DNA of 64,000 nucleotides, from IMG/VR virus record IMGVR_UViG_3300024239_000011, positions 16,303-80,302 of that record; one strand, 5' to 3'. The stretch comes from a virus. Both the position numbers and the translations under genes were made by a program. Shown piece by piece: positions 1 to 64,000 of this stretch; the stretch's first letter is position 1, and each line of letters begins with the position of its first letter. A model generated the notes under the pieces. That model searched no databases. It worked only from the letters and a program-made list of their open reading frames with translations, and was not told the origin of the DNA.

Positions 1-578
1 ACGCTTCCTGCGGTTTCCACCCCAAACATGGAGAAATCGTAGGTCTTGGTGAAGTGATATACCAACATACGATGGTCAAAGCTTAAAGCCTGATCCACCC
101 CGTATTTGGTCTTAAAATGGATCAGTTTTTCGCTTTGACGTTTGATGAAACGTGTAGGAGTCACAAATTCAGCAATACCCGTGTGCGGATCGAATTGACA
201 GACATCCTGCCCCTGCCAGTCGGCAATGCGTACCCATCCCGTTGGGGACAAGAATTCGGTATCAGGATCAACACAGCCAATATCTGAGCCAACCGCCTTA
301 GGAATCACGAAGCCATAGGCATCGAGAACCGTTCCGATGGGGATACCGGCACCCTTGTGGAAATCTGGCGTGAGGACGATACGATCCAAGCGCGCTTCCG
401 ACCCCAAGAAACCATGCTCGCGCAGGCTCTTGATGGTGTCCACGACGGCACTGAAACGCACGATCTCATCGACGGATTGCCCGTCAATGAAGACATCCTC
501 GTTCGCGTATAGGGTTATATCCACACCCGCAGGGGTAGGGATATGGACCCGGTTAGGGTCCAAACGTTGAAGAGACAT
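1..578 (-). CDS. rtcB: RtcB RNA ligase, N-terminal part, interrupted by an intein (runs off window)
   Basis: RtcB joins RNA 2',3'-cyclic phosphate (or 3'-phosphate) ends to 5'-OH ends using GTP and Mn2+. The first ~107 residues from the ATG at 578 match RtcB, including TPDFHKGAGIPIGTV and KAVGSDIG. Where RtcB normally continues with the metal-binding Cys of DIGCGM, the frame instead runs into CVDPDTEFLSPTGW and then SFDHRML. These look like intein splicing blocks A (Cys1, DTxF) and B (SxxH). The insertion is therefore directly before the active-site Cys. The rest of the intein and the C-terminal RtcB part lie outside the window. RtcB of Pyrococcus horikoshii also carries an intein. An AGG Shine-Dalgarno lies 9 nt before the ATG. 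The frame has no stop codon through position 1. Confidence 0.9.
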   Translation of the reverse strand, partial: MSLQRLDPNRVHIPTPAGVDITLYANEDVFIDGQSVDEIVRFSAVVDTIKSLREHGFLGSEARLDRIVLTPDFHKGAGIPIGTVLDAYGFVIPKAVGSDIGCVDPDTEFLSPTGWVRIADWQGQDVCQFDPHTGIAEFVTPTRFIKRQSEKLIHFKTKYGVDQALSFDHRMLVYHFTKTYDFSMFGVETAGS

Positions 579-636
579 TTTCCAACCTCGTTAGTGCGTG
601 TTCAGCAGCCGCAGTAATACGAAGTTGGATGGTCAT

Positions 637-665
637 TATTTAGCACTCGTGGTTTCGATGGTCAA
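637..665 (-). promoter_or_regulatory. sigma70-type promoter for rtcB, -10 also fits late motif
   Basis: TTGACC at 665-660, 17 nt spacer, TAAATA at 642-637 on the minus strand. The -10 box equals the late-promoter core seen elsewhere in the window, so rtcB may be read both early and late. Confidence 0.5.
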
Positions 666-702
666 CAAAAAAGAAAGCCACCGGCAAAACCGGTGGCTTT
701 CT
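661..702 (-). terminator. intrinsic terminator
   Basis: A 12-bp stem (GAAAGCCACCGG / CCGGTGGCTTTC) with a 5-nt loop is followed on the minus strand by TTTTTT. It ends leftward transcripts from 1380 before the rtcB promoter. Confidence 0.8.
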
Positions 703-785
703 CTTGATCTAGCCAATATGGGTATCAATCCATATCGCGTCAGGAATCCGTGGGCGTCCGATCCGACCTATGGTTTGTTGTGCCC

Positions 786-805
786 TTTGAGGTAATTACC
801 TCAAA
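786..805. promoter_or_regulatory. perfect 20-bp palindrome, possible operator
   Basis: TTTGAGGTAATTACCTCAAA is a perfect palindrome with no loop, as expected of a dimeric repressor site and not of a terminator. It lies in the intergenic stretch 703-855, where nothing else is seen. Confidence 0.45.
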
Positions 806-855
806 CCATCAAAATTACCGTAAGGTATTAATGCGCAAATGTCAAGCTCGGGTGG

Positions 856-1380
856 TCAAACCGCATCCGCCAGTTGGTTTTCGACCTCTTGCCGCAGGCT
901 GACCTTGCGCGTCTTCCCCTTGAAGACCTTCTTCTTCTTTTTGGTCTTGGGGTAGGCGGTGATCAAGGCGCGGCGGGACATGTTGTAGATGCAATAGAAC
1001 TGCTTGCCCATGAAAGCGACATCGCATTCCACGATGGTGTCTTGGCGGCGCTTGACCACATGCACCGCCTTGTCACTGTTTTGGATCATCTGGGCAAGGA
1101 CGCCCAGTTCGTTTGGACCGACAACTACATCCAGGCGTTCTTCAAGCCGTTCCGCCACATGGGGCACGGTCAGGCGCGGTGGCGGGGTCAGATCATTCAG
1201 ATGAGCATTTACCACCGCCGCCAGATGCGGTTTCTCGGTGATTCGTTGATCCGGGGAAACCGCAGGGGCATTGATCACCGCCTTGCGTTCGTTCGCAACC
1301 GCATCGGCATAGATTTCTTCGAACTGTTCGGGCGAAAGCTTGTTCCGCGCGATGTCCATGAAGCGTTGGGCGATACTCAT
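856..1380 (-). CDS. hypothetical protein, 174 aa
   Basis: No family recognised. The start MSIAQRFMDIARNKL at 1380 is preferred over one 12 codons upstream because AGGAGAG lies just before it. An N-terminal helical part (to ~residue 80) is followed by a compact middle and a strongly basic tail (KTKKKKKVFKGKTRK) that suggests nucleic-acid binding. It is transcribed leftward from its own TTGACT/TATAAC promoter and ends before the hairpin at 661-702. Confidence 0.7.
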   Translation of the reverse strand: MSIAQRFMDIARNKLSPEQFEEIYADAVANERKAVINAPAVSPDQRITEKPHLAAVVNAHLNDLTPPPRLTVPHVAERLEERLDVVVGPNELGVLAQMIQNSDKAVHVVKRRQDTIVECDVAFMGKQFYCIYNMSRRALITAYPKTKKKKKVFKGKTRKVSLRQEVENQLADAV

Positions 1381-1405
1381 GTGCCTCTCCTGGGTATTAC
1401 CCAAT

Positions 1406-1433
1406 GTTATAGGCACAATACCCCGGTAGTCAA
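1406..1433 (-). promoter_or_regulatory. sigma70-type promoter
   Basis: TTGACT (1433-1428), 16 nt, TATAAC (1411-1406), upstream of the 856-1380 gene. Confidence 0.6.
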
Positions 1434-1531
1434 CTTCAGGTCAGACGTACACTTAGTAGGCGCATGTACAGTGGTTCGCTTGGCAAAACGTAAAACCTGA
1501 CACCATCAAGGCGCTCCACACCGTCGCCCGA

Positions 1532-1768
1532 GTGATATCAGGTTTGTATAAGCAAATTCTCAATAAGGGTGATCAGGACGAGATCATCCAGAAGGCGAAA
1601 GCGTTGTCCGACCGCCTGGATTACATCGACCATCCAGTTGCCAAGAAGATTCGTGACAACATCATGTTCGACCTCACCCATCCAAACATGTGGAAGTTCA
1701 CTGATCCATACCACGTTGAATGGATCAAGGAATGGGTTGCCGAACAGATCGAGAAGACGAAAGCCTAG
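1532..1768 (+). CDS. hypothetical protein, 78 aa, GTG start
   Basis: No family recognised. A small charged helical protein with C-terminus EWIKEWVAEQIEKTKA. The frame is open from 1460 and the upstream codons also read like protein, but GTG 1532 is the only usual start codon, so the true start is uncertain. Its stop codon overlaps the stop of the convergent gene 1765-2202. Confidence 0.55.
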   Translation: MISGLYKQILNKGDQDEIIQKAKALSDRLDYIDHPVAKKIRDNIMFDLTHPNMWKFTDPYHVEWIKEWVAEQIEKTKA

Positions 1769-2202
1769 GCGAGGAAACGGCGCAGTTCGTAGGCGACGCG
1801 CTTGGTTGCCTCACACACAGTCATTTCGTCGTATTCCGGGTTTTTATTTGCCATGGTATCCCAGACGGGATTACCACACCCACGGAAGGCATCCACCATG
1901 GTGTTGTGTAGATTGGCTTCATCGGGCTTGCGAGCTTCATAGAAAGCCCGATGAAAAGACTGGCACTGCTCGACCATTTGCGGGGTGATCGCTTCGCGCT
2001 GCGCGTACAGCGCGGGGTCGATCTTTGCCACTTCGGCAGCCATGATGCGGGCACAATCATACCGCAAGCTGTCGGTACTACCCCACAACGGAACGTGACT
2101 GTACCGTGCATGCGCCATTGCAGTCCCCACCTGGGGTATGAAGCCATGTTCGATGTCGCGAAAGAACGCCTCCCGTCCAGCCGGGGTCGTGAAAGTACGC
2201 AT
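1765..2202 (-). CDS. hypothetical protein, 145 aa
   Basis: No family recognised. A soluble protein with a HARYSH motif near residue 31. It starts at an ATG overlapping the stop of the upstream gene (TAATG at 2204-2200), so the two are translationally coupled. Its stop overlaps the convergent gene on the other strand. Confidence 0.65.
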   Translation of the reverse strand: MRTFTTPAGREAFFRDIEHGFIPQVGTAMAHARYSHVPLWGSTDSLRYDCARIMAAEVAKIDPALYAQREAITPQMVEQCQSFHRAFYEARKPDEANLHNTMVDAFRGCGNPVWDTMANKNPEYDEMTVCEATKRVAYELRRFLA

Positions 2203-2486
2203 TATTCAGCCTCCGTAATTACCATAAACGGGACAGCACCGCCACCAGTCACAAATTCACCGTTGATGACCGCCTGATACACTTCATCGGGGGTATTACT
2301 ATCAAAGGCTTCCGAGAACCCGCAGGCGCAGTCATTTTCGATGAACAAATCTTCCAGGGTTCCAGACCATTCCGGCGCGGCAGAGCGGTCACCATTGTCC
2401 CAGGCTTCCATCTGCTCGCTGTCCAACATGAACAGGTTCACAATAGGATTGGTGGGCAGATGGAAGCCTTTCGGGAATTCTTGCAT
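2202..2486 (-). CDS. hypothetical acidic protein, 94 aa
   Basis: No family recognised. Rich in Asp/Glu, with a CACGF pair of cysteines near residue 53. A GGAGGAAAT ribosome site lies directly before the ATG. First gene of a two-gene unit with 1765-2202. Confidence 0.65.
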   Translation of the reverse strand: MQEFPKGFHLPTNPIVNLFMLDSEQMEAWDNGDRSAAPEWSGTLEDLFIENDCACGFSEAFDSNTPDEVYQAVINGEFVTGGGAVPFMVITEAE

Positions 2487-2574
2487 ATTTCCTCCACTCC
2501 CTCTCTTAGTAGAGGGTCATGCAGTATTCCAGTTTAACTATGTCGGTTGCCAATTCCGACGACGTGTGCGAATA

Positions 2575-2961
2575 TTAGCGGGATGGAAAATACTGTTCAG
2601 CGCGTTGCCGAACATTATGTTTCGCAGCAAAGTCAAGGAATTGGGCGCGAAAAGCGTCACTCATATTTGCATAACTTTGAGGGTCATACAGACGAATCTT
2701 CCACGTGATTGTACTCCAATCACGGTACCCCTGATTAACGTCGCCTGCATCATCATGGGGATCGCTTTCAGCGATCATCAGGTACGGGGTCAATTCATCA
2801 GCCGTATCTTTCCGAGCCAGAAAGATGTAGTCGCCCTTATTGATATTCGGGGGGGTCGGCGCACAAAACATTCCACGTTCTTGATGGAAGGTCATTTGCC
2901 CACGATAGGCAGCGACATAAAAGCGCAGACCGGCGTTGGTGCAATCAAAAATCATGGACAT
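2575..2961 (-). CDS. hypothetical protein, 128 aa
   Basis: No family recognised. A soluble alpha/beta-looking protein with a GDYIFLARK segment. Start codons at 2961 and 2955 (MSM) are both possible. It has a clear TTGACT/TATCAT promoter on the minus strand just upstream. Confidence 0.65.
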   Translation of the reverse strand: MSMIFDCTNAGLRFYVAAYRGQMTFHQERGMFCAPTPPNINKGDYIFLARKDTADELTPYLMIAESDPHDDAGDVNQGYRDWSTITWKIRLYDPQSYANMSDAFRAQFLDFAAKHNVRQRAEQYFPSR

Positions 2962-2987
2962 GATGACACCTTAGTTGTTCTATACCT

Positions 2988-3016
2988 ATGATAGCAAATT
3001 GCTTATGTTTAGTCAA
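2988..3016 (-). promoter_or_regulatory. sigma70-type promoter
   Basis: TTGACT (3016-3011), 17 nt, TATCAT (2993-2988), 27 nt before the start of the 2575-2961 gene. Confidence 0.65.
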
Positions 3017-3020
3017 GCCA

Positions 3021-3026
3021 TAAATA
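3021..3026 (+). promoter_or_regulatory. late promoter core TAAATA
   Basis: TAAATA 34 nt before the capsid-targeting ATG at 3060 of the decayed gene. Confidence 0.4.
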
Positions 3027-3059
3027 TTACAATCATTCCATGGAAAACCGTCAAGAAAC

Positions 3060-3412
3060 ATGAAGATCAATGAACTACTCGAAGATACTGCCGCCCAAAC
3101 GTCGCTAATAATTGACCAGATTATTGAGTGAGTTAAACAAGGTGTAACCAATGTTCATGTGCGCGTTATGCTATCGTTGACAGCCCCGGTTTTGTCGATT
3201 GGGCGAAACAGAAAGGCTTTGACGGCGCCATCCATATGGACGTGTTTGATGTGGGGCAGCGATTAGCACCGGAATTGTTAGGGAAGGGTGAGGTGCGCGG
3301 TTTGAGTGACAACAATCATGTCACTTGCCGCCCGTTCTACTGGTGGCAGATCAAGTCGGTGTTCAACAAGGGGACGTGGAGCAAGGAAGGCGACATAACA
3401 GAGTCGCGCTAA
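3060..3412 (+). pseudogene. decayed capsid-targeted ADP-ribosyltransferase
   Basis: The reading starts MKINELLEDTAAQ, a capsid-targeting peptide, and meets a TGA after 23 codons (3129-3131). The same frame stays readable (VKQGVTNVHVRV) to ~3167. One frame further on, AIVDSPGFVDWAKQKGFDG and WWQIKSVFNKGTWSKEG run to a stop at 3412. The C-terminal QIKSVFNKGTW resembles QVKSALSNTGTYN at the end of the intact GNAT-ART protein at 24503-25489. The gene thus carries a stop, a frameshift and probably a loss of its middle. The call as an ART remnant rests on that C-terminal match. Confidence 0.6.
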
Positions 3413-3417
3413 AATGC

Positions 3418-3461
3418 AAAAGCCGCACGGGAAGTGGCTGGGAAACCATCCGTGCGGCTTT
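3418..3461. terminator. hairpin, likely terminator
   Basis: AAAGCCGCACGG pairs with CCGTGCGGCTTT across a 19-nt loop. It lies between the decayed ART and a tRNA-like gene on the other strand. Confidence 0.55.
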
Positions 3462-3530
3462 ACTGCAACCCCGCCCGTGGGCGGTGAAGGAGAACGGCGG
3501 TAAGGCGAACCGTCATGAAACCCCTTCCGG

Positions 3531-3602
3531 GGCAGAGACAGGATTTGAACCTGTGACCCTTCGCGTGATAGGCGAATGCTCAACCAACTGAGCTACTACT
3601 GA
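3531..3602 (-). tRNA. tRNA-like gene, anticodon AUC (Asp), broken acceptor stem
   Basis: D stem GCTC/GAGC, anticodon stem TTCGC/GCGAA with loop CTATCAC, and T arm ACAGG-TTCAAAT-CCTGT are all intact. The loop gives anticodon AUC, where Asp tRNAs normally have GUC. The acceptor strands TCAGTAG and CTCTGCC pair at only about three positions, so the 5' strand appears replaced. CCA is not encoded. It may be a decayed tRNA, or one whose 5' end needs processing. Confidence 0.5.
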
Positions 3603-3684
3603 AATGACAATCAGTTCCGCCGTTCTCTGAGGACACTTATAGCCCAGGTCGAGAGATGTGTCAATAAGAAAAATCAACAACGAC

Positions 3685-3690
3685 TAAATA
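3685..3690 (+). promoter_or_regulatory. late promoter core TAAATA, leaderless spacing
   Basis: The last A of TAAATA is 6 nt before ATG 3696. With T4-like late spacing, transcription would start at or next to the AUG. Confidence 0.5.
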
Positions 3691-3695
3691 TGGCT

Positions 3696-4235
3696 ATGCG
3701 CCTTAATGACCTATACGAATCCGCTTATAGCTATCAAACGACCTATTGGTTTAATCCCCGAACCAATGAGGTCATTTCTGCTGATAATCACGGCACCGTG
3801 GTTATGACTGATCCATCAAATTTTGAAATTGATTCCGCCATCGTTGATCAGATGTGGAATTGTTTTGATCAAGACGATGGTTCATCGAACGATGACGCAA
3901 AATTACCATCCGAACTTGTCGTCGGTTGGCCGCCTTATGGTCGGTGGAATGAGGATGATGCGTGGGAACAATTGGCGATGAATCGGGGCTGGGTTCGTGT
4001 TGGTGAAGGGGGATCGTCGTATGCATCATATTTTAGCGCCAGTACATGCGACGCAATTTGGACAGCAGTGCGCTATGTAACCAACAATGGCAATCCCGGT
4101 ATTGGCGTGGAAATCGAAATCAGTCGATCATCCGGGGCAATGTATGGGAAATTAAGTCTCGATTCCCTTGATAAATTTATCAAGGGTGGCGCCCGGCGAG
4201 CAGAAGAGTTTCTGCGACGGAATCTAAGCAACTAA
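3696..4235 (+). CDS. capsid-targeted internal protein, unknown function, 179 aa
   Basis: It starts MRLNDLYESA, which fits the capsid-targeting pattern with a prohead-protease site after LYE. An ATG two codons earlier (3690) overlaps the TAAATA core and is less likely. The rest is an acidic soluble domain with many Asp/Asn/Trp residues and no recognised motif. It sits 1 nt before the cyclic-nucleotide-binding gene, so the two are probably co-transcribed. Confidence 0.65.
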   Translation: MRLNDLYESAYSYQTTYWFNPRTNEVISADNHGTVVMTDPSNFEIDSAIVDQMWNCFDQDDGSSNDDAKLPSELVVGWPPYGRWNEDDAWEQLAMNRGWVRVGEGGSSYASYFSASTCDAIWTAVRYVTNNGNPGIGVEIEISRSSGAMYGKLSLDSLDKFIKGGARRAEEFLRRNLSN

Positions 4236-4236
4236 C

Positions 4237-4692
4237 ATGGACAAGCTCGCCCAACTTGAACATCTGATCGGAAATAAAGCATCCCTTGATCCTGTATTCT
4301 GGGAAGGCATGCTCCGGTTGTTGGAGATTAAGGAAAATTGCGTATTTCCCATGCAGACCGTCTCCAAGGGAGAAATTATTTTTGACGAAGGGGATACTGG
4401 TGACGTTGCTTATGCTATTCAGCAGGGCGAAGTTCATATCATGAAACGTCATGGAGATCATGAAACAACACTAAGTGTGTTACGTGACAATGATTTCTTC
4501 GGGGAAATGGCATTGATTGATGGCAAACCCAGAAGTGCATCTGCGGTGGCTACGACAGATTCCGTATTAATTGTGGTTTCACGAGAACAATTTATTCATC
4601 GCCTTGAGCAATATGATCCCATGCTCAAATGCATAATGAAGCGGTTAGTCGAGGTTATTCGGCGTCTTGATGACGCATTGTGTGCCAATTAG
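4237..4692 (+). CDS. stand-alone cyclic-nucleotide-binding domain protein, 151 aa
   Basis: The protein is one CAP_ED-type cyclic-nucleotide-binding domain. Residues ~45-75 form the first beta strands (GEIIFDEGDTGDVAYAIQQG). FGEMALIDGKPRSASA is a full phosphate-binding cassette in which the Glu and Arg normally contact the ribose and cyclic phosphate. A helical tail follows. No DNA-binding, kinase, channel or nuclease domain is attached. It could be a sensor subunit, or a sponge for a cyclic-nucleotide signal such as those of CBASS or Pycsar defence (inference). It is the second gene of a unit with a capsid-targeted protein. Confidence 0.85.
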   Translation: MDKLAQLEHLIGNKASLDPVFWEGMLRLLEIKENCVFPMQTVSKGEIIFDEGDTGDVAYAIQQGEVHIMKRHGDHETTLSVLRDNDFFGEMALIDGKPRSASAVATTDSVLIVVSREQFIHRLEQYDPMLKCIMKRLVEVIRRLDDALCAN

Positions 4693-4910
4693 TTCAGATA
4701 ATGTGGCACCACGGTAAAGGAATCTCTTGCCGTATAGAAATCCTCGAAACGGTCGATTTCGATTTCTCGATCACCATGGGTTAAAATCGTTACAAATCCG
4801 GTATCACCCAGACGAATTTTTCCCAAAACAATCCCAGAATAAACTTCCTTAACCACCCACGAGGTGATTGGATTTGCGCGAAAATCCTCGGCAATCGCAT
4901 GGATATCCAT
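4689..4910 (-). CDS. hypothetical protein, 73 aa
   Basis: No family recognised. A small beta-rich protein (VVKEVYSGIVLGKIRLGDTGFV). Its stop overlaps the stop of the convergent cyclic-nucleotide-binding gene. Confidence 0.6.
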   Translation of the reverse strand: MDIHAIAEDFRANPITSWVVKEVYSGIVLGKIRLGDTGFVTILTHGDREIEIDRFEDFYTARDSFTVVPHYLN

Positions 4911-5058
4911 GATAATCTCCGTATCAAATCTATACTGAATGTAAAGGTTATTACATCTGAAGTCAAGGGATTCAGGCTGGTTTTCGTGTTTTCTTTAATG
5001 TTAAATATTCATCTTCCCAAATATAAACAAGATTGTACATTTTCAATATTTTGTAATT

Positions 5059-5226
5059 TTACCATTGTAGATGCAAATATCCCCAAAAGTTTGCTTTGAA
5101 CGTGTGTTTGTCTTGCCCGGTGGGAAAATACGTGGATTGCCATGCCAGTAATACCAAGGAATTCATATTAGTTTTTGGATCATAACCATCAACTTTATAA
5201 TAATTACCATTAGCCTGCCTTGTGGT
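5059..5226 (-). other. in-frame open extension after the gp4-like stop
   Basis: Directly after the TAA of the gp4-like gene the same frame stays open for 55 codons with protein-like content (YYKVDGYDPKT, WQSTYFPTGQDKHTFK) to a TAA at 5061-5059. It is either a remnant of another gene or a readthrough tail. The rest of the gap, 4911-5058, is AT-rich and shows nothing. Confidence 0.35.
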
Positions 5227-5724
5227 TTATTTCTTGCGACGCTGGCGCGGTTTCGTTGGAATAGTTCCTTGATGGCATATTTGGGTTTCATCCATTACCC
5301 TGAACGTCATGTTATTTTTTGCGGCAAATGCCATCGCAGCTTGCCATTTGGCATGATTTACAAGGATTGCTGCTTTATCACGCTTGCTGCGAGTTTCGTA
5401 AATAGATTTAGCGAAACCAGTTTCTTTAAGTGGTTTGATTTCAATAATTTCAGCATGTTGTTTACCATCTTTATCAACATATACAATCACATAATCAGGT
5501 ATGTAAATTGTATGACGCCCGGTGAGTGGATTTTGATAAGGAATTTGAAGGGATTCGCTTGACCAATATAATATCGAGGGATGTTTGTCGAACAACATAC
5601 AGGCGTGTAATTCAAGACCTGACCGATAATATATCGGATATGTCCCGATATATTTCTCCGGGTTTCGTGGGGTAAATTCGCCCTGGCGGTATTTGTCAGG
5701 ATTATTTGGTATGTGTTTCGCCAT
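5227..5724 (-). CDS. T4 gp4/50-like head-completion nuclease, 165 aa
   Basis: It aligns with T4 gp4 along its length: an N-terminal NPEKYIGTYPIYYRSGLE region, KHPSILYWSSESLQIPY, IPDYVIVY, and EIIEIKPLKET. The D/E-x-K spacing (PDY...EIIEIK) is that of a restriction-like nuclease fold. In T4 this protein acts late in head assembly, on packaged heads before tail joining. A basic tail (RQRRKK) is followed by a stop and an open in-frame extension. It is divergent from a capsid-targeted gene, with back-to-back late promoters in a palindrome at 5737-5756. Confidence 0.8.
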   Translation of the reverse strand: MAKHIPNNPDKYRQGEFTPRNPEKYIGTYPIYYRSGLELHACMLFDKHPSILYWSSESLQIPYQNPLTGRHTIYIPDYVIVYVDKDGKQHAEIIEIKPLKETGFAKSIYETRSKRDKAAILVNHAKWQAAMAFAAKNNMTFRVMDETQICHQGTIPTKPRQRRKK

Positions 5725-5736
5725 ATAGCCCTCGCC

Positions 5737-5756
5737 TAAATAGTTTCAACTATTTA
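5737..5756. promoter_or_regulatory. palindromic pair of divergent late promoters
   Basis: TAAATAGTTTCAACTATTTA carries a TAAATA core on each strand. The plus core (5737-5742) faces the gene at 5770 and the minus core (5756-5751) faces the gp4-like gene at 5724. Confidence 0.6.
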
Positions 5757-5769
5757 TGGGTAAAGGCTC

Positions 5770-6513
5770 ATGCGGTTACATCAGATTATCAATGAAGCTC
5801 GACAGGCACCACTTGTTCACCGTAAGGCGCTTGAACAAGATATTTCGGACAAAGAAATTCTACTCAATCATCCGGCAGTGGTGATTGTCGATAAGGTTCA
5901 GAAGCAACCTGAAAACGGTCTTGGAACGGTTTACCGAGAGAGCATTAATGAAGTCACTGGGCAGCTTCGAATCAGCAACTCGATGATTCGGAATGCCATT
6001 GGGTTAAAGGCACAGTGCATCGTGGCAATGGACCCGAAGGACTTCCTCGGATTGACCACCTCGGATCGCGAGGAATACGACCGGATCATTCAGAACGCCA
6101 AGCCGCTTCACCAATATAATCAATGGGCCAAGATTGATGACAACCCCGAATACGGCGAGTTCCTATCCAACCTACGGGGTGAAAAGCAGAGCGCCATGCG
6201 AGTGTGTCCGTTCCTACGTATTATCCTCAGTTTTGAAGGCGGGCGGTATACCGGGTATGTGAAGAGCCATGAGGGGCGCCATCGCGCCGCCGCCGTGATG
6301 AAGAAGGGCGGGAAGATGATCGCTGCCATTGAGTTAGTCCCGGACGAAACCGTAGATAACCAATTTCCCGGTGTGTACGATCCTACGTACCACCTGACAT
6401 CCCAACACATCCCGGCGATTTTGTATGGTCAGTACAATGGATCGAAATTGGCGGTGACCAAAGAATGGACCGTCCTCAAGGATGACATGTTGGCAAAGTA
6501 TCGCCAGGAATAG
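5770..6513 (+). CDS. capsid-targeted internal protein with HEGRHRAAAV motif, 247 aa
   Basis: It starts MRLHQIINEARQ, a textbook capsid-targeting peptide with an INE/A cleavage site. Around residues 160-185, GRYTGYVKSHEGRHRAAAVMKKGG is a His/Glu/Arg motif often seen in large-phage and plasmid polyvalent proteins. Its activity is unknown to me; a ParB-like nucleotide-binding role is possible. The last 38 bp overlap the convergent gene 6476-7012. Confidence 0.7.
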   Translation: MRLHQIINEARQAPLVHRKALEQDISDKEILLNHPAVVIVDKVQKQPENGLGTVYRESINEVTGQLRISNSMIRNAIGLKAQCIVAMDPKDFLGLTTSDREEYDRIIQNAKPLHQYNQWAKIDDNPEYGEFLSNLRGEKQSAMRVCPFLRIILSFEGGRYTGYVKSHEGRHRAAAVMKKGGKMIAAIELVPDETVDNQFPGVYDPTYHLTSQHIPAILYGQYNGSKLAVTKEWTVLKDDMLAKYRQE

Positions 6514-7012
6514 CACGTTGTTCCGCGTAATACGCCGCCTGTTTTCGCGCGAATTCTCGCATCTTCGCGATGAAGTTTGGGCTGTGGTATTCCATGATGG
6601 GTGGCTGGAACTTTCGTAGCTCGTACCCGTACCGTCTCATAGTCGGGCTGAAAGTTTTTTTGAACCCACCCATGTAGTTTTCGTCATATGCGGTAAGGAC
6701 TAGCACATCTGGTTTATGCTCTCGGATGAACATGACCATTGCTCGGCGCACCCGCGCATAAACTTCCTTGTGCAATCCCTCGTGCGTTCGCTTGGTCCAG
6801 TTAAGCTTACCGCGCCGAAGGGGAGCAAAAAATAACTCGTAGATTACCCATTCATCACAGATGAACTCGCAAATGAATTTCACATGATAGGTGTATTTGG
6901 GGGTAGTGAATTCATAGGTGGGCGGATCGTTAGCCACCTTTGTTGGACGGCTTACGCAATTATTGCCCCGTAGAACGCCCATTTTATTGCCCATGAAATC
7001 TGAAAATGGCAT
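6476..7012 (-). CDS. hypothetical protein, 178 aa
   Basis: No family recognised. A mixed alpha/beta protein with a basic helical middle (VYARVRRAMVMFIREHKPDVLVLTAYDE) followed by FSPTMRRYGYELRKF. The pattern '...MxRYGYEL' is seen in other phage proteins that modify or sense the host, but I cannot name a function. Its 3' end overlaps the 5770-6513 gene. Confidence 0.6.
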   Translation of the reverse strand: MPFSDFMGNKMGVLRGNNCVSRPTKVANDPPTYEFTTPKYTYHVKFICEFICDEWVIYELFFAPLRRGKLNWTKRTHEGLHKEVYARVRRAMVMFIREHKPDVLVLTAYDENYMGGFKKTFSPTMRRYGYELRKFQPPIMEYHSPNFIAKMREFARKQAAYYAEQRAIPGDTLPTCHP

Positions 7013-7038
7013 GATAACAAATCATGTGGGAGGATACA

Positions 7039-7434
7039 ATGACAGATATCAATGTTGCTGAACTTTGGGACATTTCAAACGCTGCGAATAAGGCTAAGGA
7101 TGATGAAATCGCGGCAGCACGGGCGCGAGATCAAGAAGAACTGGGGGCTGAAGCACGCAAACGTGCGGACAACGTGTTGGCAAAACTTCAGGAAACGCTC
7201 AAGAGTGTCGCCACAAGTGGCAGTTATTCCCATGAAGTGTATAGTTATTCGCGCGGTAAGAATTATCCCAACCCAGCGCCTCGGTATGCCCCAATGGCAT
7301 TAGCGTTGTTGGAGAGTGATCTTCGTGCGCAAGGTTTCAAGACTGATGTTGCCGTATACGAAGATACCCGTGACGGGGATTTGTATGACGAACACATATC
7401 ACTTGTGATCTGTTGGCACCCGAACGCCAAATAA
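7039..7434 (+). CDS. hypothetical protein, 131 aa
   Basis: No family recognised. ATG 7039 is preceded by GGAGGA. Residues ~10-60 form a charged coiled-coil-like helix (DEIAAARARDQEELGAEARKRADN), followed by a small beta domain (TDVAVYEDTRDGDLYDEHISLVICW). It ends at a strong terminator. Confidence 0.65.
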   Translation: MTDINVAELWDISNAANKAKDDEIAAARARDQEELGAEARKRADNVLAKLQETLKSVATSGSYSHEVYSYSRGKNYPNPAPRYAPMALALLESDLRAQGFKTDVAVYEDTRDGDLYDEHISLVICWHPNAK

Positions 7435-7436
7435 AG

Positions 7437-7465
7437 AAGGGGCGGTCCTACGGGAGCCGCCCCTT
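7437..7465 (+). terminator. intrinsic terminator
   Basis: GGGGCGG / CCGCCCC stem followed by TT. The stretch 7466-7631 that follows holds only a GGTGA/TTCACC hairpin near 7597-7631 and no gene that I can support. Confidence 0.6.
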
Positions 7466-7631
7466 CCGTAAACGTGGACCGGACTCGATACCGGCTTCAA
7501 GATCGCGCACCGTCAAACAGACCATCCAAACACAGCACCGCATTCGGGTAGTCCTAAGGTCGTGTCTTCCTCTTGCTATCTCACGATGCTGTTATGGTGA
7601 GCCACGCCCTTCCGTGGAGCCACGTTCACCT

Positions 7632-8063
7632 TTACTCTGCGGGAGTTTCCGCAGAAACCTCGGCTCCCGGCGTCGGCGCGGAAGCTTTCTTCTTGACGTT
7701 CACCACCGTCGCAGTGGCACCAACAACGCTGTAGCGGTGTTGGAGGTCCAGAGCCATATTCTTGGCTTCTTCGACCGTGGTGAAGTGGACTGCCAGCCCA
7801 GCATGATCCACGAAGCGGGTCTGAGTTCCGCCCCAATACGCAACCGCCATATTGGGAAGACCCTTGATCTCTACCACAATGCCAGAACCCTTCCGCATCG
7901 TGTATTCGATCTGATTGCGACGACGCTCTTCGGCGCGACGCTTATTGTCCTGACGACCATTGCGGTTGCGATGGTCGTTATTCTGGGAGGGTTTACCTTT
8001 CCCATCGCGCTTGTCGCCTCTACCGGCGACCTTGGGCGCGGCGTTGACAGCAGTGCTGCTCAC
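7632..8063 (-). CDS. basic N-terminal protein, possible nucleic-acid binder, 143 aa
   Basis: GTG 8063 is chosen because the TTGACC/TAGATC promoter would start transcription near 8089 and AAAGGGA lies upstream. An earlier GTG (8105) would fall inside the promoter. The first ~55 residues are Lys/Arg/Asn-rich (GRGDKRDGKGKPSQNNDHRN). A compact domain follows (GSGIVVEIKGLPNMAVAYW, TVEEAKNMALDLQHRYS), then a Pro/Ala tail. Function unknown. Confidence 0.65.
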   Translation of the reverse strand: MSSTAVNAAPKVAGRGDKRDGKGKPSQNNDHRNRNGRQDNKRRAEERRRNQIEYTMRKGSGIVVEIKGLPNMAVAYWGGTQTRFVDHAGLAVHFTTVEEAKNMALDLQHRYSVVGATATVVNVKKKASAPTPGAEVSAETPAE

Positions 8064-8095
8064 TCGCGATGTTCCCTTTCTTTGTTGTGAAGGAC

Positions 8096-8124
8096 GATCT
8101 ATCACCAGTAGTTATGCTGGTCAA
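8096..8124 (-). promoter_or_regulatory. sigma70-type promoter
   Basis: TTGACC (8124-8119), 17 nt, TAGATC (8101-8096). It fixes the start of the 7632-8063 gene. Confidence 0.55.
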
Positions 8125-8188
8125 ATTGATTTCGGTTAAAAATGCTTCGAAAACTGAGATTGTTGCATCACCGCCACACCAGTTCTGT

Positions 8189-8217
8189 TGACATTACCGC
8201 GTTAACTCGCTAAAGTA
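8189..8217 (+). promoter_or_regulatory. sigma70-type promoter
   Basis: TTGACA (8189-8194), 17 nt, TAAAGT (8212-8217), 27 nt before the ATG at 8244. Confidence 0.7.
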
Positions 8218-8243
8218 GTGTTGGTAATTGCTGGAAGATCGCC

Positions 8244-8420
8244 ATGACAAACGCTATCGCTCGCACGCCACCATTGTCGGACAAACGTCCGTATGCACAG
8301 GGTTGGAATGACTGGTTGGCGTTTGGCGACGCCGCGAACGGCATTCAGCCCGGAGAAGACGGATACGAGGAATATGAGCGCGGAAAGCGCGAAGCGCGTG
8401 ACGCTTTCTCCACGAAATAA
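8244..8420 (+). CDS. small hypothetical protein, 58 aa
   Basis: No family recognised. The pattern PYAQGWNDW...EEYERGKREARDAF is typical of small phage and bacterial proteins that begin with a 'Y-x-x-G' helix. It is the first gene after a TTGACA promoter, 10 nt upstream of the next gene. Confidence 0.65.
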   Translation: MTNAIARTPPLSDKRPYAQGWNDWLAFGDAANGIQPGEDGYEEYERGKREARDAFSTK

Positions 8421-8430
8421 GGTTCCCACC

Positions 8431-8676
8431 ATGCAACAACGTTTTCGTATTGGACACCTCGTCCGCATCAACAAGCCGGGCTACGCCGAACATGGACTGA
8501 AAGCCATCATCACTGGTGTGAAAGTCACTGACCAGGGTGTGACTTATATTGCCCCCGTGTGGATGGGGGAACATGGGTCATGGACGCTCGAACCCGTTTT
8601 GGAACGCTTTTTGGTTTCCGAGGACGAGTATCAGGAAATCCGCCGTATGCGGAATAAACCGTGGGATCGAGAATAA
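8431..8676 (+). CDS. small beta-barrel-like protein, 81 aa
   Basis: No family named. FRIGHLVRINKPGYAEHGLKAIITGV reads like a small SH3/KOW-type barrel. Start ATG 8431 follows the 8244 gene by 10 nt, so they form one unit ending at the terminator 8690-8713. Confidence 0.65.
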   Translation: MQQRFRIGHLVRINKPGYAEHGLKAIITGVKVTDQGVTYIAPVWMGEHGSWTLEPVLERFLVSEDEYQEIRRMRNKPWDRE

Positions 8677-8689
8677 ACGTTTGTGCGAT

Positions 8690-8713
8690 AAGGGCGGGAA
8701 CAATCCCGCCCTT
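8690..8713. terminator. bidirectional intrinsic terminator
   Basis: AAGGGCGGGA / TCCCGCCCTT perfect stem between convergent genes. Confidence 0.7.
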
Positions 8714-8720
8714 AACGTCG

Positions 8721-9062
8721 TCAGATGGGTAAGTTCAGACGATTGAGTGCGTTTAGAGAATCCCAAATTTTGGGACCAAAGGCATTGCTAATCACACCTT
8801 CAAAGATGTAGTGACCCGTGTCGTCGGCTTTTTCGATCCATTCCTCGGGCGATTGAATCACTTCAAACGCACCTTTCACAATGGCATCGAATGCGGCGAG
8901 CTTTTCTTCGATGGTCAGGTTGTGTAGAGCGTTTGAAGTTATCTTACGCCAATCAAGGATGAATTGTTCCTTGATCGTCGCGATCTGGCTCGGATGCGCG
9001 TTGTGCAGTTGTGCCTCGGTGTTTTTCACCAGTTCAAGCAATTGGATATCGATTCGTGACAT
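8721..9062 (-). CDS. hypothetical helical protein, 113 aa
   Basis: No family recognised. Mostly alpha-helical, acidic in the middle (IEEKLAAFDAIVKGAFEVI). It has its own minus-strand promoter at 9090-9119. Confidence 0.65.
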   Translation of the reverse strand: MSRIDIQLLELVKNTEAQLHNAHPSQIATIKEQFILDWRKITSNALHNLTIEEKLAAFDAIVKGAFEVIQSPEEWIEKADDTGHYIFEGVISNAFGPKIWDSLNALNRLNLPI

Positions 9063-9089
9063 AGTAGCCTCACCTTAAAGGGGTATATG

Positions 9090-9119
9090 CTCATATCCCA
9101 GGTGAACAGATATGGTCAA
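9090..9119 (-). promoter_or_regulatory. sigma70-type promoter
   Basis: TTGACC (9119-9114), 18 nt, TATGAG (9095-9090). Confidence 0.5.
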
Positions 9120-9126
9120 TGCTAAT

Positions 9127-9762
9127 TTATTTGTCCCGCTCAAACTTCCTCTTGAAGTTGTGTCGCAATCCCTCGTGAGCCAATAGCACACACTCTTCAA
9201 GATAGATGGTCCGATAATACGGGTGATCGTCATAGAACAAAATTTCTTCCTCTCGGGCGAAGAAATTCAGTTCACGGCGTTGCTCGTCGTATTCCCCAGG
9301 CTTAGTATCACCGCACCACGTCATATCATCAAGCGTGCTGGGCACATACAGCATGATCTCCGTGCGGTAAATCGGTTTCTCCACAATCACGCACGGCTCG
9401 ATAATAGCGAAATTGCTCGCGGCACCGTAATTCAATGAATAACTGACTATACCATCTGCGCGTAGTGTGAGTTGCCCCTTATTAAGCAAACGATCAACTT
9501 GATCGGTGGTTAGTTTTATCCCGCGATAGCATGTTTGAGCATTCGGCGGCAGGCGTTTATAGCGTGCCGGGATCGTTACGCTTGGAAGCATTTTTAGCTG
9601 TCGTTTCTTCTCATAGCGCCGATTGACACCGAGCCAGTCTTGAAGCCAGTGCAGCAATGATGCATTTCGTACATATCCCGCACGCGATGGAATGTTGGGA
9701 GTTTGCTTCCCATACATCAAGTCATCGTAGTATTCCCAGTCATCTATTTCATCAAGCCGCAT
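9127..9762 (-). CDS. capsid-targeted mono-ADP-ribosyltransferase, R-S-E class, 211 aa
   Basis: It starts MRLDEIDDWE, the capsid-targeting form. The three R-S-E class ART motifs appear in order: CYRG with Arg80, SYS at 107-109, and REEEIL with the ExE pair Glu171/Glu173. T4 Alt is a packaged ART of this class that is injected and modifies host RNA polymerase. This protein would similarly be packaged and would transfer ADP-ribose from NAD+ to a host protein; the target is unknown. A late TAAATA core ends 6 nt before the ATG, so its mRNA should be leaderless. Confidence 0.8.
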   Translation of the reverse strand: MRLDEIDDWEYYDDLMYGKQTPNIPSRAGYVRNASLLHWLQDWLGVNRRYEKKRQLKMLPSVTIPARYKRLPPNAQTCYRGIKLTTDQVDRLLNKGQLTLRADGIVSYSLNYGAASNFAIIEPCVIVEKPIYRTEIMLYVPSTLDDMTWCGDTKPGEYDEQRRELNFFAREEEILFYDDHPYYRTIYLEECVLLAHEGLRHNFKRKFERDK

Positions 9763-9767
9763 GCAGG

Positions 9768-9773
9768 TATTTA
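9768..9773 (-). promoter_or_regulatory. late promoter core TAAATA, leaderless spacing
   Basis: The minus-strand TAAATA ends 6 nt before ATG 9762. Confidence 0.55.
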
Positions 9774-9791
9774 CTCATTGTACGTTAAGAT

Positions 9792-9820
9792 TTGACACAG
9801 GGTTTCGCACTATGTTAAAA
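9792..9820 (+). promoter_or_regulatory. weak sigma70-type promoter
   Basis: TTGACA (9792-9797), 17 nt, TTAAAA (9815-9820), 30 nt before ATG 9850. Confidence 0.4.
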
Positions 9821-9849
9821 ATGAGCAAACTTTTTGAGGGGAATAACCC

Positions 9850-10572
9850 ATGCAGAGTAATACAAAGGTGGATGGTAAATCTACCATCCAGGCGTTTGAC
9901 GAAGGTTTGCGTCGTTTTTTGATCAACGTATACAATCTGATGGCGGTGGCGGTTGGGCTGACCGGTATTACCGCCTACGGTCTGGCGCAGAACCCAGAAC
10001 TGGTCAAGGCGATGTTCGATTCGATCATCCCCATGATTTTCTTCTTCGTTCTACCATTTGTCCTGCTTTTTGCCCTCAATGGCGAGCGGGCGCGTAAACG
10101 ATCCCGTGCCACTAATCTGGTACTGTTTGCCCTGTTTGCAGTTTCCATGGGAATCCTGTCGAGTGCCACTGCACTGGTGTATCCAGGGGTGATGGTTGCC
10201 AAGGCATTTCTCGTGTCAGTCGCAGTATTCGCGGGGGCGAGCCTGTACGGCTATACGACCAAAGCCGATCTGACTTCCGTGGGCAGTTTCTTGGTCATTG
10301 GTTTATGGGGTCTGATCTTTGCAAGCGTTGTCAACCTGTTCCTCGGTTCCACCCTGATGGAATTTGTCATTTCGGTCGCTACTGTGATCGTTTTCACCGG
10401 ACTGACTGCGTATGATACCCAGAAGATCAAGGAAACCTATTGCGAAGCCAATGGTTATGACCTATCGCATTATGTGATTATCGCGGCGATGGAACTGTAT
10501 CTCGACTTCCTGAACTTGTTCCTTGCTATCCTGCGCATTTTCGGCATCACGTCGAGCAGTAGCGACGATTAA
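9850..10572 (+). CDS. Bax inhibitor-1/YccA family membrane protein, 240 aa
   Basis: Seven hydrophobic segments span residues ~24-230, with the family pattern TGLTAYDTQKIKETY (~195-209) and an N-terminal FLINVYNLMAVAVGLTGITAYG. BI-1/YccA proteins are inner-membrane proteins linked to ion leak and to FtsH/HflBKC quality control. The length fits the family. GAGGGGAATAACCC before the ATG supplies the ribosome site. It is followed by a terminator and stands alone. A phage copy may protect the membrane or restrain FtsH, but this is inference. Confidence 0.88.
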   Translation: MQSNTKVDGKSTIQAFDEGLRRFLINVYNLMAVAVGLTGITAYGLAQNPELVKAMFDSIIPMIFFFVLPFVLLFALNGERARKRSRATNLVLFALFAVSMGILSSATALVYPGVMVAKAFLVSVAVFAGASLYGYTTKADLTSVGSFLVIGLWGLIFASVVNLFLGSTLMEFVISVATVIVFTGLTAYDTQKIKETYCEANGYDLSHYVIIAAMELYLDFLNLFLAILRIFGITSSSSDD

Positions 10573-10595
10573 TTGTCGTCGCAGTGAAAGAAAGA

Positions 10596-10621
10596 AAAGG
10601 CGGGAGTAATATCCCGCCTTT
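10596..10621. terminator. intrinsic terminator
   Basis: AAAGGCGGGA / TCCCGCCTTT stem after the BI-1 gene. Confidence 0.7.
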
Positions 10622-10634
10622 CGTTTTAGTGGTA

Positions 10635-10663
10635 TTGACAATGTTTGCTCGGGAAGATAGTAT
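10635..10663 (+). promoter_or_regulatory. sigma70-type promoter
   Basis: TTGACA, 17 nt, TAGTAT, 23 nt before the ATG at 10687. Confidence 0.75.
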
Positions 10664-10686
10664 TCCATGAGGTATGGAGACAAACC

Positions 10687-10917
10687 ATGGATATCCAATA
10701 CCCCGTCATTGACGTGGAAATCCCCGACAATCTGACCACGCTGCTGGAAAATCTGCAATTGCTTGCGGAATCCACAACATTTCCAATGATCATGTCGGTT
10801 GGGGGCAACCTTCATGGCGTGATCAAGGATAAAGAAGCTCTGGTTTGGTTTGAAATGGGGATGCGCCAGATGTGGAAAATCCTCTGCGAGAGGGACGATA
10901 TCAATGAAACTGTCTGA
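10687..10917 (+). CDS. hypothetical protein, 76 aa
   Basis: No family recognised. GGAGA lies before ATG 10687. Acidic, with a hydrophobic centre. The end overlaps the next gene by 14 nt, so the two are coupled. Confidence 0.65.
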   Translation: MDIQYPVIDVEIPDNLTTLLENLQLLAESTTFPMIMSVGGNLHGVIKDKEALVWFEMGMRQMWKILCERDDINETV

Positions 10918-11383
10918 CAAACAAATTCAGCGTCTTCTTCAATTTGGCGCTGCCCAATCGGTGGAAAATCCGCTGGGGTATATGTCCAGCGTCACCGACC
11001 GGTCGTTGCTGAAACTCGGCTTGATCGAGGTCGAAGAAACTCGGATGCGCTTTGGTGGACCCGGTGCCATCGGACGTGCGATGATGACGGTCAAAGTGGG
11101 CAAGCTGACCCCAGCCGGGCATCGCTATCTGGGGGATTGCGGGTTTGCTCCATTCCCCAATGAAGAACGGTTCCTGGGGAAACGGCGGGTCGGTTACTGC
11201 GCAGAACATTATCTGCCGTTTATTGCCTGTCTCGCTAAGGGCTGGGTGGAAATCACCGAGCGCACAATTCAACCACAAGATTGGGTTAAATGGAAAAAAA
11301 CCAAAGCTGGTCGGGATGCCATGAAGATCGAACGCAGTCCGGAGGAAATTAACTTGATCAATTCTGTGATGCCGAATGAGTAG
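10904..11383 (+). CDS. hypothetical protein, 159 aa
   Basis: No family recognised. The N-terminal part (MKLSDKQIQRLLQFGAAQSV...LLKLGLIEVEE...KLTPAGHRYLGD) has the shape of a winged helix-turn-helix with 'LTPAGxRYL', as in many phage and bacterial regulators. ATG 10904 lies inside the previous gene and follows GAGAGG. It ends before a terminator at 11417-11448. Confidence 0.65.
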   Translation: MKLSDKQIQRLLQFGAAQSVENPLGYMSSVTDRSLLKLGLIEVEETRMRFGGPGAIGRAMMTVKVGKLTPAGHRYLGDCGFAPFPNEERFLGKRRVGYCAEHYLPFIACLAKGWVEITERTIQPQDWVKWKKTKAGRDAMKIERSPEEINLINSVMPNE

Positions 11384-11416
11384 TCTCGGTACAGAAGCTT
11401 TCGGAACCGCGATTTT

Positions 11417-11448
11417 AACCCCGTAGGCGCCACTTGCGGGGTTTTTTG
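11417..11448 (+). terminator. intrinsic terminator
   Basis: AACCCCG / CGGGGTT stem followed by TTTT. The stretch 11449-11603 beyond it shows no gene. Confidence 0.75.
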
Positions 11449-11603
11449 TGTGGTAACACCATCCTCAAGTTAGATAGGTTCCACGGCTCGGATATGCGCT
11501 TTCGAAGTCTTCCGGTGTGCAAACTGGTATAGGGATATATTTACTCTCCCATGATCTATGAATGAGGGTTCGAGGATTTCTCGACTTCGTGTATGCGGGT
11601 ATT

Positions 11604-12107
11604 TTAGGTAAACCGGCGGCGATCTTCCAGCGGGAAGCGATGGTTGGTCATCCCCCATTGGTGGTAAACCGCTTCTATCAAAAGATTGTCTGGACAGTTG
11701 CGTTGGATTGGAGGTGCCAGAAGGGTACGCAACCATGTTAAATCTTCCAGAAAATCGTCCACGGCACCTTCACAAATTTCCATTGCTTGTTCAAAGGTGG
11801 TGTAGTGTCCGAAAATGAAGCCGCTATTCAACCGGGCAAGTTGTTCAACCCTCTGAGCAGAAATTGGTTCGAGGGTTTGACCTTTCCAAATGGATGCGGC
11901 GCAGAGATCGTTTTGTGTAAATTGCCCACGGACATCGTAATACAGGTCATCAACGTTAAGGACGACATGAGATTTGTCGAGATACATAATTTCCCCGCAC
12001 CCCCACCGATGTTGAAGTGTTAGGGCAAATTGCCAGCATCTCCCTCTCATATAGATGACTGGGTAGACGGGACGTACCAAGGTTCTACAAACCCTAAAAG
12101 TTGTCAT
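11604..12107 (-). CDS. hypothetical protein, 167 aa
   Basis: No named family. The segment GRCWQFALTLQ...IMYLDKSHVVLNVDDLYYDVRGQFT matches a pattern seen in many phage proteins ('G-R-C-x-x-F-A-L ... H-x-x-V ... Y-x-D-x-R-G'), which suggests a papain-like Cys/His/Asp arrangement. I infer this from the spacing only. It is read from its own TTGACT/TATAGT promoter. Confidence 0.65.
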   Translation of the reverse strand: MTTFRVCRTLVRPVYPVIYMRGRCWQFALTLQHRWGCGEIMYLDKSHVVLNVDDLYYDVRGQFTQNDLCAASIWKGQTLEPISAQRVEQLARLNSGFIFGHYTTFEQAMEICEGAVDDFLEDLTWLRTLLAPPIQRNCPDNLLIEAVYHQWGMTNHRFPLEDRRRFT

Positions 12108-12130
12108 GGCGTACCTCTGTCGAAATACCC

Positions 12131-12158
12131 ACTATAATGCTTATAGTTGTAAAGTCAA
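12131..12158 (-). promoter_or_regulatory. sigma70-type promoter
   Basis: TTGACT (12158-12153), 16 nt, TATAGT (12136-12131), 24 nt before ATG 12107. Confidence 0.65.
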
Positions 12159-12174
12159 GTACGGTATCAACAAA

Positions 12175-12360
12175 TTACCAAGTAATGATGAGCTTTCCGT
12201 TACCACCGGGCTGGGTCATTTGACCACCAACGCCAATCCCAGGTATTTGGATTTCCTGGGTTAATACCGGAACCGCTTTGTAGGTTAACGTTGCCGGATG
12301 GAATTTTTGATTTTATTTTAAACGTTCCAGCAGGAATAACGCCACCAGTGAAACACCCAT
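12175..12360 (-). pseudogene. decayed member of the MGI-F-GG-IPIGTFKIK family
   Basis: ATG 12360 begins MGVS. The conserved leader (GGVIPAGTFKIKSKIP) is readable one frame over, as if 4 nt were lost, and the ATG frame hits TAA after 15 codons. Further on, the original frame again gives a clean tail ending PGGNGKLIITW at 12175, which matches GGNGKVIINWG of the intact small gene at 27046-27201. It is therefore a frameshifted relic of that gene. Confidence 0.6.
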
Positions 12361-12385
12361 TAGACCACCGCCTTACCCAAAACTA

Positions 12386-12391
12386 TATTTA
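12386..12391 (-). promoter_or_regulatory. late promoter core TAAATA
   Basis: Minus-strand TAAATA 26 nt before the decayed ATG at 12360. Confidence 0.4.
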
Positions 12392-12452
12392 TATGGTTGA
12401 CTTTCAGCTAGTCATTGGATAGGTTTGACCGTCCATACCGTAGGGTAGTGTT

Positions 12453-13373
12453 ATGCGATCCGATGTCCTTCCAACTCCTGATGCGATCATGGCTGATTAT
12501 GCATTGGTACGCGAATACACCCGTGACGCATTGACCTGTGTGAGTCCAGATTTGGTTGGCAAAGGCTATGCCGATCACGTCAACGTCAGTGCCAGAAACA
12601 AGCTCGGCTGGTACACCTACCAGTGGGATAGTTTCGACAAATTACCGAAACGCATGCGTGACTTCCTGAATTTTGATTCAGTGGATGTCGGAACAGATTT
12701 TTCCCGGCTTCAAAACGAATGGTCTACTGTTGAGCGCAAAGCCAAAGAAGCTATTGGGCGGATTGCCCAATATGAGGACGCTCTTGGACGGGTGGATGCC
12801 TTGCCTGATTGGCTCAAGGATGCCACTACCGAAGAAGTGGAATTGATACGCACCCTCAAGGCAAAACGCATCGAAGAAATCAAACGCGCTGAAGAATGGA
12901 AACGGCAGCAGGAACGGCGTCGCGAACGCATCGTTGATGAAATCATGGATATGGTTGATCACTTGGCTGATCGATATGATTGTGAATTCGCTGATTACCA
13001 CGATTATTCGTCACGAAGCATTCGCGAACGGTTCGCGGCGTCTCGGCGCATGGAAGAGATGGAACGCGCAATGCGTCGAAGCGGTCGCCGCTCGCCACAT
13101 TATGATCGAAATCAATTACGCCTCGGTTTTGTGCGTATACTCCAAAGCGCACCATTGGATGATCCCTATATGTTAGGTGCGGTGATGCGAGCGGTTGAGC
13201 GTATGTCTCCTGTTGACCTCGAACGTATTGCCATGGGTGATTATAATAACTTTATGTATCGTGTGCAGATGGTTGAGTATAGCGAGCATCGGCGGCACTA
13301 CGATACCCCGACGATCACGGTTCCTGCTGCTGCAATTATTCCCCTACCGGAATTGCGCGGTAGGAATTTCTAG
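12453..13373 (+). CDS. hypothetical coiled-coil protein, 306 aa
   Basis: No family recognised. Residues ~85-170 form a long highly charged helix (RIEEIKRAEEWKRQQERRRERIVDEIMDMV), probably a coiled coil. An Arg-rich stretch follows (FAASRRMEEMERAMRRSGRRS), then a compact C-terminal part ending in a Pro/Val tail. A TTGACC box at 12424 lacks a well-placed -10, so the promoter is unclear. Confidence 0.7.
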   Translation: MRSDVLPTPDAIMADYALVREYTRDALTCVSPDLVGKGYADHVNVSARNKLGWYTYQWDSFDKLPKRMRDFLNFDSVDVGTDFSRLQNEWSTVERKAKEAIGRIAQYEDALGRVDALPDWLKDATTEEVELIRTLKAKRIEEIKRAEEWKRQQERRRERIVDEIMDMVDHLADRYDCEFADYHDYSSRSIRERFAASRRMEEMERAMRRSGRRSPHYDRNQLRLGFVRILQSAPLDDPYMLGAVMRAVERMSPVDLERIAMGDYNNFMYRVQMVEYSEHRRHYDTPTITVPAAAIIPLPELRGRNF

Positions 13374-13456
13374 ACAATACTGCACTCCGAAATAAATTGA
13401 AGGTTTACTAGCACTCACACTAATTTGGCCGCTCTGGTCAGATTAGTGAGAATGTC

Positions 13457-14494
13457 ATGCGTAAACTCGTTACTATCCGTGAAGTATCGGAACTTCGTCC
13501 AATTCCGGATTCTGATTTTATTGAACTTGCTATCGTTGACGGATGGCAGGTAGTGGTCAAAAAGGGCGAATTCCAAGTTGGCGACCGTGGTCTATACCAC
13601 GAGATCGACAGCTTTGTTCCAGCATCAGATGAACGCTATGCGTTCCTGTCCAAGGATTTCCGCGAGTACGAAGGAAATCAGGGTGCCCGTCTGCGCAGCA
13701 TGCGGTTCCGTGGACAGCTTTCTCAGGGTCTTATGCTGCCGATTTCGTCGTTCCCTGAAGTCGCTGATAAAGCGAACGGTGAGGATGTTACCGAAATCGT
13801 CGGTGTGATCAAATGGGAACCGGCAATGCCTGCCGAAATGAAGGGTGAAGCACGTGGTTTATTCCCGTCGTACATTCCGAAAACAGACGCCGAGCGAGTT
13901 CAGAACATCCCGGATGTATTGGAAATGAACAAGGGTCATCGGTTCGAGGCGTCCATTAAGCTTGATGGCACGTCTTGCACCATGTTCTATGGTGGTCCGG
14001 ATCACGACAAGCACTTCGGTATTTGCTCGCGCAATTATGAACTGCGTGAGTCGGACACCCATACTATGTGGGTGCTGGCGCGCAAGTACCGGTTGCACGA
14101 AATCCTTTCGGAGTTTGGCGAGTTCGCTATCCAGGGCGAAGTAATTGGCGAAGGGATTCAGGGCAACGTGGAGAAATTGAAGGGGCAGGATTTCTTCGTT
14201 TTCAATATCTACGACATCAAAGCAGGGCGTTATATGTCCCCGGTGGATCGTATGGCGGTGATCGACAAGATCAACGAACTATATGGGGTTGGTCTGAAAA
14301 GTGTCCCGGTGCTTGAACAGTCGATTGCTCTAGACGAGAAGTTCACGACTATTCAGGACATCCTTGACTATGCAGATGGTCCGTCCCTCAACCCCCAAGC
14401 TAAGCGTGAGGGTGTGGTGTTCAAGAGACTGGATGGTGGTGCTAGTTTTAAGAGCATATCAAACGCATTTCTACTAAAACACGGTGATCGGTAA
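13457..14494 (+). CDS. RNA ligase, DRB0094/Rnl5-like, 345 aa
   Basis: An N-terminal ~130-residue domain (LVTIREVSELRPIPDSDFIELAIVDGW, VGDRGLYHEIDSFVP) precedes a nucleotidyltransferase domain, the layout of the Deinococcus DRB0094-type ligase. Motif I is SIKLDGTS with the predicted AMP-accepting Lys168. Motif III-like GEFAIQGEVIGEGIQ, motif IV EGVVFKR and a final Lys-containing motif V (NAFLLKHGDR) follow. It should seal nicked or broken RNA with ATP. It stands alone and ends at a strong terminator. It is one of three RNA ligases in the window. Confidence 0.88.
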   Translation: MRKLVTIREVSELRPIPDSDFIELAIVDGWQVVVKKGEFQVGDRGLYHEIDSFVPASDERYAFLSKDFREYEGNQGARLRSMRFRGQLSQGLMLPISSFPEVADKANGEDVTEIVGVIKWEPAMPAEMKGEARGLFPSYIPKTDAERVQNIPDVLEMNKGHRFEASIKLDGTSCTMFYGGPDHDKHFGICSRNYELRESDTHTMWVLARKYRLHEILSEFGEFAIQGEVIGEGIQGNVEKLKGQDFFVFNIYDIKAGRYMSPVDRMAVIDKINELYGVGLKSVPVLEQSIALDEKFTTIQDILDYADGPSLNPQAKREGVVFKRLDGGASFKSISNAFLLKHGDR

Positions 14495-14526
14495 AAGAAA
14501 GGGCGGGAGAAATCTCGCCCTTTCTT
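14495..14526. terminator. bidirectional terminator
   Basis: AAGAAAGGGCGGGA / TCTCGCCCTTTCTT stem between convergent genes. Confidence 0.75.
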
Positions 14527-16069
14527 ATTGGAGAAAGTCTGCGAATTTTGCCTTCATATCGTCAGTAAGATCATGACGGCGTTGGAGTGCCCATTCCATA
14601 TTGACACCTTCTGCCGCTGCAATCCTCTTTATGAAATTACGAATATTCTCAGAAATCGGCATTTGGTCTTCTAGGATCACGAAGAACGCGACCACCATGA
14701 ACATTTCCTCGCGGCGTCGTTCCGGTGGTAGACTCGCATCATAGAGTTTCTTCAAATTGTCACCGATACCACTGGTATATTTGGACAGCGCATCCCACAA
14801 CAACGCCGCATGAACTTCTGGGTATGTACGCAGTGTTGACCGGCGATGATGGTCCCGAAGCATGGGTGGCACAATTGTCGCGGCTGCCTGGATTGGAATG
14901 ATCTTGAACATCTTGCGGATTTGCGGCAGTGGGATGTTATCCCATACTTCCGGTGACATGTTGTTCGCGATCAGATTGATTACGCTGACCACGCCGCAAT
15001 TGTTAACAAACACCCGCAGGTTCGTCATGACTTCCAGTGGGAAATCAGTGACGAGTTGGGATACTTGTTCAGGTGACAATCTCGACACAAGATTTTCCCA
15101 TCCACAATCACTGGCAACGCCAATAAGGTCATGCACTGGCATGAGACGGATCAATTCGGCAAACTGCTTCATTTGTCCACCGAACAACCCGCTTCCGCTT
15201 TTTGCCATCTTGAGGACTGTATCGCGAATGACCGGCCAAATTTTTTCTTTCTCTTCCTTCGACATGTTTCGAATTTTAAATGCGTCAATCAATTTGCCAC
15301 TATTGGTCTTGATCAAGGCATTCGAACCGTCATTGTACAGATGCGGGTTAAGGCAATAAAGCGACGAAAGCTCACGCGGATTGACCTGATCCAGCCATGC
15401 TTCGACGGTCTTCTTGAAGCCATCGACATTGGTGCCGTACACCGTGCTTTCCGGGTACAAGATGATGTCGTCGCGCACATCTGGATTGACGAAGGGTTTG
15501 ATGAGCAATCGCCCGAGTGGATGGTTGATGTTCTTGTCATTGTTCTTGATCAAGTATGCGACCAACGTCCCTTCCTTGATGTCGAAGAACACGTAGTGGC
15601 TATTATCCGTTGTTTCGTCATCATTATTACGCATAGGCGTCAACTGCATACAGCTTTGCCAACCGCGTCCGGTGGACATGCTGGCGATATCATAGGGATG
15701 TCGCGAAATGCACACGAGATATTCTTCGTTCTTCGACCCGGCACGGTTTGGATCATTCACGAATGTCTGAAGTAGTTCCGGGTCATCCTGAAGTATTCGC
15801 CCGATACGAATTTTCCGGCGTCCATCGGTGGCGATCCCAGCAGCATAATCTTCAATCCGATAGCCTTTTGATTCCACCTTGGAAGCAATGCGCTCCGGTG
15901 CCTGGATGGGTTCTGCCGACCCGTTTAGTGGAAGGTAAATGCGGTATGCGTTCTGGTCATCGGTGAAGCGTTTGAAGATATCCACGTAATTGGTTTTGTC
16001 CCACCCACGGCGGTACATCTTGGCTACGTTCAATGGAATAGTTTCGTTGATGATCTCGCGTATTTTCAT
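14525..16069 (-). CDS. large capsid-targeted internal protein, 514 aa
   Basis: It starts MKIREIINET, a capsid-targeting peptide with cleavage expected after INE. Residues ~85-215 carry a block with EEYLVCISRHPYDIASMSTG and RGWQSCMQL, then GTLVAYLIKNNDKN and PLGRLLIKPF. I have seen this pattern only in phage proteins and its enzymatic role is not known to me; the conserved Cys/Arg/Ser/Thr residues suggest an active site. The C-terminal half is helical repeat-like. A late TAAATA core lies 22 nt upstream. T4 internal proteins are far smaller, so this one would be a major cargo. Confidence 0.7.
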   Translation of the reverse strand: MKIREIINETIPLNVAKMYRRGWDKTNYVDIFKRFTDDQNAYRIYLPLNGSAEPIQAPERIASKVESKGYRIEDYAAGIATDGRRKIRIGRILQDDPELLQTFVNDPNRAGSKNEEYLVCISRHPYDIASMSTGRGWQSCMQLTPMRNNDDETTDNSHYVFFDIKEGTLVAYLIKNNDKNINHPLGRLLIKPFVNPDVRDDIILYPESTVYGTNVDGFKKTVEAWLDQVNPRELSSLYCLNPHLYNDGSNALIKTNSGKLIDAFKIRNMSKEEKEKIWPVIRDTVLKMAKSGSGLFGGQMKQFAELIRLMPVHDLIGVASDCGWENLVSRLSPEQVSQLVTDFPLEVMTNLRVFVNNCGVVSVINLIANNMSPEVWDNIPLPQIRKMFKIIPIQAAATIVPPMLRDHHRRSTLRTYPEVHAALLWDALSKYTSGIGDNLKKLYDASLPPERRREEMFMVVAFFVILEDQMPISENIRNFIKRIAAAEGVNMEWALQRRHDLTDDMKAKFADFLQ

Positions 16070-16090
16070 CAGGCACCTTAGACTTTTCTC

Positions 16091-16096
16091 TATTTA
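16091..16096 (-). promoter_or_regulatory. late promoter core TAAATA
   Basis: Minus-strand TAAATA 22 nt before ATG 16069. Confidence 0.55.
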
Positions 16097-16109
16097 CTCC
16101 TAACCCGGT

Positions 16110-16138
16110 TTGACAGTACGGACAAGTTGTGTTAGGAT
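16110..16138 (+). promoter_or_regulatory. sigma70-type promoter
   Basis: TTGACA, 17 nt, TAGGAT, 24 nt before ATG 16163. Confidence 0.75.
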
Positions 16139-16162
16139 AAAACTACGTAGTGGAGTCCTATT

Positions 16163-16384
16163 ATGTCTGGCAAAATTCGCGAATACCAAGTGTCTCTTCG
16201 TGGGTGCAGCCAGGGTATCTATTGGGGTGCCACCAAGGCGGAAGCCCTGATTGGGTTCTTCCGGGAGAACCGGTATACCACCGAACAAGTGTGGATTGGT
16301 GCTGACGGTAAGATCAATTACGCCAGCGATGATATCAAGAACGCGCTTGGCGACATCAAAGACTATCAGATCGAGCGCGCGTAA
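16163..16384 (+). CDS. hypothetical protein, 73 aa
   Basis: No family recognised. A small alpha/beta protein (REYQVSLRGCSQGIYWGATKAEALIGFF). The ribosome site is GTGGAG before ATG 16163. Single-gene unit between two TTGACA-type promoters. Confidence 0.65.
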   Translation: MSGKIREYQVSLRGCSQGIYWGATKAEALIGFFRENRYTTEQVWIGADGKINYASDDIKNALGDIKDYQIERA

Positions 16385-16405
16385 TAAAAATCTTCTTGGG
16401 TGGTC

Positions 16406-16434
16406 TTGACTAATCTTTGGCTAGACCATATACT
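16406..16434 (+). promoter_or_regulatory. sigma70-type promoter
   Basis: TTGACT, 17 nt, TATACT, 23 nt before ATG 16458. Confidence 0.7.
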
Positions 16435-16457
16435 ACTTCCAGTTTGGAGTTAGAACC

Positions 16458-16922
16458 ATGAAGACGCAGCCCGACATCATCATTGGTCAGGTACACAGCT
16501 ACGACGGACCTGAATGCTATCTGGATGTACTGGAACGGCAGCCGCAAGGTTTCTACACGTTCCGCGTCGAAGCCATCGGACCCAACCGTGGTAAGGGCGT
16601 CCGTGCCAAGCTGCGTGCCGAGTTTATCAAGAATGCCGAGGTTGCGGGCAAGACCGTCAAGGGCGTGCGCTTCATCGGTCACGACATGATCAAGACCCAC
16701 TATCACGACTACTTTGAGCGTGGTGACGTGATGAAGTGGGATGATCTGAAGGACGCCGATTTCACCGCCTATCACCACTATTTTATTGATTACCCAGCGC
16801 CGGTCAACATGACCAAGGTGCATGACGGGGAGTACCTGGGGTCGAAAATGGGTTGGCGCGATCTGCGCGATCTGTGCAACGGCGGTAACATCCGTCGTGC
16901 CATCCTCAAGGTGACGGAGTAA
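16458..16922 (+). CDS. hypothetical protein, 154 aa
   Basis: No family recognised. The middle HDMIKTHYHDYFERGDVMKW and YHHYFIDYPAP hold several His/Asp/Tyr residues that could bind metal. First gene of a three-gene unit with 16927-17180 and 17195-17377 that ends at a terminator. Confidence 0.65.
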   Translation: MKTQPDIIIGQVHSYDGPECYLDVLERQPQGFYTFRVEAIGPNRGKGVRAKLRAEFIKNAEVAGKTVKGVRFIGHDMIKTHYHDYFERGDVMKWDDLKDADFTAYHHYFIDYPAPVNMTKVHDGEYLGSKMGWRDLRDLCNGGNIRRAILKVTE

Positions 16923-16926
16923 TCCC

Positions 16927-17180
16927 ATGTCGATGGTACTTACCAATCCCGATCAGTCTCCGGTTGAGTGCGCCTATGCACCGACCTGGGCATCACCTGT
17001 AATCCGGATGCCCGGCTGCTGCGGATCGAGCGCGATTCCATGGTCAACGTGATCAACGCCGACGAGCAGGGGAGCTACGATCAGGTGATGCAGTTCCTTC
17101 AGGAGTTTTTCCCGGAACATCGTGTCTATTGGACGCGGCGTTCTGACGATCACATGTGGGTGGAATTCCGCCCCAAGTAA
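16927..17180 (+). pseudogene. small gene with apparent frameshift
   Basis: GGAG sits before ATG 16927, which reads MSMVLTNPDQSPVE. One frame away, from 16968, the sequence reads RLCTDLGITCNPDARLLRIERD through DDHMWVEFRPK to a stop at 17180. Adding one base near 16966 would join the two parts. As written, the 16927 frame stops near 17052, and GTG 16968 has no ribosome site. It could be a real mutation, a sequencing slip, or a GTG-started 70-aa gene. Confidence 0.5.
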
Positions 17181-17194
17181 AACTTGGAGGGATC

Positions 17195-17377
17195 ATGAAG
17201 TTCGACGTATTTAAGATCGTGGTAGTGTTTGGAATCATTGCGGTCGGCATCGTCATGTTACAGGGATGGCGCGGTAATGTCTATGATCGTTGCATGGCGG
17301 ACAACCGCAACGCAGTGCAGTGCGAAATTTACGCCAAAGCCCGCACCGGAATGAGTCGTCCGATGTGGGATGACTAA
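17195..17377 (+). CDS. small membrane protein, 60 aa
   Basis: ATG 17195 follows TTGGAGG. One hydrophobic segment (IVVVFGIIAVGIVML, ~7-22) is followed by a short polar tail with two Cys (RCMADNRNAVQCE), so it is probably anchored in the inner membrane. Function unknown. Confidence 0.65.
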   Translation: MKFDVFKIVVVFGIIAVGIVMLQGWRGNVYDRCMADNRNAVQCEIYAKARTGMSRPMWDD

Positions 17378-17380
17378 GGA

Positions 17381-17407
17381 AAAGCCCGGTCATTGACCGG
17401 GCTTTTT
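17381..17407. terminator. intrinsic terminator
   Basis: AAAGCCCGGT / ACCGGGCTTT stem followed by T residues, between convergent genes. Confidence 0.75.
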
Positions 17408-18334
17408 TTACTTCGTTTTGTCGATGAATTCACCGTTGTGATCGCGGGCAAAATTATCAGCACCAATGTATAAAGCATGTTGTGCCGCCCACGCAGCATC
17501 GCGCTCTGGGTGATCCTGCCACGTGATCTTCACGGGATAGAAACCGTTTTTTCCGGCGACGGCATCGCGCCAAACTTCCGCGAATGTGCCTGCGGTCGTA
17601 TTGGGATTGCTCATCAGGATGCAATGCCCACCCGTAGACAGGGTTGGGATAATTGACATCCAGAAATCACGCATGGTTTTGTGGCTGACATAAGCAGCAG
17701 AATCAATCACCAAAAGATTGATCGTCATTCCACGCCCAGCATGCTCTTGGACTGCTCTGGTTATAATGCGCGACCCATTGGCAAATTCAATACGCTCTGA
17801 GGTGTAATATTTCACTCCGTCACGAAGATAATCGGGACATGTCTCATAAAAGTATTTGAGAATTTGAACCAGTGCTTTGGCGTGCGTCAGATTGGCGCTA
17901 CAAAGCATGATGGTTTGGTTGGCATTGAACATTGCTTTCCATAGTACATACAACATTGTTGTTGTCGATATACCCATTTGACGTGAATGGTTGACTACCA
18001 CCATGCGATGTTCAGCGTATGCCTGTAAAAGATTTTTCTGAAAATCATACAGACTGAAAGGTATTGACCCCTTCACTGGATGTTGAACGAAATTTTTCTC
18101 TGCAAAAATGATCGGTGTGGTCATACACGCTGACAGTTCTTTCAACTGTTCTTCGGTGTATTTGGTCGGGGTAAACGCGGGTTTGATCAATGGTGGTGTT
18201 AACGGTTCGGGGACTGCTTGGACATAACCGGCGATCCGGTCGGCCAACGTGAACAGTTCTTCCATCTTGGCATCATTGCCCAAGCGACGCTCTGCCATCA
18301 ACAGAGCGTTGAAGCGAATATCAGTAATATGCAT
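17408..18334 (-). CDS. degenerate terminase (gp17-like) ATPase domain, 308 aa
   Basis: Residues ~95-290 align well with the ATPase domain of T4 gp17: LYDFQKNLLQAYAEHRMVVV, then SRQMGISTT where gp17 has SRQLGKTT, then LLVIDSAAYV where gp17 has IYIDECAF, then ILMSNPNTT as the coupling motif. The Walker A Lys and the catalytic Glu after the Walker B Asp are both replaced. The C-terminal nuclease domain is missing. It therefore looks like an inactive paralogue rather than the packaging motor. GAGGAAAGAAC precedes the ATG. Confidence 0.8.
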   Translation of the reverse strand: MHITDIRFNALLMAERRLGNDAKMEELFTLADRIAGYVQAVPEPLTPPLIKPAFTPTKYTEEQLKELSACMTTPIIFAEKNFVQHPVKGSIPFSLYDFQKNLLQAYAEHRMVVVNHSRQMGISTTTMLYVLWKAMFNANQTIMLCSANLTHAKALVQILKYFYETCPDYLRDGVKYYTSERIEFANGSRIITRAVQEHAGRGMTINLLVIDSAAYVSHKTMRDFWMSIIPTLSTGGHCILMSNPNTTAGTFAEVWRDAVAGKNGFYPVKITWQDHPERDAAWAAQHALYIGADNFARDHNGEFIDKTK

Positions 18335-18420
18335 GTTCTTTCCTCATCGTGTTACGCCGTATTTCAGGCGCCCGAAGCGTATTTCGGCTTTCGGGGATGA
18401 GGATATTTAGCAGGACAAAA

Positions 18421-19269
18421 TTACCACCCTGTGATGATCTTGCGATACTGGCGCCAGTTGGATTGTACCCATTTGACCACTTCGGTGATTTCTTCTGAAC
18501 AGAACACACCGGCATGGCTGTCATGGGAATTCTCACGCCGTTTCAAGGGATGCGGCTTCACGCACCATGCTTCATCGGTGTACAATTCATCAGTTTGCAC
18601 TCGCCCGCGCTCGACCACAATGATGGATCGCGGATCAACGTCTTCACCCCAGAACACGACCTGATCTTCTTCGTCGCCGTAGTGGGTGCATTCGACACCA
18701 CTGTTCTGGAAGATCACAAGCTCATTGCCATACTTCCCTTTACTAGCAACCCAATCGACATACTTGGAGTTGGCAGTAAATGCGAAGTTATAACCGCCAT
18801 AGTTCTTCTCTGTTTCATGCACCCATTTGGTTAGACCCAAGCGATCCATGTCATCCATACCTTTGGTAAAACCACTCTTGCCGATGTTGTGAGCATCATA
18901 GGTAAAATGAACAAGCCATGTATGTCGTGGAAGAAGCGTCTTGTGATTGAGGTCCATATGTGCCCAGGTCGGCGCAGACGCAGGGTCATTTTGCATTACT
19001 TCGGCGGCAATCGTTTCGCGGAAATCTTCGTAAAACTCTTCTTGCATTTCCTTAGGGAGTTTGAAGAAAACCTCAGGTTCAAGATCATTCACGTCACCGG
19101 ATGAGTCAATTTGAGTATCTTCAATTTGAGATAATGCTTGGAGAACTTCGGGATGGTGTTCTGCCCACAGCGAAAATTCCCACCAACGCTGGTAAATGTC
19201 GATCTCTTGATTACGAATATGACGGAGTAACGCCAAATTATTTCTGGAATAAATTTCCCTGATTTTCAT
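18421..19269 (-). CDS. capsid-targeted ART-like protein, 282 aa
   Basis: ATG 19269 begins MKIREIYSRN (capsid-targeting form); a longer frame upstream lacks it. After a helical N-terminal ~100 residues, TWLVHFTYDAHNIGKSGF (118-134) and YNFAFTANSKYVDW (160-173) look like the first two ART motifs of the His/Tyr class. EEDQVVFWGEDVDPRSIIVV (~200-219) supplies a candidate catalytic Glu. The ART call rests on motif order, so it is less certain than for the 9127 gene. It is late, with TAAATA 23 nt upstream. Confidence 0.65.
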   Translation of the reverse strand: MKIREIYSRNNLALLRHIRNQEIDIYQRWWEFSLWAEHHPEVLQALSQIEDTQIDSSGDVNDLEPEVFFKLPKEMQEEFYEDFRETIAAEVMQNDPASAPTWAHMDLNHKTLLPRHTWLVHFTYDAHNIGKSGFTKGMDDMDRLGLTKWVHETEKNYGGYNFAFTANSKYVDWVASKGKYGNELVIFQNSGVECTHYGDEEDQVVFWGEDVDPRSIIVVERGRVQTDELYTDEAWCVKPHPLKRRENSHDSHAGVFCSEEITEVVKWVQSNWRQYRKIITGW

Positions 19270-19291
19270 TATCTGTCTCCCTGCGTGGCAA

Positions 19292-19297
19292 TATTTA
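19292..19297 (-). promoter_or_regulatory. late promoter core TAAATA
   Basis: Minus-strand TAAATA 23 nt before ATG 19269. Confidence 0.5.
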
Positions 19298-19307
19298 TCC
19301 AACCGGG

Positions 19308-19336
19308 TTGACAACCATCGCGATTATGGGTATCCT
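19308..19336 (+). promoter_or_regulatory. sigma70-type promoter
   Basis: TTGACA, 17 nt, TATCCT, before ATG 19364. It starts the early unit 19364-20669. Confidence 0.7.
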
Positions 19337-19363
19337 ATGTTGGTTCGAGAATGGAGACATGCC

Positions 19364-19888
19364 ATGGGCGCCGGTAAGTATTCCCCCACTATCAGTGCTG
19401 CGTATCATGCCGATCAAGATTGGTGGCATAAGAATGGCGGCGGTACGGTCGATGTCTGCTACGACAGCGACGGCTATGACTCCTACGGCTACAACAAGGA
19501 TAATGTTGATCGCGCCGGTCACGAAGAAGACGATTACGACCGTGACGCCGATCTCGTCTTTGATATTGAAACCGAGTGGTCGTTCAACAAGGAAACCGGC
19601 AAGCCGTGTCTGCGCTTCGAGCGCATTCGCGTGACCAACGAAGACATGGTTGCGCTGTTTGGGCTGAAGGCGATGGACCGGCATATGGTTGTCACTATCG
19701 ACCCCAAGATCGAGCGTCTTGCGCGGGGTGGTTTGATCATCACCGAGTCCATGAAGGGGCAGGGCACCTGTGTCCAGTGGACTGACGCGCATGTGTCGGT
19801 CAAGATCACCCCTGAAGGGGAAACCAAGGTTGCGGAATGGCTCAAGGGCACGTTCCATGTCAAGACCATCACGCATGGAAAGGTGTGA
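19364..19888 (+). CDS. hypothetical acidic protein, 174 aa
   Basis: No family recognised. Residues ~30-65 are very rich in Asp/Tyr/Gly (YDSDGYDSYGYNKDN), followed by a folded-looking domain to the end. GGAGAC precedes ATG 19364. First gene of a run of five small genes. Confidence 0.65.
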   Translation: MGAGKYSPTISAAYHADQDWWHKNGGGTVDVCYDSDGYDSYGYNKDNVDRAGHEEDDYDRDADLVFDIETEWSFNKETGKPCLRFERIRVTNEDMVALFGLKAMDRHMVVTIDPKIERLARGGLIITESMKGQGTCVQWTDAHVSVKITPEGETKVAEWLKGTFHVKTITHGKV

Positions 19889-19890
19889 AC

Positions 19891-19959
19891 ATGAGCGATT
19901 CGCCGTGGTATGGCGAACCCGAAGTGACGCCGGAAGAATACGAGCGCCAGTCCATGTAA
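19891..19959 (+). CDS. tiny ORF, 22 aa
   Basis: Reads MSDSPWYGEPEVTPEEYERQ plus two residues. It starts 2 nt after the previous stop and is in the same unit. The TPEEYER end is protein-like, but the size makes it doubtful. Confidence 0.35.
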   Translation: MSDSPWYGEPEVTPEEYERQSM

Positions 19960-19984
19960 TAATCCTTTGGGAATGGAGACTGAA

Positions 19985-20170
19985 ATGATCACCACTACGA
20001 TTAATGATTTTGCCGATCATCGGGAAATCGTTGAAACCATCAATGATGGGGTTATTAAGAAATTTTCGGTATCTTTCGATGGTGGTAGGTTCGTGCTGAC
20101 AATCAATGACAAGCCAGTTCACGTGGGCACGGTTAGCATTGATTTTTGTGTCGAAGCAGAAATCAAGTAA
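19985..20170 (+). CDS. hypothetical protein, 61 aa
   Basis: No family recognised. A small beta-rich protein (KKFSVSFDGGRFVLTINDKPVHVG). GGAGAC before ATG 19985. Confidence 0.6.
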   Translation: MITTTINDFADHREIVETINDGVIKKFSVSFDGGRFVLTINDKPVHVGTVSIDFCVEAEIK

Positions 20171-20181
20171 GGGAACCGGGG

Positions 20182-20475
20182 ATGAGTCGCGAGCAATGGC
20201 ATTGGGAAGACGGCGAATGCACGAAAGATTGCATTTTTCGTTTGAGTCCGGGGTTTGCCTGGATTGTGTATCCAGAATGCGACGTGGCTGTTGCGACCGT
20301 ATCTCAGGATTATGCATTTTACCAAGACACCCTTTTTCACTGGACCATCACTGATCAAAATGGTGTGACGGTTAAAGGGGTTGCATTTTCTATGGATGAA
20401 GCGAAGAAAGTCGTTGAAGCGCATCTTGGTGTTAACACGTTGCCGACATTTGCACGTTCCGACTGGAAGAAATAA
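20182..20475 (+). CDS. hypothetical protein, 97 aa
   Basis: No family recognised. Beta-rich with one pair of cysteines (CTKDC). GGGGATG gives a weak ribosome site at ATG 20182. It ends 2 nt before the next ATG. Confidence 0.6.
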   Translation: MSREQWHWEDGECTKDCIFRLSPGFAWIVYPECDVAVATVSQDYAFYQDTLFHWTITDQNGVTVKGVAFSMDEAKKVVEAHLGVNTLPTFARSDWKK

Positions 20476-20477
20476 TC

Positions 20478-20669
20478 ATGGCTGTTACACTCGCCTACGC
20501 GGTTGCGGATATTCACGACATGGTTAAGATGAAACAACCATCCAGCCATATTCAGGACACCCTCTCGTATTATGCGTCGGAAGTGGCACCGGGTTTGGGG
20601 TTGAAACCCGACGACGCTTATTGGGTGATCAAGGCGGCTTACGAGAAACAATACGGCAAGTTGGAATAG
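20478..20669 (+). CDS. hypothetical helical protein, 63 aa
   Basis: No family recognised. All-helical. Last gene of the unit before the structured promoter at 20671-20714. Confidence 0.6.
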   Translation: MAVTLAYAVADIHDMVKMKQPSSHIQDTLSYYASEVAPGLGLKPDDAYWVIKAAYEKQYGKLE

Positions 20670-20670
20670 T

Positions 20671-20714
20671 AATACTTGTCCTGGGACTTGACAGTAGTAC
20701 CCAGGACAAGTATT
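20671..20714 (+). promoter_or_regulatory. promoter embedded in a 15-bp inverted repeat
   Basis: AATACTTGTCCTGGG and CCCAGGACAAGTATT form a perfect inverted repeat. TTGACA (20688-20693) lies in the loop and TATTAT (20711-20716) in the right arm, with ideal 17-nt spacing. A regulator bound to both arms would cover the promoter. There is no T tract, so a terminator is unlikely. Confidence 0.7.
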
Positions 20715-20742
20715 ATGTTATGGTCTAACAAATGGTGCGACC

Positions 20743-21276
20743 ATGACTGCTCAGCCGAAATCCAAGATCAAGGTTCTTGCCTATGTGTTCGGTTGCAAGG
20801 TAACCGAGCAGACGGGTCCGAACCAATTCGCGGTTCGTTTCATCGATGGGGTGAGTGACACCTTCCCCAAGAAATACAAGAATTATAAGGATTTTTGGTG
20901 TAACGAAATCCATGAGGGTGATTTCTCACCGTTGTTCGCGGACGCGGTGGAAGTTGAGACGTATTTCCAGAAAGAGAAAGCCAACGTAATTTCCTCGGAA
21001 TTCTACGGCGAGGAATGGACGAAGCGCCAAGAGTGGTTCCGAGGTGTTTGTACTCGCGAGGAATGGAACGTGCTGACCGCGCTTTCCTACGTTTTGTACA
21101 ATTTCTCGATGGCTCACATGGTGATCGAAACTCCGATTATCGCGGACATCCTGCACCGTGAAGCGGGGGTGGTTGACGCCGATTTGGCGGTGCTGCTGCT
21201 GGACCAATTTCAAGAAATCAACGTTGCGATCTACAATGCCGAAATGGCGGAATTCGCCAAGCGTTTGGGGCAGTAA
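20743..21276 (+). CDS. hypothetical protein, 177 aa
   Basis: No family recognised. A basic N-terminal part (AQPKSKIKVLAYVFGCKV) is followed by an acidic helical domain. It is controlled by the promoter set in the inverted repeat; the ribosome site is weak. Confidence 0.65.
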   Translation: MTAQPKSKIKVLAYVFGCKVTEQTGPNQFAVRFIDGVSDTFPKKYKNYKDFWCNEIHEGDFSPLFADAVEVETYFQKEKANVISSEFYGEEWTKRQEWFRGVCTREEWNVLTALSYVLYNFSMAHMVIETPIIADILHREAGVVDADLAVLLLDQFQEINVAIYNAEMAEFAKRLGQ

Positions 21277-21296
21277 TCGACATTCGAGGGATTGGG

Positions 21297-21302
21297 TAAA
21301 TA
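21297..21302 (+). promoter_or_regulatory. late promoter core TAAATA, leaderless spacing
   Basis: TAAATA ends 6 nt before ATG 21308. Confidence 0.55.
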
Positions 21303-21307
21303 CGCTT

Positions 21308-22099
21308 ATGCGTATTTCAGACCTGATCCCTCTTGCCGAAATGGCATTGCCATCCGAAGTCGTCAAAACGACCCGGTACTATCACGGCACAGCTTCCGAA
21401 ATCTTTGCCAAGAAGATCATGAAGCAAGGCATTCAACCGCCTTCGTTCGTGATGGATAATGGGAAAAAACAAAACTCCCATTTGACCCCGGTCGAGGGGA
21501 AAGTCTACATCACGCCTTCCATCGCATACGCCCAGATATACGCTATCGGCGGAAATGTGGCGGGCAACCCCTCACTCCGGGTTCGCTACAAAGGCAATGA
21601 ATCCAAATTCGATTACTACATCAAGACCGACCCGGCGGATCGCCACTACGGGCGCTACGGTTACGTGTTTGTGATCAATGGGTCGCAGCTTGCCGATATT
21701 CAACCAGATGAAGACAGCATCGGTGAATTTCTTGGTCAGATACTCTGTCGGGAAAGCACCATCGAGTTCATGGACCCGTTTGAGGCGAATAGAATGCGCA
21801 CCGCATTGGCGGACAGCACTCTTGTCGGGATGATCAAATATCTCGCAGGAACGCATCTTGCCGATAGCACCTTGCGACGGATCAAGGACGGTGAGTATTC
21901 CTATATGGCGAAGGCGGGCAAAGTCCTCGTCAAGCGCATGCCGGATTGGGCAAAGGTGTGCATGGTTGAATATGGCTTCCATTGTGCGCACACCGGACCA
22001 TTGATCCCCGATGAAGTATGGAAGATCGACAAAACAAAAATCGGGTGGCTTGTGCGTGACGGTAGCAATTTCTTCGAGATAGCTAAACGGGTTCGTTGA
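21308..22099 (+). CDS. capsid-targeted ART-like protein, 263 aa
   Basis: ATG 21308 begins MRISDLIPLAEMA; the likely cleavage site is PLAE. YYHGTASEIFAKKIMKQG (24-41) is the typical first ART motif, and GKVYITPSIAYAQIYA (64-79) the second. Acidic residues at ~134-140 (DEDSIGE) may include the catalytic Glu. No partner domain is present; length is normal for a phage polyvalent ART. Its stop codon overlaps the -35 box of the next promoter. Confidence 0.7.
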   Translation: MRISDLIPLAEMALPSEVVKTTRYYHGTASEIFAKKIMKQGIQPPSFVMDNGKKQNSHLTPVEGKVYITPSIAYAQIYAIGGNVAGNPSLRVRYKGNESKFDYYIKTDPADRHYGRYGYVFVINGSQLADIQPDEDSIGEFLGQILCRESTIEFMDPFEANRMRTALADSTLVGMIKYLAGTHLADSTLRRIKDGEYSYMAKAGKVLVKRMPDWAKVCMVEYGFHCAHTGPLIPDEVWKIDKTKIGWLVRDGSNFFEIAKRVR

Positions 22100-22123
22100 C
22101 AACTGTCAGTGTGTCCGTATATC
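22096..22123 (+). promoter_or_regulatory. sigma70-type promoter, leaderless spacing
   Basis: TTGACA, 16 nt, TATATC. The ATG at 22132 lies 8 nt after the -10 box, so the transcript should start at or next to the AUG. Confidence 0.65.
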
Positions 22124-22131
22124 ATCGGACC

Positions 22132-22692
22132 ATGAAACACTTTGCCGTTGATCTCGAAGACAATCCCACGTACTGGTTTCTGAATGAAGAAGCCAAGGCG
22201 TTCTTCGACCAACCGTTCGAGCAAGGCGAAATCATCACCTATTCGCAGCGGTATGAAGGGATCGAACTCATCGAGTTGGCGTCCCGGTCCAACCTGCATC
22301 TGATGCTGGGGCAGCGCCCGTGCGAACTCATCGTCGTGCGTCGATACGATGTCCTGGCGCAAGGTAGCTGGGTGTTTAACCTATACCATCTGAACAAGTA
22401 TTCCCCGACCTTCGGGACAGTCACCGAAGTGATCGGTCCCATGGCGATGGTTCGGTGTTACGACCGCAACGGCAACTCCATCGGGCGTGAACCGTTGGAA
22501 CGACGGTATCTCGCCAAGATCGCCAAGCCGATATTCCCGATTAGCAACCCGTGCATCCTGAAGTCAGGACGGGTCAATGCGGCGGCAGTTCTGCACCTGA
22601 AGCGTGACCGCAAAACCGAACTGCTCGATTTCGTGAATGCTAATCCTCTGCTGTGCCGGGCGCTCGACCTCGACATGAGCTATTTCGAGTAA
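22132..22692 (+). CDS. hypothetical protein, 186 aa
   Basis: No family recognised. A soluble alpha/beta protein. The centre (GTVTEVIGPMAMVRCYDRNGNSI) looks like a small beta barrel. ATG 22132 is chosen because it begins MKHFAVDLED at the expected transcription start. Confidence 0.65.
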   Translation: MKHFAVDLEDNPTYWFLNEEAKAFFDQPFEQGEIITYSQRYEGIELIELASRSNLHLMLGQRPCELIVVRRYDVLAQGSWVFNLYHLNKYSPTFGTVTEVIGPMAMVRCYDRNGNSIGREPLERRYLAKIAKPIFPISNPCILKSGRVNAAAVLHLKRDRKTELLDFVNANPLLCRALDLDMSYFE

Positions 22693-22838
22693 TTAGACCT
22701 CGTAGGTCTTCCTCGTTGCGGCACATAAAGACTGATGGTCGATTTGGTGGGCGGTGAGCCTCGAAGCTCTATGACCCCCATCGCTCCATATAGTCGCTCT
22801 GTGGCGCTAGAATTGCTCCTTCAGGCAATTCTTTCCGA

Positions 22839-23255
22839 CTACCGTGGATATATCTGTTTCGCGTTGAACAGATACATGACTTCCCTGGTATCCTCGGTAT
22901 CAATTTCAAGTTCGTAGTCCGTGAACTCCTGGGCAAGACGCATCGCCATCCGATGGTAGAGCTTGACCCGTGAAGGCTGGTTCCTCTTTGCCGAGAACGC
23001 AAACATCTTCGGATGACGTTCGTTGATCGCTTCCCGCATGATGTTGATGACCGTGGAGAACACTGCGAAGGCATTCCCGGTGCCGGTGATGCCCTGACCA
23101 TGCTTGGTCGTGAAGCTCACGCTGAGCGAATATGCCCCGGCAATGTCCACCTGATATTCAAGTCCGTCGATCTCGAACACCGCCGACCACAAACCGGGTT
23201 GCTTGGAGGTCCATTCCCAATTCACGATGTCGGAAAACAGTTCTAGCAAGATCAT
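22839..23255 (-). CDS. capsid-targeted phage protein, 138 aa
   Basis: It starts MILLELFSD, a variant of the targeting peptide. The body (GTGNAFAVFSTVINIMREAINERHPKMFAFSAKRNQPSR split over ~54-92, then VKLYHRMAMRLA) matches a family of small phage virion-associated proteins with the pattern 'TGxGxAFxVFxTV ... FSA ... SRxKLY'. Its function is unknown. Last gene of the leftward cluster that begins at 25489. Confidence 0.65.
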   Translation of the reverse strand: MILLELFSDIVNWEWTSKQPGLWSAVFEIDGLEYQVDIAGAYSLSVSFTTKHGQGITGTGNAFAVFSTVINIMREAINERHPKMFAFSAKRNQPSRVKLYHRMAMRLAQEFTDYELEIDTEDTREVMYLFNAKQIYPR

Positions 23256-23261
23256 GAGAGA

Positions 23262-23882
23262 TCACCGTTCGATAAGGTCATCCGCTTTGCCCGCCAGGGT
23301 GACAAAGGGTCGAAGCCGATAGCTTTTGTAGACGTTGCTCCACACCGCCCCGCTTTTGGCCGGATAATAGTCATATTTGTCGGGATTGAAAATGAACACG
23401 TCAAACCGTGGGTCTTTGACCAATTGCTTCCAAATATACACACCACCGCGTGTTTGAAGATCATCGGGCAATAGGTAATCACAGGCATTATCGAGCAACC
23501 ACTTATAGAGTTGTACCGAGAGGTTCTTCCCGCGAGCTTGTTCGCTGATGTAGACTGCTATGACCCGTTTACCGACACCCTTGAGGTCCGGGTTTGTCAC
23601 CGGGTAGCCATCCCCGAAAGGGGCGGTCGGAGCAATCAGCGCGATGTAAGCGATGGGGGTTCCATCGTTGAAGATATAGTAGATGGATTCCTTTTTGTCA
23701 GCGTTCAGCAATACGTAATATTCGCCAATGCGCCCAACGATTTCCATGTCTGGGGGTAGTGTTGGTTCGGTGGGTACCGGGAACAAGGTCAATTGTTTTG
23801 GCGTGAAGTCTTGATCTTGCGTCAAGTCCTTCAGGTGAGAACCATCAACTCCACCGCCAATGTCGATTTCATCTATCCGCAT
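23262..23882 (-). CDS. capsid-targeted GNAT-like acetyltransferase, 206 aa
   Basis: It starts MRIDEIDIGGG. Residues ~75-150 show a GNAT shape: SIYYIFNDGTPIAYIALI, then VIAVYISEQARGKNLSVQLYKWLLDN, where QARGKNLS takes the place of the acetyl-CoA-binding Q/RxxGxG/A loop. The loop is not perfect, so activity is uncertain. It lies between two other capsid-targeted genes with 1-6 nt spacing. Confidence 0.65.
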   Translation of the reverse strand: MRIDEIDIGGGVDGSHLKDLTQDQDFTPKQLTLFPVPTEPTLPPDMEIVGRIGEYYVLLNADKKESIYYIFNDGTPIAYIALIAPTAPFGDGYPVTNPDLKGVGKRVIAVYISEQARGKNLSVQLYKWLLDNACDYLLPDDLQTRGGVYIWKQLVKDPRFDVFIFNPDKYDYYPAKSGAVWSNVYKSYRLRPFVTLAGKADDLIER

Positions 23883-24506
23883 TTACAGTTTCCACCCTTC
23901 AAGTCCGCCCCCAAGCGGTTTGTCCAGATTGCCGCCGATAGCTGCCCGGTGGAACACCAGATCATCGTAGTCTTCCTGATCCGTCGAGGTGTTGGGCTTG
24001 AGCGGTTTGTTCGAACGCGGATGATCCACCTCGAATTCATGCGCCGGGTGTGGTGGGGCGTCGTGATCGATGTCGCCAATTGCGTATTCTTCCGCTTCGT
24101 TGCTGTCGGTATGGGTCGGTCCATAATTCATCCGTGATATGAAAGCGTTGTAGACCTGTTCCGCTTTGTGGATGTTGAAATAGCGAATGTCACGCACCGG
24201 GACGATCCGATAATTCTGACGCAATTTGGTATAGTTCAGTCCGATGCGGAATGGTTTCTGACCGGCGACTGCATAGGTCTTCAGAAGATCAAGGGACCGA
24301 TCACGAGTGAGGCTGACGCCGGAAACTTCCTTGCCATCGACCAACTGATAACGCCCTTCTTCGTCCCGCTTCAACGTCCCATGAACGACATGGGTGGATG
24401 CGCCACATTTGATACGGTTGGTCTTGAGCATGCGGCGCAAATGATCCCCTGAGGTGAAGTGGTAGATCAGTTGATCCGGGGCATTGATGATCTCGTCTAT
24501 TCTCAT
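23883..24506 (-). CDS. capsid-targeted ART-like protein, 207 aa
   Basis: It starts MRIDEIINAP. IYHFTSGDHLRRMLKTNRIKC (14-34) and SGVSLTRDRSLDLL (62-75) resemble the first two ART motifs, with His16 and the SLTR strand as in DarT-like and phage ARTs. A motif-3 Glu is not obvious. A Pro/Asp-rich tail follows residue ~160. The ATG overlaps the end of the GNAT-ART gene. Confidence 0.6.
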   Translation of the reverse strand: MRIDEIINAPDQLIYHFTSGDHLRRMLKTNRIKCGASTHVVHGTLKRDEEGRYQLVDGKEVSGVSLTRDRSLDLLKTYAVAGQKPFRIGLNYTKLRQNYRIVPVRDIRYFNIHKAEQVYNAFISRMNYGPTHTDSNEAEEYAIGDIDHDAPPHPAHEFEVDHPRSNKPLKPNTSTDQEDYDDLVFHRAAIGGNLDKPLGGGLEGWKL

Positions 24507-25489
24507 TTCGTCCCCTCGCTGATCCGTGGGTCTTCGCGGTTGTACGTACCGGTGTTGCTCAATGCTGATTTGACTTGGTGGGGATCGAAAACCGCCAACG
24601 TCAACGGCGCCCCTGGATGTTCACGGGTCCAGAACCCATCGAATTTGTTCCGGCGCATCCATGCCCGCACCGCAGGTTTTTCAAGGATACCGAAGTCACC
24701 GCCCTTGAGATATCCCACTGCGGTTTTTGGTCCGTACAAGGCGCCAGGAAAAATCGCCTGGAAGTTCTTCTCAAGGAATGCTGCAAGCCTGTCTAGATGC
24801 TCTTGGTTCTGGTAGTCGAACGGGTTCTCCATCCGCACGTAGCACGGCAGGACATGCCCGCCGCGTGCGAAGTAGGATGCCGTATCCGGGGAGGTCGCAA
24901 AGAAAATCGCGTTACCGCCGGTTCCCCGATTGCCTGGGAGCTTGAACTGATCAAAGGCGGGCTTGGAAGTCCCGTGGTACATCACCGCCGGGTTGCCGTC
25001 TTCATCCACGACTTTGCTGTTTCCGAACCATGCCCAGAACGCCGAATCTGGTTCAGGGAGGCGGGCTTCGAGGATGCTCTCAAACTTGCGTTTGTGGCGG
25101 TAGCTCCAAAATGCGGCGCCATCCGCTTCGAGGTTGCTGGACGAATCAATGGTGTAGCCGATGCGCTCAAGGTGGTCGTACAGCGCCGTTGCGATCCCAC
25201 GACGACGGAAGCTCGGCTTGGTTTCAATGCGGTGGAATTCGCCACTGTCATTTTCATCCGGATAGAACTTACCTTTGGCAACCTCTACCGCGTCGATGAA
25301 GGCACGGACGACCACCATAGTGGCGTCTTCATCTTCATCCGAGGGCTGACGTTGTGCAGTAACGTTCAGCACCGTTCCATCTGCCAATTTGTATTCAGCA
25401 GAGTTACGCGCAAAGCCCCCAACTACATCACCAAGTCTGGTATAGTGGCGATCTTGAAAACGCGCTCCGGTAATCTCAATAATTCTCAT
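24503..25489 (-). CDS. capsid-targeted GNAT + ADP-ribosyltransferase fusion, 328 aa
   Basis: It starts MRIIEITGAR. Residues ~55-135 form a GNAT domain with the acetyl-CoA loop RRRGIATALYDHL (95-107). Residues ~150-315 form an ART domain of the polyvalent-protein type: FWAWFGNSKVVDEDGNPAV, YHGTSKPAFDQF with His172, NAIFFATSPDTASYFA (193-208), and a C-terminal LAVFDPHQVKSALSNTGTYN. Between the domains lies ESILEAR (~137-143), which again fits the prohead-protease site IxE/A, so processing could separate the two enzymes. First gene of the late cluster, TAAATA 24 nt upstream. Confidence 0.8.
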   Translation of the reverse strand: MRIIEITGARFQDRHYTRLGDVVGGFARNSAEYKLADGTVLNVTAQRQPSDEDEDATMVVVRAFIDAVEVAKGKFYPDENDSGEFHRIETKPSFRRRGIATALYDHLERIGYTIDSSSNLEADGAAFWSYRHKRKFESILEARLPEPDSAFWAWFGNSKVVDEDGNPAVMYHGTSKPAFDQFKLPGNRGTGGNAIFFATSPDTASYFARGGHVLPCYVRMENPFDYQNQEHLDRLAAFLEKNFQAIFPGALYGPKTAVGYLKGGDFGILEKPAVRAWMRRNKFDGFWTREHPGAPLTLAVFDPHQVKSALSNTGTYNREDPRISEGTK

Positions 25490-25512
25490 ACCGCATCCTT
25501 CAAATACTCGGA

Positions 25513-25518
25513 TATTTA
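25513..25518 (-). promoter_or_regulatory. late promoter core TAAATA
   Basis: Minus-strand TAAATA 24 nt before ATG 25489. It drives the four-gene internal-protein cluster 22839-25489. Confidence 0.55.
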
Positions 25519-25537
25519 GTGCGTTATGAGTATTTAA

Positions 25538-25942
25538 TTAACCACTTACCGCTCTTGCAGCACCAAGGTAGTCCACCATAAGTTCTGCTATATTAAACTG
25601 AATGGTAATGATCATTTCTTGATGGGTGGTCAGCGTGGGATAGTTCGTATGTTCGATCCAGCACTCTTTCAACACCCACTTCGGCGTCTCGACACGGAAC
25701 CGATAACTCACACCAGGGTCGTCGTATCCGTATTTGTCGAAGTATGTCACCTGACGTTCGAGTTGGCGGGTAACCATCGGTGTCAACGCGGTCGGCAACA
25801 CCAGCGATACCGGATAGTACGAGGGATGATGGAAACCCGGTCGTCCAACGGGGTCGGGTGCAGTGCGGCGGTTGATGATCAAGGGATATTCAACCTTGAC
25901 TGTTTCCCGACCACTGCCGAAATTCCGAAGCGTCACGTGCAT
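25538..25942 (-). CDS. hypothetical late protein, 134 aa
   Basis: No family recognised. Beta-rich, with YPVSLVLPTALTPMVTRQLERQVTYF and a C-terminal hydrophobic strand (EMIITIQFNIAELMV). The late promoter and composition suggest a virion part. AGAGGT precedes ATG 25942. Confidence 0.6.
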   Translation of the reverse strand: MHVTLRNFGSGRETVKVEYPLIINRRTAPDPVGRPGFHHPSYYPVSLVLPTALTPMVTRQLERQVTYFDKYGYDDPGVSYRFRVETPKWVLKECWIEHTNYPTLTTHQEMIITIQFNIAELMVDYLGAARAVSG

Positions 25943-25966
25943 CATTTACCTCTCTGTTGAGCGAGG

Positions 25967-25972
25967 TATTTA
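25967..25972 (-). promoter_or_regulatory. late promoter core TAAATA
   Basis: Minus-strand TAAATA 25 nt before ATG 25942. Confidence 0.5.
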
Positions 25973-26188
25973 GCAGCCATATTTCAGGCGAAAGAGGGTG
26001 GCGATACGCGGATTGGTAATGTCGATCCAATATTCGCAAACGCCATTTACGTTATCCACACCCGCGTCATAAACAGTGCGGTCCCGCTCTTCTAACCATT
26101 CAAGAGCAGCAATCACTTCGTCGCCAAGTATTTCTTCAAGGGTGCCAGCTTCATATTTCCACGGGCACTTATGGAACACGATCTTCAT
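25970..26188 (-). CDS. hypothetical acidic protein, 72 aa
   Basis: No family recognised. The ATG overlaps the end of the upstream gene 26185-26433, so they are translated together. Confidence 0.6.
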   Translation of the reverse strand: MKIVFHKCPWKYEAGTLEEILGDEVIAALEWLEERDRTVYDAGVDNVNGVCEYWIDITNPRIATLFRLKYGC

Positions 26189-26433
26189 TCTTGGGGGAAG
26201 AGACGGATTTCCGGTTCATAGGAGTACGTTGGTTTATCCACGTTGCGGATGTAAGAAAAACTTACCCGGCGGATGTCGTCCGCGCATTCATCTGGCAAGC
26301 CATCGCCTGCAACTTCGATACAGAACGTACCATCCTCTTGCTGACAAATGTCAGTGATCCGCAGTCCCATGTTGCTGAACTGTAGCATGTCTTCAAGAAA
26401 TTCTTTGGAACAGACTGCGTATGCTTTTTTCAT
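26185..26433 (-). CDS. hypothetical protein, 82 aa
   Basis: No family recognised. A beta-rich small protein. First gene of a late two-gene unit. Confidence 0.6.
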   Translation of the reverse strand: MKKAYAVCSKEFLEDMLQFSNMGLRITDICQQEDGTFCIEVAGDGLPDECADDIRRVSFSYIRNVDKPTYSYEPEIRLFPQE

Positions 26434-26457
26434 AGTCCACCTCGTTGTTAGACCGGA

Positions 26458-26463
26458 TATTTA
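26458..26463 (-). promoter_or_regulatory. late promoter core TAAATA
   Basis: TATAAATA on the minus strand (full T4 late consensus), 25 nt before ATG 26433. Confidence 0.6.
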
Positions 26464-26488
26464 TAGCGGTCAAAAACAGGTGACGGCA

Positions 26489-26517
26489 TTGACTTATGGT
26501 ACAATCTTCAGTAGGAT
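26489..26517 (+). promoter_or_regulatory. sigma70-type promoter
   Basis: TTGACT, 17 nt, TAGGAT, 27 nt before ATG 26545. Confidence 0.7.
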
Positions 26518-26544
26518 ACCCACTCGTTCATCTGGGTGCCTACC

Positions 26545-27042
26545 ATGCGATTGATGCGGACCAAAGCCGAACACAAAGACACCCCCGAATGGCTGGAAAT
26601 GTTTTTTACCAAGCTAAGAGTGGTGCGCCGTGTGAAACTGCGTCGCTTGTATGCGGAACAGGACGGGAAGTGCTGCTATTGTGGATGCAACACTAAGCTG
26701 GAAGGTGATGGTAGACGCCGGGCGACCCTGGAACACATCGTCCCGCAATTCCATGGCGGTACCGACGCCATGTGGAACCTAATGATGGCGTGTCAAGAGT
26801 GCAATTCGAAGCGCGGTTCCCGTCTGGATGCGATGACGTTTTTCATGTTGCGGTGTGATCCGGAGGCATGGGAACTTCGCAAGGCTGCTGCCCGCGAGAA
26901 ACAGGAACGGGACGTGGCTCGCAAGGCTGCCCGAGCCGAACGTCACCCCGAAGTGGTGTACAAGTTGGCGGTCGTCTTGCATTTGTTCCCGGACTTCAAC
27001 ACCCAGGTCAATGAGGCACTGGGGGAGTTGGAAGCGGCGTAA
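26545..27042 (+). CDS. HNH endonuclease, 165 aa
   Basis: A canonical HNH domain lies at ~35-90: RRLYAEQDGKCCYCGCNT (zinc CxxC), ATLEHIVPQFHGGTD (the His general base), and NLMMACQECNSKRGS (Asn and the second CxxC pair). A basic helical tail follows. Free-standing HNH genes in T4-like phages are usually homing or DNA-repair nucleases. It is read early and alone. ATG 26545 is preferred over GTG 26536. Confidence 0.88.
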   Translation: MRLMRTKAEHKDTPEWLEMFFTKLRVVRRVKLRRLYAEQDGKCCYCGCNTKLEGDGRRRATLEHIVPQFHGGTDAMWNLMMACQECNSKRGSRLDAMTFFMLRCDPEAWELRKAAAREKQERDVARKAARAERHPEVVYKLAVVLHLFPDFNTQVNEALGELEAA

Positions 27043-27045
27043 ACC

Positions 27046-27201
27046 TTACCCCCAGTTTATTATTACTTTGCCGTTCCCGCCGGTTGTGCGAGCATTGCCC
27101 ATCCCCACCCCAGTTGTCCATCCTATTGCGGTGGCACGGTTCGCTGCGTTAATTTTGAAAGTCCCGACTGGTACTACACCACCTTTAAATGAAATGCCCA
27201 T
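27046..27201 (-). CDS. small MGI-F-GG-IPIGTFKI family protein, 51 aa
   Basis: It reads MGISFKGGVVPVGTFKIN and ends GGNGKVIINWG. The leader is the same as in the two fibre proteins at 28669 and 30679, while the glycine-rich remainder replaces their domains. A GGAGG ribosome site and a late TAAATA core precede it, so it is likely a small virion decoration. It is convergent with the HNH gene. Confidence 0.65.
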   Translation of the reverse strand: MGISFKGGVVPVGTFKINAANRATAIGWTTGVGMGNARTTGGNGKVIINWG

Positions 27202-27224
27202 AAAAGCCTCCGATATTCCGGAGG

Positions 27225-27230
27225 TATTTA
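27225..27230 (-). promoter_or_regulatory. late promoter core TAAATA
   Basis: Minus-strand TAAATA 24 nt before ATG 27201. Confidence 0.5.
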
Positions 27231-27271
27231 GTAGTAGAAAGAGAAGTACAGAACCGTTCTTAACCTAAACA

Positions 27272-27312
27272 CGATCAACCGCACCCGGTATTTACCCAGG
27301 TGCGGTTGATCG
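27272..27312 (-). terminator. hairpin terminator
   Basis: CGATCAACCGCACC / GGTGCGGTTGATCG, 14-bp stem after the 27325-27999 gene. The T tract on the minus strand is short (TGTTTAG). Confidence 0.55.
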
Positions 27313-27324
27313 CGGGTGGGACGC

Positions 27325-27999
27325 TTAGGCGCTGATCAGCAGACCGTCGTCGTCGCCACTCAAGAACACGTAGTTACCGCCGACCAGCTTGATCACGATG
27401 ACCTTGGCGGTGGAGATTTCGTCGCCCCGCACCTTCCAGTCGCCGCGTTCGGTGAACCACACGTTCAGGCATGCTTCACCGAAGGTCTTCTTGATGGCGG
27501 ACGCCAGTTCTTCATCCGGCTCCATATAATCGATTTCGTTGGAGCGTTCGTCGGTGCTGCCGTCGCTGTAGAGCGTCTTGACCACCGACTTGACGACGAA
27601 CAGGGTGTCGAACGAGCGGTCGAACTCGTAGTATTCTTCCCACTGTTCGACCGCCATGATGCGGACGAACTTCGCGAAAGCGTCGTTCATCAGCTTCATC
27701 ATCTTGTCGAAATCGTTGATGTCCTTCATGCAGTCGCGCACCAGAACGTCACGTTCGTTCGAACGACCTTCACCCTGATCATACTTGGTGTCGATCTTGG
27801 TATCCAGGGTGACAGTTTCGCCCTCGATCATCAGATACGCGATCTCGCGGATGCTGACGTATTTCGGGTTCTTGAAGAAATCCCGAATGCCGATCCCATC
27901 GTTGACCGAGTGTCCAACGGTTTCGTTGGCAAACTTGACCTTGTTCTGGCGCTGGATTTCGTCGTCGTTGATCCCGATGATCGAATACTTGCGGCGCAT
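27325..27999 (-). CDS. hypothetical protein, 224 aa
   Basis: No family recognised. A charged alpha/beta protein. It is read early from a near-perfect minus-strand TTGACA/TATGAT promoter, and AGGGAGAG precedes the ATG. No membrane or signal segment. Confidence 0.7.
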   Translation of the reverse strand: MRRKYSIIGINDDEIQRQNKVKFANETVGHSVNDGIGIRDFFKNPKYVSIREIAYLMIEGETVTLDTKIDTKYDQGEGRSNERDVLVRDCMKDINDFDKMMKLMNDAFAKFVRIMAVEQWEEYYEFDRSFDTLFVVKSVVKTLYSDGSTDERSNEIDYMEPDEELASAIKKTFGEACLNVWFTERGDWKVRGDEISTAKVIVIKLVGGNYVFLSGDDDGLLISA

Positions 28000-28025
28000 G
28001 GCGTCTCTCCCTGAACAATACGAGG

Positions 28026-28054
28026 ATCATAACAGCCCTGGGTGGTGATGTCAA
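28026..28054 (-). promoter_or_regulatory. strong sigma70-type promoter
   Basis: TTGACA (28054-28049), 17 nt, TATGAT (28031-28026). Confidence 0.8.
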
Positions 28055-28067
28055 TCATCGGCCAAAA

Positions 28068-28073
28068 TAAATA
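28068..28073 (+). promoter_or_regulatory. late promoter core TAAATA
   Basis: TAAATA 22 nt before ATG 28095. Confidence 0.5.
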
Positions 28074-28094
28074 CGAATAGAATAGGAAACGCCG

Positions 28095-28643
28095 ATGCGA
28101 ATTTTAGAAATAACCGAACATGTTGCGCGTGTGGTCGATACGGAGCCTCATAAAGGCATATGGTTCCGCCACGAAAGTCCTCATTGGATTACTCGGCTTC
28201 GACCGCTAACCTATGAAGAACTTAAAGTAGCGCGTCCTGAATATGATGTACCCGAACGTGTGAAAACTGAAAAACAATATCACGCAATGCTCCCTACACA
28301 TCCGGAAAATACCAGCTTCTTATATGCGACGGTGACGGGTTGTCACAAGATGCCAGACCCGCTCGATTACCTTGGTTTTACCTATTACTTCAAACTCACC
28401 CCTGATCAAGTCGAACAGTCAATCTTTGACGTGGTTGATCGGAAGACATGGATGCAGCCAACTGTTGGGGCAGCCGGTTTCCGACAAGCCAAGGAAATTT
28501 GGGACGCTCATTCGAACGAATTCAAATCCTATGACGACCCTGAAATTGGGCAAATTGATCCACGTATTGAAGTAATCATGCCATTTTCGGTCAGCCCACT
28601 ACTTTACATCCCACAAATTGAAGATAGACAATCTCCTAAATAG
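28095..28643 (+). CDS. capsid-targeted internal protein, 182 aa
   Basis: It starts MRILEITEHVA; the likely cleavage site is ITE. The middle (SFLYATVTGCHKMPDP, FTYYFKLTPDQVEQSIFDV) and the end (DPRIEVIMPFSVSPLLYI) have an order of strands like the ART fold, but no clear HGT or STS motif, so I leave the function open. Its stop codon overlaps the late promoter of the fibre gene. Confidence 0.6.
   Translation: MRILEITEHVARVVDTEPHKGIWFRHESPHWITRLRPLTYEELKVARPEYDVPERVKTEKQYHAMLPTHPENTSFLYATVTGCHKMPDPLDYLGFTYYFKLTPDQVEQSIFDVVDRKTWMQPTVGAAGFRQAKEIWDAHSNEFKSYDDPEIGQIDPRIEVIMPFSVSPLLYIPQIEDRQSPK
28638..28643 (+). promoter_or_regulatory. late promoter core TAAATA
   Basis: TAAATA 26 nt before ATG 28669; GGAGGAATTTAAA gives the ribosome site. 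Confidence 0.5.
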
Positions 28644-28668
28644 CAGTATGTGACAGGAGGAATTTAAA

Positions 28669-30612
28669 ATGGGTATTTCTTTTAGTGGTGGCGTAATTCC
28701 GATTGGTACTTTCAAAATAAAATCAAATATTCCTCCGGTATGGGTAACGGCAGCCGGGTCGCTTGGATCAGCTAATGGCGGGCAGCCATATACGTTCAAT
28801 TTATCGGCAACTGATCCAGAGAACGCCCCTCTTACGTACACGGTTGTTGGTGGTTCGCTACCAGCCGGTTTAGGCATCAGTGGACCACAAATCATCGGTA
28901 CCCCGATCAATAACCCTGGCACGTATCAATTCACGGTGCGGGTATTTGACGGTGAAACGGCGGCTGATCGCGTTTTTACAATCGATGTAACCAATCAAAC
29001 ACCGATCTGGACTACTGCGGGCGGATCGCTGATTGACGCCACTGAGAATGCCGCCTATTCATTCTCGTTTGAAGCTGCCGATCCCAATAATGATACCGTA
29101 ACCTATTCAATTTCATCTGGCTCGTTACCAGCGGGTCTTACACTTGGTTCAACCGGTGAATTGTCTGGTACACCTACGCAATTAGGTATTAGCAATTTTA
29201 CAGTACGGGCTACTGATACATTAGGCGCTTTTGTTGATCGCGCGTTTTCAATAAACGTTGCATCGGCTGGTGATCCATATTGGACTGGTGTTACTTTGTT
29301 GATGCACATGAACGGTAATTTCACCGATCAAAAAGGGCATACATTTACAGCAACCAATGCAACCGCTACCGGCGCCGGTAAATTTGGGTCAAATTCTGCA
29401 AGTATTGGTACGGGATATATTACAACTCCATCTAGCAGTGATTGGCAATTTAAGTCCAGTGATTTTACAGTCGAAAGCTGGGTCTATGTTCCAGATGCAA
29501 CGTATCTTGCTAATTCTGCCGTGATTGTTGGAACTCACGGTACCGGATCAACTGACGGGTGGACGGTATATTTAAATACCAATGGTACTGCGACCGGATG
29601 GACAACAAGTTCGGGTGGGTTTGGAACCGGAAATCATGCAGTCACGTCCGCGTCTCCTATAAATTATGCGTCGTGGAACCATGTTGCGTTTGTACGTAAT
29701 GGTAACGTTTTGACGATTTACCTGAACGGCGTAGGAAATTCAGTTACTATATCTAATGGGTATAGTGTTTATAACACTCCCAATAGTTTACGAATTGGCG
29801 CAAACGTTAATAACGGTAACAATTTTACAAAATCAGGCGCATTGATTGATGAAGTGCGAATCACCAAAGGCGTGGCTCGTTACACTACCAATTTTGCACC
29901 ACCACAGTCTGCCTTCCCGGATACTGTCAAGCCCGATCCGTATTGGGCAAATACCAGTATGCTGTTGCGGTTTGATAATTCACTGTCTGATGTGACTGGG
30001 AAACATACTATTACTGGATCAAGCACCACATACGCTGGTTCTTTAATCGGAAATACGTGTCTACAAATCAATGCTAATGGGTATATCTCCACGCCTGCCC
30101 ATGCCGATTTCAATTTCGGTGCGGGAGATTTTACGGTTGAGATGTGGATTTGGACACCATCAACTTCCGCTCTGTCCCAAATACCAATGCTTTTCTGTCA
30201 GTACCAAAGTTATAACCAACCAATAAATGCCACACAGGTATATTTCAACCCTGATGGTACTATTGTTGGATACATAACTGCTAATGGAAAGCACGAAGTA
30301 AATGCGGATCACATTGGCGTAATGTCTTCAGCAATAACATTCAGTGAGTGGAACCATGTTGCGTTTGTACGTAATGGCACGAAACTACAACTGTATGTTA
30401 ATGGCAACGGTCAAGCCGATGGTGGGTCTAATGTTCCAGTAGGGTACACTGCCTTTAGTTCGAATCTTCCAGTCACTATCGGTGCATACAATTCAACGGG
30501 TTATCACCGTTTCCAAGCCACCACTTATATTGATGAAGTCCGGGTGACCAAAGGGGTCGCGCGCTATACAAGCAACTTCACTCCGCTAAAAATACCACAC
30601 GCAGCAGTGTAA
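28669..30612 (+). CDS. virion fibre/decoration protein: 2 He_PIG-like + 2 LamG-like domains, 647 aa
   Basis: A leader MGISFSGGVIPIGTFKIKS is followed by two putative-Ig repeats (~25-105 and 106-195), each with the pattern 'GSLPAGL...ISGxPxxxGxxxFTVRxxD'. Two concanavalin-like (LamG) domains follow, at ~205-420 and ~425-640. Both end in nearly the same strand (IDEVRITKGVARYT / IDEVRVTKGVARYT) and contain WNHVAFVRNG, so they are duplicates. Such layouts bind sugars or adhere to surfaces at the phage exterior. It is late, just upstream of a related gene. Confidence 0.8.
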   Translation: MGISFSGGVIPIGTFKIKSNIPPVWVTAAGSLGSANGGQPYTFNLSATDPENAPLTYTVVGGSLPAGLGISGPQIIGTPINNPGTYQFTVRVFDGETAADRVFTIDVTNQTPIWTTAGGSLIDATENAAYSFSFEAADPNNDTVTYSISSGSLPAGLTLGSTGELSGTPTQLGISNFTVRATDTLGAFVDRAFSINVASAGDPYWTGVTLLMHMNGNFTDQKGHTFTATNATATGAGKFGSNSASIGTGYITTPSSSDWQFKSSDFTVESWVYVPDATYLANSAVIVGTHGTGSTDGWTVYLNTNGTATGWTTSSGGFGTGNHAVTSASPINYASWNHVAFVRNGNVLTIYLNGVGNSVTISNGYSVYNTPNSLRIGANVNNGNNFTKSGALIDEVRITKGVARYTTNFAPPQSAFPDTVKPDPYWANTSMLLRFDNSLSDVTGKHTITGSSTTYAGSLIGNTCLQINANGYISTPAHADFNFGAGDFTVEMWIWTPSTSALSQIPMLFCQYQSYNQPINATQVYFNPDGTIVGYITANGKHEVNADHIGVMSSAITFSEWNHVAFVRNGTKLQLYVNGNGQADGGSNVPVGYTAFSSNLPVTIGAYNSTGYHRFQATTYIDEVRVTKGVARYTSNFTPLKIPHAAV

Positions 30613-30678
30613 TCGGATAGACGAAGATGGGAGATATAATTTCCCATCTTATTTGATTTTCGTGCCAGGAGGCTCAGA

Positions 30679-31437
30679 ATGGGTATTGCATTTAAGGGAT
30701 CGTTGATCCCGATTGGATCATTTAAGGTTAAAACAAATATCCCACCGGACCAACATTGGTCCAACGTTAGCCTGCTCATGCATATGAATGGTGCGAATAA
30801 TTCGGGAATATTTGTAGATGAAATCGGTCATGCAATTACTCGCGCATCACCGAATGTCCAGATAATTACGGCTGACAGCAAATTTGGTGATGCGTCGGCA
30901 GTATTTGATGGTTCTTCTCTTGGGTATTTGTCCACACCATATTCTACCGACCTAAATTTCGGCGCAAATAACTACACCATTGAAGCTTGGGTGAAAACAA
31001 CATCATCCAAAGGTGAAATCGTGTCAAGTTTTGTCCCAAGTGGAACATATGGCGGATGGTCATTTGGGATCGGGTCTGCGTCCAATGATGGCACCCTTAA
31101 TCATTATCAAGGCGACGGGGTGACAGTTGGTGGGTGGACTTCTGGAACAACCCCGGTCAATGATGGTCTCTGGCACCATGTAGCGGTGACGCGCGTTGGA
31201 ACTACAATCAAATACTTTGTTGATGGTGTTTTGGATGCTGTGAAAACAAATACAAATAATGGTGCAAACAACACTAATTGTCCCATTCGTATCGGGGCAA
31301 GTTCGAACGACACCCTTTCAATACTCCGTCCATTCACCGGTAATATAGATGAATTGCGGATTACCAAAGGCGTAGCTCGTTACACTGGTACGTTTACGGT
31401 CCCTACATCTGAGTTCCCAACTCACACCGTGGTTTGA
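30679..31437 (+). CDS. virion lectin-like protein, 252 aa
   Basis: The leader MGIAFKGSLIPIGSFKVKT matches the 28669 gene, followed directly by one LamG-like domain (SLLMHMNG near the start, WHHVAVTRVG, then IDELRITKGVARYTGTF). It is a shorter paralogue with the Ig repeats removed. AGGAGG precedes the ATG. It is followed by a tandem repeat and a terminator. Confidence 0.75.
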   Translation: MGIAFKGSLIPIGSFKVKTNIPPDQHWSNVSLLMHMNGANNSGIFVDEIGHAITRASPNVQIITADSKFGDASAVFDGSSLGYLSTPYSTDLNFGANNYTIEAWVKTTSSKGEIVSSFVPSGTYGGWSFGIGSASNDGTLNHYQGDGVTVGGWTSGTTPVNDGLWHHVAVTRVGTTIKYFVDGVLDAVKTNTNNGANNTNCPIRIGASSNDTLSILRPFTGNIDELRITKGVARYTGTFTVPTSEFPTHTVV

Positions 31438-31438
31438 T

Positions 31439-31506
31439 CCATTTTGTAACTGCGTAGTATGAGGAAAGGGAGCCATTTTGTAACTGCGTAGTATGAGGAA
31501 AGGGAG
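31439..31506. repeat. two tandem 34-bp repeats
   Basis: The unit beginning CCATTTTGTAACTGCGTAG and ending GAAAGGGAG occurs at 31439-31472 and 31473-31506, identical, with a partial third CCATTT. The second copy runs into the terminator stem. Confidence 0.85.
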
Positions 31507-31525
31507 CCATTTCGGCTCCCTTTTT
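31499..31525 (+). terminator. intrinsic terminator
   Basis: AAAGGGAGCC / GGCTCCCTTT stem followed by TT; ends the fibre unit. Confidence 0.8.
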
Positions 31526-31544
31526 GTATCAAAATTGCAAATGG

Positions 31545-31573
31545 TTGACACAGTTGTTGAGATACCGTAAATT
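31545..31573 (+). promoter_or_regulatory. sigma70-type promoter
   Basis: TTGACA, 17 nt, TAAATT, 31 nt before ATG 31605. Confidence 0.65.
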
Positions 31574-31604
31574 ACGCAAATTCTAGGCATATGGGAAAAT
31601 TGCG

Positions 31605-31988
31605 ATGCGAATCGTGTCTCAAGTGGTGGTTTATGAATTGGTGCATCATCCCGATACGACCCACCCATCGGAATCGTGGGATGAGTGGCGGCGGGATTTT
31701 TCGTTTATTCTCAATGACGACGATTTATTTTCGGTATTGAAGCAACAACTGATCTCGCAAAATCCGGGTGGGGTTCTTGCTCCGCATGATATCAAGTCAA
31801 AATTTGAACATGTGTTTACCTTCACCTATGACCGTCCTGAAATTCCTGAAAACATCGCAAAAGATGCGTGGGGACGCATGATGATAAAAATTGCAAATGC
31901 CACAAAACACCGAACAAAAATTTTTGGCTGTGAAGTGCGTAGGTGTTTGGAAAATAACGGTGAATTATTTGTACTGACACCAGCATAA
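31605..31988 (+). CDS. hypothetical protein, 127 aa
   Basis: No family recognised. It begins MRIVSQVVVYEL, which does not fit the capsid-targeting pattern. Early promoter; a short GGAGCC/GGCTCC hairpin at 31989-32004 follows. Confidence 0.6.
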   Translation: MRIVSQVVVYELVHHPDTTHPSESWDEWRRDFSFILNDDDLFSVLKQQLISQNPGGVLAPHDIKSKFEHVFTFTYDRPEIPENIAKDAWGRMMIKIANATKHRTKIFGCEVRRCLENNGELFVLTPA

Positions 31989-32004
31989 GGAGCCTTTTGG
32001 CTCC
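31989..32004. terminator. short hairpin terminator
   Basis: GGAGCC-TTTT-GGCTCC, 6-bp stem between convergent genes. Confidence 0.45.
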
Positions 32005-32005
32005 G

Positions 32006-33388
32006 TCAGTAGTAATCTGGATCGGGTTGTGGTAGTTTAATTTTCAAACCGAAATACGCGCAAACATTGAAACCTTTACTGCGTTCAATTACGTTATTCC
32101 GAACCGCATCCCGGATGTTCGCAGCAAGTATTTTCCCGGTAATACCCTTCTGCTTCATCATCACCAATAGTCGGCGTTTGATCGCCGGGATGATGGCTTG
32201 GTCAAGGTTCCCGGCAACAAAGTTTACAATGCGCCACGCCACGTTTTCCGGGCTGTTAATGTCGATGTCCTCTCCGTCCAGATCGGTGTACTCTGGGTTA
32301 CCGCCTGCAATGTGATAGAACGCTCGACGGGCATTTGGGAACTTGCGAAGTGCCGCATCTACCTCGTTATCCGGTTCACCGGTTTCCCGGCGGGCGGCAA
32401 TGATCATACGAGCGATTTTCTCGTGGTATTCACGGGTATAGGCGTTCTCGTCACTTGCAATCAGCATAACTCGGACGAAGCGGAGAATCGCGTTACGGAG
32501 GTCGCCAGGGCGTTGATGGTAGTTGTTTCCACCGAGGATACGGAACTCAACGTACCCACTTTTCTCCATGCGGAAAAACGCCACGGTGAACGATTTCTCG
32601 CTGCCACCACCACCGCCATAATTGTCCTTGAACTGAATACGACCCATATTGTTCATTTCGCGCCCAAGCATAGTGCTCAGATAGTCCATGACTTTCTTGA
32701 GGTCTTTCGAACGGGAAATATCCTGTTTGGGGGTGCGTTCCCATGGGTGAAGGTAATCGTCACGTAGACGCTTGATTAGCGGGTCGATACGGCTGGCGAT
32801 GTTGTTTTTTCCGACCGACAGTACCCGTTCGAAATTAGATTTCAGGTGATCCTCACCGAGAAAAACCATGACTTTGAGCGGGTCGAGTTTGCTCATACGA
32901 GCTTTGTCGTTGAAAGATATACCAACATGGAACCCCGTGGTTCCGTTGGTCTGGTAATCGTGTTCGGTGTAGTAGGAGAACAGTTCATTCATTGCCTCGA
33001 AGAACTGCGTTGGCTCCATTGGCGGTGAAACGATTTCAAGCGGCATGATACCGTTCTGCTCTTTCGTCTCTTTACCGTCTACGGTGACGATTTCGCCAAT
33101 AGAAACATCTCGGTCAATATACCAATGGCTACCGGAGAAATCCTTCGGTTTTTGGTCAAACACGAGTTTCATGGGACTATCACCCCACCCTTTCTCGCGT
33201 GCAAATTTGAATACCGACGACCGTTGTTCAAGATCGGCTGCCATCTGCTCGATAGTGCGGCGTTCTTGTATGGGATTACCACGGATGAAGAACTCGGATT
33301 CAAAACCAAGCATCACTTCACCGAGATTCGACCCTGCCAAATCCCGTTGTCCCATGCGCACTGCTTCATTTAGTTCTTTGATTTTCAT
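32006..33388 (-). CDS. capsid-targeted amidoligase-like protein, 460 aa
   Basis: It starts MKIKELNEAV, cleavage expected after LNE. The amidoligase pattern follows in order: VMLGFESEFFI (25-35, metal-binding Glu pair), PLEIVSPPME (~108-117), NGTTGFHVGISF, and YVEFRILGGNNYH. Amidoligases have the glutamine-synthetase/carboxylate-amine ligase fold and form amide bonds on peptides or cell-wall components with ATP. A Gly-rich loop (YGGGGGSE) precedes the last strand. Whether all catalytic residues remain cannot be judged here. TAAATA ends 6 nt before the ATG. Confidence 0.7.
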   Translation of the reverse strand: MKIKELNEAVRMGQRDLAGSNLGEVMLGFESEFFIRGNPIQERRTIEQMAADLEQRSSVFKFAREKGWGDSPMKLVFDQKPKDFSGSHWYIDRDVSIGEIVTVDGKETKEQNGIMPLEIVSPPMEPTQFFEAMNELFSYYTEHDYQTNGTTGFHVGISFNDKARMSKLDPLKVMVFLGEDHLKSNFERVLSVGKNNIASRIDPLIKRLRDDYLHPWERTPKQDISRSKDLKKVMDYLSTMLGREMNNMGRIQFKDNYGGGGGSEKSFTVAFFRMEKSGYVEFRILGGNNYHQRPGDLRNAILRFVRVMLIASDENAYTREYHEKIARMIIAARRETGEPDNEVDAALRKFPNARRAFYHIAGGNPEYTDLDGEDIDINSPENVAWRIVNFVAGNLDQAIIPAIKRRLLVMMKQKGITGKILAANIRDAVRNNVIERSKGFNVCAYFGLKIKLPQPDPDYY

Positions 33389-33392
33389 AGAG

Positions 33393-33650
33393 CTATTTAG
33401 GGCGGTGTACTAAGCCCCGTGCCACCTGAAGAATGGTCCGACTATCAACTATAGTGGCGCCATGTTGAATTGCGTCTTCGCGTTGTTCCCGTGTGACATC
33501 ATAATGCGGATGGACTTTAGGCTTATGATACCAGCACCGCTTTACACCAATCTGTGCAGCGAAATCATGGAGTTCCGAAAGGCTGTCGGCGGTCATATGA
33601 TAGCGCAATTTACCTTTATACAGCATAGCCGCATCATCCACGTAGATCAT
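33393..33650 (-). CDS. DUF4031 family protein, 85 aa
   Basis: MIYVDDAAMLYKGKLRYHMTADSLSELHDFAAQIGV and HKPKVHPHYDVT match the small DUF4031 family, which is widespread in bacteria and phages and has unknown function. Conserved Asp, His and Tyr residues suggest an enzyme. The ATG lies inside the end of the upstream HNH-like gene (17 nt overlap). Confidence 0.8.
   Translation of the reverse strand: MIYVDDAAMLYKGKLRYHMTADSLSELHDFAAQIGVKRCWYHKPKVHPHYDVTREQREDAIQHGATIVDSRTILQVARGLVHRPK
33394..33399 (-). promoter_or_regulatory. late promoter core TAAATA, leaderless spacing
   Basis: Minus-strand TAAATA ends 6 nt before ATG 33388; it lies inside the end of the DUF4031 gene. Confidence 0.55.
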
Positions 33651-34002
33651 TGATCACACGTTGTCGAAATTCGGTTACTATTTCTGCAAATTTATCAGCA
33701 GAACATTGTCCACGTCCTAGATTTGCCATTCTACTACAAATGACAATATTTTCTTTGGAATATCCAAACTGAGCATCAAGACGATCAACGCTAATTGCCA
33801 GCGGATTGTAAGATGTGAAAATATCAAACGGGTCCAATGGGATATCAAACCAGTAACATCTTGAATTTTGTGCAAGAAATATTTCTTGAAGATCATCGGG
33901 GGTTACTTGGATTTCCTTGGTCATATCCCGACCCTTCCGTTCACGCCACGCCCGCCCATTGATACGCATGTTTGAAATTAATTTTTTCCAGGGGTTCCGC
34001 AT
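33634..34002 (-). CDS. HNH-like nuclease, 122 aa
   Basis: SRCYWFDIPLDPFD (~47-60), then LAISVDRLDAQFGYSKENIVICSRMANLGRG (split ~68-98), match the phage HNH type in which 'SxDRxDxxxGYxxxNI' carries the second half of the fold. The zinc CxxC pairs of the 26545 gene are absent. It probably acts as a homing or DNA-processing nuclease. It forms a unit with DUF4031. Confidence 0.65.
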   Translation of the reverse strand: MRNPWKKLISNMRINGRAWRERKGRDMTKEIQVTPDDLQEIFLAQNSRCYWFDIPLDPFDIFTSYNPLAISVDRLDAQFGYSKENIVICSRMANLGRGQCSADKFAEIVTEFRQRVINDLRG

Positions 34003-34054
34003 TTGTTCCTCTTGATAATGCGGAAATCTTAAAACGCGAAATAGTGATTTTCAA

Positions 34055-34060
34055 TAAATA
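34055..34060 (+). promoter_or_regulatory. late promoter core TAAATA, near-leaderless
   Basis: TAAATA ends 5 nt before ATG 34065. Confidence 0.55.
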
Positions 34061-34064
34061 TCAG

Positions 34065-34370
34065 ATGCGTATAAAAGAATTACTCAACGAATACAAGGTC
34101 GAACATACTCCAAACGGGTATATCGTATTTCGCAACCCAAGTGCAACCGAGTTGGCGAATCTTGTCAACCGTATGGGGTCACTACGCGGAATTTACCATA
34201 GTGGTACCAACTATGTATGGGGAGCAATGGAAGGTGTTCATTGCCACTTATTTTGGGAACTCGGGTTGGACGAACACGACCCGGAATGCCTTATATATTT
34301 TGTTACGAACGATAAAAACGATAGCGTAGATTGGACGACGCGACTTAGTGTCGCCCCGGCAGGTTTTTAA
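34065..34370 (+). CDS. capsid-targeted small protein, 101 aa
   Basis: It starts MRIKELLNEYKVE, cleavage expected after LNE. An upstream in-frame ATG (33972) lacks the motif and lies before the promoter. Beta-rich with His/Trp residues (GVHCHLFWELGL). Function unknown. Confidence 0.65.
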   Translation: MRIKELLNEYKVEHTPNGYIVFRNPSATELANLVNRMGSLRGIYHSGTNYVWGAMEGVHCHLFWELGLDEHDPECLIYFVTNDKNDSVDWTTRLSVAPAGF

Positions 34371-34480
34371 CTACTGTGTGTCACCCTCCCGTCTTGCTAA
34401 AAAATTTCCAAAGTTTCAGCGTATGCTTGGTATAACTGATGCCAAGGTAACAGCCTGAAGAAATAGTCGGCCAAGTCCGC

Positions 34481-34509
34481 TTGACATCTTCCCGGTGGTC
34501 TGATAGTAT
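34481..34509 (+). promoter_or_regulatory. sigma70-type promoter
   Basis: TTGACA, 17 nt, TAGTAT, 28 nt before ATG 34538. Confidence 0.75.
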
Positions 34510-34537
34510 TCACCCATCAACTGACGGGATGAACGCC

Positions 34538-34708
34538 ATGTCGATGACCAAGGGTAAGAACCGGGCGATCAGCCGTCGTGCTATTCGCCGTGGTCAGTCG
34601 GTCGCCATCAAGCGCGCCCTGGTTCGCGGTGAAGAGCCGACCGTTCTGAACAAGCACGCCGGTCGCCTCGCCCGCTACAATTGGGGCGGTGGCTGCTCGG
34701 GTGCATGA
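34538..34708 (+). CDS. small very basic protein, 56 aa
   Basis: Arg/Lys-rich (KGKNRAISRRAIRRGQSVAIKR), so it probably binds nucleic acid. ATG 34529 in the same frame is an alternative start. A strong early promoter precedes it and a terminator follows at 34769. No family named. Confidence 0.6.
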   Translation: MSMTKGKNRAISRRAIRRGQSVAIKRALVRGEEPTVLNKHAGRLARYNWGGGCSGA

Positions 34709-34768
34709 ACCAATACATCACCAAGTCCGCATGGGCGTGTGCTAGTTTGCCAGAGGTGATAAAATCAA

Positions 34769-34798
34769 AAGGGCGGTTCCTTCGGGGACCGCTTTTTT
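34769..34798 (+). terminator. intrinsic terminator
   Basis: GGGCGGTTCC-TTCG-GGGACCGC stem followed by TTTTTT. Confidence 0.8.
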
Positions 34799-34865
34799 AT
34801 TGCGCCCGACGAACACAAAAGCACATAGTCGGCACAACACAAACGAAACGTATGGGAAAGATTCG

Positions 34866-35258
34866 ATGAGCGATCTGGAAACCTATATAACAAAAAATGC
34901 CGATAAGCTGCGAATGCTGCGGGACACCTTGGATGATCTATTATCCTTACTTGATGAAAACTCAAAGCGTCAAAAAAGTACAATGACATTGGGAACGCCC
35001 AAGCGAATTGGGGACTATCTTGTGTTCCCGCCATTTGGGAACAACGAACCCAAAATGTTTAAACTTCCTTCTGATAATACTGGCGCAAAGCAATTTTCAC
35101 GGGAAGTCCAAGATTGGGTACTGGCAAGTGGTGGAACGCAAGGGCAAGCGGCAGCAGCACGCAAAGCACTTAATGCACTTGGGTTTTACGCAACAAGCAA
35201 ACGGCACACCTCTGGCAAGAGCCTTGACGACCTTCTAAACCGCATAAACAGAGACTAA
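34866..35258 (+). CDS. hypothetical protein, 130 aa
   Basis: No family recognised. An N-terminal coiled helix (ADKLRMLRDTLDDLLSLLDENSKR) and an Ala-rich C-terminal helix. GGGAAAG before ATG 34866. It is 3 nt from the ParB-like gene, so they are probably co-transcribed. Confidence 0.65.
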   Translation: MSDLETYITKNADKLRMLRDTLDDLLSLLDENSKRQKSTMTLGTPKRIGDYLVFPPFGNNEPKMFKLPSDNTGAKQFSREVQDWVLASGGTQGQAAAARKALNALGFYATSKRHTSGKSLDDLLNRINRD

Positions 35259-35261
35259 GAT

Positions 35262-36143
35262 ATGAACAACTCACTATTCGCAACCTCGTTGACTGGAATT
35301 CAAAAAACCAAACTCCGCATGACTGTCGCAGATTGGATCGCGATACCCGATCATCCGCGACAACGTGACACCGCGCGCCGCATGAAGAAGGCAAAGCATC
35401 TGTTGTCTTATTCCCCCACTCATGCACAAGTGTCAATGTGTATTTTACCGGATGGTCGGGCATGTAAGCTTGATGGTCATACTAGAGCTTATGCATGGGA
35501 GCAAAAACTGACCGAAGGTATCCCCACACAGCTTGATGTTGATGTCTACCATTGCTTGAACGAGGCACAACGTTTAGAACTGTATTCGCATTTTGATTCG
35601 CCGCATGCTGTCGAAGACAGTGCTGATATGATTAGTGGTGCATTTCGCGAACACAATATCAATCCGACCTCTACTTTATTCAAGACTGGAAAATGTTCCA
35701 CGGCGTACAAACTGGCGTATGCGTACCTCAACGGGTTTAAGTCTCCGAATAATCTCGATATCTATGAGGTCGTCGGGTTCATGAAGTCTGATATTGAACT
35801 TCTCGATGCCGTGGCAATGAACACCACTTGGTTTAATACCGGGGTAATTGCCGCTGCACTGATAAGCATTCACAAGTACGGTAATGCGGCATTGGATTTC
35901 TGGCACAAATACAGCAAGAATGAAGGGCTTAAAACCAATGCCGGGCGGGACGGAGTTGATCAACTCCGTGAAATCATCAATGGGATGCGCAGCCGCAAGG
36001 TTGGTATGGGTTCTGGCGCAGTGTATGAAGAATTGTGTGGAAAAGCCATTGCATGTTTCGAGGGATATCGCAATGGTAAGACGTTCGGGCGAGCGCCGAG
36101 TGCGTTCGCTTCCCTCGAAAAATATCTTGGTATGAAGCTGTAA
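35262..36143 (+). CDS. ParB/sulfiredoxin-fold protein, 293 aa
   Basis: CILPDGRACKLDGHTRAYAWEQ (~63-84) is the ParB-type nucleotide-binding box ('DGxxR' with His), followed by a helical domain that resembles plasmid/phage replication-control proteins. ParB-fold phage proteins may bind CTP, act as nucleases, or phosphorylate; I cannot choose. It ends at a perfect palindromic terminator. Confidence 0.65.
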   Translation: MNNSLFATSLTGIQKTKLRMTVADWIAIPDHPRQRDTARRMKKAKHLLSYSPTHAQVSMCILPDGRACKLDGHTRAYAWEQKLTEGIPTQLDVDVYHCLNEAQRLELYSHFDSPHAVEDSADMISGAFREHNINPTSTLFKTGKCSTAYKLAYAYLNGFKSPNNLDIYEVVGFMKSDIELLDAVAMNTTWFNTGVIAAALISIHKYGNAALDFWHKYSKNEGLKTNAGRDGVDQLREIINGMRSRKVGMGSGAVYEELCGKAIACFEGYRNGKTFGRAPSAFASLEKYLGMKL

Positions 36144-36149
36144 CCACGT

Positions 36150-36181
36150 GAAAGAGGCGGTTCAATTGAACCGCCTCTTTC
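36150..36181. terminator. perfect palindromic terminator
   Basis: A 32-nt perfect palindrome with arms GAAAGAGGCGGTTCAA / TTGAACCGCCTCTTTC between convergent genes. Confidence 0.75.
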
Positions 36182-36187
36182 AGACGT

Positions 36188-36541
36188 TTAGTTGATGCGA
36201 GACATAGGCTCGATCCCCGCATCGTCCTTGTCGGAGTCATCCACCCACGCAGCGAACGCCTCAACGAAGGATTTGGTTTGGGCGTAGGACGCAGCGGGCG
36301 CCGCTTCCCGTCTGATGAAGATGATGCAGCCAAGGAAGCTGAAGGGCTGCTCAGCCATATCAGGATTGGCAATCCTGTCGCTGATGGCTTGTTCTTCTTC
36401 CGCGCTGGTCATACCCCGCCCCATACCACACATGCGGACATAGCGAAGGTACCGCGCCTTGAGGTACGCGAAGTCTTCGGTGTTGATAATAGCGAGGTCG
36501 GGGAATTCCTGACGAAGCCGATTATAGTAGGCGATGTCCAT
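36188..36541 (-). CDS. hypothetical protein, 117 aa
   Basis: No family recognised. A soluble helical protein with CGMGRGM near the middle. GGAGAC lies before ATG 36541. Early minus-strand promoter. Confidence 0.65.
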   Translation of the reverse strand: MDIAYYNRLRQEFPDLAIINTEDFAYLKARYLRYVRMCGMGRGMTSAEEEQAISDRIANPDMAEQPFSFLGCIIFIRREAAPAASYAQTKSFVEAFAAWVDDSDKDDAGIEPMSRIN

Positions 36542-36569
36542 GTCATGTCTCCATCTGCATCGTGGTAAC

Positions 36570-36597
36570 ACAATACAAGTTCCCATGAGTATGTCAA
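36570..36597 (-). promoter_or_regulatory. sigma70-type promoter
   Basis: TTGACA (36597-36592), 16 nt, TATTGT (36575-36570). Confidence 0.65.
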
Positions 36598-36675
36598 CGG
36601 GAACAGATGGAGAACAGACAAGTATTCACGCTTACAATATGCAGTCCCGGAAGTGTTTTGTCAAATGTCCGGAAA

Positions 36676-36694
36676 ATGTTTCCTCAGGAAACAT
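36676..36694 (-). terminator. intrinsic terminator
   Basis: ATGTTTCC-TGA-GGAAACAT then TTTT on the minus strand, just after the GIY-YIG gene. Confidence 0.65.
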
Positions 36695-36712
36695 CCATGT
36701 TCTTGTTTTGTT

Positions 36713-37525
36713 CTATGGCTTGAACTCTTCCTTCCATGTGCGTTCAGCAATGATGTCGGCTATTATTGTATATGATAGATTTGGGTAATGATTTCGTTGA
36801 ATTTCTTTGCGCGTTTTACCGATGCGAAACAACATTCGAATATCATCCACGGCATCCCACGTCACTTTTTTGTTGGGGGATGGTGCGTTTACATTAGAAG
36901 CACGAATTTTTGCTATGCGGTCTTCTGGCGGACGACCATGTTTTTTACCCAATGCAGCTATACGACATTTCTCTTTATGTTCCGATGATTTAGGTTTTCC
37001 TTTCGCCGCCTCGGACATTTTTTTCTTGGTTTCTTCCGTGTGTGGCTGATCACGCACGGGGGGCTTAATACCGTTTATCAAAGCCCATTGACGCCGTTTT
37101 TCGCGTTCTTCTTTGGACCATGATAAACCGTACCGATGGTTGAGTTCGCCGCGCTGTTTGTCTCCAATTTTCTGCCGAGTCTCGTCCGAGCGAGGTTTGC
37201 CGGAAGGATTCGGCGGACGACTGTCAATACAAATATTGGTTAATATCCCATGGTCCTCATACCCTTTTCGTCCGTATTTCAGGATAAGCGCGCTTTCGAT
37301 TTCGAATGCTTCATCCTCATCCAAATTAGTTACTGCAAATTCAACAAACGGCATCATACCAGTACGTCGAATCGCTTCTATCTTACACCATTTCCGGCGG
37401 TTCTCTGTATTCTGATAGGTTTCAGATAGATGTTTCTTCCAACGATCCCCTTTTCCTTTTCCGACATAAAATGGTTCGTTGTTTCTTCGCGGATCGAGCA
37501 AGATGTAGACATAATATTCAGACAT
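36713..37525 (-). CDS. free-standing GIY-YIG homing endonuclease, 270 aa
   Basis: The N-terminal GIY-YIG domain has YYVYILLDP (4-12), PFYVGKGKGDRW (18-29) and EIESALILKYGRKG (~74-87) with the catalytic Glu. The middle carries NUMOD3-type DNA-binding repeats (SGKPRSDETRQKIGDKQRG, HTEETKKKMSEAAKGK), and the C-terminal TRKEIQRNHYPNLSYTIIADII is a likely helix-turn-helix. This is the layout of SegA-like and intron-encoded enzymes. It lies 130 bp before, and opposite to, a tail tube gene that contains an ORF-less group I intron. Confidence 0.9.
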   Translation of the reverse strand: MSEYYVYILLDPRRNNEPFYVGKGKGDRWKKHLSETYQNTENRRKWCKIEAIRRTGMMPFVEFAVTNLDEDEAFEIESALILKYGRKGYEDHGILTNICIDSRPPNPSGKPRSDETRQKIGDKQRGELNHRYGLSWSKEEREKRRQWALINGIKPPVRDQPHTEETKKKMSEAAKGKPKSSEHKEKCRIAALGKKHGRPPEDRIAKIRASNVNAPSPNKKVTWDAVDDIRMLFRIGKTRKEIQRNHYPNLSYTIIADIIAERTWKEEFKP

Positions 37526-37556
37526 TTGTACTCCAATGTTCGATATAGTAACAATG

Positions 37557-37562
37557 TATTTA
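37557..37562 (-). promoter_or_regulatory. late promoter core TAAATA
   Basis: TATAAATA on the minus strand, 32 nt before the GIY-YIG ATG. Confidence 0.5.
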
Positions 37563-37584
37563 TATAAGGCGAAACGCCAACATC

Positions 37585-37590
37585 TAAATA
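37585..37590 (+). promoter_or_regulatory. late promoter core TAAATA
   Basis: TAAATA 67 nt before the tail tube GTG at 37657. Confidence 0.5.
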
Positions 37591-37656
37591 ATGGTAGAAG
37601 AATTTAGCTGTGATAAGCAGCACATGATATAGTACCCGTAAGGGAAGGAGGTACAA

Positions 37657-38499
37657 GTGGATACACTTTCAAAATTCGGTTACTAAGGGAATTGGCTGAA
37701 TTAAAATCCCTTTAATTGCTGGGACACCTCTCGGAGGCAATCAGCAGCCAAGCCCAGAAATGGGAAGGTTCATCGACTAGGCGAAAGCCGTACACTCAAG
37801 CGAGTGGAAATGGGGGATAGTAAACAGACAAGGATGGATTTATTCCTTACTGTTTACCGAAGATATAGTCAGGTCTTACAGGCGACTGTAAGCAGTTCGA
37901 AAGAACGGTGTGGGATTAGCGACTCCACATGAACATAAACGGTCCCAATGGGAGGTCAGACCGGTCGCGGCGGTCTTCTTATGCCGAAGCTCAAATATCG
38001 CTTCCGCGTGCGCTTTGTTAACTTTGGTCCGATTGCGGGTGGTTTGGAATTGACCCAACAGGTTATGTCCTGCACTAAGCCGTCGATTACATATGCAGAA
38101 ATACCACTTGATGCATACAACTCGAAAGCATACGTGCATGGTAAGCATGAGTGGTCAACTGTGGACATTACGCTGCGTGACGACATCACCAACGTGATTT
38201 CGAAGCTGGTCGGACACCAAGTACAAAAGCAGGTAAACCACTTCCAACAGACCGCTTATGCGGCTGGTCAGAACTACAAGTTCAACACCATCATCGAACA
38301 GATGGACGGCGGCAACGATGTGGTTCTCGAACAGTGGAACCTTGAAGGTTGTTGGATAACATCTGTTAATTGGGGCGATCTGGACTACTCGGCATCTGAT
38401 GCTCAGACAATTCAGATGACGGTTCGGTTTGATAACGCGACCCAGGCTGATGGTCTATTCACGGAAATTCCGAACCTTATCCCCGGTTTCCGCGCTTAA
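37657..38499 (+). CDS. tail tube protein (T4 gp19-like), split by a group I intron
   Basis: Exon 1 is 37657-37680: AAGGAGGT then GTG, reading MDTLSKFG. Exon 2 is 37942-38499: VPMGGQTGRGGLLMPKLKYR onward. The joined product is 193 residues. PKLKYRFRVRFVNFG, CTKPSITYAEIPLDAYNSK, GKHEWSTVDITLRDD and the C-terminal strands match tail tube proteins of the gp19 type, which stack as hexamers inside the sheath. Exon 2 alone lacks a ribosome site and the N-terminal strand. A one-base shift of both splice points (GGTT / TCC) also keeps the frame. Confidence 0.8.
37681..37941 (+). other. group I intron, ~261 nt, no ORF
   Basis: All core parts can be paired. P1: exon AATTCGGT with IGS GGCTGAATT, giving a U-G pair at the splice site (T80-G95 of the 37.6-kb block). 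P3: ATCCC with GGGAT. P4: GCTG with CAGC. P5: CCTC-TCG-GAGG. P6: CCCA-GAAA-TGGG. P7: GACTA in GTTCATCGACTA with TAGTC in AAGATATAGTC. P8: GTAAACAG with CTGTTTAC. P9 TTACAG/CTGTAA and a GTTC-GAAA-GAAC hairpin follow. The last base is G. P10 can form between GGGA of the IGS and TCCC of exon 2. Confidence 0.9.
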
Positions 38500-38514
38500 A
38501 CATAAGGGTTTGGT

Positions 38515-40215
38515 ATGCCAGAGTATGATTTACTCCGTCAGGTTGCGAGTGCAAAAGGTAACGATATCAGCGAAGCTGGTGGTACGGTTGCCGGTAATGT
38601 ACCCATTATTGGAAAAACTGCCGGGAATGCTATTGAGTCACTTTTGAGTCTGGGTGGAGAACGTCCCACTCGACTTAAAGACTCGACTCATGCATCCCGG
38701 CGGTTTTCTCTTGATCGACAGTCGTACACTGAAGTACCACGTCCTAAATTTCTATTCTGGGTTCAGTTTTTCGGTAATGGGTTTGCTGATCGTCAGAATA
38801 GTTCGGCTTTGCGCAATACCGATCAAACACGTCGGTGGGCGGAAGGTATATCATTTCTTGTCAAATACATAGATAAACCAAAGATCACACCTCAGGTTGA
38901 AGAACTTTCACAATACGGAAAGAAACGTCTTATTCATACCGGGGTGCAATACGAACCTGTTACTCTACGCTTTCATGATTCGGTATCTGATGGTGCCCTG
39001 CATTTCTGGCAGGATTATTTTTGGTGGTATTTTGGTGATGCACGGGGCAAAACCCCTCTTTCATGGAATTACGACGCGACCAATATTGAAATGAACCGGG
39101 ATGCCGGTGGATGGGGTTTTAACCCGACGAAAGATGCTGCGGTCGGCTCAACGGCGACCAATTTCTTTCTTACTGAAATGAAATTGTGGCAATTCTGGGG
39201 TGGATATTTCACCGCTATGAGTTTTATCAATCCGAAAATCACTTCATTTGATCATGATTCGAACGATTATGCCGAAGGCGCTGTTGGTTCGGAAATCACA
39301 ATGCAAATGAAGTACGAAGGTGTCATTTATCATCAAGAGAAGTCTTCAATTCGTCTACCGCCCGGTCGTGGTGGTATGACTGATGAAGAAAAACGTGCGT
39401 TCCTTCTTGATCTTGGTGATTATTACAATGTTCCGAATATTCGCCAGAATTCCGATCTATTCTCACGTATGAGTGGACAAGTTCTACAGGGTGTTCTTGA
39501 CAACGTGTTGCGTGGTAATGGTGCGAATGCTGGTAGTGTATTAAAAAATGTTGTTATGGGTCAGATACCCTTCACTAAGTCCTCAATTAATGCATTGAAA
39601 AACCAAGTATTCAATAATACTATTTCGCGTATCGGATCATCGGCGTTGAATGTGTTTGGTAATTATAGTTTTGGCACGGCAACGGATAACCGGTTACCCA
39701 AATACAATGAAGTTTATGATCCTCGGCTTGTTTCATACAAGGCAACGAATGCGGATGCCCAGGCAGCTTCAGCAGTTTCGACTCGTGGAAAAGCTGGCGG
39801 GACAGATAAAATCATACCCGGCGTCGATTCATTCGGGATGGGTGGTAATACATTGGCGGCAGCTACGTCCGCGATGCAATCTGAAAACAAATCGTTTCTC
39901 GATTCGTTTGGAGGATCAATTGCATCGGCTGCCCGTGATGTGCGTGATGCGGTTGGTAGCGGTGTAGATTGGGTAGGCGATCAAATTAGTTCTGGTGCAT
40001 CCGTGGTTGGATCATTCTTTGATTCGGCAAGCGAAGAAGGTACTCGGCTCGCAGATTCCGGATACGCGGCATTAAATGATATGGCACGATCTTCCACGCA
40101 ATACGGCACTGCCATTGCGTCCGATATGGGTGGTATGATTGCAGGACAACAGCAGCGCGATCCTCGAATGGCAGACAATCCGGTGATTTCCGATCCATCA
40201 AAAGCTTTTGGTTAA
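38515..40215 (+). CDS. tail-tube-domain virion protein, 566 aa
   Basis: Residues ~60-270 (ASRRFSLDRQSYTEVPRPKF, EELSQYGKKRLIHTGVQYEP, GSEITMQMKYEGVIYHQE) read like a second, larger tube-type domain. The C-terminal half is Ala/Ser/Gly-rich and looks flexible. A role as tube initiator or terminator, or a baseplate-tube adaptor, fits its size and position 16 nt after the tube gene. I cannot assign a T4 gene number. Confidence 0.65.
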   Translation: MPEYDLLRQVASAKGNDISEAGGTVAGNVPIIGKTAGNAIESLLSLGGERPTRLKDSTHASRRFSLDRQSYTEVPRPKFLFWVQFFGNGFADRQNSSALRNTDQTRRWAEGISFLVKYIDKPKITPQVEELSQYGKKRLIHTGVQYEPVTLRFHDSVSDGALHFWQDYFWWYFGDARGKTPLSWNYDATNIEMNRDAGGWGFNPTKDAAVGSTATNFFLTEMKLWQFWGGYFTAMSFINPKITSFDHDSNDYAEGAVGSEITMQMKYEGVIYHQEKSSIRLPPGRGGMTDEEKRAFLLDLGDYYNVPNIRQNSDLFSRMSGQVLQGVLDNVLRGNGANAGSVLKNVVMGQIPFTKSSINALKNQVFNNTISRIGSSALNVFGNYSFGTATDNRLPKYNEVYDPRLVSYKATNADAQAASAVSTRGKAGGTDKIIPGVDSFGMGGNTLAAATSAMQSENKSFLDSFGGSIASAARDVRDAVGSGVDWVGDQISSGASVVGSFFDSASEEGTRLADSGYAALNDMARSSTQYGTAIASDMGGMIAGQQQRDPRMADNPVISDPSKAFG

Positions 40216-40226
40216 CACCCCTTGGC

Positions 40227-40232
40227 TAAATA
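40227..40232 (+). promoter_or_regulatory. late promoter core TAAATA
   Basis: TAAATA 19 nt before GTG 40251; GGAGG follows. Confidence 0.5.
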
Positions 40233-40250
40233 TAGCCACGGAGGTGTTAA

Positions 40251-40799
40251 GTGAAAATACGTGAAATTCTCAGAGAAAGTACGTTTTCCCCCAATGAAGT
40301 TTACCTTCACGGGGGTCCGAAGGCACTCACTACGGGGCATTTCAAACGCTATGGGCGTGATGGGATGGATAGCGGAGCCTTGTTTTTCATCAAGGAAAGC
40401 CCGACCGGATGGCGATATGCGGTCGGTTATGCGATGACCAAACCAGATGGTGGTGTATATCGGTGTCGCATCAAGCTCACACCCGATCAAGTTTTTGATT
40501 TCGCCAATCCGCAGCACCGTTGTCTTGCCCGTACCAATTTGTCTCCCGAGGAATTTAAATCGTGGAACGACGCTTCGCGGAACGGGCATCTCGATTGGAC
40601 TTCCATAGATGATGAATTGATGGGAGAATGGGGGTTTAAAGGGGCGGTACTGTTTGAACGCCCGGCTGGAATAAACGGCTATGATGAAGACGCCGTGTCG
40701 GTCGGGGTGTTTGACCCGGCGGATGTTGAAATCTTGGGGTTTACCCCGAAGGAAGAAGTTCTACAGAAATACCCATTTCCGGTACCGGGACAAAACTGA
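40251..40799 (+). CDS. capsid-targeted ART-like protein, 182 aa, GTG start
   Basis: It starts MKIREILRES, cleavage expected after LRE. VYLHGGPKALTTGHF (18-31) and GALFFIKESPTGWRYAVGYA (42-61) fit ART motifs 1 and 2, and VFDFANP and VGVFDPADVEI fit later strands. It overlaps the next gene by one base (TGATG), so translation is coupled. First of three capsid-targeted genes in a row. Confidence 0.65.
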   Translation: MKIREILRESTFSPNEVYLHGGPKALTTGHFKRYGRDGMDSGALFFIKESPTGWRYAVGYAMTKPDGGVYRCRIKLTPDQVFDFANPQHRCLARTNLSPEEFKSWNDASRNGHLDWTSIDDELMGEWGFKGAVLFERPAGINGYDEDAVSVGVFDPADVEILGFTPKEEVLQKYPFPVPGQN

Positions 40800-41746
40800 T
40801 GCGTATTCAAGAAATTCTCACTGAAGCATCCAGCCAAGGTGTTCCTGTAATTTCCAAGCAGGAAGCGGCAGATCGTAAACTGTTTGGACCTGTCTATCAC
40901 GGGTCGTCTAGTATCGACACGATTCTGAAGACCGGTTTCGACCCCAACCGATCCCGCCCCACCGGGGTTTCCCGCCAAGGTTTCCGCCTTCAGGCAGTCG
41001 GAAACGGCATCGCCAACGGGTATCCGTTTGACCAATACGCGCCGGGGATGGGCATTCCCGCACCAATCCATCACCTGGGTTTCGCGGTTTACTTCACCAC
41101 GAGCAAGACCATCGCCAAGATGTATAACGGAGACTCGTTGAAGGGTATCCGTGAATTCTACTTGGATGTTCCTAACCGAACCGACATCAATTTCGCTGCC
41201 CCCAACACCATGATGCGATGGTGGCGTCAGCATGGCTACAACCCGGACCCTGATATCCTCAAGAACCATGACGTGGCTAGTTGGATACAGGCGACCGACG
41301 AACTCACCAAGACCCTTTCGAGCCAATACGATGCGGTATGGTTCAAGGGTAAGAGCATCCGGGGACGCGCCCTCGACGGCGACCAGATCGCGGTGTATGA
41401 CGCCTCACGAATCTATGTCATCGACCCGAAGCTTTCGAGCGGTTTGGACATTGGCGCCAAGGTGCGCCACAACCAGAAAATCCTTCATTACGCGGACTAC
41501 CCCACAGTTGAACTCGATGATGTGATTGCGGATGCGCGTTTCACGGGCTGGCGTGCGATGTACCGCCGGGATGCGGCGGGTTCGGACAGCCCATTCGCCG
41601 GGCGCTCCATTCCGTTGCTGTACATTCCACCACCGACCATGGTCGGGGTCATTGTCAAAAAGAGTGAACTTGCACCACATACCCGCGATCATCATGGTGG
41701 GCGGTCCTGCCTCGTATCAGTTAAATGGCAGAAAGGCGGGACATAG
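40799..41746 (+). CDS. capsid-targeted ART-like protein, 315 aa
   Basis: It starts MRIQEILTEASSQ, cleavage after LTE, exactly like T4 internal proteins. GPVYHGSSSIDTILKTGFDP (30-49) is a clear HG[TS] first motif, and GFAVYFTTSKTIAKMY (94-109) the second. YDAVWFKGKSIRGRALDGDQIAVYD follows as in polyvalent ARTs. The last ~90 residues are an additional small beta domain. Confidence 0.75.
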   Translation: MRIQEILTEASSQGVPVISKQEAADRKLFGPVYHGSSSIDTILKTGFDPNRSRPTGVSRQGFRLQAVGNGIANGYPFDQYAPGMGIPAPIHHLGFAVYFTTSKTIAKMYNGDSLKGIREFYLDVPNRTDINFAAPNTMMRWWRQHGYNPDPDILKNHDVASWIQATDELTKTLSSQYDAVWFKGKSIRGRALDGDQIAVYDASRIYVIDPKLSSGLDIGAKVRHNQKILHYADYPTVELDDVIADARFTGWRAMYRRDAAGSDSPFAGRSIPLLYIPPPTMVGVIVKKSELAPHTRDHHGGRSCLVSVKWQKGGT

Positions 41747-41784
41747 GACAACTATTACGAAGATGAACTCGAACCGGTGGTCAA

Positions 41785-42261
41785 ATGAAGATACAGGAAA
41801 TACTTCAGGAAGGTGTACTCAAGGACGAACCCCATATTGTTCGCACCTTTGATATTCATGACATCGGTAATCGTCGCTTCATGTTTCATCCCAATAAACA
41901 TCAGATGATCCTTGGGGATGCTCGTGGTGCTGGGAAAGGGCGCGTTGTACGAGGCAGCCATGCCGAGGAATATTACGAACTGTTCGGTACCAACAACGGG
42001 TTCGATGACTGCGCTCGTGGCTGGGTTGGTTGTGGAGGATCATATAATAATGGAATCATCCATTTTGCCCCAATGATCCCCGACCCCACCCCGGAGGCAT
42101 GGCAATATTACGAGGCAGGATGGAAATGTCTGGAATATTTTGTCAAGAACGGCGGCGCCACCCCGAAGACAGTCGTGCGTGGATTTGGTCGAACCAACTT
42201 CGAGCAGACCATCGCTGATATTTTCAAGCCGGTCAGAGATACGTCTTCAGCCAAGCAATAA
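41785..42261 (+). CDS. capsid-targeted internal protein, 158 aa
   Basis: It starts MKIQEILQEGVL, cleavage after LQE. The body has Gly/Cys-rich segments (CARGWVGCGGSYNNG) and several His/Asp residues, with no known family. It overlaps the convergent gene 42233-42859 by 29 bp. Confidence 0.65.
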   Translation: MKIQEILQEGVLKDEPHIVRTFDIHDIGNRRFMFHPNKHQMILGDARGAGKGRVVRGSHAEEYYELFGTNNGFDDCARGWVGCGGSYNNGIIHFAPMIPDPTPEAWQYYEAGWKCLEYFVKNGGATPKTVVRGFGRTNFEQTIADIFKPVRDTSSAKQ

Positions 42262-42859
42262 ACTCTTCCGGGGTTTTTTCTTCGTCATCACCATCCTCAA
42301 TGATGGTGGTAAATTTACCCTTAATGACAAAATCGATCAAGGTCTTGGCAGATTCTCGATTTGCCGCTGACGACTGGATAACGTAAAGTGTTTGACCTTT
42401 TGGCTCTAGATTGAAAATTGCATGTATTTGGCGTGCTGCTCGACTTGGGACTAGCTCACCAGTTTCAGTAATACGCATATCTTCTGCCGTGAGTGGACGA
42501 AAATCACCCGGAACATCATCAGGGTCGTAGTTTTCGGGCACGAATACGAATTCTACCCCAGACTGCCGCACATAGAAACATGGACAATCCCGGAACGTAC
42601 TCTTGTAGTACGTTACATAGGGATCATTACGCAGACGCAAATCACCGGGTTTCTTACCCCAGTTATAGTCAGGGAACGTTTGAGCGAGATTTACCACACC
42701 AACCGCTTTGACGAGCTTGGTGTATGAAATTTCAACGGCATTGTCCATCATGGCTTCGAGAAACGGTGCCATATGTTCATTTGTGCAATTGCCTATGTAT
42801 TGGAAGCCCTGTCCTTGGTCGGTACTCTCAATGAGATCAAGAATTTCTCGAATATCCAT
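42233..42859 (-). CDS. capsid-targeted internal protein, 208 aa
   Basis: It starts MDIREILDLIES, a longer targeting form with cleavage possible after LIE. No domain recognised; the C-terminal end is acidic (EDGDDEEKTPEEF). A TATAAATA late core lies 22 nt upstream. Confidence 0.65.
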   Translation of the reverse strand: MDIREILDLIESTDQGQGFQYIGNCTNEHMAPFLEAMMDNAVEISYTKLVKAVGVVNLAQTFPDYNWGKKPGDLRLRNDPYVTYYKSTFRDCPCFYVRQSGVEFVFVPENYDPDDVPGDFRPLTAEDMRITETGELVPSRAARQIHAIFNLEPKGQTLYVIQSSAANRESAKTLIDFVIKGKFTTIIEDGDDEEKTPEEFIAWLKTYL

Positions 42860-42880
42860 GTTTTACTCCGCGCAACGGAG

Positions 42881-42886
42881 TATTTA
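42881..42886 (-). promoter_or_regulatory. late promoter core TAAATA
   Basis: TTATAAATA on the minus strand, 22 nt before ATG 42859. Confidence 0.6.
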
Positions 42887-42918
42887 TAAGAAAGCCCCCG
42901 CTTACGCGGGGCTTTCTT
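42887..42918. terminator. intrinsic terminator
   Basis: AAGAAAGCCCC / GGGGCTTTCTT stem; ends the 42918-43151 gene. Confidence 0.75.
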
Positions 42919-43151
42919 TAGGAACGGACACGCGCAGATTGCGTTTCCATAACCATGATCTCGATGTCTGCCGAGCGAAGCGTTTTCACCAAAGACTCCA
43001 GGCTCTCTTCCATCTTTTCCCCAGCTTGCGGATCGGGCGGAACGGTTACTTTGACACCGTTTTCCGACAGAAATTTAGCAAATGTCACGGCCAAAGTTGT
43101 CTTTTTGGAATGCTCGGGTCCGCTGATCTGAACAATTACACGACTGGTCAT
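42918..43151 (-). CDS. mini P-loop-like protein, 77 aa
   Basis: ISGPEHSKKTTLAVTFAKFL (~9-28) resembles a Walker A loop followed by its helix, but the Gly residues before the Lys are replaced (GPEHSKKT for GxxGxGKT). Only half a P-loop domain is present. It could bind nucleotide weakly or be a relic. It is read from a TTGAGC/TATAAG promoter. Confidence 0.6.
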   Translation of the reverse strand: MTSRVIVQISGPEHSKKTTLAVTFAKFLSENGVKVTVPPDPQAGEKMEESLESLVKTLRSADIEIMVMETQSARVRS

Positions 43152-43180
43152 TAATCTACCTCCACAGAGTTTGTTGATTC

Positions 43181-43208
43181 CTTATATCGCAAACGGAAGA
43201 ATGCTCAA
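43181..43208 (-). promoter_or_regulatory. sigma70-type promoter
   Basis: TTGAGC (43208-43203), 16 nt, TATAAG (43186-43181). Confidence 0.5.
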
Positions 43209-43251
43209 GTTAATATATCATGTGGTTGGAAAATGTCATAAAACTCGCTGT

Positions 43252-43257
43252 TAAATA
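43252..43257 (+). promoter_or_regulatory. late promoter core TAAATA
   Basis: TAAATA 15 nt before ATG 43273; GGAGGA between. Confidence 0.5.
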
Positions 43258-43272
43258 GAAACGGAGGACAAC

Positions 43273-43695
43273 ATGGACATATTCATTCACCCACGTATTG
43301 AGATCAGTAAGATCGCCCCATCAAAGCCCTACGCGGTCATTTCAATCACCGACGAGGGCAACGACTTTGCGCCGATATTCGTCAGCCCAAACCTCAAAGA
43401 TGTTTTGCGCTGCCACTTTGACGACATCGCCCAGCACTACCCTGGTTACACGGTATTTGACGCCGCTATGGCGGCGCGTATTTGGGCGTTTGTGGATCAG
43501 CTTGAGAGTATTGAAGAACTCCATATTAACTGCGAAGCCGGGCGCTCGCGTAGTGCCGCCGTAGCGGCAGCGATCTGCCTATATAAGAATGGCGTAGGAT
43601 CAGATTCCTGGGTGTGGAACGAACAATGGCGGTTCGGTATTTTCAAACGGAACTATCGCATCAGATCAGGTAGACCCCATGGGTTGATCGGCTGA
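43273..43695 (+). CDS. Cys-based protein phosphatase-like protein, 140 aa
   Basis: NCEAGRSRSAAVAAAI (~84-99) has the CX5R signature of tyrosine/dual-specificity phosphatases (Cys and Arg both present, with the following Ser), although the preceding His is replaced by Asn. The general-acid Asp loop may lie in the DEGND segment. The length fits a minimal DSP fold. It may remove phosphate from protein or from RNA 5' ends; the late promoter suggests action late or in the virion. Confidence 0.75.
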   Translation: MDIFIHPRIEISKIAPSKPYAVISITDEGNDFAPIFVSPNLKDVLRCHFDDIAQHYPGYTVFDAAMAARIWAFVDQLESIEELHINCEAGRSRSAAVAAAICLYKNGVGSDSWVWNEQWRFGIFKRNYRIRSGRPHGLIG

Positions 43696-43751
43696 TTCGA
43701 CAAATAGCGTGAAACCTGCTACAATAGCGGCGAATCAAACGGATTGCCGCC

Positions 43752-44669
43752 ATGGAACTCGTTCAGTTCTTCCAGAAATTTAGCAGTGAAGAAATCTGCT
43801 ACGCCTATCTTGAGCGGGTGGTGTGGTCTGATGGTCGCATCTGCCCCAAGTGCGGCGTCATCGGGGAATCTTGGCGGCTCAAATCCAAGCCCCACTACTA
43901 CGAGTGTAAGTGCGGACATCAGTTCTCGGTGACTGCAAACACTTTGTTCCACAAAACCCGCATCCCGCTGGTCAAGTGGTTCGCCGCTATCTTCCTACTG
44001 GCGGATTCCTCCAAGGGCATCAGCACGAACAAAGCCGCCAAGTGGCTCGGACTGCACTATCAGACGGCTTGGCACATGACCCAGCGTATCCGTGCCATGA
44101 TGGCTGACGCCGATCCTGCCGTGCTGACCGGGATCGTGGAATTGGACGAAACCTATGTCGGTGGCAAACCGCGTTTCACTCGGGACGAGAACGGCGTGGT
44201 GGTCAAACACAAGACCGGACGTGGTACCGACAAGCAAGCGGTGTTTGTCGCCGTCGAGCGGAACGGCAACGTGCGGGCTGACCTCATAGACAGCCATGGT
44301 GTCACGGACATCAAGCCGCTGGTCAACCAGTGGGTAGATCGGGATGCCCAATTGATGACCGATGAATTGCCCGCCTACAAAGGGATCGGACGGGATTACC
44401 GCTATCACCATGTTGTGTTCCACAAAGACCGCGAATATGCCCGTGACGGCGGAATCCACAACAACACCGCCGAATCCTTCAACAGCACGATCAAACGTGC
44501 TGTGATCGGCGTCTATCACTACGTCAGCAAGAAACACATGATTCGATATGTTGAAGAGGCGGTGTTCCGTTGGAACACCCGTCGCTCCACCAACATGGAG
44601 CGGTTCGATCTGATCTTGACCCAATCGGTGGGACGGCTCTTGCCGTTCAAGTACCTGACGGGAAATTAA
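43752..44669 (+). mobile_element. IS1595-type transposase, 305 aa
   Basis: An N-terminal zinc ribbon (CPKCG at 31-35, ECKCG at 51-55) is followed by a helix-turn-helix (AAKWLGLHYQTAWHM) and a DDE-type core: VELDETYVGGKP with Asp132, LMTDELPAYK, and HNNTAESFNSTIKR, as in the ISXO2/IS1595 family. All motifs look intact. I could not find matching terminal inverted repeats at either side, so the element may be stranded, or its ends differ from those I looked for. Confidence 0.85.
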
Positions 44670-44672
44670 CGT

Positions 44673-44766
44673 CCTGAATAGATTGATGAATAGACTGGTC
44701 GTTCGCCATGCCGTGTCCCTTGGCTACGCACACAACACATCGATGCCTGAATAGATTGATGAATAG
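44673..44766 (+). repeat. pair of 21-bp direct repeats
   Basis: CCTGAATAGATTGATGAATAG occurs at 44673-44693 and 44746-44766, identical, 73 bp apart, between the IS1595 transposase and tnpB. Only two copies, so not a CRISPR array. The rest of 44670-44911 holds a CCCCA/TGGGG hairpin near 44870 and a TAAATA core at 44822. Confidence 0.8.
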
Positions 44767-44911
44767 CAAATGTGACCCCGCCTCCATTCGAGGGGACGGA
44801 CGCCAGAAGTATCAAGTTTGCTAAATAGAAGTAGCGGTAATTGTTGGTGTCGTTACCACCAGCAAAACCCCAGCAGATGTATGGGGCTGTCCCGCTTGAT
44901 CTATTTAGCAG

Positions 44912-46087
44912 ATGAAAACACAGAAAGCATTCAAACTACGACTATACCCGAAGCAATTGCAATCCGAACAACTGAAGCAGTTCGGCGGCAATTGCCGTTG
45001 GTTGTGGAATCATTTGCTTTGGCTGAACCAAGAGCAATACCGCACTGACAAGAAGTTCATCTTCTACGCAGATATGGCAAAGATGTTGCCGTCGATGAAG
45101 AAAGAGACTGATTGGCTCGGGGCAGCACCGGCTTGTTCCCTGCAACGAGTAGCCAGAAACCTTGATGGTGCCTTGAAGGCATCTTTCCGTGGTGGTAAGG
45201 GATTCCCTCGCTTCAAAAAGAAATCGAACTACCGCGACTCATTCTATTTGACCAACCAATCTTTTTCCATAGGGGATGGCGTTGTCCATTTGCCCAAGAT
45301 GGAGCCGATGCGGTTCCGTGCGGGACGAACACCCGAAGGACGGGTTCTATCCGCCACGGTGAGCCAAGACGGCGATCACTGGTTCATGAGTGTGGTGTGT
45401 GAGATCGACGCCCCCAATCAGCCCGTGACACCTGACTTCGATACCTGTGTTGGTATCGACCTCGGATTGAAGGAATTGGTCGTCACCTCCGATGGTGAGG
45501 TAATCGGGAATCCCCGCCATTTGCGGAAGGCAGCCAAGCGGCTACGCCGCCTGCAACGCCGTCTGAGCAAAGCCCGCAAGGGCAGTCAGAACCGAAAGAA
45601 ACGCCAATTACGGCTCTACCGGCAACACCGCCGCGTGCGGAACCAACGAGCCGATTTGATCCACAAATTCACCAGTTCGATAACCAAGAACTACAGCGTG
45701 ATTTGTGCTGAGAATCTGAACATCAAGGGATTGATACGGAACCACAAATTGGCAAAAGCCATCGCGGATGCCAGTTGGGGCGAAATCCTCCGTCAGTTGT
45801 CCTATAAGGCAATCTGGCAGGGAAAGCATTTCGTCCAAATCGACCGCTTTGATCCCTCAAGTCAGGTATGTTCGTGTTGTGGTCATCGACAGAAAATGCC
45901 GCTGAATCAACGAACCTATCATTGCCCCAACTGCGGTTTGGTCATCAACAGAGACGCTAATGCGTCCCTGAATATCCGCAATTGGGGCTTTACCAATTTG
46001 GTAGGGCAAGGAATGCCCGAACCGACCGCTCATGCGGTCAACGCCTGTGGAGATACCTCTGTCGGGATCAAGTCGCTCGCGGCTTGA
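44912..46087 (+). mobile_element. tnpB: TnpB RNA-guided nuclease (IS200/IS605 type), 391 aa
   Basis: The RuvC-type active site is complete: CVGIDLGLKELVV with Asp183, ICAENLNIKGL with Glu267, and NRDANASLNI with Asp348. The zinc finger CSCCGHRQ...YHCPNCG supplies Cys320/323/338/341. An Arg-rich bridge helix (AKRLRRLQRRLSKARKG) and the N-terminal OB-like domain are present. TnpB cuts DNA guided by an omegaRNA from the element's right end. No TnpA is nearby. Confidence 0.92.
46064..46086 (+). ncRNA. hairpin at tnpB 3' end, candidate omegaRNA/right-end stem
   Basis: ATCAAGTCGC and GCGGCTTGAT pair (10 bp, one G-U) across the last codons and stop of tnpB. TnpB guide RNAs normally include the 3' end of tnpB and a right-end stem, with the guide just beyond. 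TTGAT occurs here and again just before tnpB (44898-44902), as at ISDra2-like element ends. Confidence 0.4.
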
Positions 46088-46229
46088 TTAGGTATGTGTC
46101 GCTGAAACAGGAATGTCGCTCATCTGGTGTTTACCTGATATGATGCGATAGTTCCGTTGGTCTATGGGATCATGACCAACATGAAAGGGCTTACCCCAAC
46201 CGTTGATCTTGGGGAATTTGAAAAAATGA

Positions 46230-46556
46230 TTAGCTTTGGTGGGATTTGATGTCAGGTAGGGTTTCATCTGACCAATTAAGAAAGGTGTACGACCCGTCCG
46301 CATATGTATGCTGAACAGAAAGCCCGGTAGCCGTATTTTCACCAAGAATATTTCCACATGGAATAACTGGCAATGGCAGTGTCGGACTATCACTGTCAAT
46401 TGCCCACTTCGCTTTGAGGCGGGAACGTTGTTCCCGCATCTCATGATGGGCGGTGGTATCTTTACAATAGTTGAAGTCGGGACGATAGATTTTGTCACCG
46501 GATTGAATAAACAATCCGGTATCATCTTCCTGTATGGTCAGCTTTTTCCGCGCCAT
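46230..46556 (-). CDS. hypothetical late protein, 108 aa
   Basis: No family recognised. A short beta-rich N-terminal part (TIQEDDTGLFIQSGDKIYRPD), then a basic middle. The late promoter at 46581 suggests a virion-related role. 46088-46229 before it shows nothing. Confidence 0.55.
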   Translation of the reverse strand: MARKKLTIQEDDTGLFIQSGDKIYRPDFNYCKDTTAHHEMREQRSRLKAKWAIDSDSPTLPLPVIPCGNILGENTATGLSVQHTYADGSYTFLNWSDETLPDIKSHQS

Positions 46557-46580
46557 AAATCACCTCATGTGGTACAGAAG

Positions 46581-46586
46581 TATTTA
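46581..46586 (-). promoter_or_regulatory. late promoter core TAAATA
   Basis: Minus-strand TAAATA 25 nt before ATG 46556. Confidence 0.5.
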
Positions 46587-46605
46587 TGGCGCGGAAAATG
46601 AAAGC

Positions 46606-47085
46606 CTAATCGGCGCTGGTACCCGCCAGAGCCTTTGCCAGCGCCATGACTTGCTGACGCACCTTAGGGTCATTGATTTTGTAATAGGCACGCACCAGTT
46701 CCAGCGTTTCGCGCTTGGTCATGGGGTCGTTGGTCAACGCGGAAATATCCGGATCGGTGGTTGCCCCGACCATCATGGCAGGACTGTGATCTTTCACAGT
46801 TTCGTTCATGTCATCGAAGAAAAAGCTGACGGGGACATCCATGACCCGGCTCAGATCGAACAGACGCGAAGCACCGACACGATTGGCGCCGCGCTCGTAC
46901 TTCTGGACCTGCTGGAAAGTCAGACCGAGAGCTTCGCCCAACTTTTCCTGGCTCATGCCAAGCAAGGTACGGCGCAGACGCACCCGAGCACCCACATGCA
47001 CATCAATGGGGTTGGGATTGCCCGAGGGCGTCCGTCCCCGGCTAGAGGTGCGACGCTGGGTTTTCGGCTGGGCGGTGGTAGTCAT
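46606..47085 (-). CDS. XRE-family helix-turn-helix regulator, 159 aa
   Basis: DVHVGARVRLRRTLLGMSQEK and LGEALGLTFQQVQKYERGANRVGASRL form a complete HTH_3 domain (~28-85), followed by DVPVSFFFDDM. This form, with QQVQKYERGANR, is typical of alphaproteobacterial regulators. The C-terminal part (residues ~105-159) carries RETLELVRAYYKIND. ATG 47085 is chosen over earlier ATGs because GGAGAA lies just before it. A second, related regulator lies at 62034-62459. Confidence 0.88.
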   Translation of the reverse strand: MTTTAQPKTQRRTSSRGRTPSGNPNPIDVHVGARVRLRRTLLGMSQEKLGEALGLTFQQVQKYERGANRVGASRLFDLSRVMDVPVSFFFDDMNETVKDHSPAMMVGATTDPDISALTNDPMTKRETLELVRAYYKINDPKVRQQVMALAKALAGTSAD

Positions 47086-47192
47086 ATCAACGTTCTCCAT
47101 CGAAATTGATAATGTGAACATATACTCTCATATTCAACAACGCAAGCCAGAAGTTGCAAACCTTGGATTTTACCACTTGGAGCAGCGATGGG

Positions 47193-47220
47193 TTGACAAA
47201 TATGAATAAAACTGTATAGT
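47193..47220 (+). promoter_or_regulatory. sigma70-type promoter
   Basis: TTGACA, 16 nt, TATAGT, 25 nt before ATG 47245. Confidence 0.75.
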
Positions 47221-47244
47221 ACATTAGTTTTCGAGGATACGATT

Positions 47245-47883
47245 ATGAGCGCCCGTTTCAAATATCAAACTACACATCATTTTGAGTGGTCGCCCGGTGT
47301 GTCGAACGACGACGAGGTGCTGAAATCCTCTGCTCATTTTGTTGGGAAGCGTGTCATCGCTACCAAAAAGATGGATGGTGAGAACACCAGCATCTATTGG
47401 GACAGTTATATGCACGCCCGCAGCATTGATGGGCATGGTCACGAAAGCCAGGACTGGGTGAAGGGTCAAGTGGTGCCTTATGTGGCGCCGCACCTCCCCG
47501 AAGGCTGGCGCATCTGCGGCGAGAATCTGTATGCGAAGCATTCACTCGCCTACGACAATCTCCCGACCTATTTCATGGTTTTCTCGATCTGGGATGCCGA
47601 GAACCGCGCCCTGTCCTGGGATGACACCAAGGAATGGTGCGAACTGCTGGGGCTTCAGACCGTACCGGTTCTCTATGACGGTATTTGGGACGAAAAAATC
47701 ATCCGACAACTGGCAACCCAACTCGACCTGAACACGGACGAGGGGTATGTTGTGCGGGTAGCGGACTCATTCAGTTTTCAAGATTTTGTGATGTCGCTCG
47801 CTAAGTACGTCCGCAAAGGGCATGTCCAGACGGATCGTCATTGGAAACGTACCTGGGTTCCAAATAAACTCATCAATTCATAG
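47245..47883 (+). CDS. RNA ligase, Rnl2-like, 212 aa
   Basis: The nucleotidyltransferase motifs appear in order: motif I ATKKMDGENTSIY with predicted nucleophile Lys42, then HARS, GENLYAKHSLAYDNL (motif III region), DEGYVVRV (motif IV) and AKYVRKGHV (motif V). It lacks the extra N-terminal domain of the 13457 ligase and is the short form common in phages and bacteria. It seals RNA breaks with ATP. Followed by a small gene with a strong ribosome site. Confidence 0.88.
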   Translation: MSARFKYQTTHHFEWSPGVSNDDEVLKSSAHFVGKRVIATKKMDGENTSIYWDSYMHARSIDGHGHESQDWVKGQVVPYVAPHLPEGWRICGENLYAKHSLAYDNLPTYFMVFSIWDAENRALSWDDTKEWCELLGLQTVPVLYDGIWDEKIIRQLATQLDLNTDEGYVVRVADSFSFQDFVMSLAKYVRKGHVQTDRHWKRTWVPNKLINS

Positions 47884-47893
47884 GAGGTATCAA

Positions 47894-48130
47894 ATGAATA
47901 TTGTTCGTGATGCTTCGCAGCCGTTGTTTCCGCTTGAAACAGTTCGGGACGGTAAATTGATTGTTTTTGAAATCGAAGTAATCCACATGAATCCGATGGG
48001 CGGATTTAGTCGTCCCAAAAAATATGATGCGGTAATTGAAGATAACAACGATCCCAAGTGGGTGTTGGACAATCGCCGTATCCTAGGTTCGCTTGATGTT
48101 GTTGTTCGATGGAAGGAAAAAACGATTTAA
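47894..48130 (+). CDS. hypothetical protein, 78 aa
   Basis: No family recognised. TAGGAGGT lies before ATG 47894. A beta-rich small protein, in one unit with the RNA ligase. The stretch 48131-48233 holds no gene. Confidence 0.65.
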   Translation: MNIVRDASQPLFPLETVRDGKLIVFEIEVIHMNPMGGFSRPKKYDAVIEDNNDPKWVLDNRRILGSLDVVVRWKEKTI

Positions 48131-48233
48131 AATCGTAAAATCGCCTCGTTCTCCCTATAAGCGAAACTGATCCTAAAATAATCGCAAGACCCATTCAAAA
48201 AATCGAACAAACCATCCGGGTTCCCGATGAGGC

Positions 48234-48265
48234 AAGGGGCGCTGAATGACGTTCAGCGCCCCTTT
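48234..48265. terminator. intrinsic terminator
   Basis: AAGGGGCGCTGAA / TTCAGCGCCCCTT stem between convergent genes. Confidence 0.75.
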
Positions 48266-48294
48266 CTTTTTCATATGATGATACTGCTCCGGAG

Positions 48295-48846
48295 TCATTT
48301 TCCAACAGCCTGACTGAAACGGGGTTCTGCAATTCCAGTTGCAAAAATCCACCGGAACCCATTGTGTGCCCTAATTCCATAGGAGCCGAGTTCAATATCA
48401 TGATAGGTGATGTCGAACCCTTCGGGGGTGGCGATGATTTTTGTCCCATCACCGATTAAGTCGTTGAACCAACCAGCACATTCCGACACCAAGTTCATTA
48501 ATTCAAACGACGAAACCACATCAGTTTGAATAAGTTCCAGTTTCATAAAATACTGTTGATGAAGGGTATCCAATATCGGTTCATTTCGGAAACATGGCGT
48601 CAACGCACAGTACCGACCCGGCGGCAGTTTTCCGACCGTGTGAAGGTAAAGAAACGATTGTTCAGCCGAACCTACCAGATCGCCGTAATCAGTTACAAAC
48701 CCGTTATCGCGCCCATGAAAAGTTGCATGGGTGATCTCCGATGGAACTATCCACGGCACTTCAAGATACATGAAGCCAAGGCGGGTATAATGATCGAGGG
48801 AACGTGTGAGGTTCCCCCAATTAATCACGGGATGTGCGCTGTCCAT
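48295..48846 (-). CDS. mini class II aminoacyl-tRNA-synthetase-like protein, 183 aa
   Basis: NLTRSLDHYTRLGFMYLEVPWIV resembles the motif 1 helix and strand. ALTPCFRNEPILDTLHQQYF (~91-110) resembles motif 2 with the ATP-binding FRxE and its loop, and FATGIAEPRFSQAV (~168-181) resembles a short motif 3 with its Arg. There is no anticodon-binding domain. Such paralogues (for example AsnA, PoxA, HisZ) activate amino acids for other uses. It overlaps the MazG-like gene by 26 bp. Confidence 0.65.
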   Translation of the reverse strand: MDSAHPVINWGNLTRSLDHYTRLGFMYLEVPWIVPSEITHATFHGRDNGFVTDYGDLVGSAEQSFLYLHTVGKLPPGRYCALTPCFRNEPILDTLHQQYFMKLELIQTDVVSSFELMNLVSECAGWFNDLIGDGTKIIATPEGFDITYHDIELGSYGIRAHNGFRWIFATGIAEPRFSQAVGK

Positions 48847-49081
48847 CGTCAAATGCCCTCTTGGTTACCGACGCCATGGCAGCAAGGTCAGACATGGTTA
48901 TGGATGGATGATGCTTTGCCAGATACGCCACAATCGCCCCATAAAGATCGGAAAGCTCTTGTAGCGCCATCAGCGTCACGTCTTGCTCAATCGCATCCAT
49001 GAATTCAGCAGCTTCTTCGATGATCTTCGAAGCCTCGCCGTATTCTCCACGGGCGATTTCCCGCACATGATACCCTGCCAT
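48821..49081 (-). CDS. MazG-like nucleotide pyrophosphohydrolase, 86 aa
   Basis: EASKIIEEAAEFMDAIEQD (~17-35) and LQELSDLYGAIVAYL (~40-54) give the ExxE...ExxD metal-binding pattern of the all-alpha NTP-PPase family. A small single-domain form. Such phage enzymes hydrolyse (d)NTPs or (p)ppGpp-like alarmone precursors. The gene is first in a two-gene unit with the synthetase-like protein. Confidence 0.8.
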   Translation of the reverse strand: MAGYHVREIARGEYGEASKIIEEAAEFMDAIEQDVTLMALQELSDLYGAIVAYLAKHHPSITMSDLAAMASVTKRAFDDGQRTSRD

Positions 49082-49150
49082 TCCTTACCTCCGACAACAC
49101 CGTATCCCAAATACAGATGCTTTCGCACTATTTTTGTTGGCCGTTAAATC

Positions 49151-49156
49151 TAAATA
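49151..49156 (+). promoter_or_regulatory. late promoter core TAAATA
   Basis: CTAAATAC 38 nt before ATG 49194. Confidence 0.45.
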
Positions 49157-49193
49157 CAAGGATATTCCAAATTGCAAAACAGTCAGGCACCAC

Positions 49194-49439
49194 ATGTCTA
49201 AACTTTATGATCATTTCAGATGTCGGTGGGCAGATATGATGCACAAGCAGAATGTCTGGGTAGACCCCAATACCCTGATGGTGTCCGCAGGCATACCATC
49301 ACATTGCGTGTCACTTGCCGAGCATTACAACGTAATTGCAGCCGAAATTTCAGAACGCGGTGATCTTACCGATGAGTTACTGAACGAGATTACCAAAGCT
49401 GGTACCGCGTTGATTAAAGCATTGCAAGCCAAGGTTTGA
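49194..49439 (+). CDS. hypothetical protein, 81 aa
   Basis: No family recognised. Helical, with conserved-looking Trp/His/Cys. ATG 49194 is chosen; an upstream TTG (49134) lies before the promoter core. Confidence 0.6.
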   Translation: MSKLYDHFRCRWADMMHKQNVWVDPNTLMVSAGIPSHCVSLAEHYNVIAAEISERGDLTDELLNEITKAGTALIKALQAKV

Positions 49440-49483
49440 CGCTATCAAAACTATGGAATATGATTGTGGAGATGGAGGAACCC

Positions 49484-50449
49484 ATGTCCGCACAATTGTC
49501 TTTCCCATTTGAACCTGAGACCCAGCGGGTGCCTGAAATTCCCAATAAGCGTCAAGCGAGTTTGGGATTTCTCGACGCTATCACGGTGGCGCGACAGTAT
49601 TTCCCGGATACCAGTAAGGAAGAACTGGAATTCATCATTCAGAGCGAAACAGGTTGGCCATCGTTCTGGCACATTCCCCGCGATGGGGCAACTCCCGAGG
49701 AATGTTTTCGTACCCAACTACTCAACGCCGTGGCACGGCGACACGTTCGTTATTCCAACATGAAGATCATCGAAGCTGATCCTTATGCGGGCGTCGTTGA
49801 TCGCATCGAATTGAAACCGGACGGGTTCGGACGATGCACTATCGAACTACCAGACCACACGGAAATCTACGTGGACCGGGATGGCATCAGCGAAGTTCGG
49901 TTTGCAGATGACGCCAAGATCATTTCGTTTGGCTCCTTAATGTTCGAGCGTGATAACGGGTCGGGTGGTTACCGGTCAGTTGCCCTGCCCAATGGACGGC
50001 AAATCAATATTAATCCCGAAGGCGACTATCAGATTGAGGACTACGCCTACCTAACCGATAAAACCGACCACCCACGAATTACCAAAGTCGATCAGCTTCG
50101 GATCAAGGACGGGCGATCCTGTATCATCGCCCTCCCCGATGGGTCGCAGATTCATGTGGGGAATAACGGCAACTACCAGATCGATGACCGCAACGCCGAG
50201 GTCATTTACCGCGCCAACCGCATCCGGGATTTCAACCGGTTCCTGAATGCCAGCGAGATCATGGAAGAGTTCGTCCGGTATGTTGGGGCACTTGGGGTAA
50301 AACAAGGCGATGTGTTGAACCTGCCAATCAGCTTGTTCATCAATTTCTTGGTGGTGAGAGCGGCAGATGCGGACGGCGAACCAACGCCTGATGTCGCGAT
50401 TGAAAACCATCCGGCATTAACATCAAAATGCCCACAATGTGGACGCTAA
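49484..50449 (+). CDS. hypothetical protein, 321 aa
   Basis: No family recognised. GGAGGAACCC precedes ATG 49484. An N-terminal helical part to ~90 is followed by three similar beta segments: DGFGRCTIELPDHTEIYVDRDG, YRSVALPNGRQININPEGDYQ and RSCIIALPDGSQIHVGNNGNYQ. This short repeat suggests a beta-solenoid or stalk. It ends CPQCGR, half a zinc knuckle. Possibly a structural or adhesin-like protein. Confidence 0.65.
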   Translation: MSAQLSFPFEPETQRVPEIPNKRQASLGFLDAITVARQYFPDTSKEELEFIIQSETGWPSFWHIPRDGATPEECFRTQLLNAVARRHVRYSNMKIIEADPYAGVVDRIELKPDGFGRCTIELPDHTEIYVDRDGISEVRFADDAKIISFGSLMFERDNGSGGYRSVALPNGRQININPEGDYQIEDYAYLTDKTDHPRITKVDQLRIKDGRSCIIALPDGSQIHVGNNGNYQIDDRNAEVIYRANRIRDFNRFLNASEIMEEFVRYVGALGVKQGDVLNLPISLFINFLVVRAADADGEPTPDVAIENHPALTSKCPQCGR

Positions 50450-50454
50450 AATGA

Positions 50455-50480
50455 GAAAGCCGCCCAATTGGGCGGCTTTC
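50455..50480. terminator. intrinsic terminator
   Basis: GAAAGCCGCCCAA / TTGGGCGGCTTTC, perfect stem. Confidence 0.8.
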
Positions 50481-50515
50481 CAGTTAACAATGCTGTCGTT
50501 ATTATTCGCAGCTTT

Positions 50516-50558
50516 GTGGCTGGTCAGTGATTTGACAGGAGGCTCGTAGACCAGCCAC
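50516..50558. promoter_or_regulatory. 10-bp inverted repeat around TTGACAGGAGG
   Basis: GTGGCTGGTC and GACCAGCCAC flank a 23-nt loop that contains TTGACAGGAGG. No start codon follows in range. It may be a regulatory hairpin or the relic of a deleted gene's leader. The rest of 50481-50635 shows no gene. Confidence 0.45.
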
Positions 50559-50635
50559 ATTTTGTCTACGTTTTATTTATACTCTGTTCAATTTAATTTT
50601 CCGAGTTTGCGCACATCCTATACGTGAGATATAGA

Positions 50636-51436
50636 CTAGTCCTTTTGGGCAAGTTTTATGGCTTCTGTCAACATTTCACGGAGATCATTGATGACGGGGA
50701 CTTGGTACCGTTCTGCGAGGCGTTTTAGATAACGCATTTTTATCGCAGTTTCAGGGAACCCAAGAACAGCCGTGGGCGCATCCGCATCGCCATGATGATA
50801 ATCACGCATTGCCATACCAAATTCGATATTGGTGGTATAACCGGGCATCGTATCATGTTCACGCGGAATCCAGAACGCACGAACCACGCCAGGAAGATCA
50901 AACGCTTCCCATTCCCAGTCGATCTGGTTGTCGTAATTATCATGGGCAAGCCAGTCATGGCTTTCCGGGACTAATACATTTCCAGAAAAGCCAAGGTCGG
51001 ACAAAATGTGGAGAGCTTCTGGGCGCCAGGACAAAACATTTTTGGCACGTGGTGTCGGACCCAGCAACATTATACATGGATCGGATTTGGCGGTGGTTAA
51101 GTCTTGTAGAGCATAGAACACCCGAATCTTGCTTACGGTGGCAGCCACCATCGTAAACGTGCCGTCATTGTACTTAAACCCTTGTGTCAAACGAGGTTTG
51201 AAAGCACGAGGCACGCCTTGATCCATCACGAACTGGATATTTACAACCTTAGTCAGGTCGAAAAGACGCCACTGTGGCAGCGATCCATTTGAGTCACCAC
51301 CAATCTGATAACCACGCATCAACGCCTTACCGGTTTGACTGGCGCCCACAATGTGAGGTTCCACTTCCCGATACTTACCATCATACTCAAAACTGACGAC
51401 GAACCGTTCAGCAATGGCTTCCGCAATTTCTTTCAT
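50636..51436 (-). CDS. WYL-like domain fused to nucleoside 2-deoxyribosyltransferase-like domain, 266 aa
   Basis: Residues ~12-72 (VSFEYDGKYREVEPHIVG, MRGYQIGGDSNGSLPQWRLF, VVNIQF) match a WYL domain, which binds nucleotide or nucleic-acid ligands. Residues ~115-266 (DPCIMLLGPTPRA, WRPEALHILSDLGFSGNVLVPES, WEWEAFDLPGVVRAFWIP, NIEFGMAMRDYHHGDADAPTAV split) match the Nuc_deoxyri_tr2 type of 2'-deoxyribosyltransferase. Related folds cleave nucleosides or NAD-like molecules. The fusion joins a ligand sensor to a nucleotide-cleaving enzyme. It is next to the NADAR gene. Confidence 0.75.
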   Translation of the reverse strand: MKEIAEAIAERFVVSFEYDGKYREVEPHIVGASQTGKALMRGYQIGGDSNGSLPQWRLFDLTKVVNIQFVMDQGVPRAFKPRLTQGFKYNDGTFTMVAATVSKIRVFYALQDLTTAKSDPCIMLLGPTPRAKNVLSWRPEALHILSDLGFSGNVLVPESHDWLAHDNYDNQIDWEWEAFDLPGVVRAFWIPREHDTMPGYTTNIEFGMAMRDYHHGDADAPTAVLGFPETAIKMRYLKRLAERYQVPVINDLREMLTEAIKLAQKD

Positions 51437-51454
51437 TTTAGTCTTACTCCAAAT

Positions 51455-51907
51455 TTATAAATTACCAGCGCGAATGCGATCCCGAATTGACATCAATCGT
51501 GAACAGAATTCTTTTGTTGTGAGAATTGTTTCTGTGTAAACCGTATGCCCAATGTCATGTGTCAGATTTTCGTCTCCGGTTGCAAGCAACGCTTTACGAA
51601 AATCTTCAACTTTTGCCAATGCTTCATATGCGCGGTCAAGAAGGATTTGATAGTCTACTCCGTCGCGCCGCAATGCTTTGCCTTTCCAGTACAGCATACC
51701 GGTCTTTTGCCAATCCCGGTTCGACCGTTTTTTAGCTGTCCACCCGGTCAATCTGCATACAAGCCGTTGTTCTTCCTGATCTTTGTAGGGCAGGCTTTGA
51801 AGGAAACCTTCCATACTGGCGCATAAAACTCCATCCACCTCGAAACGATGCGCGGCGAAGTTTGAAAGCTTATTTAACGGGTAGGTACCGGTACTGAGAA
51901 TATCCAT
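51455..51907 (-). CDS. NADAR/YbiA-like protein, 150 aa
   Basis: TYPLNKLSNFAAHRFEVDG, SMEGFLQSLPYKDQEEQ, TGWTAKKRSNRDWQ and AYEALAKVEDFRKALLATGD follow the NADAR pattern ('LSNF...F..DG....S.EG..Q..K', later 'L...F...L..TG...L'). NADAR proteins act on ADP-ribose linked to nucleobases or related N-glycosides, and some remove ADP-ribose from DNA guanine. ATG 51907 is chosen because the family begins there. It is 18 nt upstream of the WYL fusion gene. Confidence 0.85.
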   Translation of the reverse strand: MDILSTGTYPLNKLSNFAAHRFEVDGVLCASMEGFLQSLPYKDQEEQRLVCRLTGWTAKKRSNRDWQKTGMLYWKGKALRRDGVDYQILLDRAYEALAKVEDFRKALLATGDENLTHDIGHTVYTETILTTKEFCSRLMSIRDRIRAGNL

Positions 51908-51949
51908 ATGAATAGAATATTTCCTACTCGCGAAAGTGTCAAAAACATT

Positions 51950-51978
51950 TTGACCACATATGCGGTTTAGCTTACCAT
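51950..51978 (+). promoter_or_regulatory. sigma70-type promoter for fliM-fliN
   Basis: TTGACC, 17 nt, TACCAT, 55 nt before ATG 52034. Confidence 0.5.
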
Positions 51979-52033
51979 CCCGCAACTCGTGCCATTTTGG
52001 CTGCCAAGATTCGCTTATAAGGATAACCCGTCG

Positions 52034-53359
52034 ATGACCGTCAAATCCCATCACGATGACGATGATGAGCCAACGATGGAAGATATTCTGACAAGCATTC
52101 GGCGTGTCCTGACCGAAGACGATGACGATGTGTTTCAAGAAAAACCAACCGCACACGATGATATCGACGCGATGTTTTCTGAAAAAATTCCACAATCTTC
52201 GACGGGGTGCCGTGGCAGCGACGACGAAGAAGCTCTCATGCGTGAATGGGCGGCAATGGCAGGGCGCAACGAACCGGATGAACCGGATGAGAATGATACC
52301 GATGGCATGGCAGCCGAATGGGAAGCCATGCTCGGTGGTTGTGATGGGGATTGCGAACATTGCGATGACAACACCCCCATGGAGTCCACCCGAGTGTTAA
52401 ATCAAGACGAAATCGATTCGCTTCTAGGATTCGATGACGACCATGGGCGCGGTGACAATATGTCTGGTATACAGTGTATTCTCAATTCCGCCCTTGTGTC
52501 ATACGAACGACTTCCCATGCTGGAAGTGGTATGTGATCGTTTAGTGCGTACATTATCTACATCCTTGCGGAATTTCTTCAACGATAACGTCGAAGTGTCG
52601 CTGGACAACATTCTGTCGCTTCGTTTCGGCGACTATCTGAACTCGATTCCGCTGCCTGCCATGCTGGCGGTATTCAAAGCCGAAGAATGGGACAATCACG
52701 GTCTATTGACCATCGATTCGTCGCTGATCTACTCAACGGTCGATGTGCTGCTGGGTGGTCGTCGCGGCACGGCGGCTATGCGCATTGAAGGTCGCCCTTA
52801 CACCACCATCGAGCGTGCCTTGGTAGAACGCATGGTGCATGTCGTAATGTCGGAAATGTCTACGGCTTTCGATCCGGTGTCACCCGTAACGTTTCGTCTT
52901 GACCGGATGGAAACCAATCCGCGCTTTGCCGCCATCTCACGTCCCAATAATGCGGTAATTGTGGTCAAATTGCGCATTGACATGCAAGATCGGGGCGGGC
53001 GCATGGAATTGCTATTGCCCTATGCTACCCTAGAACCTATCCGCGAATTATTGCTTCAACATTTCATGGGAGAAAAATTTGGTCGCGACTCGATCTGGGA
53101 AACCCACTTAGCCGAAGAACTATGGAAAAGCGAGATTGAAGCTGAGGTCGTGGTTGCGGAAGCTAAATCAACTCTTAACACGATACTCAATTTGAAAGTT
53201 GGGGATACGTTAGACCTTGGTCGTCGCCGCCCACATTATAAAATGGTTTGCTCGAATGTCGTGGTCGGGCACTGCGTCAACAGTAATACCGATGATAAAG
53301 ATGACATCATGGGCATGACTGATGTTTCGGTCGTCACCCTCTTCCCGAAAGGTAATTAG
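52034..53359 (+). CDS. fliM: phage FliM, flagellar motor switch protein, with PopZ-like N-terminal motif, 441 aa
   Basis: EPTMEDILTSIRRVLTEDDDD (12-32, in part) resembles the N-terminal motif of PopZ/DUF2497. Two EWxAM motifs follow (REWAAMAG, AEWEAMLGG), then VLNQDEIDSLLGF (121-133), the CheY-P-binding motif. The FliM middle domain runs from YERLPMLEVVCDRL (~157) to ~345, including NILSLRFGDYLNS and GEKFGRDSIWETHL. The C-terminal SpoA domain (~365-440) binds FliN. It is close to Rhodospirillales FliM, but with a longer acidic start. All parts needed for the C-ring are present. AAGGA precedes the ATG. Confidence 0.93.
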   Translation: MTVKSHHDDDDEPTMEDILTSIRRVLTEDDDDVFQEKPTAHDDIDAMFSEKIPQSSTGCRGSDDEEALMREWAAMAGRNEPDEPDENDTDGMAAEWEAMLGGCDGDCEHCDDNTPMESTRVLNQDEIDSLLGFDDDHGRGDNMSGIQCILNSALVSYERLPMLEVVCDRLVRTLSTSLRNFFNDNVEVSLDNILSLRFGDYLNSIPLPAMLAVFKAEEWDNHGLLTIDSSLIYSTVDVLLGGRRGTAAMRIEGRPYTTIERALVERMVHVVMSEMSTAFDPVSPVTFRLDRMETNPRFAAISRPNNAVIVVKLRIDMQDRGGRMELLLPYATLEPIRELLLQHFMGEKFGRDSIWETHLAEELWKSEIEAEVVVAEAKSTLNTILNLKVGDTLDLGRRRPHYKMVCSNVVVGHCVNSNTDDKDDIMGMTDVSVVTLFPKGN

Positions 53360-53360
53360 T

Positions 53361-53657
53361 ATGGATGATTTCGATATGGCTGATGTTAAGCCAGCCCCGG
53401 AACGAATCACGGCGAAACATCTGGAAGCTGTTTACGATATTCCAGTAACCGTGCGGGCAGTCCTCGGTAAAGCAACTCTACAAGTGAACCAGCTTCTCAA
53501 GCTTGGACGCGGTGCAGTCATTGAGATTGACCGCAAGGTTGGTGAGGCAGTGGATATTTACGTCAATGACCGGTTAGTCGCTCGTGGTGAAGTGGTCGTG
53601 GTGGAAGATCGCCTGGGCATCACTATGACGGAAATCATCAAGACGGATCGCGATTAA
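53361..53657 (+). CDS. fliN: phage FliN, flagellar motor switch protein, 98 aa
   Basis: VYDIPVTVRAVLGKATLQVNQ, LLKLGRGAVIEIDRKVGEAVD and RLVARGEVVVVEDRLGITMTEII form a complete FliN SpoA domain. The N-terminal extension is shorter than in host FliN. It follows fliM by 1 nt and overlaps the next gene by one base (TAATGA), so the three are translated together. FliN and FliM form the C-ring that sets rotation direction. Confidence 0.93.
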   Translation: MDDFDMADVKPAPERITAKHLEAVYDIPVTVRAVLGKATLQVNQLLKLGRGAVIEIDRKVGEAVDIYVNDRLVARGEVVVVEDRLGITMTEIIKTDRD

Positions 53658-53884
53658 TGACAGATGGTATCTATGACGTTTCATTGGAAGCTATGGTGAT
53701 CCTGGGCACCGCCACACTTCCCATTTCGCAACTTCTTAAACTCGGTCGCGGCGCCATCATCGAGCTTGATCGCAAAGTCAATGACCCCGTTGATGTGGTG
53801 ATCAACAACAAAACCGTGGCAAAAGCCGAAGTGGTGGTTATTGAACACAATCTGGGTATTACCATCACTGAGATGCTGAAGTAA
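53657..53884 (+). CDS. second FliN-like SpoA-domain protein, 75 aa
   Basis: LEAMVILGTATLPISQLLKLG, RGAIIELDRKVNDPVDVVI and KAEVVVIEHNLGITITEML is a bare SpoA domain, about 60% identical by eye to the FliN just upstream. It lacks any N-terminal extension. It could take part in a FliN heterotetramer or cap it. It ends at a terminator. Confidence 0.88.
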   Translation: MTDGIYDVSLEAMVILGTATLPISQLLKLGRGAIIELDRKVNDPVDVVINNKTVAKAEVVVIEHNLGITITEMLK

Positions 53885-53885
53885 A

Positions 53886-53917
53886 AAAGAAGCCCCATTA
53901 GTACGGGGCTTCTTTTT
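53886..53917. terminator. intrinsic terminator
   Basis: AAAGAAGCCCC / GGGGCTTCTTT stem followed by TT; ends the fliM-fliN unit. Confidence 0.8.
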
Positions 53918-54305
53918 GGCATTTTTCTCGCCATTTTCGAACAGCGGCAACTCCATTATCATGCCACGGTCGATCCCGTAACACGGTCTTGAGCCATTTG
54001 AGAATTTCGTAGATGTAGAGGCGCCGTTCCTTGGATGTCAGGGGACGGCGATCCACCCGCACATCACTGCCGACAAAAATCCGTGGCGTGATCATGTGGA
54101 CGACATCTGAGCCGCAATTCGGGTTTGCCGCATCGACGCGCTCCTTGGCCTTTTTGGCATCCCCAAAACACTGATATATGCCGTTTCCGTGTTCAGAAAA
54201 CCCGCTGGAAAACCCGAAGCCGTGTGTCCCGCCCGTGTAAAACATCGTTGTCTGTAGGCGGACGACATAATTGACCGTCACATTCGCAACAGCATCGAAA
54301 TTCAT
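53898..54305 (-). CDS. hypothetical protein, 135 aa
   Basis: No family recognised. The Tyr/Gly/Phe-rich middle (TMFYTGGTHGFGFSSGFSEH) is followed by a charged helix. ATG 54305 overlaps the stop of the upstream gene (ATGA). Confidence 0.6.
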   Translation of the reverse strand: MNFDAVANVTVNYVVRLQTTMFYTGGTHGFGFSSGFSEHGNGIYQCFGDAKKAKERVDAANPNCGSDVVHMITPRIFVGSDVRVDRRPLTSKERRLYIYEILKWLKTVLRDRPWHDNGVAAVRKWREKCQKEAPY

Positions 54306-54706
54306 CGCGCTGCTCCGGTAATACGCCGTGCCGCTAATTCTGCGGCATGCTGAATACGCATACAAGTGTGTTGATATTTCTGCTCCAACGTGTTCTCATC
54401 CGCAAATAACCCATGAGTATCTTTCAACACCACATAGCCTTTGGGTATTTCAACCAATACCAGTTCTGGTACCGTTATAAAACTTTCATCACCCTTAATT
54501 CGATAGCGACAAATTTTTCCAGTGTGAAAATCAGCAGGGGTTAACAGAACACACAAATATTTTCCATCTTTATGTGCATTATACCATTCATGACGTATTG
54601 CCGCTTCAATCAAATACCAACTATCACGCCACACCATTTTGGTATTGATGACGTGATAGTTGGTGCCAATCGCATTGGTTATTTGTTTGCTGGTAAGAAA
54701 ATTCAT
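54302..54706 (-). CDS. hypothetical protein, 134 aa
   Basis: No family recognised. Beta-rich (GKYLCVLLTPADFHTGKICRY). The ATG overlaps the end of the membrane-protein gene. Confidence 0.6.
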   Translation of the reverse strand: MNFLTSKQITNAIGTNYHVINTKMVWRDSWYLIEAAIRHEWYNAHKDGKYLCVLLTPADFHTGKICRYRIKGDESFITVPELVLVEIPKGYVVLKDTHGLFADENTLEQKYQHTCMRIQHAAELAARRITGAAR

Positions 54707-55206
54707 TTTTTTACCTGTGCAGCCAGTGCCTCAACTGCTTGATGCATCCGAATAAGGTCATTCTCCAACTTAGCAAACCCAGGATGAGGGACAAATTGCG
54801 GGGGTGGGGGTAATGTGGGTGGGGCATTGATTGTTATCGGTACTGTCGGGGCGGGCGGTGGTGTATTCGGCTGTACGATCACCGGGGCGCGTTCTACCGG
54901 GGCAATTTTTACCACATCCACCTTCCCAATGGGGACCAGTGGTTGAACTACAATTGTAGTAGTGTTTGGTTTCACGTTGGGGGGTATTGGCACCACTTTG
55001 ACCAACGGAACTGTACCGGGGTTTGGCGAAACCACTTGTTGCGGTGATTCTGTTCCAAACACCGAAGAACCGGCAACCAGCGCCACAATGATGGCACTGA
55101 TCATAAAGACCATACCACTAAAATTACGCAATTGGTTAGACGCCGACACGCGGAAAACGACGAACGCCATAATTGCCGCGATGGTAATCAGGGTGAGGAT
55201 GCCCAT
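54703..55206 (-). CDS. membrane protein with Pro-rich extension, 167 aa
   Basis: Two hydrophobic segments (LTLITIAAIMAFVVF, ~3-17; MVFMISAIIVALVAGSSVF, ~32-50) anchor it. A long Pro/Val/Thr-rich spacer follows to ~140, then a C-terminal helix (LENDLIRMHQAVEALAAQ). It has the shape of a small spanin- or TonB-like spacer protein that crosses the periplasm. It sits in the TrpRS/TelA block. Function unknown. Confidence 0.6.
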   Translation of the reverse strand: MGILTLITIAAIMAFVVFRVSASNQLRNFSGMVFMISAIIVALVAGSSVFGTESPQQVVSPNPGTVPLVKVVPIPPNVKPNTTTIVVQPLVPIGKVDVVKIAPVERAPVIVQPNTPPPAPTVPITINAPPTLPPPPQFVPHPGFAKLENDLIRMHQAVEALAAQVKK

Positions 55207-56363
55207 TAGCGCATCCCCACTGCCTGATATACCTGATTCATTGTCTGCTGAGCAATGGTATCCACCTGCGCAGCACCCGTGGCAAGATGAGCATCGACTA
55301 CTTCCGGATGAGCGATGTATTCCCGCATGCGCTTCCCAATGGGAACAATTACGTCCACCAATGCATCAGTAACCGCAGGCTTTAATTTCCCAAAGCCCTG
55401 ACCACCGAATTGGGCACAAGCTTCATCTAACGTCATCCCCCGAAGAACCGCGTAGATTGTCATAAGGTTCTTGGCACCAAGCCGACCTTCCAATCCTACT
55501 GCCTCACCGGGCAATAGATCGGCATCCGTGGTTGCCCTCTTGATTTTCTTGGCGATTTGGTCGGCAGTGTCCGTCAGGAAAACAACTTCCTCTTCCGTTT
55601 CCATGGTGGACTTGGACATCTTCCGATCCGGATACCGCAGCGACATAATACGGGCACCGGTTTCGCTGATGATATCCTGGGGAACCGGGAAAATATCCCC
55701 GAACTGATGATTGAAAGACCGCACGATCTGGCGTGCAAGCTGAAGGTGCTGCACTTGGTCATCACCCACGGGAACATGGGTCGCCTTGTACAGCAGGATG
55801 TCAGCAGCCATCAGCACTGGGTACATATACAAACCGGCACCGATGCTTTCGCTCTGAGTGTTCTCGTAAGCGTCAAGAATTTCGATGGCTTCCGCGCGAC
55901 GTTGTTCATCGGTGCGGGTATCGTCAAACCCTTCCTGCTGGTATAGGGTATTGCTGATGGACAGACCCGCTTCGAGAAGTTGTTCTAACTTCTCGTCCAC
56001 CGAAATACCAGCTTTCGCTTTGAACTGAGTCATTCGATTCAACCAGCCCATCCGCGCCTGGGTTGTTAATACCCAGGCAAGCTGGGAATGACCGGCGACG
56101 CGGCTTTGTTGGAAGATCGAAGACCGCTCGGGATCGACACCGCATGCCAGATAGGCAGCCACCGTGGAACGGATGCTGTTACGCAGCACCGCTGGATTTT
56201 GCGGTACCGTGATGGCGTGAAGGTCTACGACGCAATAGATGCATTCGTGGTGATCTTGCAAGTCCACCCACTGCTTCAGAGCGCCCAGATAGTTGCCAAG
56301 GTGCAGAATTCCGCTCTGTGTCGCCGTGCCGGTAGGCTGAACTCCGGAAAATACCCTACCCAT
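55206..56363 (-). CDS. trpS: tryptophanyl-tRNA synthetase, 385 aa
   Basis: A class I synthetase with GILHLGNYLGALKQW (HIGH region, ~18-32), DLHAIT, VAGHSQLAWVL, MGWLNRMTQFK, LMAADILLYKATHVPVGDDQ, and RKMSKST (KMSKS). Two insertions stand out: TATQSG next to the HIGH motif, and about 50 residues (~120-170) between QFKAKAG and the ESIGAGLYMYPV segment, where normal TrpRS has only ~10. GGGGTAGAG precedes ATG 56363. It charges tRNA-Trp; an own copy would keep Trp codons readable. Confidence 0.92.
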   Translation of the reverse strand: MGRVFSGVQPTGTATQSGILHLGNYLGALKQWVDLQDHHECIYCVVDLHAITVPQNPAVLRNSIRSTVAAYLACGVDPERSSIFQQSRVAGHSQLAWVLTTQARMGWLNRMTQFKAKAGISVDEKLEQLLEAGLSISNTLYQQEGFDDTRTDEQRRAEAIEILDAYENTQSESIGAGLYMYPVLMAADILLYKATHVPVGDDQVQHLQLARQIVRSFNHQFGDIFPVPQDIISETGARIMSLRYPDRKMSKSTMETEEEVVFLTDTADQIAKKIKRATTDADLLPGEAVGLEGRLGAKNLMTIYAVLRGMTLDEACAQFGGQGFGKLKPAVTDALVDVIVPIGKRMREYIAHPEVVDAHLATGAAQVDTIAQQTMNQVYQAVGMR

Positions 56364-56472
56364 TATCTCTACCCCGATTATGCATAAACTCATCAACAGG
56401 ATGGCAGCCAAAACCGACTTTGGCAAGTTCTTTGCGGTATGGATGCCATCCAACGTTGATCGGGTGGAAGTA

Positions 56473-57246
56473 TTATCGTTCCTTCACCACGAACCTAACT
56501 TGCTCGGAAACCCCAGTGACCTGGGCTTTGGTAACCTTGATCGGTGCGCCCAAGCCGTACTGCTCTAACGACTTGTTAAGCTCGTCTTGAATTACCGGCG
56601 CCAGTTTTTCGGTTTCGGCACGGATGTCATTCAATGGCTTGCCTTGTCCGTAGGTATACAGTCCACGCTTCACGGCATTCTTCATCAATTCGGACAGACG
56701 AATACCCGCGAGGATGTTGAGGTCGCCGCCCCATTCAATCAAACCGATACGGAACAGATCAGGCACCGCATCCGGGGTGATCTGCACAATGGAGAACGCC
56801 GATAGGTTAACCGTCTGGTTTTCCTGGGTGATGACCTGGGTGTTGACCTCAAAACTAATCGGGGTAGTCACCGTACCCTCATAGACGACCGTCCATGGCT
56901 TCGACCAATGATAACCGGGTTGATAAACGGTACCGGTAGTCACGCCGCCGATTGTCGTTTCAAGACCAATCGAAGCAGGGGTAATGTAGAACAGCGCAAA
57001 CGGGATGTTAACCAGTACCCACACACCGAAAATACTTGCAGCGGTGATGCTGGGTTCGCCCACGCTTGAATGAATGAGGTTTCGGTATCGTTCCTCAATC
57101 CACACGGGGATCGACCCGTCCTTTTCCGTGTTCCGTTCAATCATATCGAGGCGGGCTTGTTTGGCTCTACGCAAGTTGAACAGCGCAACGCCAACACAAA
57201 ACAGGATGGCGGCAAAGCCAATCACGGATACAATGGAATAAAACAT
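56473..57246 (-). CDS. SPFH/Band-7 family membrane protein, 257 aa
   Basis: Two hydrophobic N-terminal segments (~3-21 and ~70-88) are followed by the SPFH domain: GTVYQPGYHWSKPWTVVYEG, SFEVNTQVITQENQTVNLS, FSIVQITPDAVPDLF. A helical part with ALKNAVKRGLYTY-like sequence follows. Band-7 proteins form inner-membrane scaffolds. In this block it adjoins TelA and XpaC homologues, a known neighbourhood of stress/phage-resistance systems. The ATG overlaps the previous gene's end. Confidence 0.82.
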   Translation of the reverse strand: MFYSIVSVIGFAAILFCVGVALFNLRRAKQARLDMIERNTEKDGSIPVWIEERYRNLIHSSVGEPSITAASIFGVWVLVNIPFALFYITPASIGLETTIGGVTTGTVYQPGYHWSKPWTVVYEGTVTTPISFEVNTQVITQENQTVNLSAFSIVQITPDAVPDLFRIGLIEWGGDLNILAGIRLSELMKNAVKRGLYTYGQGKPLNDIRAETEKLAPVIQDELNKSLEQYGLGAPIKVTKAQVTGVSEQVRFVVKER

Positions 57247-57572
57247 GGTTCTTCTCCGAAGATGTACAGAAACGGTGAGTGTGAGAAATCTTTAAGAAAT
57301 TCGAGCATCACCCGTTTACTGTAACCAGTTTCTTGATCGAGGTCGGTTGTAATACCCACATCACCAATACACGAAGCCATGGTCACTCGTACCGTCCGAT
57401 TATTGTAGTTTGCATACAATTCAGGGATACGAACGCCCATGGCTTTCGCCTTGATTTGATAATGGGCAGGCCACCGCGCATAACGAAGGAAACGCCGCAA
57501 ACAATACGGCGCCTCCATATCGTCAATGTAATCGTCGCAGTGTTTAGCCATCAGTAGCACCGGCTCAGCCAT
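57222..57572 (-). CDS. hypothetical protein, 116 aa
   Basis: No family recognised. It begins MAEPVLLMAKHCDDYIDDM. ATG 57572 overlaps the end of telA; ATG 57551 is an alternative. Rich in aromatic and basic residues. Confidence 0.6.
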   Translation of the reverse strand: MAEPVLLMAKHCDDYIDDMEAPYCLRRFLRYARWPAHYQIKAKAMGVRIPELYANYNNRTVRVTMASCIGDVGITTDLDQETGYSKRVMLEFLKDFSHSPFLYIFGEEPCFIPLYP

Positions 57573-59013
57573 TGGCGGCGACACCAACCGGCGTAGTCGC
57601 ATTGACCGTCATGATGAACGGAGCATCAGCCGTGATCATCTTGGGGGCTTCGCTCTGCTTCAACGCCTCGATGGTTTCATATGCACCACGCAGCATACCG
57701 TCCTTCAGACGCTTGTCCTCGGCTTCGTATTCCGCCTGAGTCAGCGCACGGCGCTGCATGCCCGCCTTGATCACGTCCACGGTGCCGGTGATCATGCGCA
57801 GATAAGCGTCGTTTGCCTGCTTGGCAGTCGAAGCCGAAATCAATTCCTGCTCAATGGTCTTTTGTACAGCCACCGCCGAATCCGCAGCCTGATTGGCGCT
57901 CATGACAATTACACTATTGGTGGCTTCCGTGATGGCTTGCAGACCACCGGAAGCCTGATCCAGAGCGGAACGAATGATGCAGGCGAGCATCTTGTCCTTC
58001 CAAATCGGCAGCATCCCAACCACAGCGGTGTTGATTTTGTCCGCCATGTTGTAGCACTGCATTCCCAGGTATCGGTACTCGGCAAGGGTACCAATGGTCG
58101 CCATCCGCAGACCCAGATAGTCGCCCTTCTTGCGATCCAATGCCTGAATCGATTCGTTGATACGAGCAACGTTCTCCATAATGCCCATATCGTTGGCGCC
58201 CTGCGCTTTATCAGACCATTCCTTGAGTTCGGATTGGGCGTCAATCAGCGCAACTTCAATCGCGGCGATCAGGATGCTGTAGGTGTGGTAGTCCTGAACC
58301 TTCTCCGCATAAGCGAGCTTCAGCAGTTCGATGTACCGCATCAGTTCCGCAGTCTTGGTATCGAGTTCGGTGGCAACCCGCAGGCATGACCCATGTACCG
58401 TTTCAAACTCGGAACGGAAACTTTCGATGGCAGCTTCGACACCACCCTTCAGGTCCATCCACTTCTTTGCGATCCATCCCATATTGGGATGCGGAAGTTT
58501 GGAAACGTCCACGCCGCGCACCTTGTTGGACATGTCGGTAAGCTTGTCACCGATTTCCTTGATGTCCTTGGTCTTGAATTTGGACAACGGGTCGTCCGCA
58601 ACGTTGGAAGGACGACGCAACCGGTCCATACCAATGTTCAGCAAGCTGCGCTGGTCGTGGATGTTGATGTTCTGACGTACTGCCTTAACCTGATCGCGCA
58701 CAGCAGGCGTCATATTGTCATATTGGGTCACCGCCAGGGCACGACCATCCACCGTATTAAGCGCACTCATTGATTGTCCTCCACCATTGGCCAAATACCA
58801 TGCATTAGCAATTTTCGCTTTCTTCATTGCCTCTTGTTCCAAGATGGCAAGAATTTGGGCTGTTTTACCCGGTTGGTTCTTTGCTTTGAAACGCGCAATT
58901 CGACGTGTTATGAACAGAGGGCGAAGAATTGCGTCAAAACGCTCGTAACGGATACGAGCGTTTTCCGCCGCCGCCCGCTCCCGTGCTTTTGATGCAATTC
59001 GATTACTCACCAT
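57565..59013 (-). CDS. TelA/KlaA-like toxic-anion-resistance protein, 482 aa
   Basis: A long helical protein whose middle (KGDYLGLRMATIGTLAEYRYLGMQCYNMADK) and C-terminal helices (ALDQASGGLQAITEATNSVIVMSANQAADSA split) match the TelA family. TelA homologues accompany XpaC and Ter proteins in membrane-linked stress operons. ATG 59013 (MVSNRIASKARER) overlaps the XpaC stop. An N-terminal ~100-residue extension precedes the family core. Confidence 0.8.
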   Translation of the reverse strand: MVSNRIASKARERAAAENARIRYERFDAILRPLFITRRIARFKAKNQPGKTAQILAILEQEAMKKAKIANAWYLANGGGQSMSALNTVDGRALAVTQYDNMTPAVRDQVKAVRQNINIHDQRSLLNIGMDRLRRPSNVADDPLSKFKTKDIKEIGDKLTDMSNKVRGVDVSKLPHPNMGWIAKKWMDLKGGVEAAIESFRSEFETVHGSCLRVATELDTKTAELMRYIELLKLAYAEKVQDYHTYSILIAAIEVALIDAQSELKEWSDKAQGANDMGIMENVARINESIQALDRKKGDYLGLRMATIGTLAEYRYLGMQCYNMADKINTAVVGMLPIWKDKMLACIIRSALDQASGGLQAITEATNSVIVMSANQAADSAVAVQKTIEQELISASTAKQANDAYLRMITGTVDVIKAGMQRRALTQAEYEAEDKRLKDGMLRGAYETIEALKQSEAPKMITADAPFIMTVNATTPVGVAANG

Positions 59014-59611
59014 TAACACCTTTACGATTTGCCATTTCTACAAACACGTTTTGATCCACATATAAACCAATCACATCACCGCGTAAAAGCTGATCACGCT
59101 GAGCCTCGAAAACACCTTTCATGTGTGCCAGGGTTTCTGGAAACATATCCAAGGCACGTTTTGCATCTTTGTCCATGCCTCGATAGTTGGCATTTACCGC
59201 AAGGAAGTTTTCAAGAATTTTAACTGTCTCGGTCAGTGTATATGTGTCGAAATTAGTCTGTAAAATCGAACGCGGGTCTTGCTTAAACGTCTCCATGATT
59301 TGATCCGCTAACGCAGCAAGATCAAGAACATGACTCCGTTGTATACGAGAAAATCCTTTGTTATCCGCCAATACCCGGATGCGCTCGGCATTTTGCACAC
59401 CGTTCTTGATTGCCTTGATAATCTCGGCGCGATCTGCCCCTTTGGTCTCGGGAAACTCCAAATCGCTCGGTTTCTCGTGATATACTAGATAGAGAACCAC
59501 CCAGGAAACGAGTCCACCACCAATGCAATACACAAGTGGGAATTCCAAGAGGAACCAAAACCCAAAGGTAAGTGCCAGACAGGCAATTCCGGTACCAATG
59601 GCAGTGGACAC
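59003..59611 (-). CDS. XpaC-like membrane protein, 202 aa
   Basis: Two N-terminal hydrophobic segments (IGTGIACLALTFGFWFLLEF, then YCIGGGLVSWVVLYLVY) and a helical cytoplasmic domain with ETVKILENFLAVNANYRGM match the XpaC family ('5-bromo-4-chloroindolyl phosphate hydrolysis protein'). XpaC-TelA is a frequent gene pair. Its biochemical role is unknown. First gene of the telA unit. Confidence 0.8.
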   Translation of the reverse strand: MSTAIGTGIACLALTFGFWFLLEFPLVYCIGGGLVSWVVLYLVYHEKPSDLEFPETKGADRAEIIKAIKNGVQNAERIRVLADNKGFSRIQRSHVLDLAALADQIMETFKQDPRSILQTNFDTYTLTETVKILENFLAVNANYRGMDKDAKRALDMFPETLAHMKGVFEAQRDQLLRGDVIGLYVDQNVFVEMANRKGVNGE

Positions 59612-59650
59612 GTTTTACCTCATAATCCAATTGTTCGAGCAAATTTACGA

Positions 59651-59956
59651 TTAGACATCCGAGTTGTCAATCAACGATTGCTCGCATGTCGCGAAACGTA
59701 GCCGATCCATCAAATTGGAACAATAATCCCGCCCATAGGCAATCGTCACGCTTTCTTCAATGCGAGCCATAATAGTGCGGATATTCCAATTGAATGTACG
59801 GGCGGTATTATAGAAATCCACCCAATCAACAATTAGATTGTTTTTACGAAAATGGTCGAGAAGTAGGTCCAAAGGTATTCCTTGGGATTCTACAAGCTTA
59901 AAAACTCCACTGATGACTCGACTACCATCAGAAGTAACACCCGAAACGGCGAGCAA
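59651..59956 (-). CDS. hypothetical protein, 101 aa, start uncertain
   Basis: No family recognised. The TTG at 59956 is a weak start. The frame stays open and protein-like for ~18 codons upstream (SIKHGAHKRLRKRLL) with no ATG or GTG, so the real product may be longer. Confidence 0.5.
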   Translation of the reverse strand: MLAVSGVTSDGSRVISGVFKLVESQGIPLDLLLDHFRKNNLIVDWVDFYNTARTFNWNIRTIMARIEESVTIAYGRDYCSNLMDRLRFATCEQSLIDNSDV

Positions 59957-59988
59957 ACGCTTCCGAAGACGCTTATGCGCACCGTGTT

Positions 59989-60219
59989 TTATGCTTCCCG
60001 CGAGATCATTTCGTTATCCTCCACACTCATAAGTTGATTTACATAAAACTGAAATGGTAATTGAACATCTGAAACTGGAAACTGAACTATGTATGCATAT
60101 TCATCACTATACTGATGGACGAGAACTTCCGCCCCATACTGCTCAAAAAGCCGGTCAATAACTGAGGGTGGTATTGGTTCATCCACCTCGATACGAACCA
60201 ACAAGTTGACACATTTCAT
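59989..60219 (-). CDS. hypothetical protein, 76 aa
   Basis: No family recognised. Beta-rich small protein. ATG 60219 is preferred over an upstream TTG. Confidence 0.6.
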   Translation of the reverse strand: MKCVNLLVRIEVDEPIPPSVIDRLFEQYGAEVLVHQYSDEYAYIVQFPVSDVQLPFQFYVNQLMSVEDNEMISREA

Positions 60220-60237
60220 GATACGCAATCCGTAGTC

Positions 60238-60645
60238 TTAGAAATGAATTGGTGATGGTTCAAAGTCATATGGACCACCACCTTCATTCTCCATTTCCCG
60301 ATACACTGCTTGAAGGGCGAGGTCACCAATACGATAGACCTTCCATTCGCGGACACCGTTACCGCTCAAGTCGTCAGGATCGACTTCATTGCCGTCCCCG
60401 TCAATAATTTTCAGGTTCTCGACTTCAGCATCTTCACCGAGATCAAATGATTCGGGGTTGCCGCTGATACCACGACGAGCCGAGCTACCGAAATTCACGT
60501 CAGCAGTGACCGTGAACATCTTGCTCTCATCTTCGGAGTTGGCGTCCGGATTAAACCATTCAACCGTGGTTTCGATATGGCTGTCATACCCACCGACACT
60601 CTCCAACAGGTTGATGATCTTGCGAATCTCGTCCGAATTTGCCAT
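60238..60645 (-). CDS. late acidic protein with targeting-like start, 135 aa
   Basis: It starts MANSDEIRKIINLLESV. INLLES resembles the capsid-targeting cleavage site but is placed later than in the other genes. The rest is acidic and Gly/Asp-rich. A late TAAATA core lies 30 nt upstream. Possibly a virion-associated protein. Confidence 0.6.
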   Translation of the reverse strand: MANSDEIRKIINLLESVGGYDSHIETTVEWFNPDANSEDESKMFTVTADVNFGSSARRGISGNPESFDLGEDAEVENLKIIDGDGNEVDPDDLSGNGVREWKVYRIGDLALQAVYREMENEGGGPYDFEPSPIHF

Positions 60646-60674
60646 GGCAGAACCCTCTCTGTATTGCTCTGCCT

Positions 60675-60680
60675 TATTTA
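60675..60680 (-). promoter_or_regulatory. late promoter core TAAATA
   Basis: Minus-strand TAAATA 30 nt before ATG 60645. Confidence 0.45.
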
Positions 60681-60711
60681 GTCACGGCAGACCGTTAGTC
60701 TGCTTCATTCA

Positions 60712-61218
60712 TCACACCACCTGAAGAAGTCCAGGCGCCGAAACTCCTGAAGATGCTTTAAATTCTTCATAGGCGTCTTCAAAAAGTTCCTGAACCGTCA
60801 TTGCAAGCGTAGCGCCGCGCAATGACGGTTTCCATACCAATGCACTACCGGTAACGAGAGCAAGCGGGAAATCAGTCGGAAAAAGCACAACATCATTCGT
60901 AACACGCACCTTGATGTCCGTGAGACAAATCTTAGCCGTGAACTGATCCATTCGCCGGGCATAGTCAATTGCGCTGCTGCACAACCCCACCAATCCATCA
61001 ACTGTGCGGCGATGGTCGTAGCGACTACCACGACCAACATGCTCCCGAAGAAGATTAATAAGATGAGTGCGATTCTCTGAGAGACGTGTAGCAAACAATA
61101 CAACCTGTACAGCACGCACCCGTGGATGCTGTTGTTGCCAAATGCTGTGCGCCCGTGCCGTCTGTTCCAAATAAGATTGGTCGCGGCACACGTCGAGATT
61201 CACCACATTCCCAGTCAT
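60712..61218 (-). CDS. hypothetical protein, 168 aa
   Basis: No family recognised. A mostly helical soluble protein. It has its own early promoter. Confidence 0.65.
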   Translation of the reverse strand: MTGNVVNLDVCRDQSYLEQTARAHSIWQQQHPRVRAVQVVLFATRLSENRTHLINLLREHVGRGSRYDHRRTVDGLVGLCSSAIDYARRMDQFTAKICLTDIKVRVTNDVVLFPTDFPLALVTGSALVWKPSLRGATLAMTVQELFEDAYEEFKASSGVSAPGLLQVV

Positions 61219-61244
61219 ATTTTGTCCCCTATAAACTACCGGGG

Positions 61245-61273
61245 ATCGTATAACGCAGACGGATTGTGGTCAA
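61245..61273 (-). promoter_or_regulatory. sigma70-type promoter
   Basis: TTGACC (61273-61268), 17 nt, TACGAT (61250-61245). Confidence 0.6.
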
Positions 61274-61280
61274 GAAGAAG

Positions 61281-61356
61281 TGGCGACCCCAGCAGGGTTC
61301 GAACCTGCGACAAACGGTTTAGAAAACCGTTGCTCTTCCGACTGAGCTATGGGGTC
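61281..61356 (-). tRNA. tRNA-Arg(UCU)
   Basis: Acceptor GACCCCA/TGGGGTC is fully paired. D stem GCTC/GAGC, anticodon stem ACGGT/ACCGT with loop TTTCTAA (anticodon UCU), T arm GCAGG-TTCGAAC-CCTGC, discriminator G and encoded CCA. No insert. It reads AGA, a rare codon in many GC-rich hosts. Confidence 0.95.
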
Positions 61357-61406
61357 ATTGGTTATTTATAAGCTTTTAGCCGCACATGATCAAGAAGAAA
61401 TACACC

Positions 61407-61718
61407 TCACTCAGCGTCGGTTTGATAAAATTGTCTACCGTGTTCGATCATTCGCATTGCTGAATCGCGGTTCCCATCCCGATGCATAGTCAGATGTGTA
61501 ATCCCACGTCCATCTATACCATGATCATCAAGGCTGCCCGCGTTTTCCAGTAGGTATTGCACCGGTTTTTCTTCAAACGATGCACCTTCCTTAAGTAGTT
61601 CGATAATACACTGACAGTGTATCAACTGCATCCACGTATGCGAGTAGAGTGCCTTCCAATATTCCGATGAATTTGGAATTAATCCTTCGATTACTTTCTG
61701 AATATTTTCTTCAGCCAT
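61407..61718 (-). CDS. hypothetical helical protein, 103 aa
   Basis: No family recognised. The start overlaps the end of the 61691-61942 gene (28 bp). Confidence 0.6.
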   Translation of the reverse strand: MAEENIQKVIEGLIPNSSEYWKALYSHTWMQLIHCQCIIELLKEGASFEEKPVQYLLENAGSLDDHGIDGRGITHLTMHRDGNRDSAMRMIEHGRQFYQTDAE

Positions 61719-61942
61719 GATAACCTTTCGTGTGTCTCAGAGGTCGTAGTGGTCGCAACCGGAACGACATTTTTCTTAATCCAGAATCTTCCTGACGGAC
61801 CACAATGCCCGTAATAATCATTCCGTTCAAACTCACAAAAACGTTTTGGACCACCATCAACGGGATCGACGGTACGTTTGCATTTTGCATGTGTTCCGAT
61901 GGTGACTACGTGGTCGCAATCGATACAAAACCGATCAGTCAT
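61691..61942 (-). CDS. small Cys-rich, probably zinc-binding protein, 83 aa
   Basis: CIDCDHVV, HAKCKRTVD, RFCEFERNDYYGHCG provide about six Cys and two His in the first 52 residues, consistent with one or two zinc knuckles. A basic tail (LSWLKKIFRK) follows. Function unknown. Confidence 0.65.
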   Translation of the reverse strand: MTDRFCIDCDHVVTIGTHAKCKRTVDPVDGGPKRFCEFERNDYYGHCGPSGRFWIKKNVVPVATTTTSETHERLSWLKKIFRK

Positions 61943-61968
61943 TTATTTTTACCGTTGAAAATCGCTAC

Positions 61969-62000
61969 AAAAAGCGGTGCCATAGTTGGCACCGCTTTTT
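61969..62000. terminator. bidirectional terminator
   Basis: AAAAAGCGGTGCC / GGCACCGCTTTTT stem between the XRE regulator and the Cys-rich gene. Confidence 0.75.
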
Positions 62001-62033
62001 ATCGGACGGTAGGATACCCCGTCATATGGTCAA

Positions 62034-62459
62034 TCACGCTACCATATCGCCCAAGTCGCCGCCGTCGTTTGCCGCTGTCGCCTCGCTAACAACCTTGAGC
62101 ATGTCAAGAACGGCGCTCTTGACATTTTCCGGTGCGTTATTGAACATGCGAATCATGAAAAGTGCCCGGCGATCCAATTCAGTGGTATCCACCGTGATAT
62201 CATCTTCGCCGTTAAGCCCGCTAAAGAAATAGCTGATCTGAACGTCAAGGAAATTGGCAATTTCGTTGAGTTTGCTGCACGAAATGCGGTTGGTACCGCG
62301 CTCGTACTTCTGAACCTGTTGAAAAGTCAGATCAAGTGCTTTACCGAGCGCAGTCTGTGAATGACCACGAAGGATACGCAATTCTTTGACCCGGTTCCCC
62401 ACATAGACATCAACCGGGTGCGGCATCTCACGGCGGCGAGACTTTCGTTCCTGCGTCAT
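62034..62459 (-). CDS. XRE-family helix-turn-helix regulator, 141 aa
   Basis: DVYVGNRVKELRILRGHSQTA and LGKALDLTFQQVQKYERGTNRISCSKL form an HTH_3 domain (~18-73), and the following LDVQISYFF matches the 46606 regulator. The two share LTFQQVQKYERG exactly. ATG 62459 follows GGAG at the usual distance. It may control the tRNA end of the window or compete with the host homologue. Confidence 0.88.
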   Translation of the reverse strand: MTQERKSRRREMPHPVDVYVGNRVKELRILRGHSQTALGKALDLTFQQVQKYERGTNRISCSKLNEIANFLDVQISYFFSGLNGEDDITVDTTELDRRALFMIRMFNNAPENVKSAVLDMLKVVSEATAANDGGDLGDMVA

Positions 62460-62547
62460 AGCAAACAACTCCATTTGCTTTGTTAAACCCCCAAACGAAT
62501 CTTAGTAAAGCCTGGGAAAATTATCCCACGACCCAATGCATGAATCA

Positions 62548-62796
62548 CTACCACGACCCCGGTAGGTTGCACAAGACCCATTTGCATACATCATATATTT
62601 CGAGCAACGTGGTATGGGAATAAGATAGCGTTGCTATAAGGAAATGAAAGGTACCCACCGAGTTCGCCAAAGATTCCATAAGGATTACCAAGACTAGCGT
62701 ATTTTCGGGACATGATCGACAAGCTAGAAATAGAAAAAGCACCATCCCTGCAATTAAGGATAGCGCCTTTTCACCCGTTAGCATCGCATCACGCAA
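62548..62796 (-). CDS. possible hydrophobic protein, 82 aa
   Basis: Two hydrophobic stretches (ALSLIAGMVLFLFLAC, TLVLVILMESL). No ribosome site and unusual Leu/Cys content, so it may be chance. It is the only candidate in the 62460-62873 gap. Confidence 0.25.
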   Translation of the reverse strand: MRDAMLTGEKALSLIAGMVLFLFLACRSCPENTLVLVILMESLANSVGTFHFLIATLSYSHTTLLEIYDVCKWVLCNLPGSW

Positions 62797-62873
62797 GTAC
62801 CGGAATATCTCCCGGCGGGCTGCCTGTTAGGTCACAACACATTCTATGTAGTACCAACGTCCCAAGCAGATTT

Positions 62874-62987
62874 TGGAGCGGGAGAAGGGATTCGAACCCT
62901 CGACATCAACCTTGTTAAGCCTACACCGTGACGGACACGCCTTATAGGCTTAGGCAAGGTTGCGCTCTTCCACTGAGCTACACCCGC
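62874..62987 (-). tRNA. tRNA-Gly(GCC) with a 39-nt insert in the anticodon loop
   Basis: Acceptor GCGGGTG/CTCCCGC (one T-T mismatch), D stem GCTC/GAGC, anticodon stem CAACC/GGTTG, T arm GAGGG-TTCGAAT-CCCTT, discriminator T and encoded CCA. Without the insert the loop is TTGCCAA, anticodon GCC. The insert sits between positions 36 and 37. With it in place the anticodon cannot be presented normally. Confidence 0.9.
62914..62952 (-). other. 39-nt anticodon-loop insert (intron-like) in tRNA-Gly
   Basis: It starts TAAGCCTATAAGGCG and ends TAGGCTTAAC. AAGCCTA and TAGGCTT pair as a 7-bp stem closing an ~20-nt top. The insert in tRNA-Thr at 63876-63915 shares AAGCCTAT, AGGCG, ACGG and TAGGCTT in the same order and is at the same tRNA position. 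Confidence 0.8.
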
Positions 62988-63038
62988 ATGTTTGTATTTA
63001 TATATAAACCCAAAAACTTGCACATTTGTCTCTTCTAC

Positions 63039-63066
63039 TTGACACTACAATTAGAAACTGTATAGT
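63039..63066 (+). promoter_or_regulatory. sigma70-type promoter
   Basis: TTGACA, 16 nt, TATAGT. It lies 70 nt before ATG 63136. Confidence 0.65.
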
Positions 63067-63135
63067 AATCAGACCTACGATGGCGTGTGGATGTTCCTGC
63101 GCTATGAAGTGAAACGCATTTTCTAGGGGCGACAC

Positions 63136-63543
63136 ATGGGTAACGCGGTTCATGCGCAATTGGTGTTCGGGATCAATTTTGAGGAAATGCGCCCGTTTCC
63201 CGAAACGTTTGAAGCGTTTGAGGACTTGATCATTGCCGAATCCGGCATTGAAGTTGTTCCCTATGGCGATACCGCGTGGGACGAATTCCGTAATCGCGTC
63301 TATGATCTCGAAAGAGCATATCCGTTGGAGATCATCCGCCACTGTCGTGGAACATATGTCATGTACATCCTCGCCGCTCGCCAACCGCAGTTTTCATCGT
63401 GGCGCGGCGAGACGAAAATCATCGACCCGGCTAAACTGATTGTAGCCCCTGAAGTCGTTGCCGCGATGATGGAATTCTGTAAACGGTACGACCTTCCCTG
63501 GACGGAACCGCAATGGCATCTTTGTCCGTACAGCGAGGAATAG
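63136..63543 (+). CDS. hypothetical protein, 135 aa
   Basis: No family recognised. An alpha/beta soluble protein ending in an acidic tail. It has an early promoter and is 1 nt before the next small frame. Confidence 0.65.
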   Translation: MGNAVHAQLVFGINFEEMRPFPETFEAFEDLIIAESGIEVVPYGDTAWDEFRNRVYDLERAYPLEIIRHCRGTYVMYILAARQPQFSSWRGETKIIDPAKLIVAPEVVAAMMEFCKRYDLPWTEPQWHLCPYSEE

Positions 63544-63544
63544 A

Positions 63545-63799
63545 ATGTCGGTTGCCACTGCTTATAAAGCGGTTCGTGGGTATCTTGAACTGATCTTGGG
63601 TTAAAATTCACATTCACCGGGCATGATACGTGGTGTCGCATCTACACTAAGAATCGCATTCTGTTCCGTGAACATCGGGAAGGTCTGGCGAACGTATTGG
63701 TTGATGCCGGTTTGCCGTTCTGTTCGAGTCGTTGATGCGACCGGGAATACACTGAGCGAATTCGAATACGGGGAAGACGGCACTCCGTATGGGCAATAA
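63545..63799 (+). pseudogene. broken small gene in three frames
   Basis: ATG 63545 reads MSVATAYKAVRGYLELILG and stops. A second frame continues FTFTGHDTWCRIYTKNRIL through NVLVDAGLPFC, and a third ends TLSEFEYGEDGTPYGQ at 63799. The parts read like one protein cut by two frameshifts. The minus strand here holds no convincing gene. Confidence 0.4.
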
Positions 63800-63800
63800 A

Positions 63801-63833
63801 AAAACCCCGGTACCTATCGGTACCGGGGTTTTT
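63801..63833. terminator. intrinsic terminator
   Basis: AAACCCCGGTACC-TATC-GGTACCGGGGTTT stem with A/T flanks. It separates the broken gene from the tRNA genes. Confidence 0.8.
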
Positions 63834-63835
63834 AT

Positions 63836-63950
63836 TGGTGCTGACGGGGAGAATCGAACTCCCGACCTCCGCTTTGCAAAGCCTATTCCGTAAATTACTG
63901 CGCCTAATAGGCTTGACCAAAGCGGTGCTATACCACTAAGCCACGTCAGC
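63836..63950 (-). tRNA. tRNA-Thr(GGU) with a 40-nt insert in the anticodon loop
   Basis: Acceptor GCTGACG/CGTCAGC fully paired, anticodon stem CCGCT/AGCGG, T arm GGGAG-TTCGATT-CTCCC, discriminator A, CCA encoded. Removing 63876-63915 leaves loop TTGGTAA, anticodon GGU, as in usual tRNA-Thr. Other cut points would give Cys(GCA) or Ala(GGC), but the Thr reading matches the tRNA body and the insert position in tRNA-Gly. Confidence 0.88.
63876..63915 (-). other. 40-nt anticodon-loop insert (intron-like) in tRNA-Thr
   Basis: It starts CAAGCCTATTAGGCG and ends ATAGGCTTTGC. AAGCCTAT and ATAGGCTT pair (8 bp). Together with the anticodon stem it makes one long, nearly continuous hairpin with a small internal loop near the exon borders, as does the tRNA-Gly insert. 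Confidence 0.8.
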
Positions 63951-63952
63951 AT

Positions 63953-64000
63953 TGGAGCGGGTGATCGGATTTGAACCGATGACATCGACCTTGGAAGGGT
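63953..64000 (-). tRNA. tRNA-Gly(UCC), 3' part (runs off window)
   Basis: CCA, discriminator T, acceptor 3' strand CACCCGC, T arm ATCGG-TTCAAAT-CCGAT, and the anticodon loop CTTCCAA (anticodon UCC) are visible. No insert is present in this loop, unlike its two neighbours. Confidence 0.8.

Follow-up and report, generated by a model that had tools for sequence, protein, structure and literature searches.

A contractile-tailed phage carries flagellar switch genes and cut-down motor proteins that may act on the motor of its host

Viral control of bacterial swimming is known chiefly from effects via receptors and gene regulation. Direct intervention at the flagellar motor has been described for proteins such as the EpsE clutch, a binding protein that breaks the contact between FliG and MotA (PMC3000366), and the CheY-like Cle proteins, which act on the Caulobacter C-ring (PMC7534056); at the rotor–stator contact itself, R90 and E98 of MotA meet D289 and R281 of FliG (PMC7564593). 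The polar organising protein PopZ is also tied to motility: without it, M. gryphiswaldense is impaired in motility and aerotaxis (PMC6414705), and according to work cited there, popZ mutants of other alphaproteobacteria fail to position FliG and FliM correctly. NMR mapping places the CpdR site of Caulobacter PopZ at residues E7-E23, in agreement with RcdA and ChpT (PMC11519897; see also PMC9926476). The nearest report found describes a nanoarchaeal virus with one putative flagellar motor protein (PMC10829341), and the open-access literature (subscription papers and preprints were outside the scope) yielded neither a phage switch complex nor a phage protein using PopZ. Here we describe a phage with genes for rotor, stator and switch proteins, which suggest, as far as their sequences can, that the virus controls or stops the swimming of its host during infection by a route without earlier description.

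The phage record and its FliM–FliN–FliN operon

The window analysed here is a stretch of 64,000 nucleotides, bases 16303-80302 of the record IMGVR_UViG_3300024239_000011 (543,035 bases and possibly incomplete), and gene calls outside it were made in this analysis. The record is a contractile-tailed phage of 543 kb: it contains two tail-sheath genes (phrog_10581, E 4e-275; phrog_12249, E 6e-37) and codes for DNA polymerase parts, DNA ligase and virion proteins. Its closest named relatives by one conserved gene are LR745206, LR756502 and LR756504, uncultured huge phages of 634-642 kb. The phage has 65 tRNA genes and, at window 55206-56453 (minus strand), a gene for a class Ib (Trp/Tyr-type) tRNA synthetase.

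As originally predicted, a single operon at window 52034-53884 encodes FliM together with two FliN proteins (Table 1): the curated cut-offs are passed, one base separates the FliM and FliN-A genes, and FliN-A and FliN-B overlap by one base (TAATG). A Pfam search of the whole record returned exactly three FliMN_C matches, all at these three genes. The trio also sits, as had been claimed, among phage genes, with a gp30.3-like neighbour and a phage-like composition. The description of its domains as complete holds for the FliM middle domain and both FliNs; the C-terminal domain of FliM has diverged, and its match, although above the Pfam cut-off, is partial. The early promoter proposed for the trio is a weak candidate: the site deviates from the consensus at three of 12 positions, and promoter-like sites number 7 against 3.6 ± 2.0 in shuffles.

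Table 1. Positions of the motor genes, the domains and motifs of FliM, and the elements flanking the operon
Feature	Position	Strand	Basis
T4 gp30.3-like phage neighbour, divergent from the trio	window 51455..51919	-	PF08010 E 7.2e-47, phrog_652; start inferred at internal ATG
Sigma-70-like promoter candidate, TTGACC-17-TACCAT	window 51950..51978	+	consensus match 9/12
FliM, 441 aa, ATG start	window 52034-53359	+	PF02154 E 8.7e-66 (221.9 bits); FliMN_C E 1.9e-7; TIGR01397 275.8 bits vs cut-off 219.6
PopZ helix-1 recognition motif EPTMEDILTSIRRVLTE, FliM residues 12-28	window 52067..52117	+	NCBIfam PopZ_fam (NF052660) E 8.5e-7, model positions 1-37
Second PopZ-type motif DDIDAMF, FliM residues 42-48	window 52157..52177	+	host PopZ: QDDIDALF
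CheY-binding-type motif RVLNQDEIDSLLGF, FliM residues 120-133	window 52391..52432	+	identical to host; residues 119-134 16/16
FliM middle domain, FliG-binding, LLGGRRG motif	window 52484..53053	+	PF02154 residues 151-340; 87% identical to host
FliM C-terminal FliN-like domain, strongly diverged	window 53114..53356	+	FliMN_C model 1-55 of 73, above Pfam cut-off
FliN-A, 98 aa, ATG at 53361	window 53361-53657	+	TIGR02480 101.5 bits vs cut-off 84.05
FliN-B, 75 aa, core domain only, without N-terminal region	window 53657-53884	+	TIGR02480 87.4 bits vs cut-off 84.05
Intrinsic-terminator-like stem-loop, ends operon	window 53884..53917	+	sequence
Second CheY-like protein	record 127374-127766	-	receiver; CheY best NCBIfam model, below strict cut-off
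Anchored FliG_C, 173 aa: N-terminal membrane helix and FliG C-terminal torque domain	record 151826-152347	+	domain search
FliG, full-length	record 306724-307740	-	three Pfam domains; equivalog score 273.8 vs cut-off 226.7
CheY	record 323789-324172	+	receiver; CheY best NCBIfam model, below strict cut-off
MotA relative, 150 aa	record 324172-324624	+	directly after CheY with start-stop overlap

An alignment scan of 2.9 million viral contigs found no other FliM, and no credible phage FliM was present in 50,697 phage records; together with the open-access literature, this agrees with the statement that no described phage system built on FliM and FliN is known. Single-query scans of the viral contigs with FliM, FliN and the cytoplasmic MotA returned no relatives, a MotA without transmembrane helices was found neither in any other viral contig nor credibly in the phage records, and the proposed search of related phages for the trio yielded no relative carrying the set. 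With a FliG alignment, the scan of viral contigs gave two loci. One is a bacterial-looking fliE-fliF-fliG cluster; the other is a lone full-length FliG, 33% identical, at 9941-11017 of the unrelated viral contig IMGVR_UViG_3300035696_000277 (18,970 bases), where it adjoins an HNH endonuclease and other phage-family genes with no other flagellar gene in the stretch covered. Matches to FliM, FliG or FliN in MW495066, MT835480 and some short contigs labelled as Listeria or Salmonella phage probably represent bacterial DNA and were not counted, the neighbourhood having been read for MW495066 only. That record (MW495066.1, Microcystis phage MaAM05) is labelled a complete phage genome, and the stretch read holds glyS, fabI, murJ, pomA and fliM and looks bacterial, so its FliM is not to be counted as a phage gene.

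Further motor genes and their donors

A wider set was sought by comparing the phage genes locally with flagellar proteins of E. coli and the host and by searching them for the receiver family. It is here, and at the PopZ-type head of FliM, that the original inventory, correct for the trio, had missed genes and features: the record also encodes a full-length FliG, two CheY proteins, a MotA relative and a membrane-anchored FliG C-terminal domain. Both CheYs retain D12, D13, D57, T87, Y106 and K109, and their sole tie to CheB and CheA is the shared receiver domain. The MotA relative aligns with positions 71-148 and 234-281 of the model, with 1-70 and 149-233 missing, and thus joins host residues ~65-150 to ~240-286, that is the cytoplasmic loop to the tail; no hydrophobic segment was found in it, and all four transmembrane helices of a MotA stator are gone. 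Phage FliG has the five charged torque residues as in the host, and the anchored FliG_C keeps K264, D289 and R297 (E. coli numbering) with two of the five altered. Identity to the host is 92% and 85% in the M and C domains of FliG and 58% in the N domain, for which 17 bacterial FliGs give 62-98%; the N domain faces the MS ring.

Among the record's genes there is no relative of FliF, FliH, FliI, FlhB, FliP, MotB, CheA, CheW, CheB, CheR, CheZ or a receptor, in a search that covered small alphaproteobacteria-specific motility genes in part. Lacking export, basal-body, receptor and CheA/W/B/R/Z genes, the set is therefore confined to the rotor–stator–switch interface. Several other genes in the record may be listed alongside it. 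A third receiver-domain protein (155 aa, record 464174-464641, minus strand; Response_reg E 2.5e-7) looks degenerate, its first acidic pair being absent. Two c-di-GMP enzymes, a PAS-GGDEF protein at record 345859-347175 (plus strand) and a GGDEF-EAL protein at 373456-374631 (minus strand), could bear on motility. A sigma-70-family factor at record 223099-223887 (plus strand) has regions 2 and 4 and a weak FliA match (E 3.6e-8), and possibly acts on promoters of the phage itself or of flagellar type. The gene just upstream of that for the anchored FliG_C (record 151302-151673, minus strand) encodes a 123-aa protein that matches a host ORF adjoining the host fliM cluster (E 9e-31).

Judged by protein identity and placement, which for FliM and FliG resolves to Rhodospirillales and no finer, the donors of these genes are Magnetospirillum-like Rhodospirillales, and it is from the donors that the host is deduced. 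In a scan of 84,980 species genomes the best FliM segments, 72-77% identical, came from Magnetospirillum, its relatives and uncultured Rhodospirillaceae. Plasmid-borne Azospirillum FliM copies reach 46-50%, which displaces the Azospirillum-like host first proposed in favour of a Magnetospirillum-like donor. As reference host we used one complete Magnetospirillum-like genome, placed by its kinship to Magnetospirillum sulfuroxidans, to which identity is 78% for FliG, 77.5% for FliM (residues 59-395), 72% for CheY, 71% for FliN-A and 62% for FliN-B; in that genome the five donor genes lie at dispersed loci. The two FliN genes of the reference host are likewise distant from each other. FliN-A groups with the host paralog A, encoded near fliG, and FliN-B is nested, on a long branch, in the orphan paralog B (62% identical against 49% to paralog A); on identity and tree, an origin of FliN-B by duplication of FliN-A within the phage was rejected, with caution in view of that branch. 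The host orphan itself (L191:7423-7746) lies away from all flagellar clusters and seems, among the genomes searched, confined to Magnetospirillum-like ones. For the five close genes (FliG, FliM, FliN-A, FliN-B and CheY) dN is 0.16-0.29 and dS ranges from 1.0 to saturation, with 36-54% of fourfold sites still identical; since dN lies far below dS, selection has kept the proteins.

Faces of FliM and its PopZ-type head

Phage FliM consists of a phage-specific PopZ-type head (residues 1-57) followed by a Magnetospirillum-type FliM (residues 58-441). The first motif of the head, whose counterpart in the host PopZ reads EPSMEDILASIRRILSE, corresponds to the client-site residues E7-E23 of PopZ. Within the record, PopZ matches are restricted to this head, and against the full PopZ family FliM scores 31.6 bits (cut-off 125), the match stopping at position 40. 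Because the oligomerisation part of PopZ is absent from phage FliM, its head is expected to bind clients and not to form a hub. The head motif was absent from every N-terminus that could be read at 80 bacterial FliM loci, and across 199 Rhodospirillales genomes the matches to FliM start at about query residue 45-62, the few earlier starts having been checked or being weak; for the genomes examined, a PopZ–FliM fusion pre-existing in bacteria is thus rejected.

Beyond the head, the N-terminal CheY-binding motif of the EIDALL type reads VLNQDEIDSLLGF, the same as in the host, and of the 130 alignment columns in which 23 bacterial FliMs do not vary, phage FliM keeps 128. Its C domain is 27% identical to that of the host, a value that does not fall below 32% in 51 bacterial FliMs of comparable middle domain. 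Taken face by face, this conservation implies that the phage proteins keep the faces touching each other, CheY and the stator, and that the faces anchoring them in the host ring have been loosened. AlphaFold models were of low confidence (pLDDT 46 for FliM and 50 for the cytoplasmic MotA) and too poor for use.

Competing readings and comparison with known motor regulators

With phage-borne genes coding for C-ring proteins, interference with the host motor switch, as the original prediction suggested, appears the most economical reading. We put the probability that FliM, FliN-A and FliN-B, together with FliG, CheY, the soluble MotA and the anchored FliG_C, are competitive mimics of rotor, stator and switch that stop or reset rotation at roughly 0.45, the highest among the readings considered. 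Expressed during infection, the phage proteins would mimic the contact faces between FliM and FliG, FliG and MotA, and CheY and FliM, and would compete for them: the soluble MotA would occupy FliG, the anchored FliG_C would occupy stators at the membrane, and phage FliM, FliN and FliG with CheY would occupy or remodel the switch. The PopZ-type head may bind proteins of the polar PopZ hub, either placing FliM at the flagellated pole or keeping the hub clients occupied, and the net effect could be a flagellar rotation that is uncoupled, stopped or reset, much as EpsE cuts FliG from MotA. As the motor genes do not lie in one operon, we infer their joint function. Against interference, a full-length FliG with a recognisable N domain might, alongside a normal CheY, serve just as well to build a working rotor, and two of the five torque residues of the anchored FliG_C are altered. 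It is with some doubt, then, that we propose in fuller terms a phage commanding the host motor with its own switch and decoy parts, comprising a polar-hub-tagged FliM, two FliNs, FliG, CheY, a soluble stator mimic and an anchored rotor mimic.

The main rival, which we consider less likely, is a working replacement, in which phage FliG, FliM and FliN take the place of their counterparts in the host C-ring and, together with phage CheY, impose a new bias or allow continued swimming, for instance for the spread of progeny. The CheY-binding motif unchanged at 16/16 positions, FliG–FliM domains 87-92% identical to the host, the intact torque residues of FliG, a complete CheY and the representation of both host FliN paralogs would all suit a functional switch. 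The FliG N and FliM C domains, however, have drifted further than in any comparable bacterium, FliN-B is without its N-terminal region, and neither a membrane-free MotA nor an isolated FliG_C can form part of a motor; both have the look of competitors.

An improbable reading makes FliM mainly a carrier that displays the PopZ motif either at the pole or within an assembly of FliM and FliN, titrating CpdR, RcdA and ChpT and altering the CtrA pathway or polarity. The head is indeed found in no examined bacterial FliM, it has the two conserved motifs of PopZ but no oligomerisation region, and its first motif falls on the client site (PMC11519897). That motif nevertheless amounts to 17 residues on a full, conserved FliM; ParA and ParB, sought as PopZ-linked partners, were not found in the phage, and subversion of the hub would leave FliG, CheY, MotA and FliG_C unexplained. 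Passive cargo is more improbable again: very large phages carry many host genes, and a single genome is available, but functionless genes would hardly show a dN far below dS and third positions fully adapted to the phage, nor would independent acquisitions be expected to converge on the same motor interface or MotA to lose precisely its four membrane helices. An assembly chimera or inclusion of bacterial DNA, named at the outset as the finding that would overturn the prediction, is excluded in practice. Other records that carry flagellar genes under a phage label, MW495066 among them, do have a bacterial look, but nothing in this one favours it: codon usage is of phage type, third-position GC being 0.49-0.55 in the trio, 0.53 on average in the phage and 0.78-0.84 in the donor genes; divergence from the donors is strong; motor genes occupy four further places (five in all); and the record contains gp30.3, DNA polymerase, both tail-sheath genes and 65 tRNAs.

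Should the interference reading be true, this would be the first known case of a virus steering a rotary motor by means of motor proteins, its copies of rotor, stator and switch together with cut-down forms amounting to a direct take-over of a molecular motor, and motor control would be tied to the PopZ cell-pole hub. The soluble MotA and the anchored FliG_C would then be ready-made dominant-negative tools for torque and switching. The set also raises the question of why an infected cell should stop or change its swimming, be it to save energy, to evade flagellum-dependent rival phages or for dispersal.

Set beside known systems, the phage genes resemble the auxiliary motility genes of other phages in being host genes kept by a phage, and differ in that the nanoarchaeal virus has one putative flagellar motor protein (PMC10829341) whereas here there is a switch set. 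With the Magnetospirillum-like C-ring and switch (FliG-FliM-FliN and CheY) they share 62-78% identity, the CheY motif and conserved FliG–FliM domains, in contrast to which stand the PopZ head of FliM, the diverged FliG N and FliM C domains, the truncated MotA and the anchored FliG_C. From PopZ, phage FliM has the N-terminal recognition helix EPxMEDILxSIRR and the DDIDA(L/M)F motif, but fused to FliM and without the C-terminal oligomerisation helices. The MotA relative has both cytoplasmic segments of the stator and, unlike it, no membrane helix, so that no ion channel is possible. By analogy, the closest parallel in working would be the EpsE clutch of Bacillus subtilis and the Cle proteins of Caulobacter, in which motor output is altered or cut by a protein bound to the rotor or the switch; EpsE has no sequence relation to the phage proteins, which would act as several rotor and stator mimics, all of them encoded by the phage.
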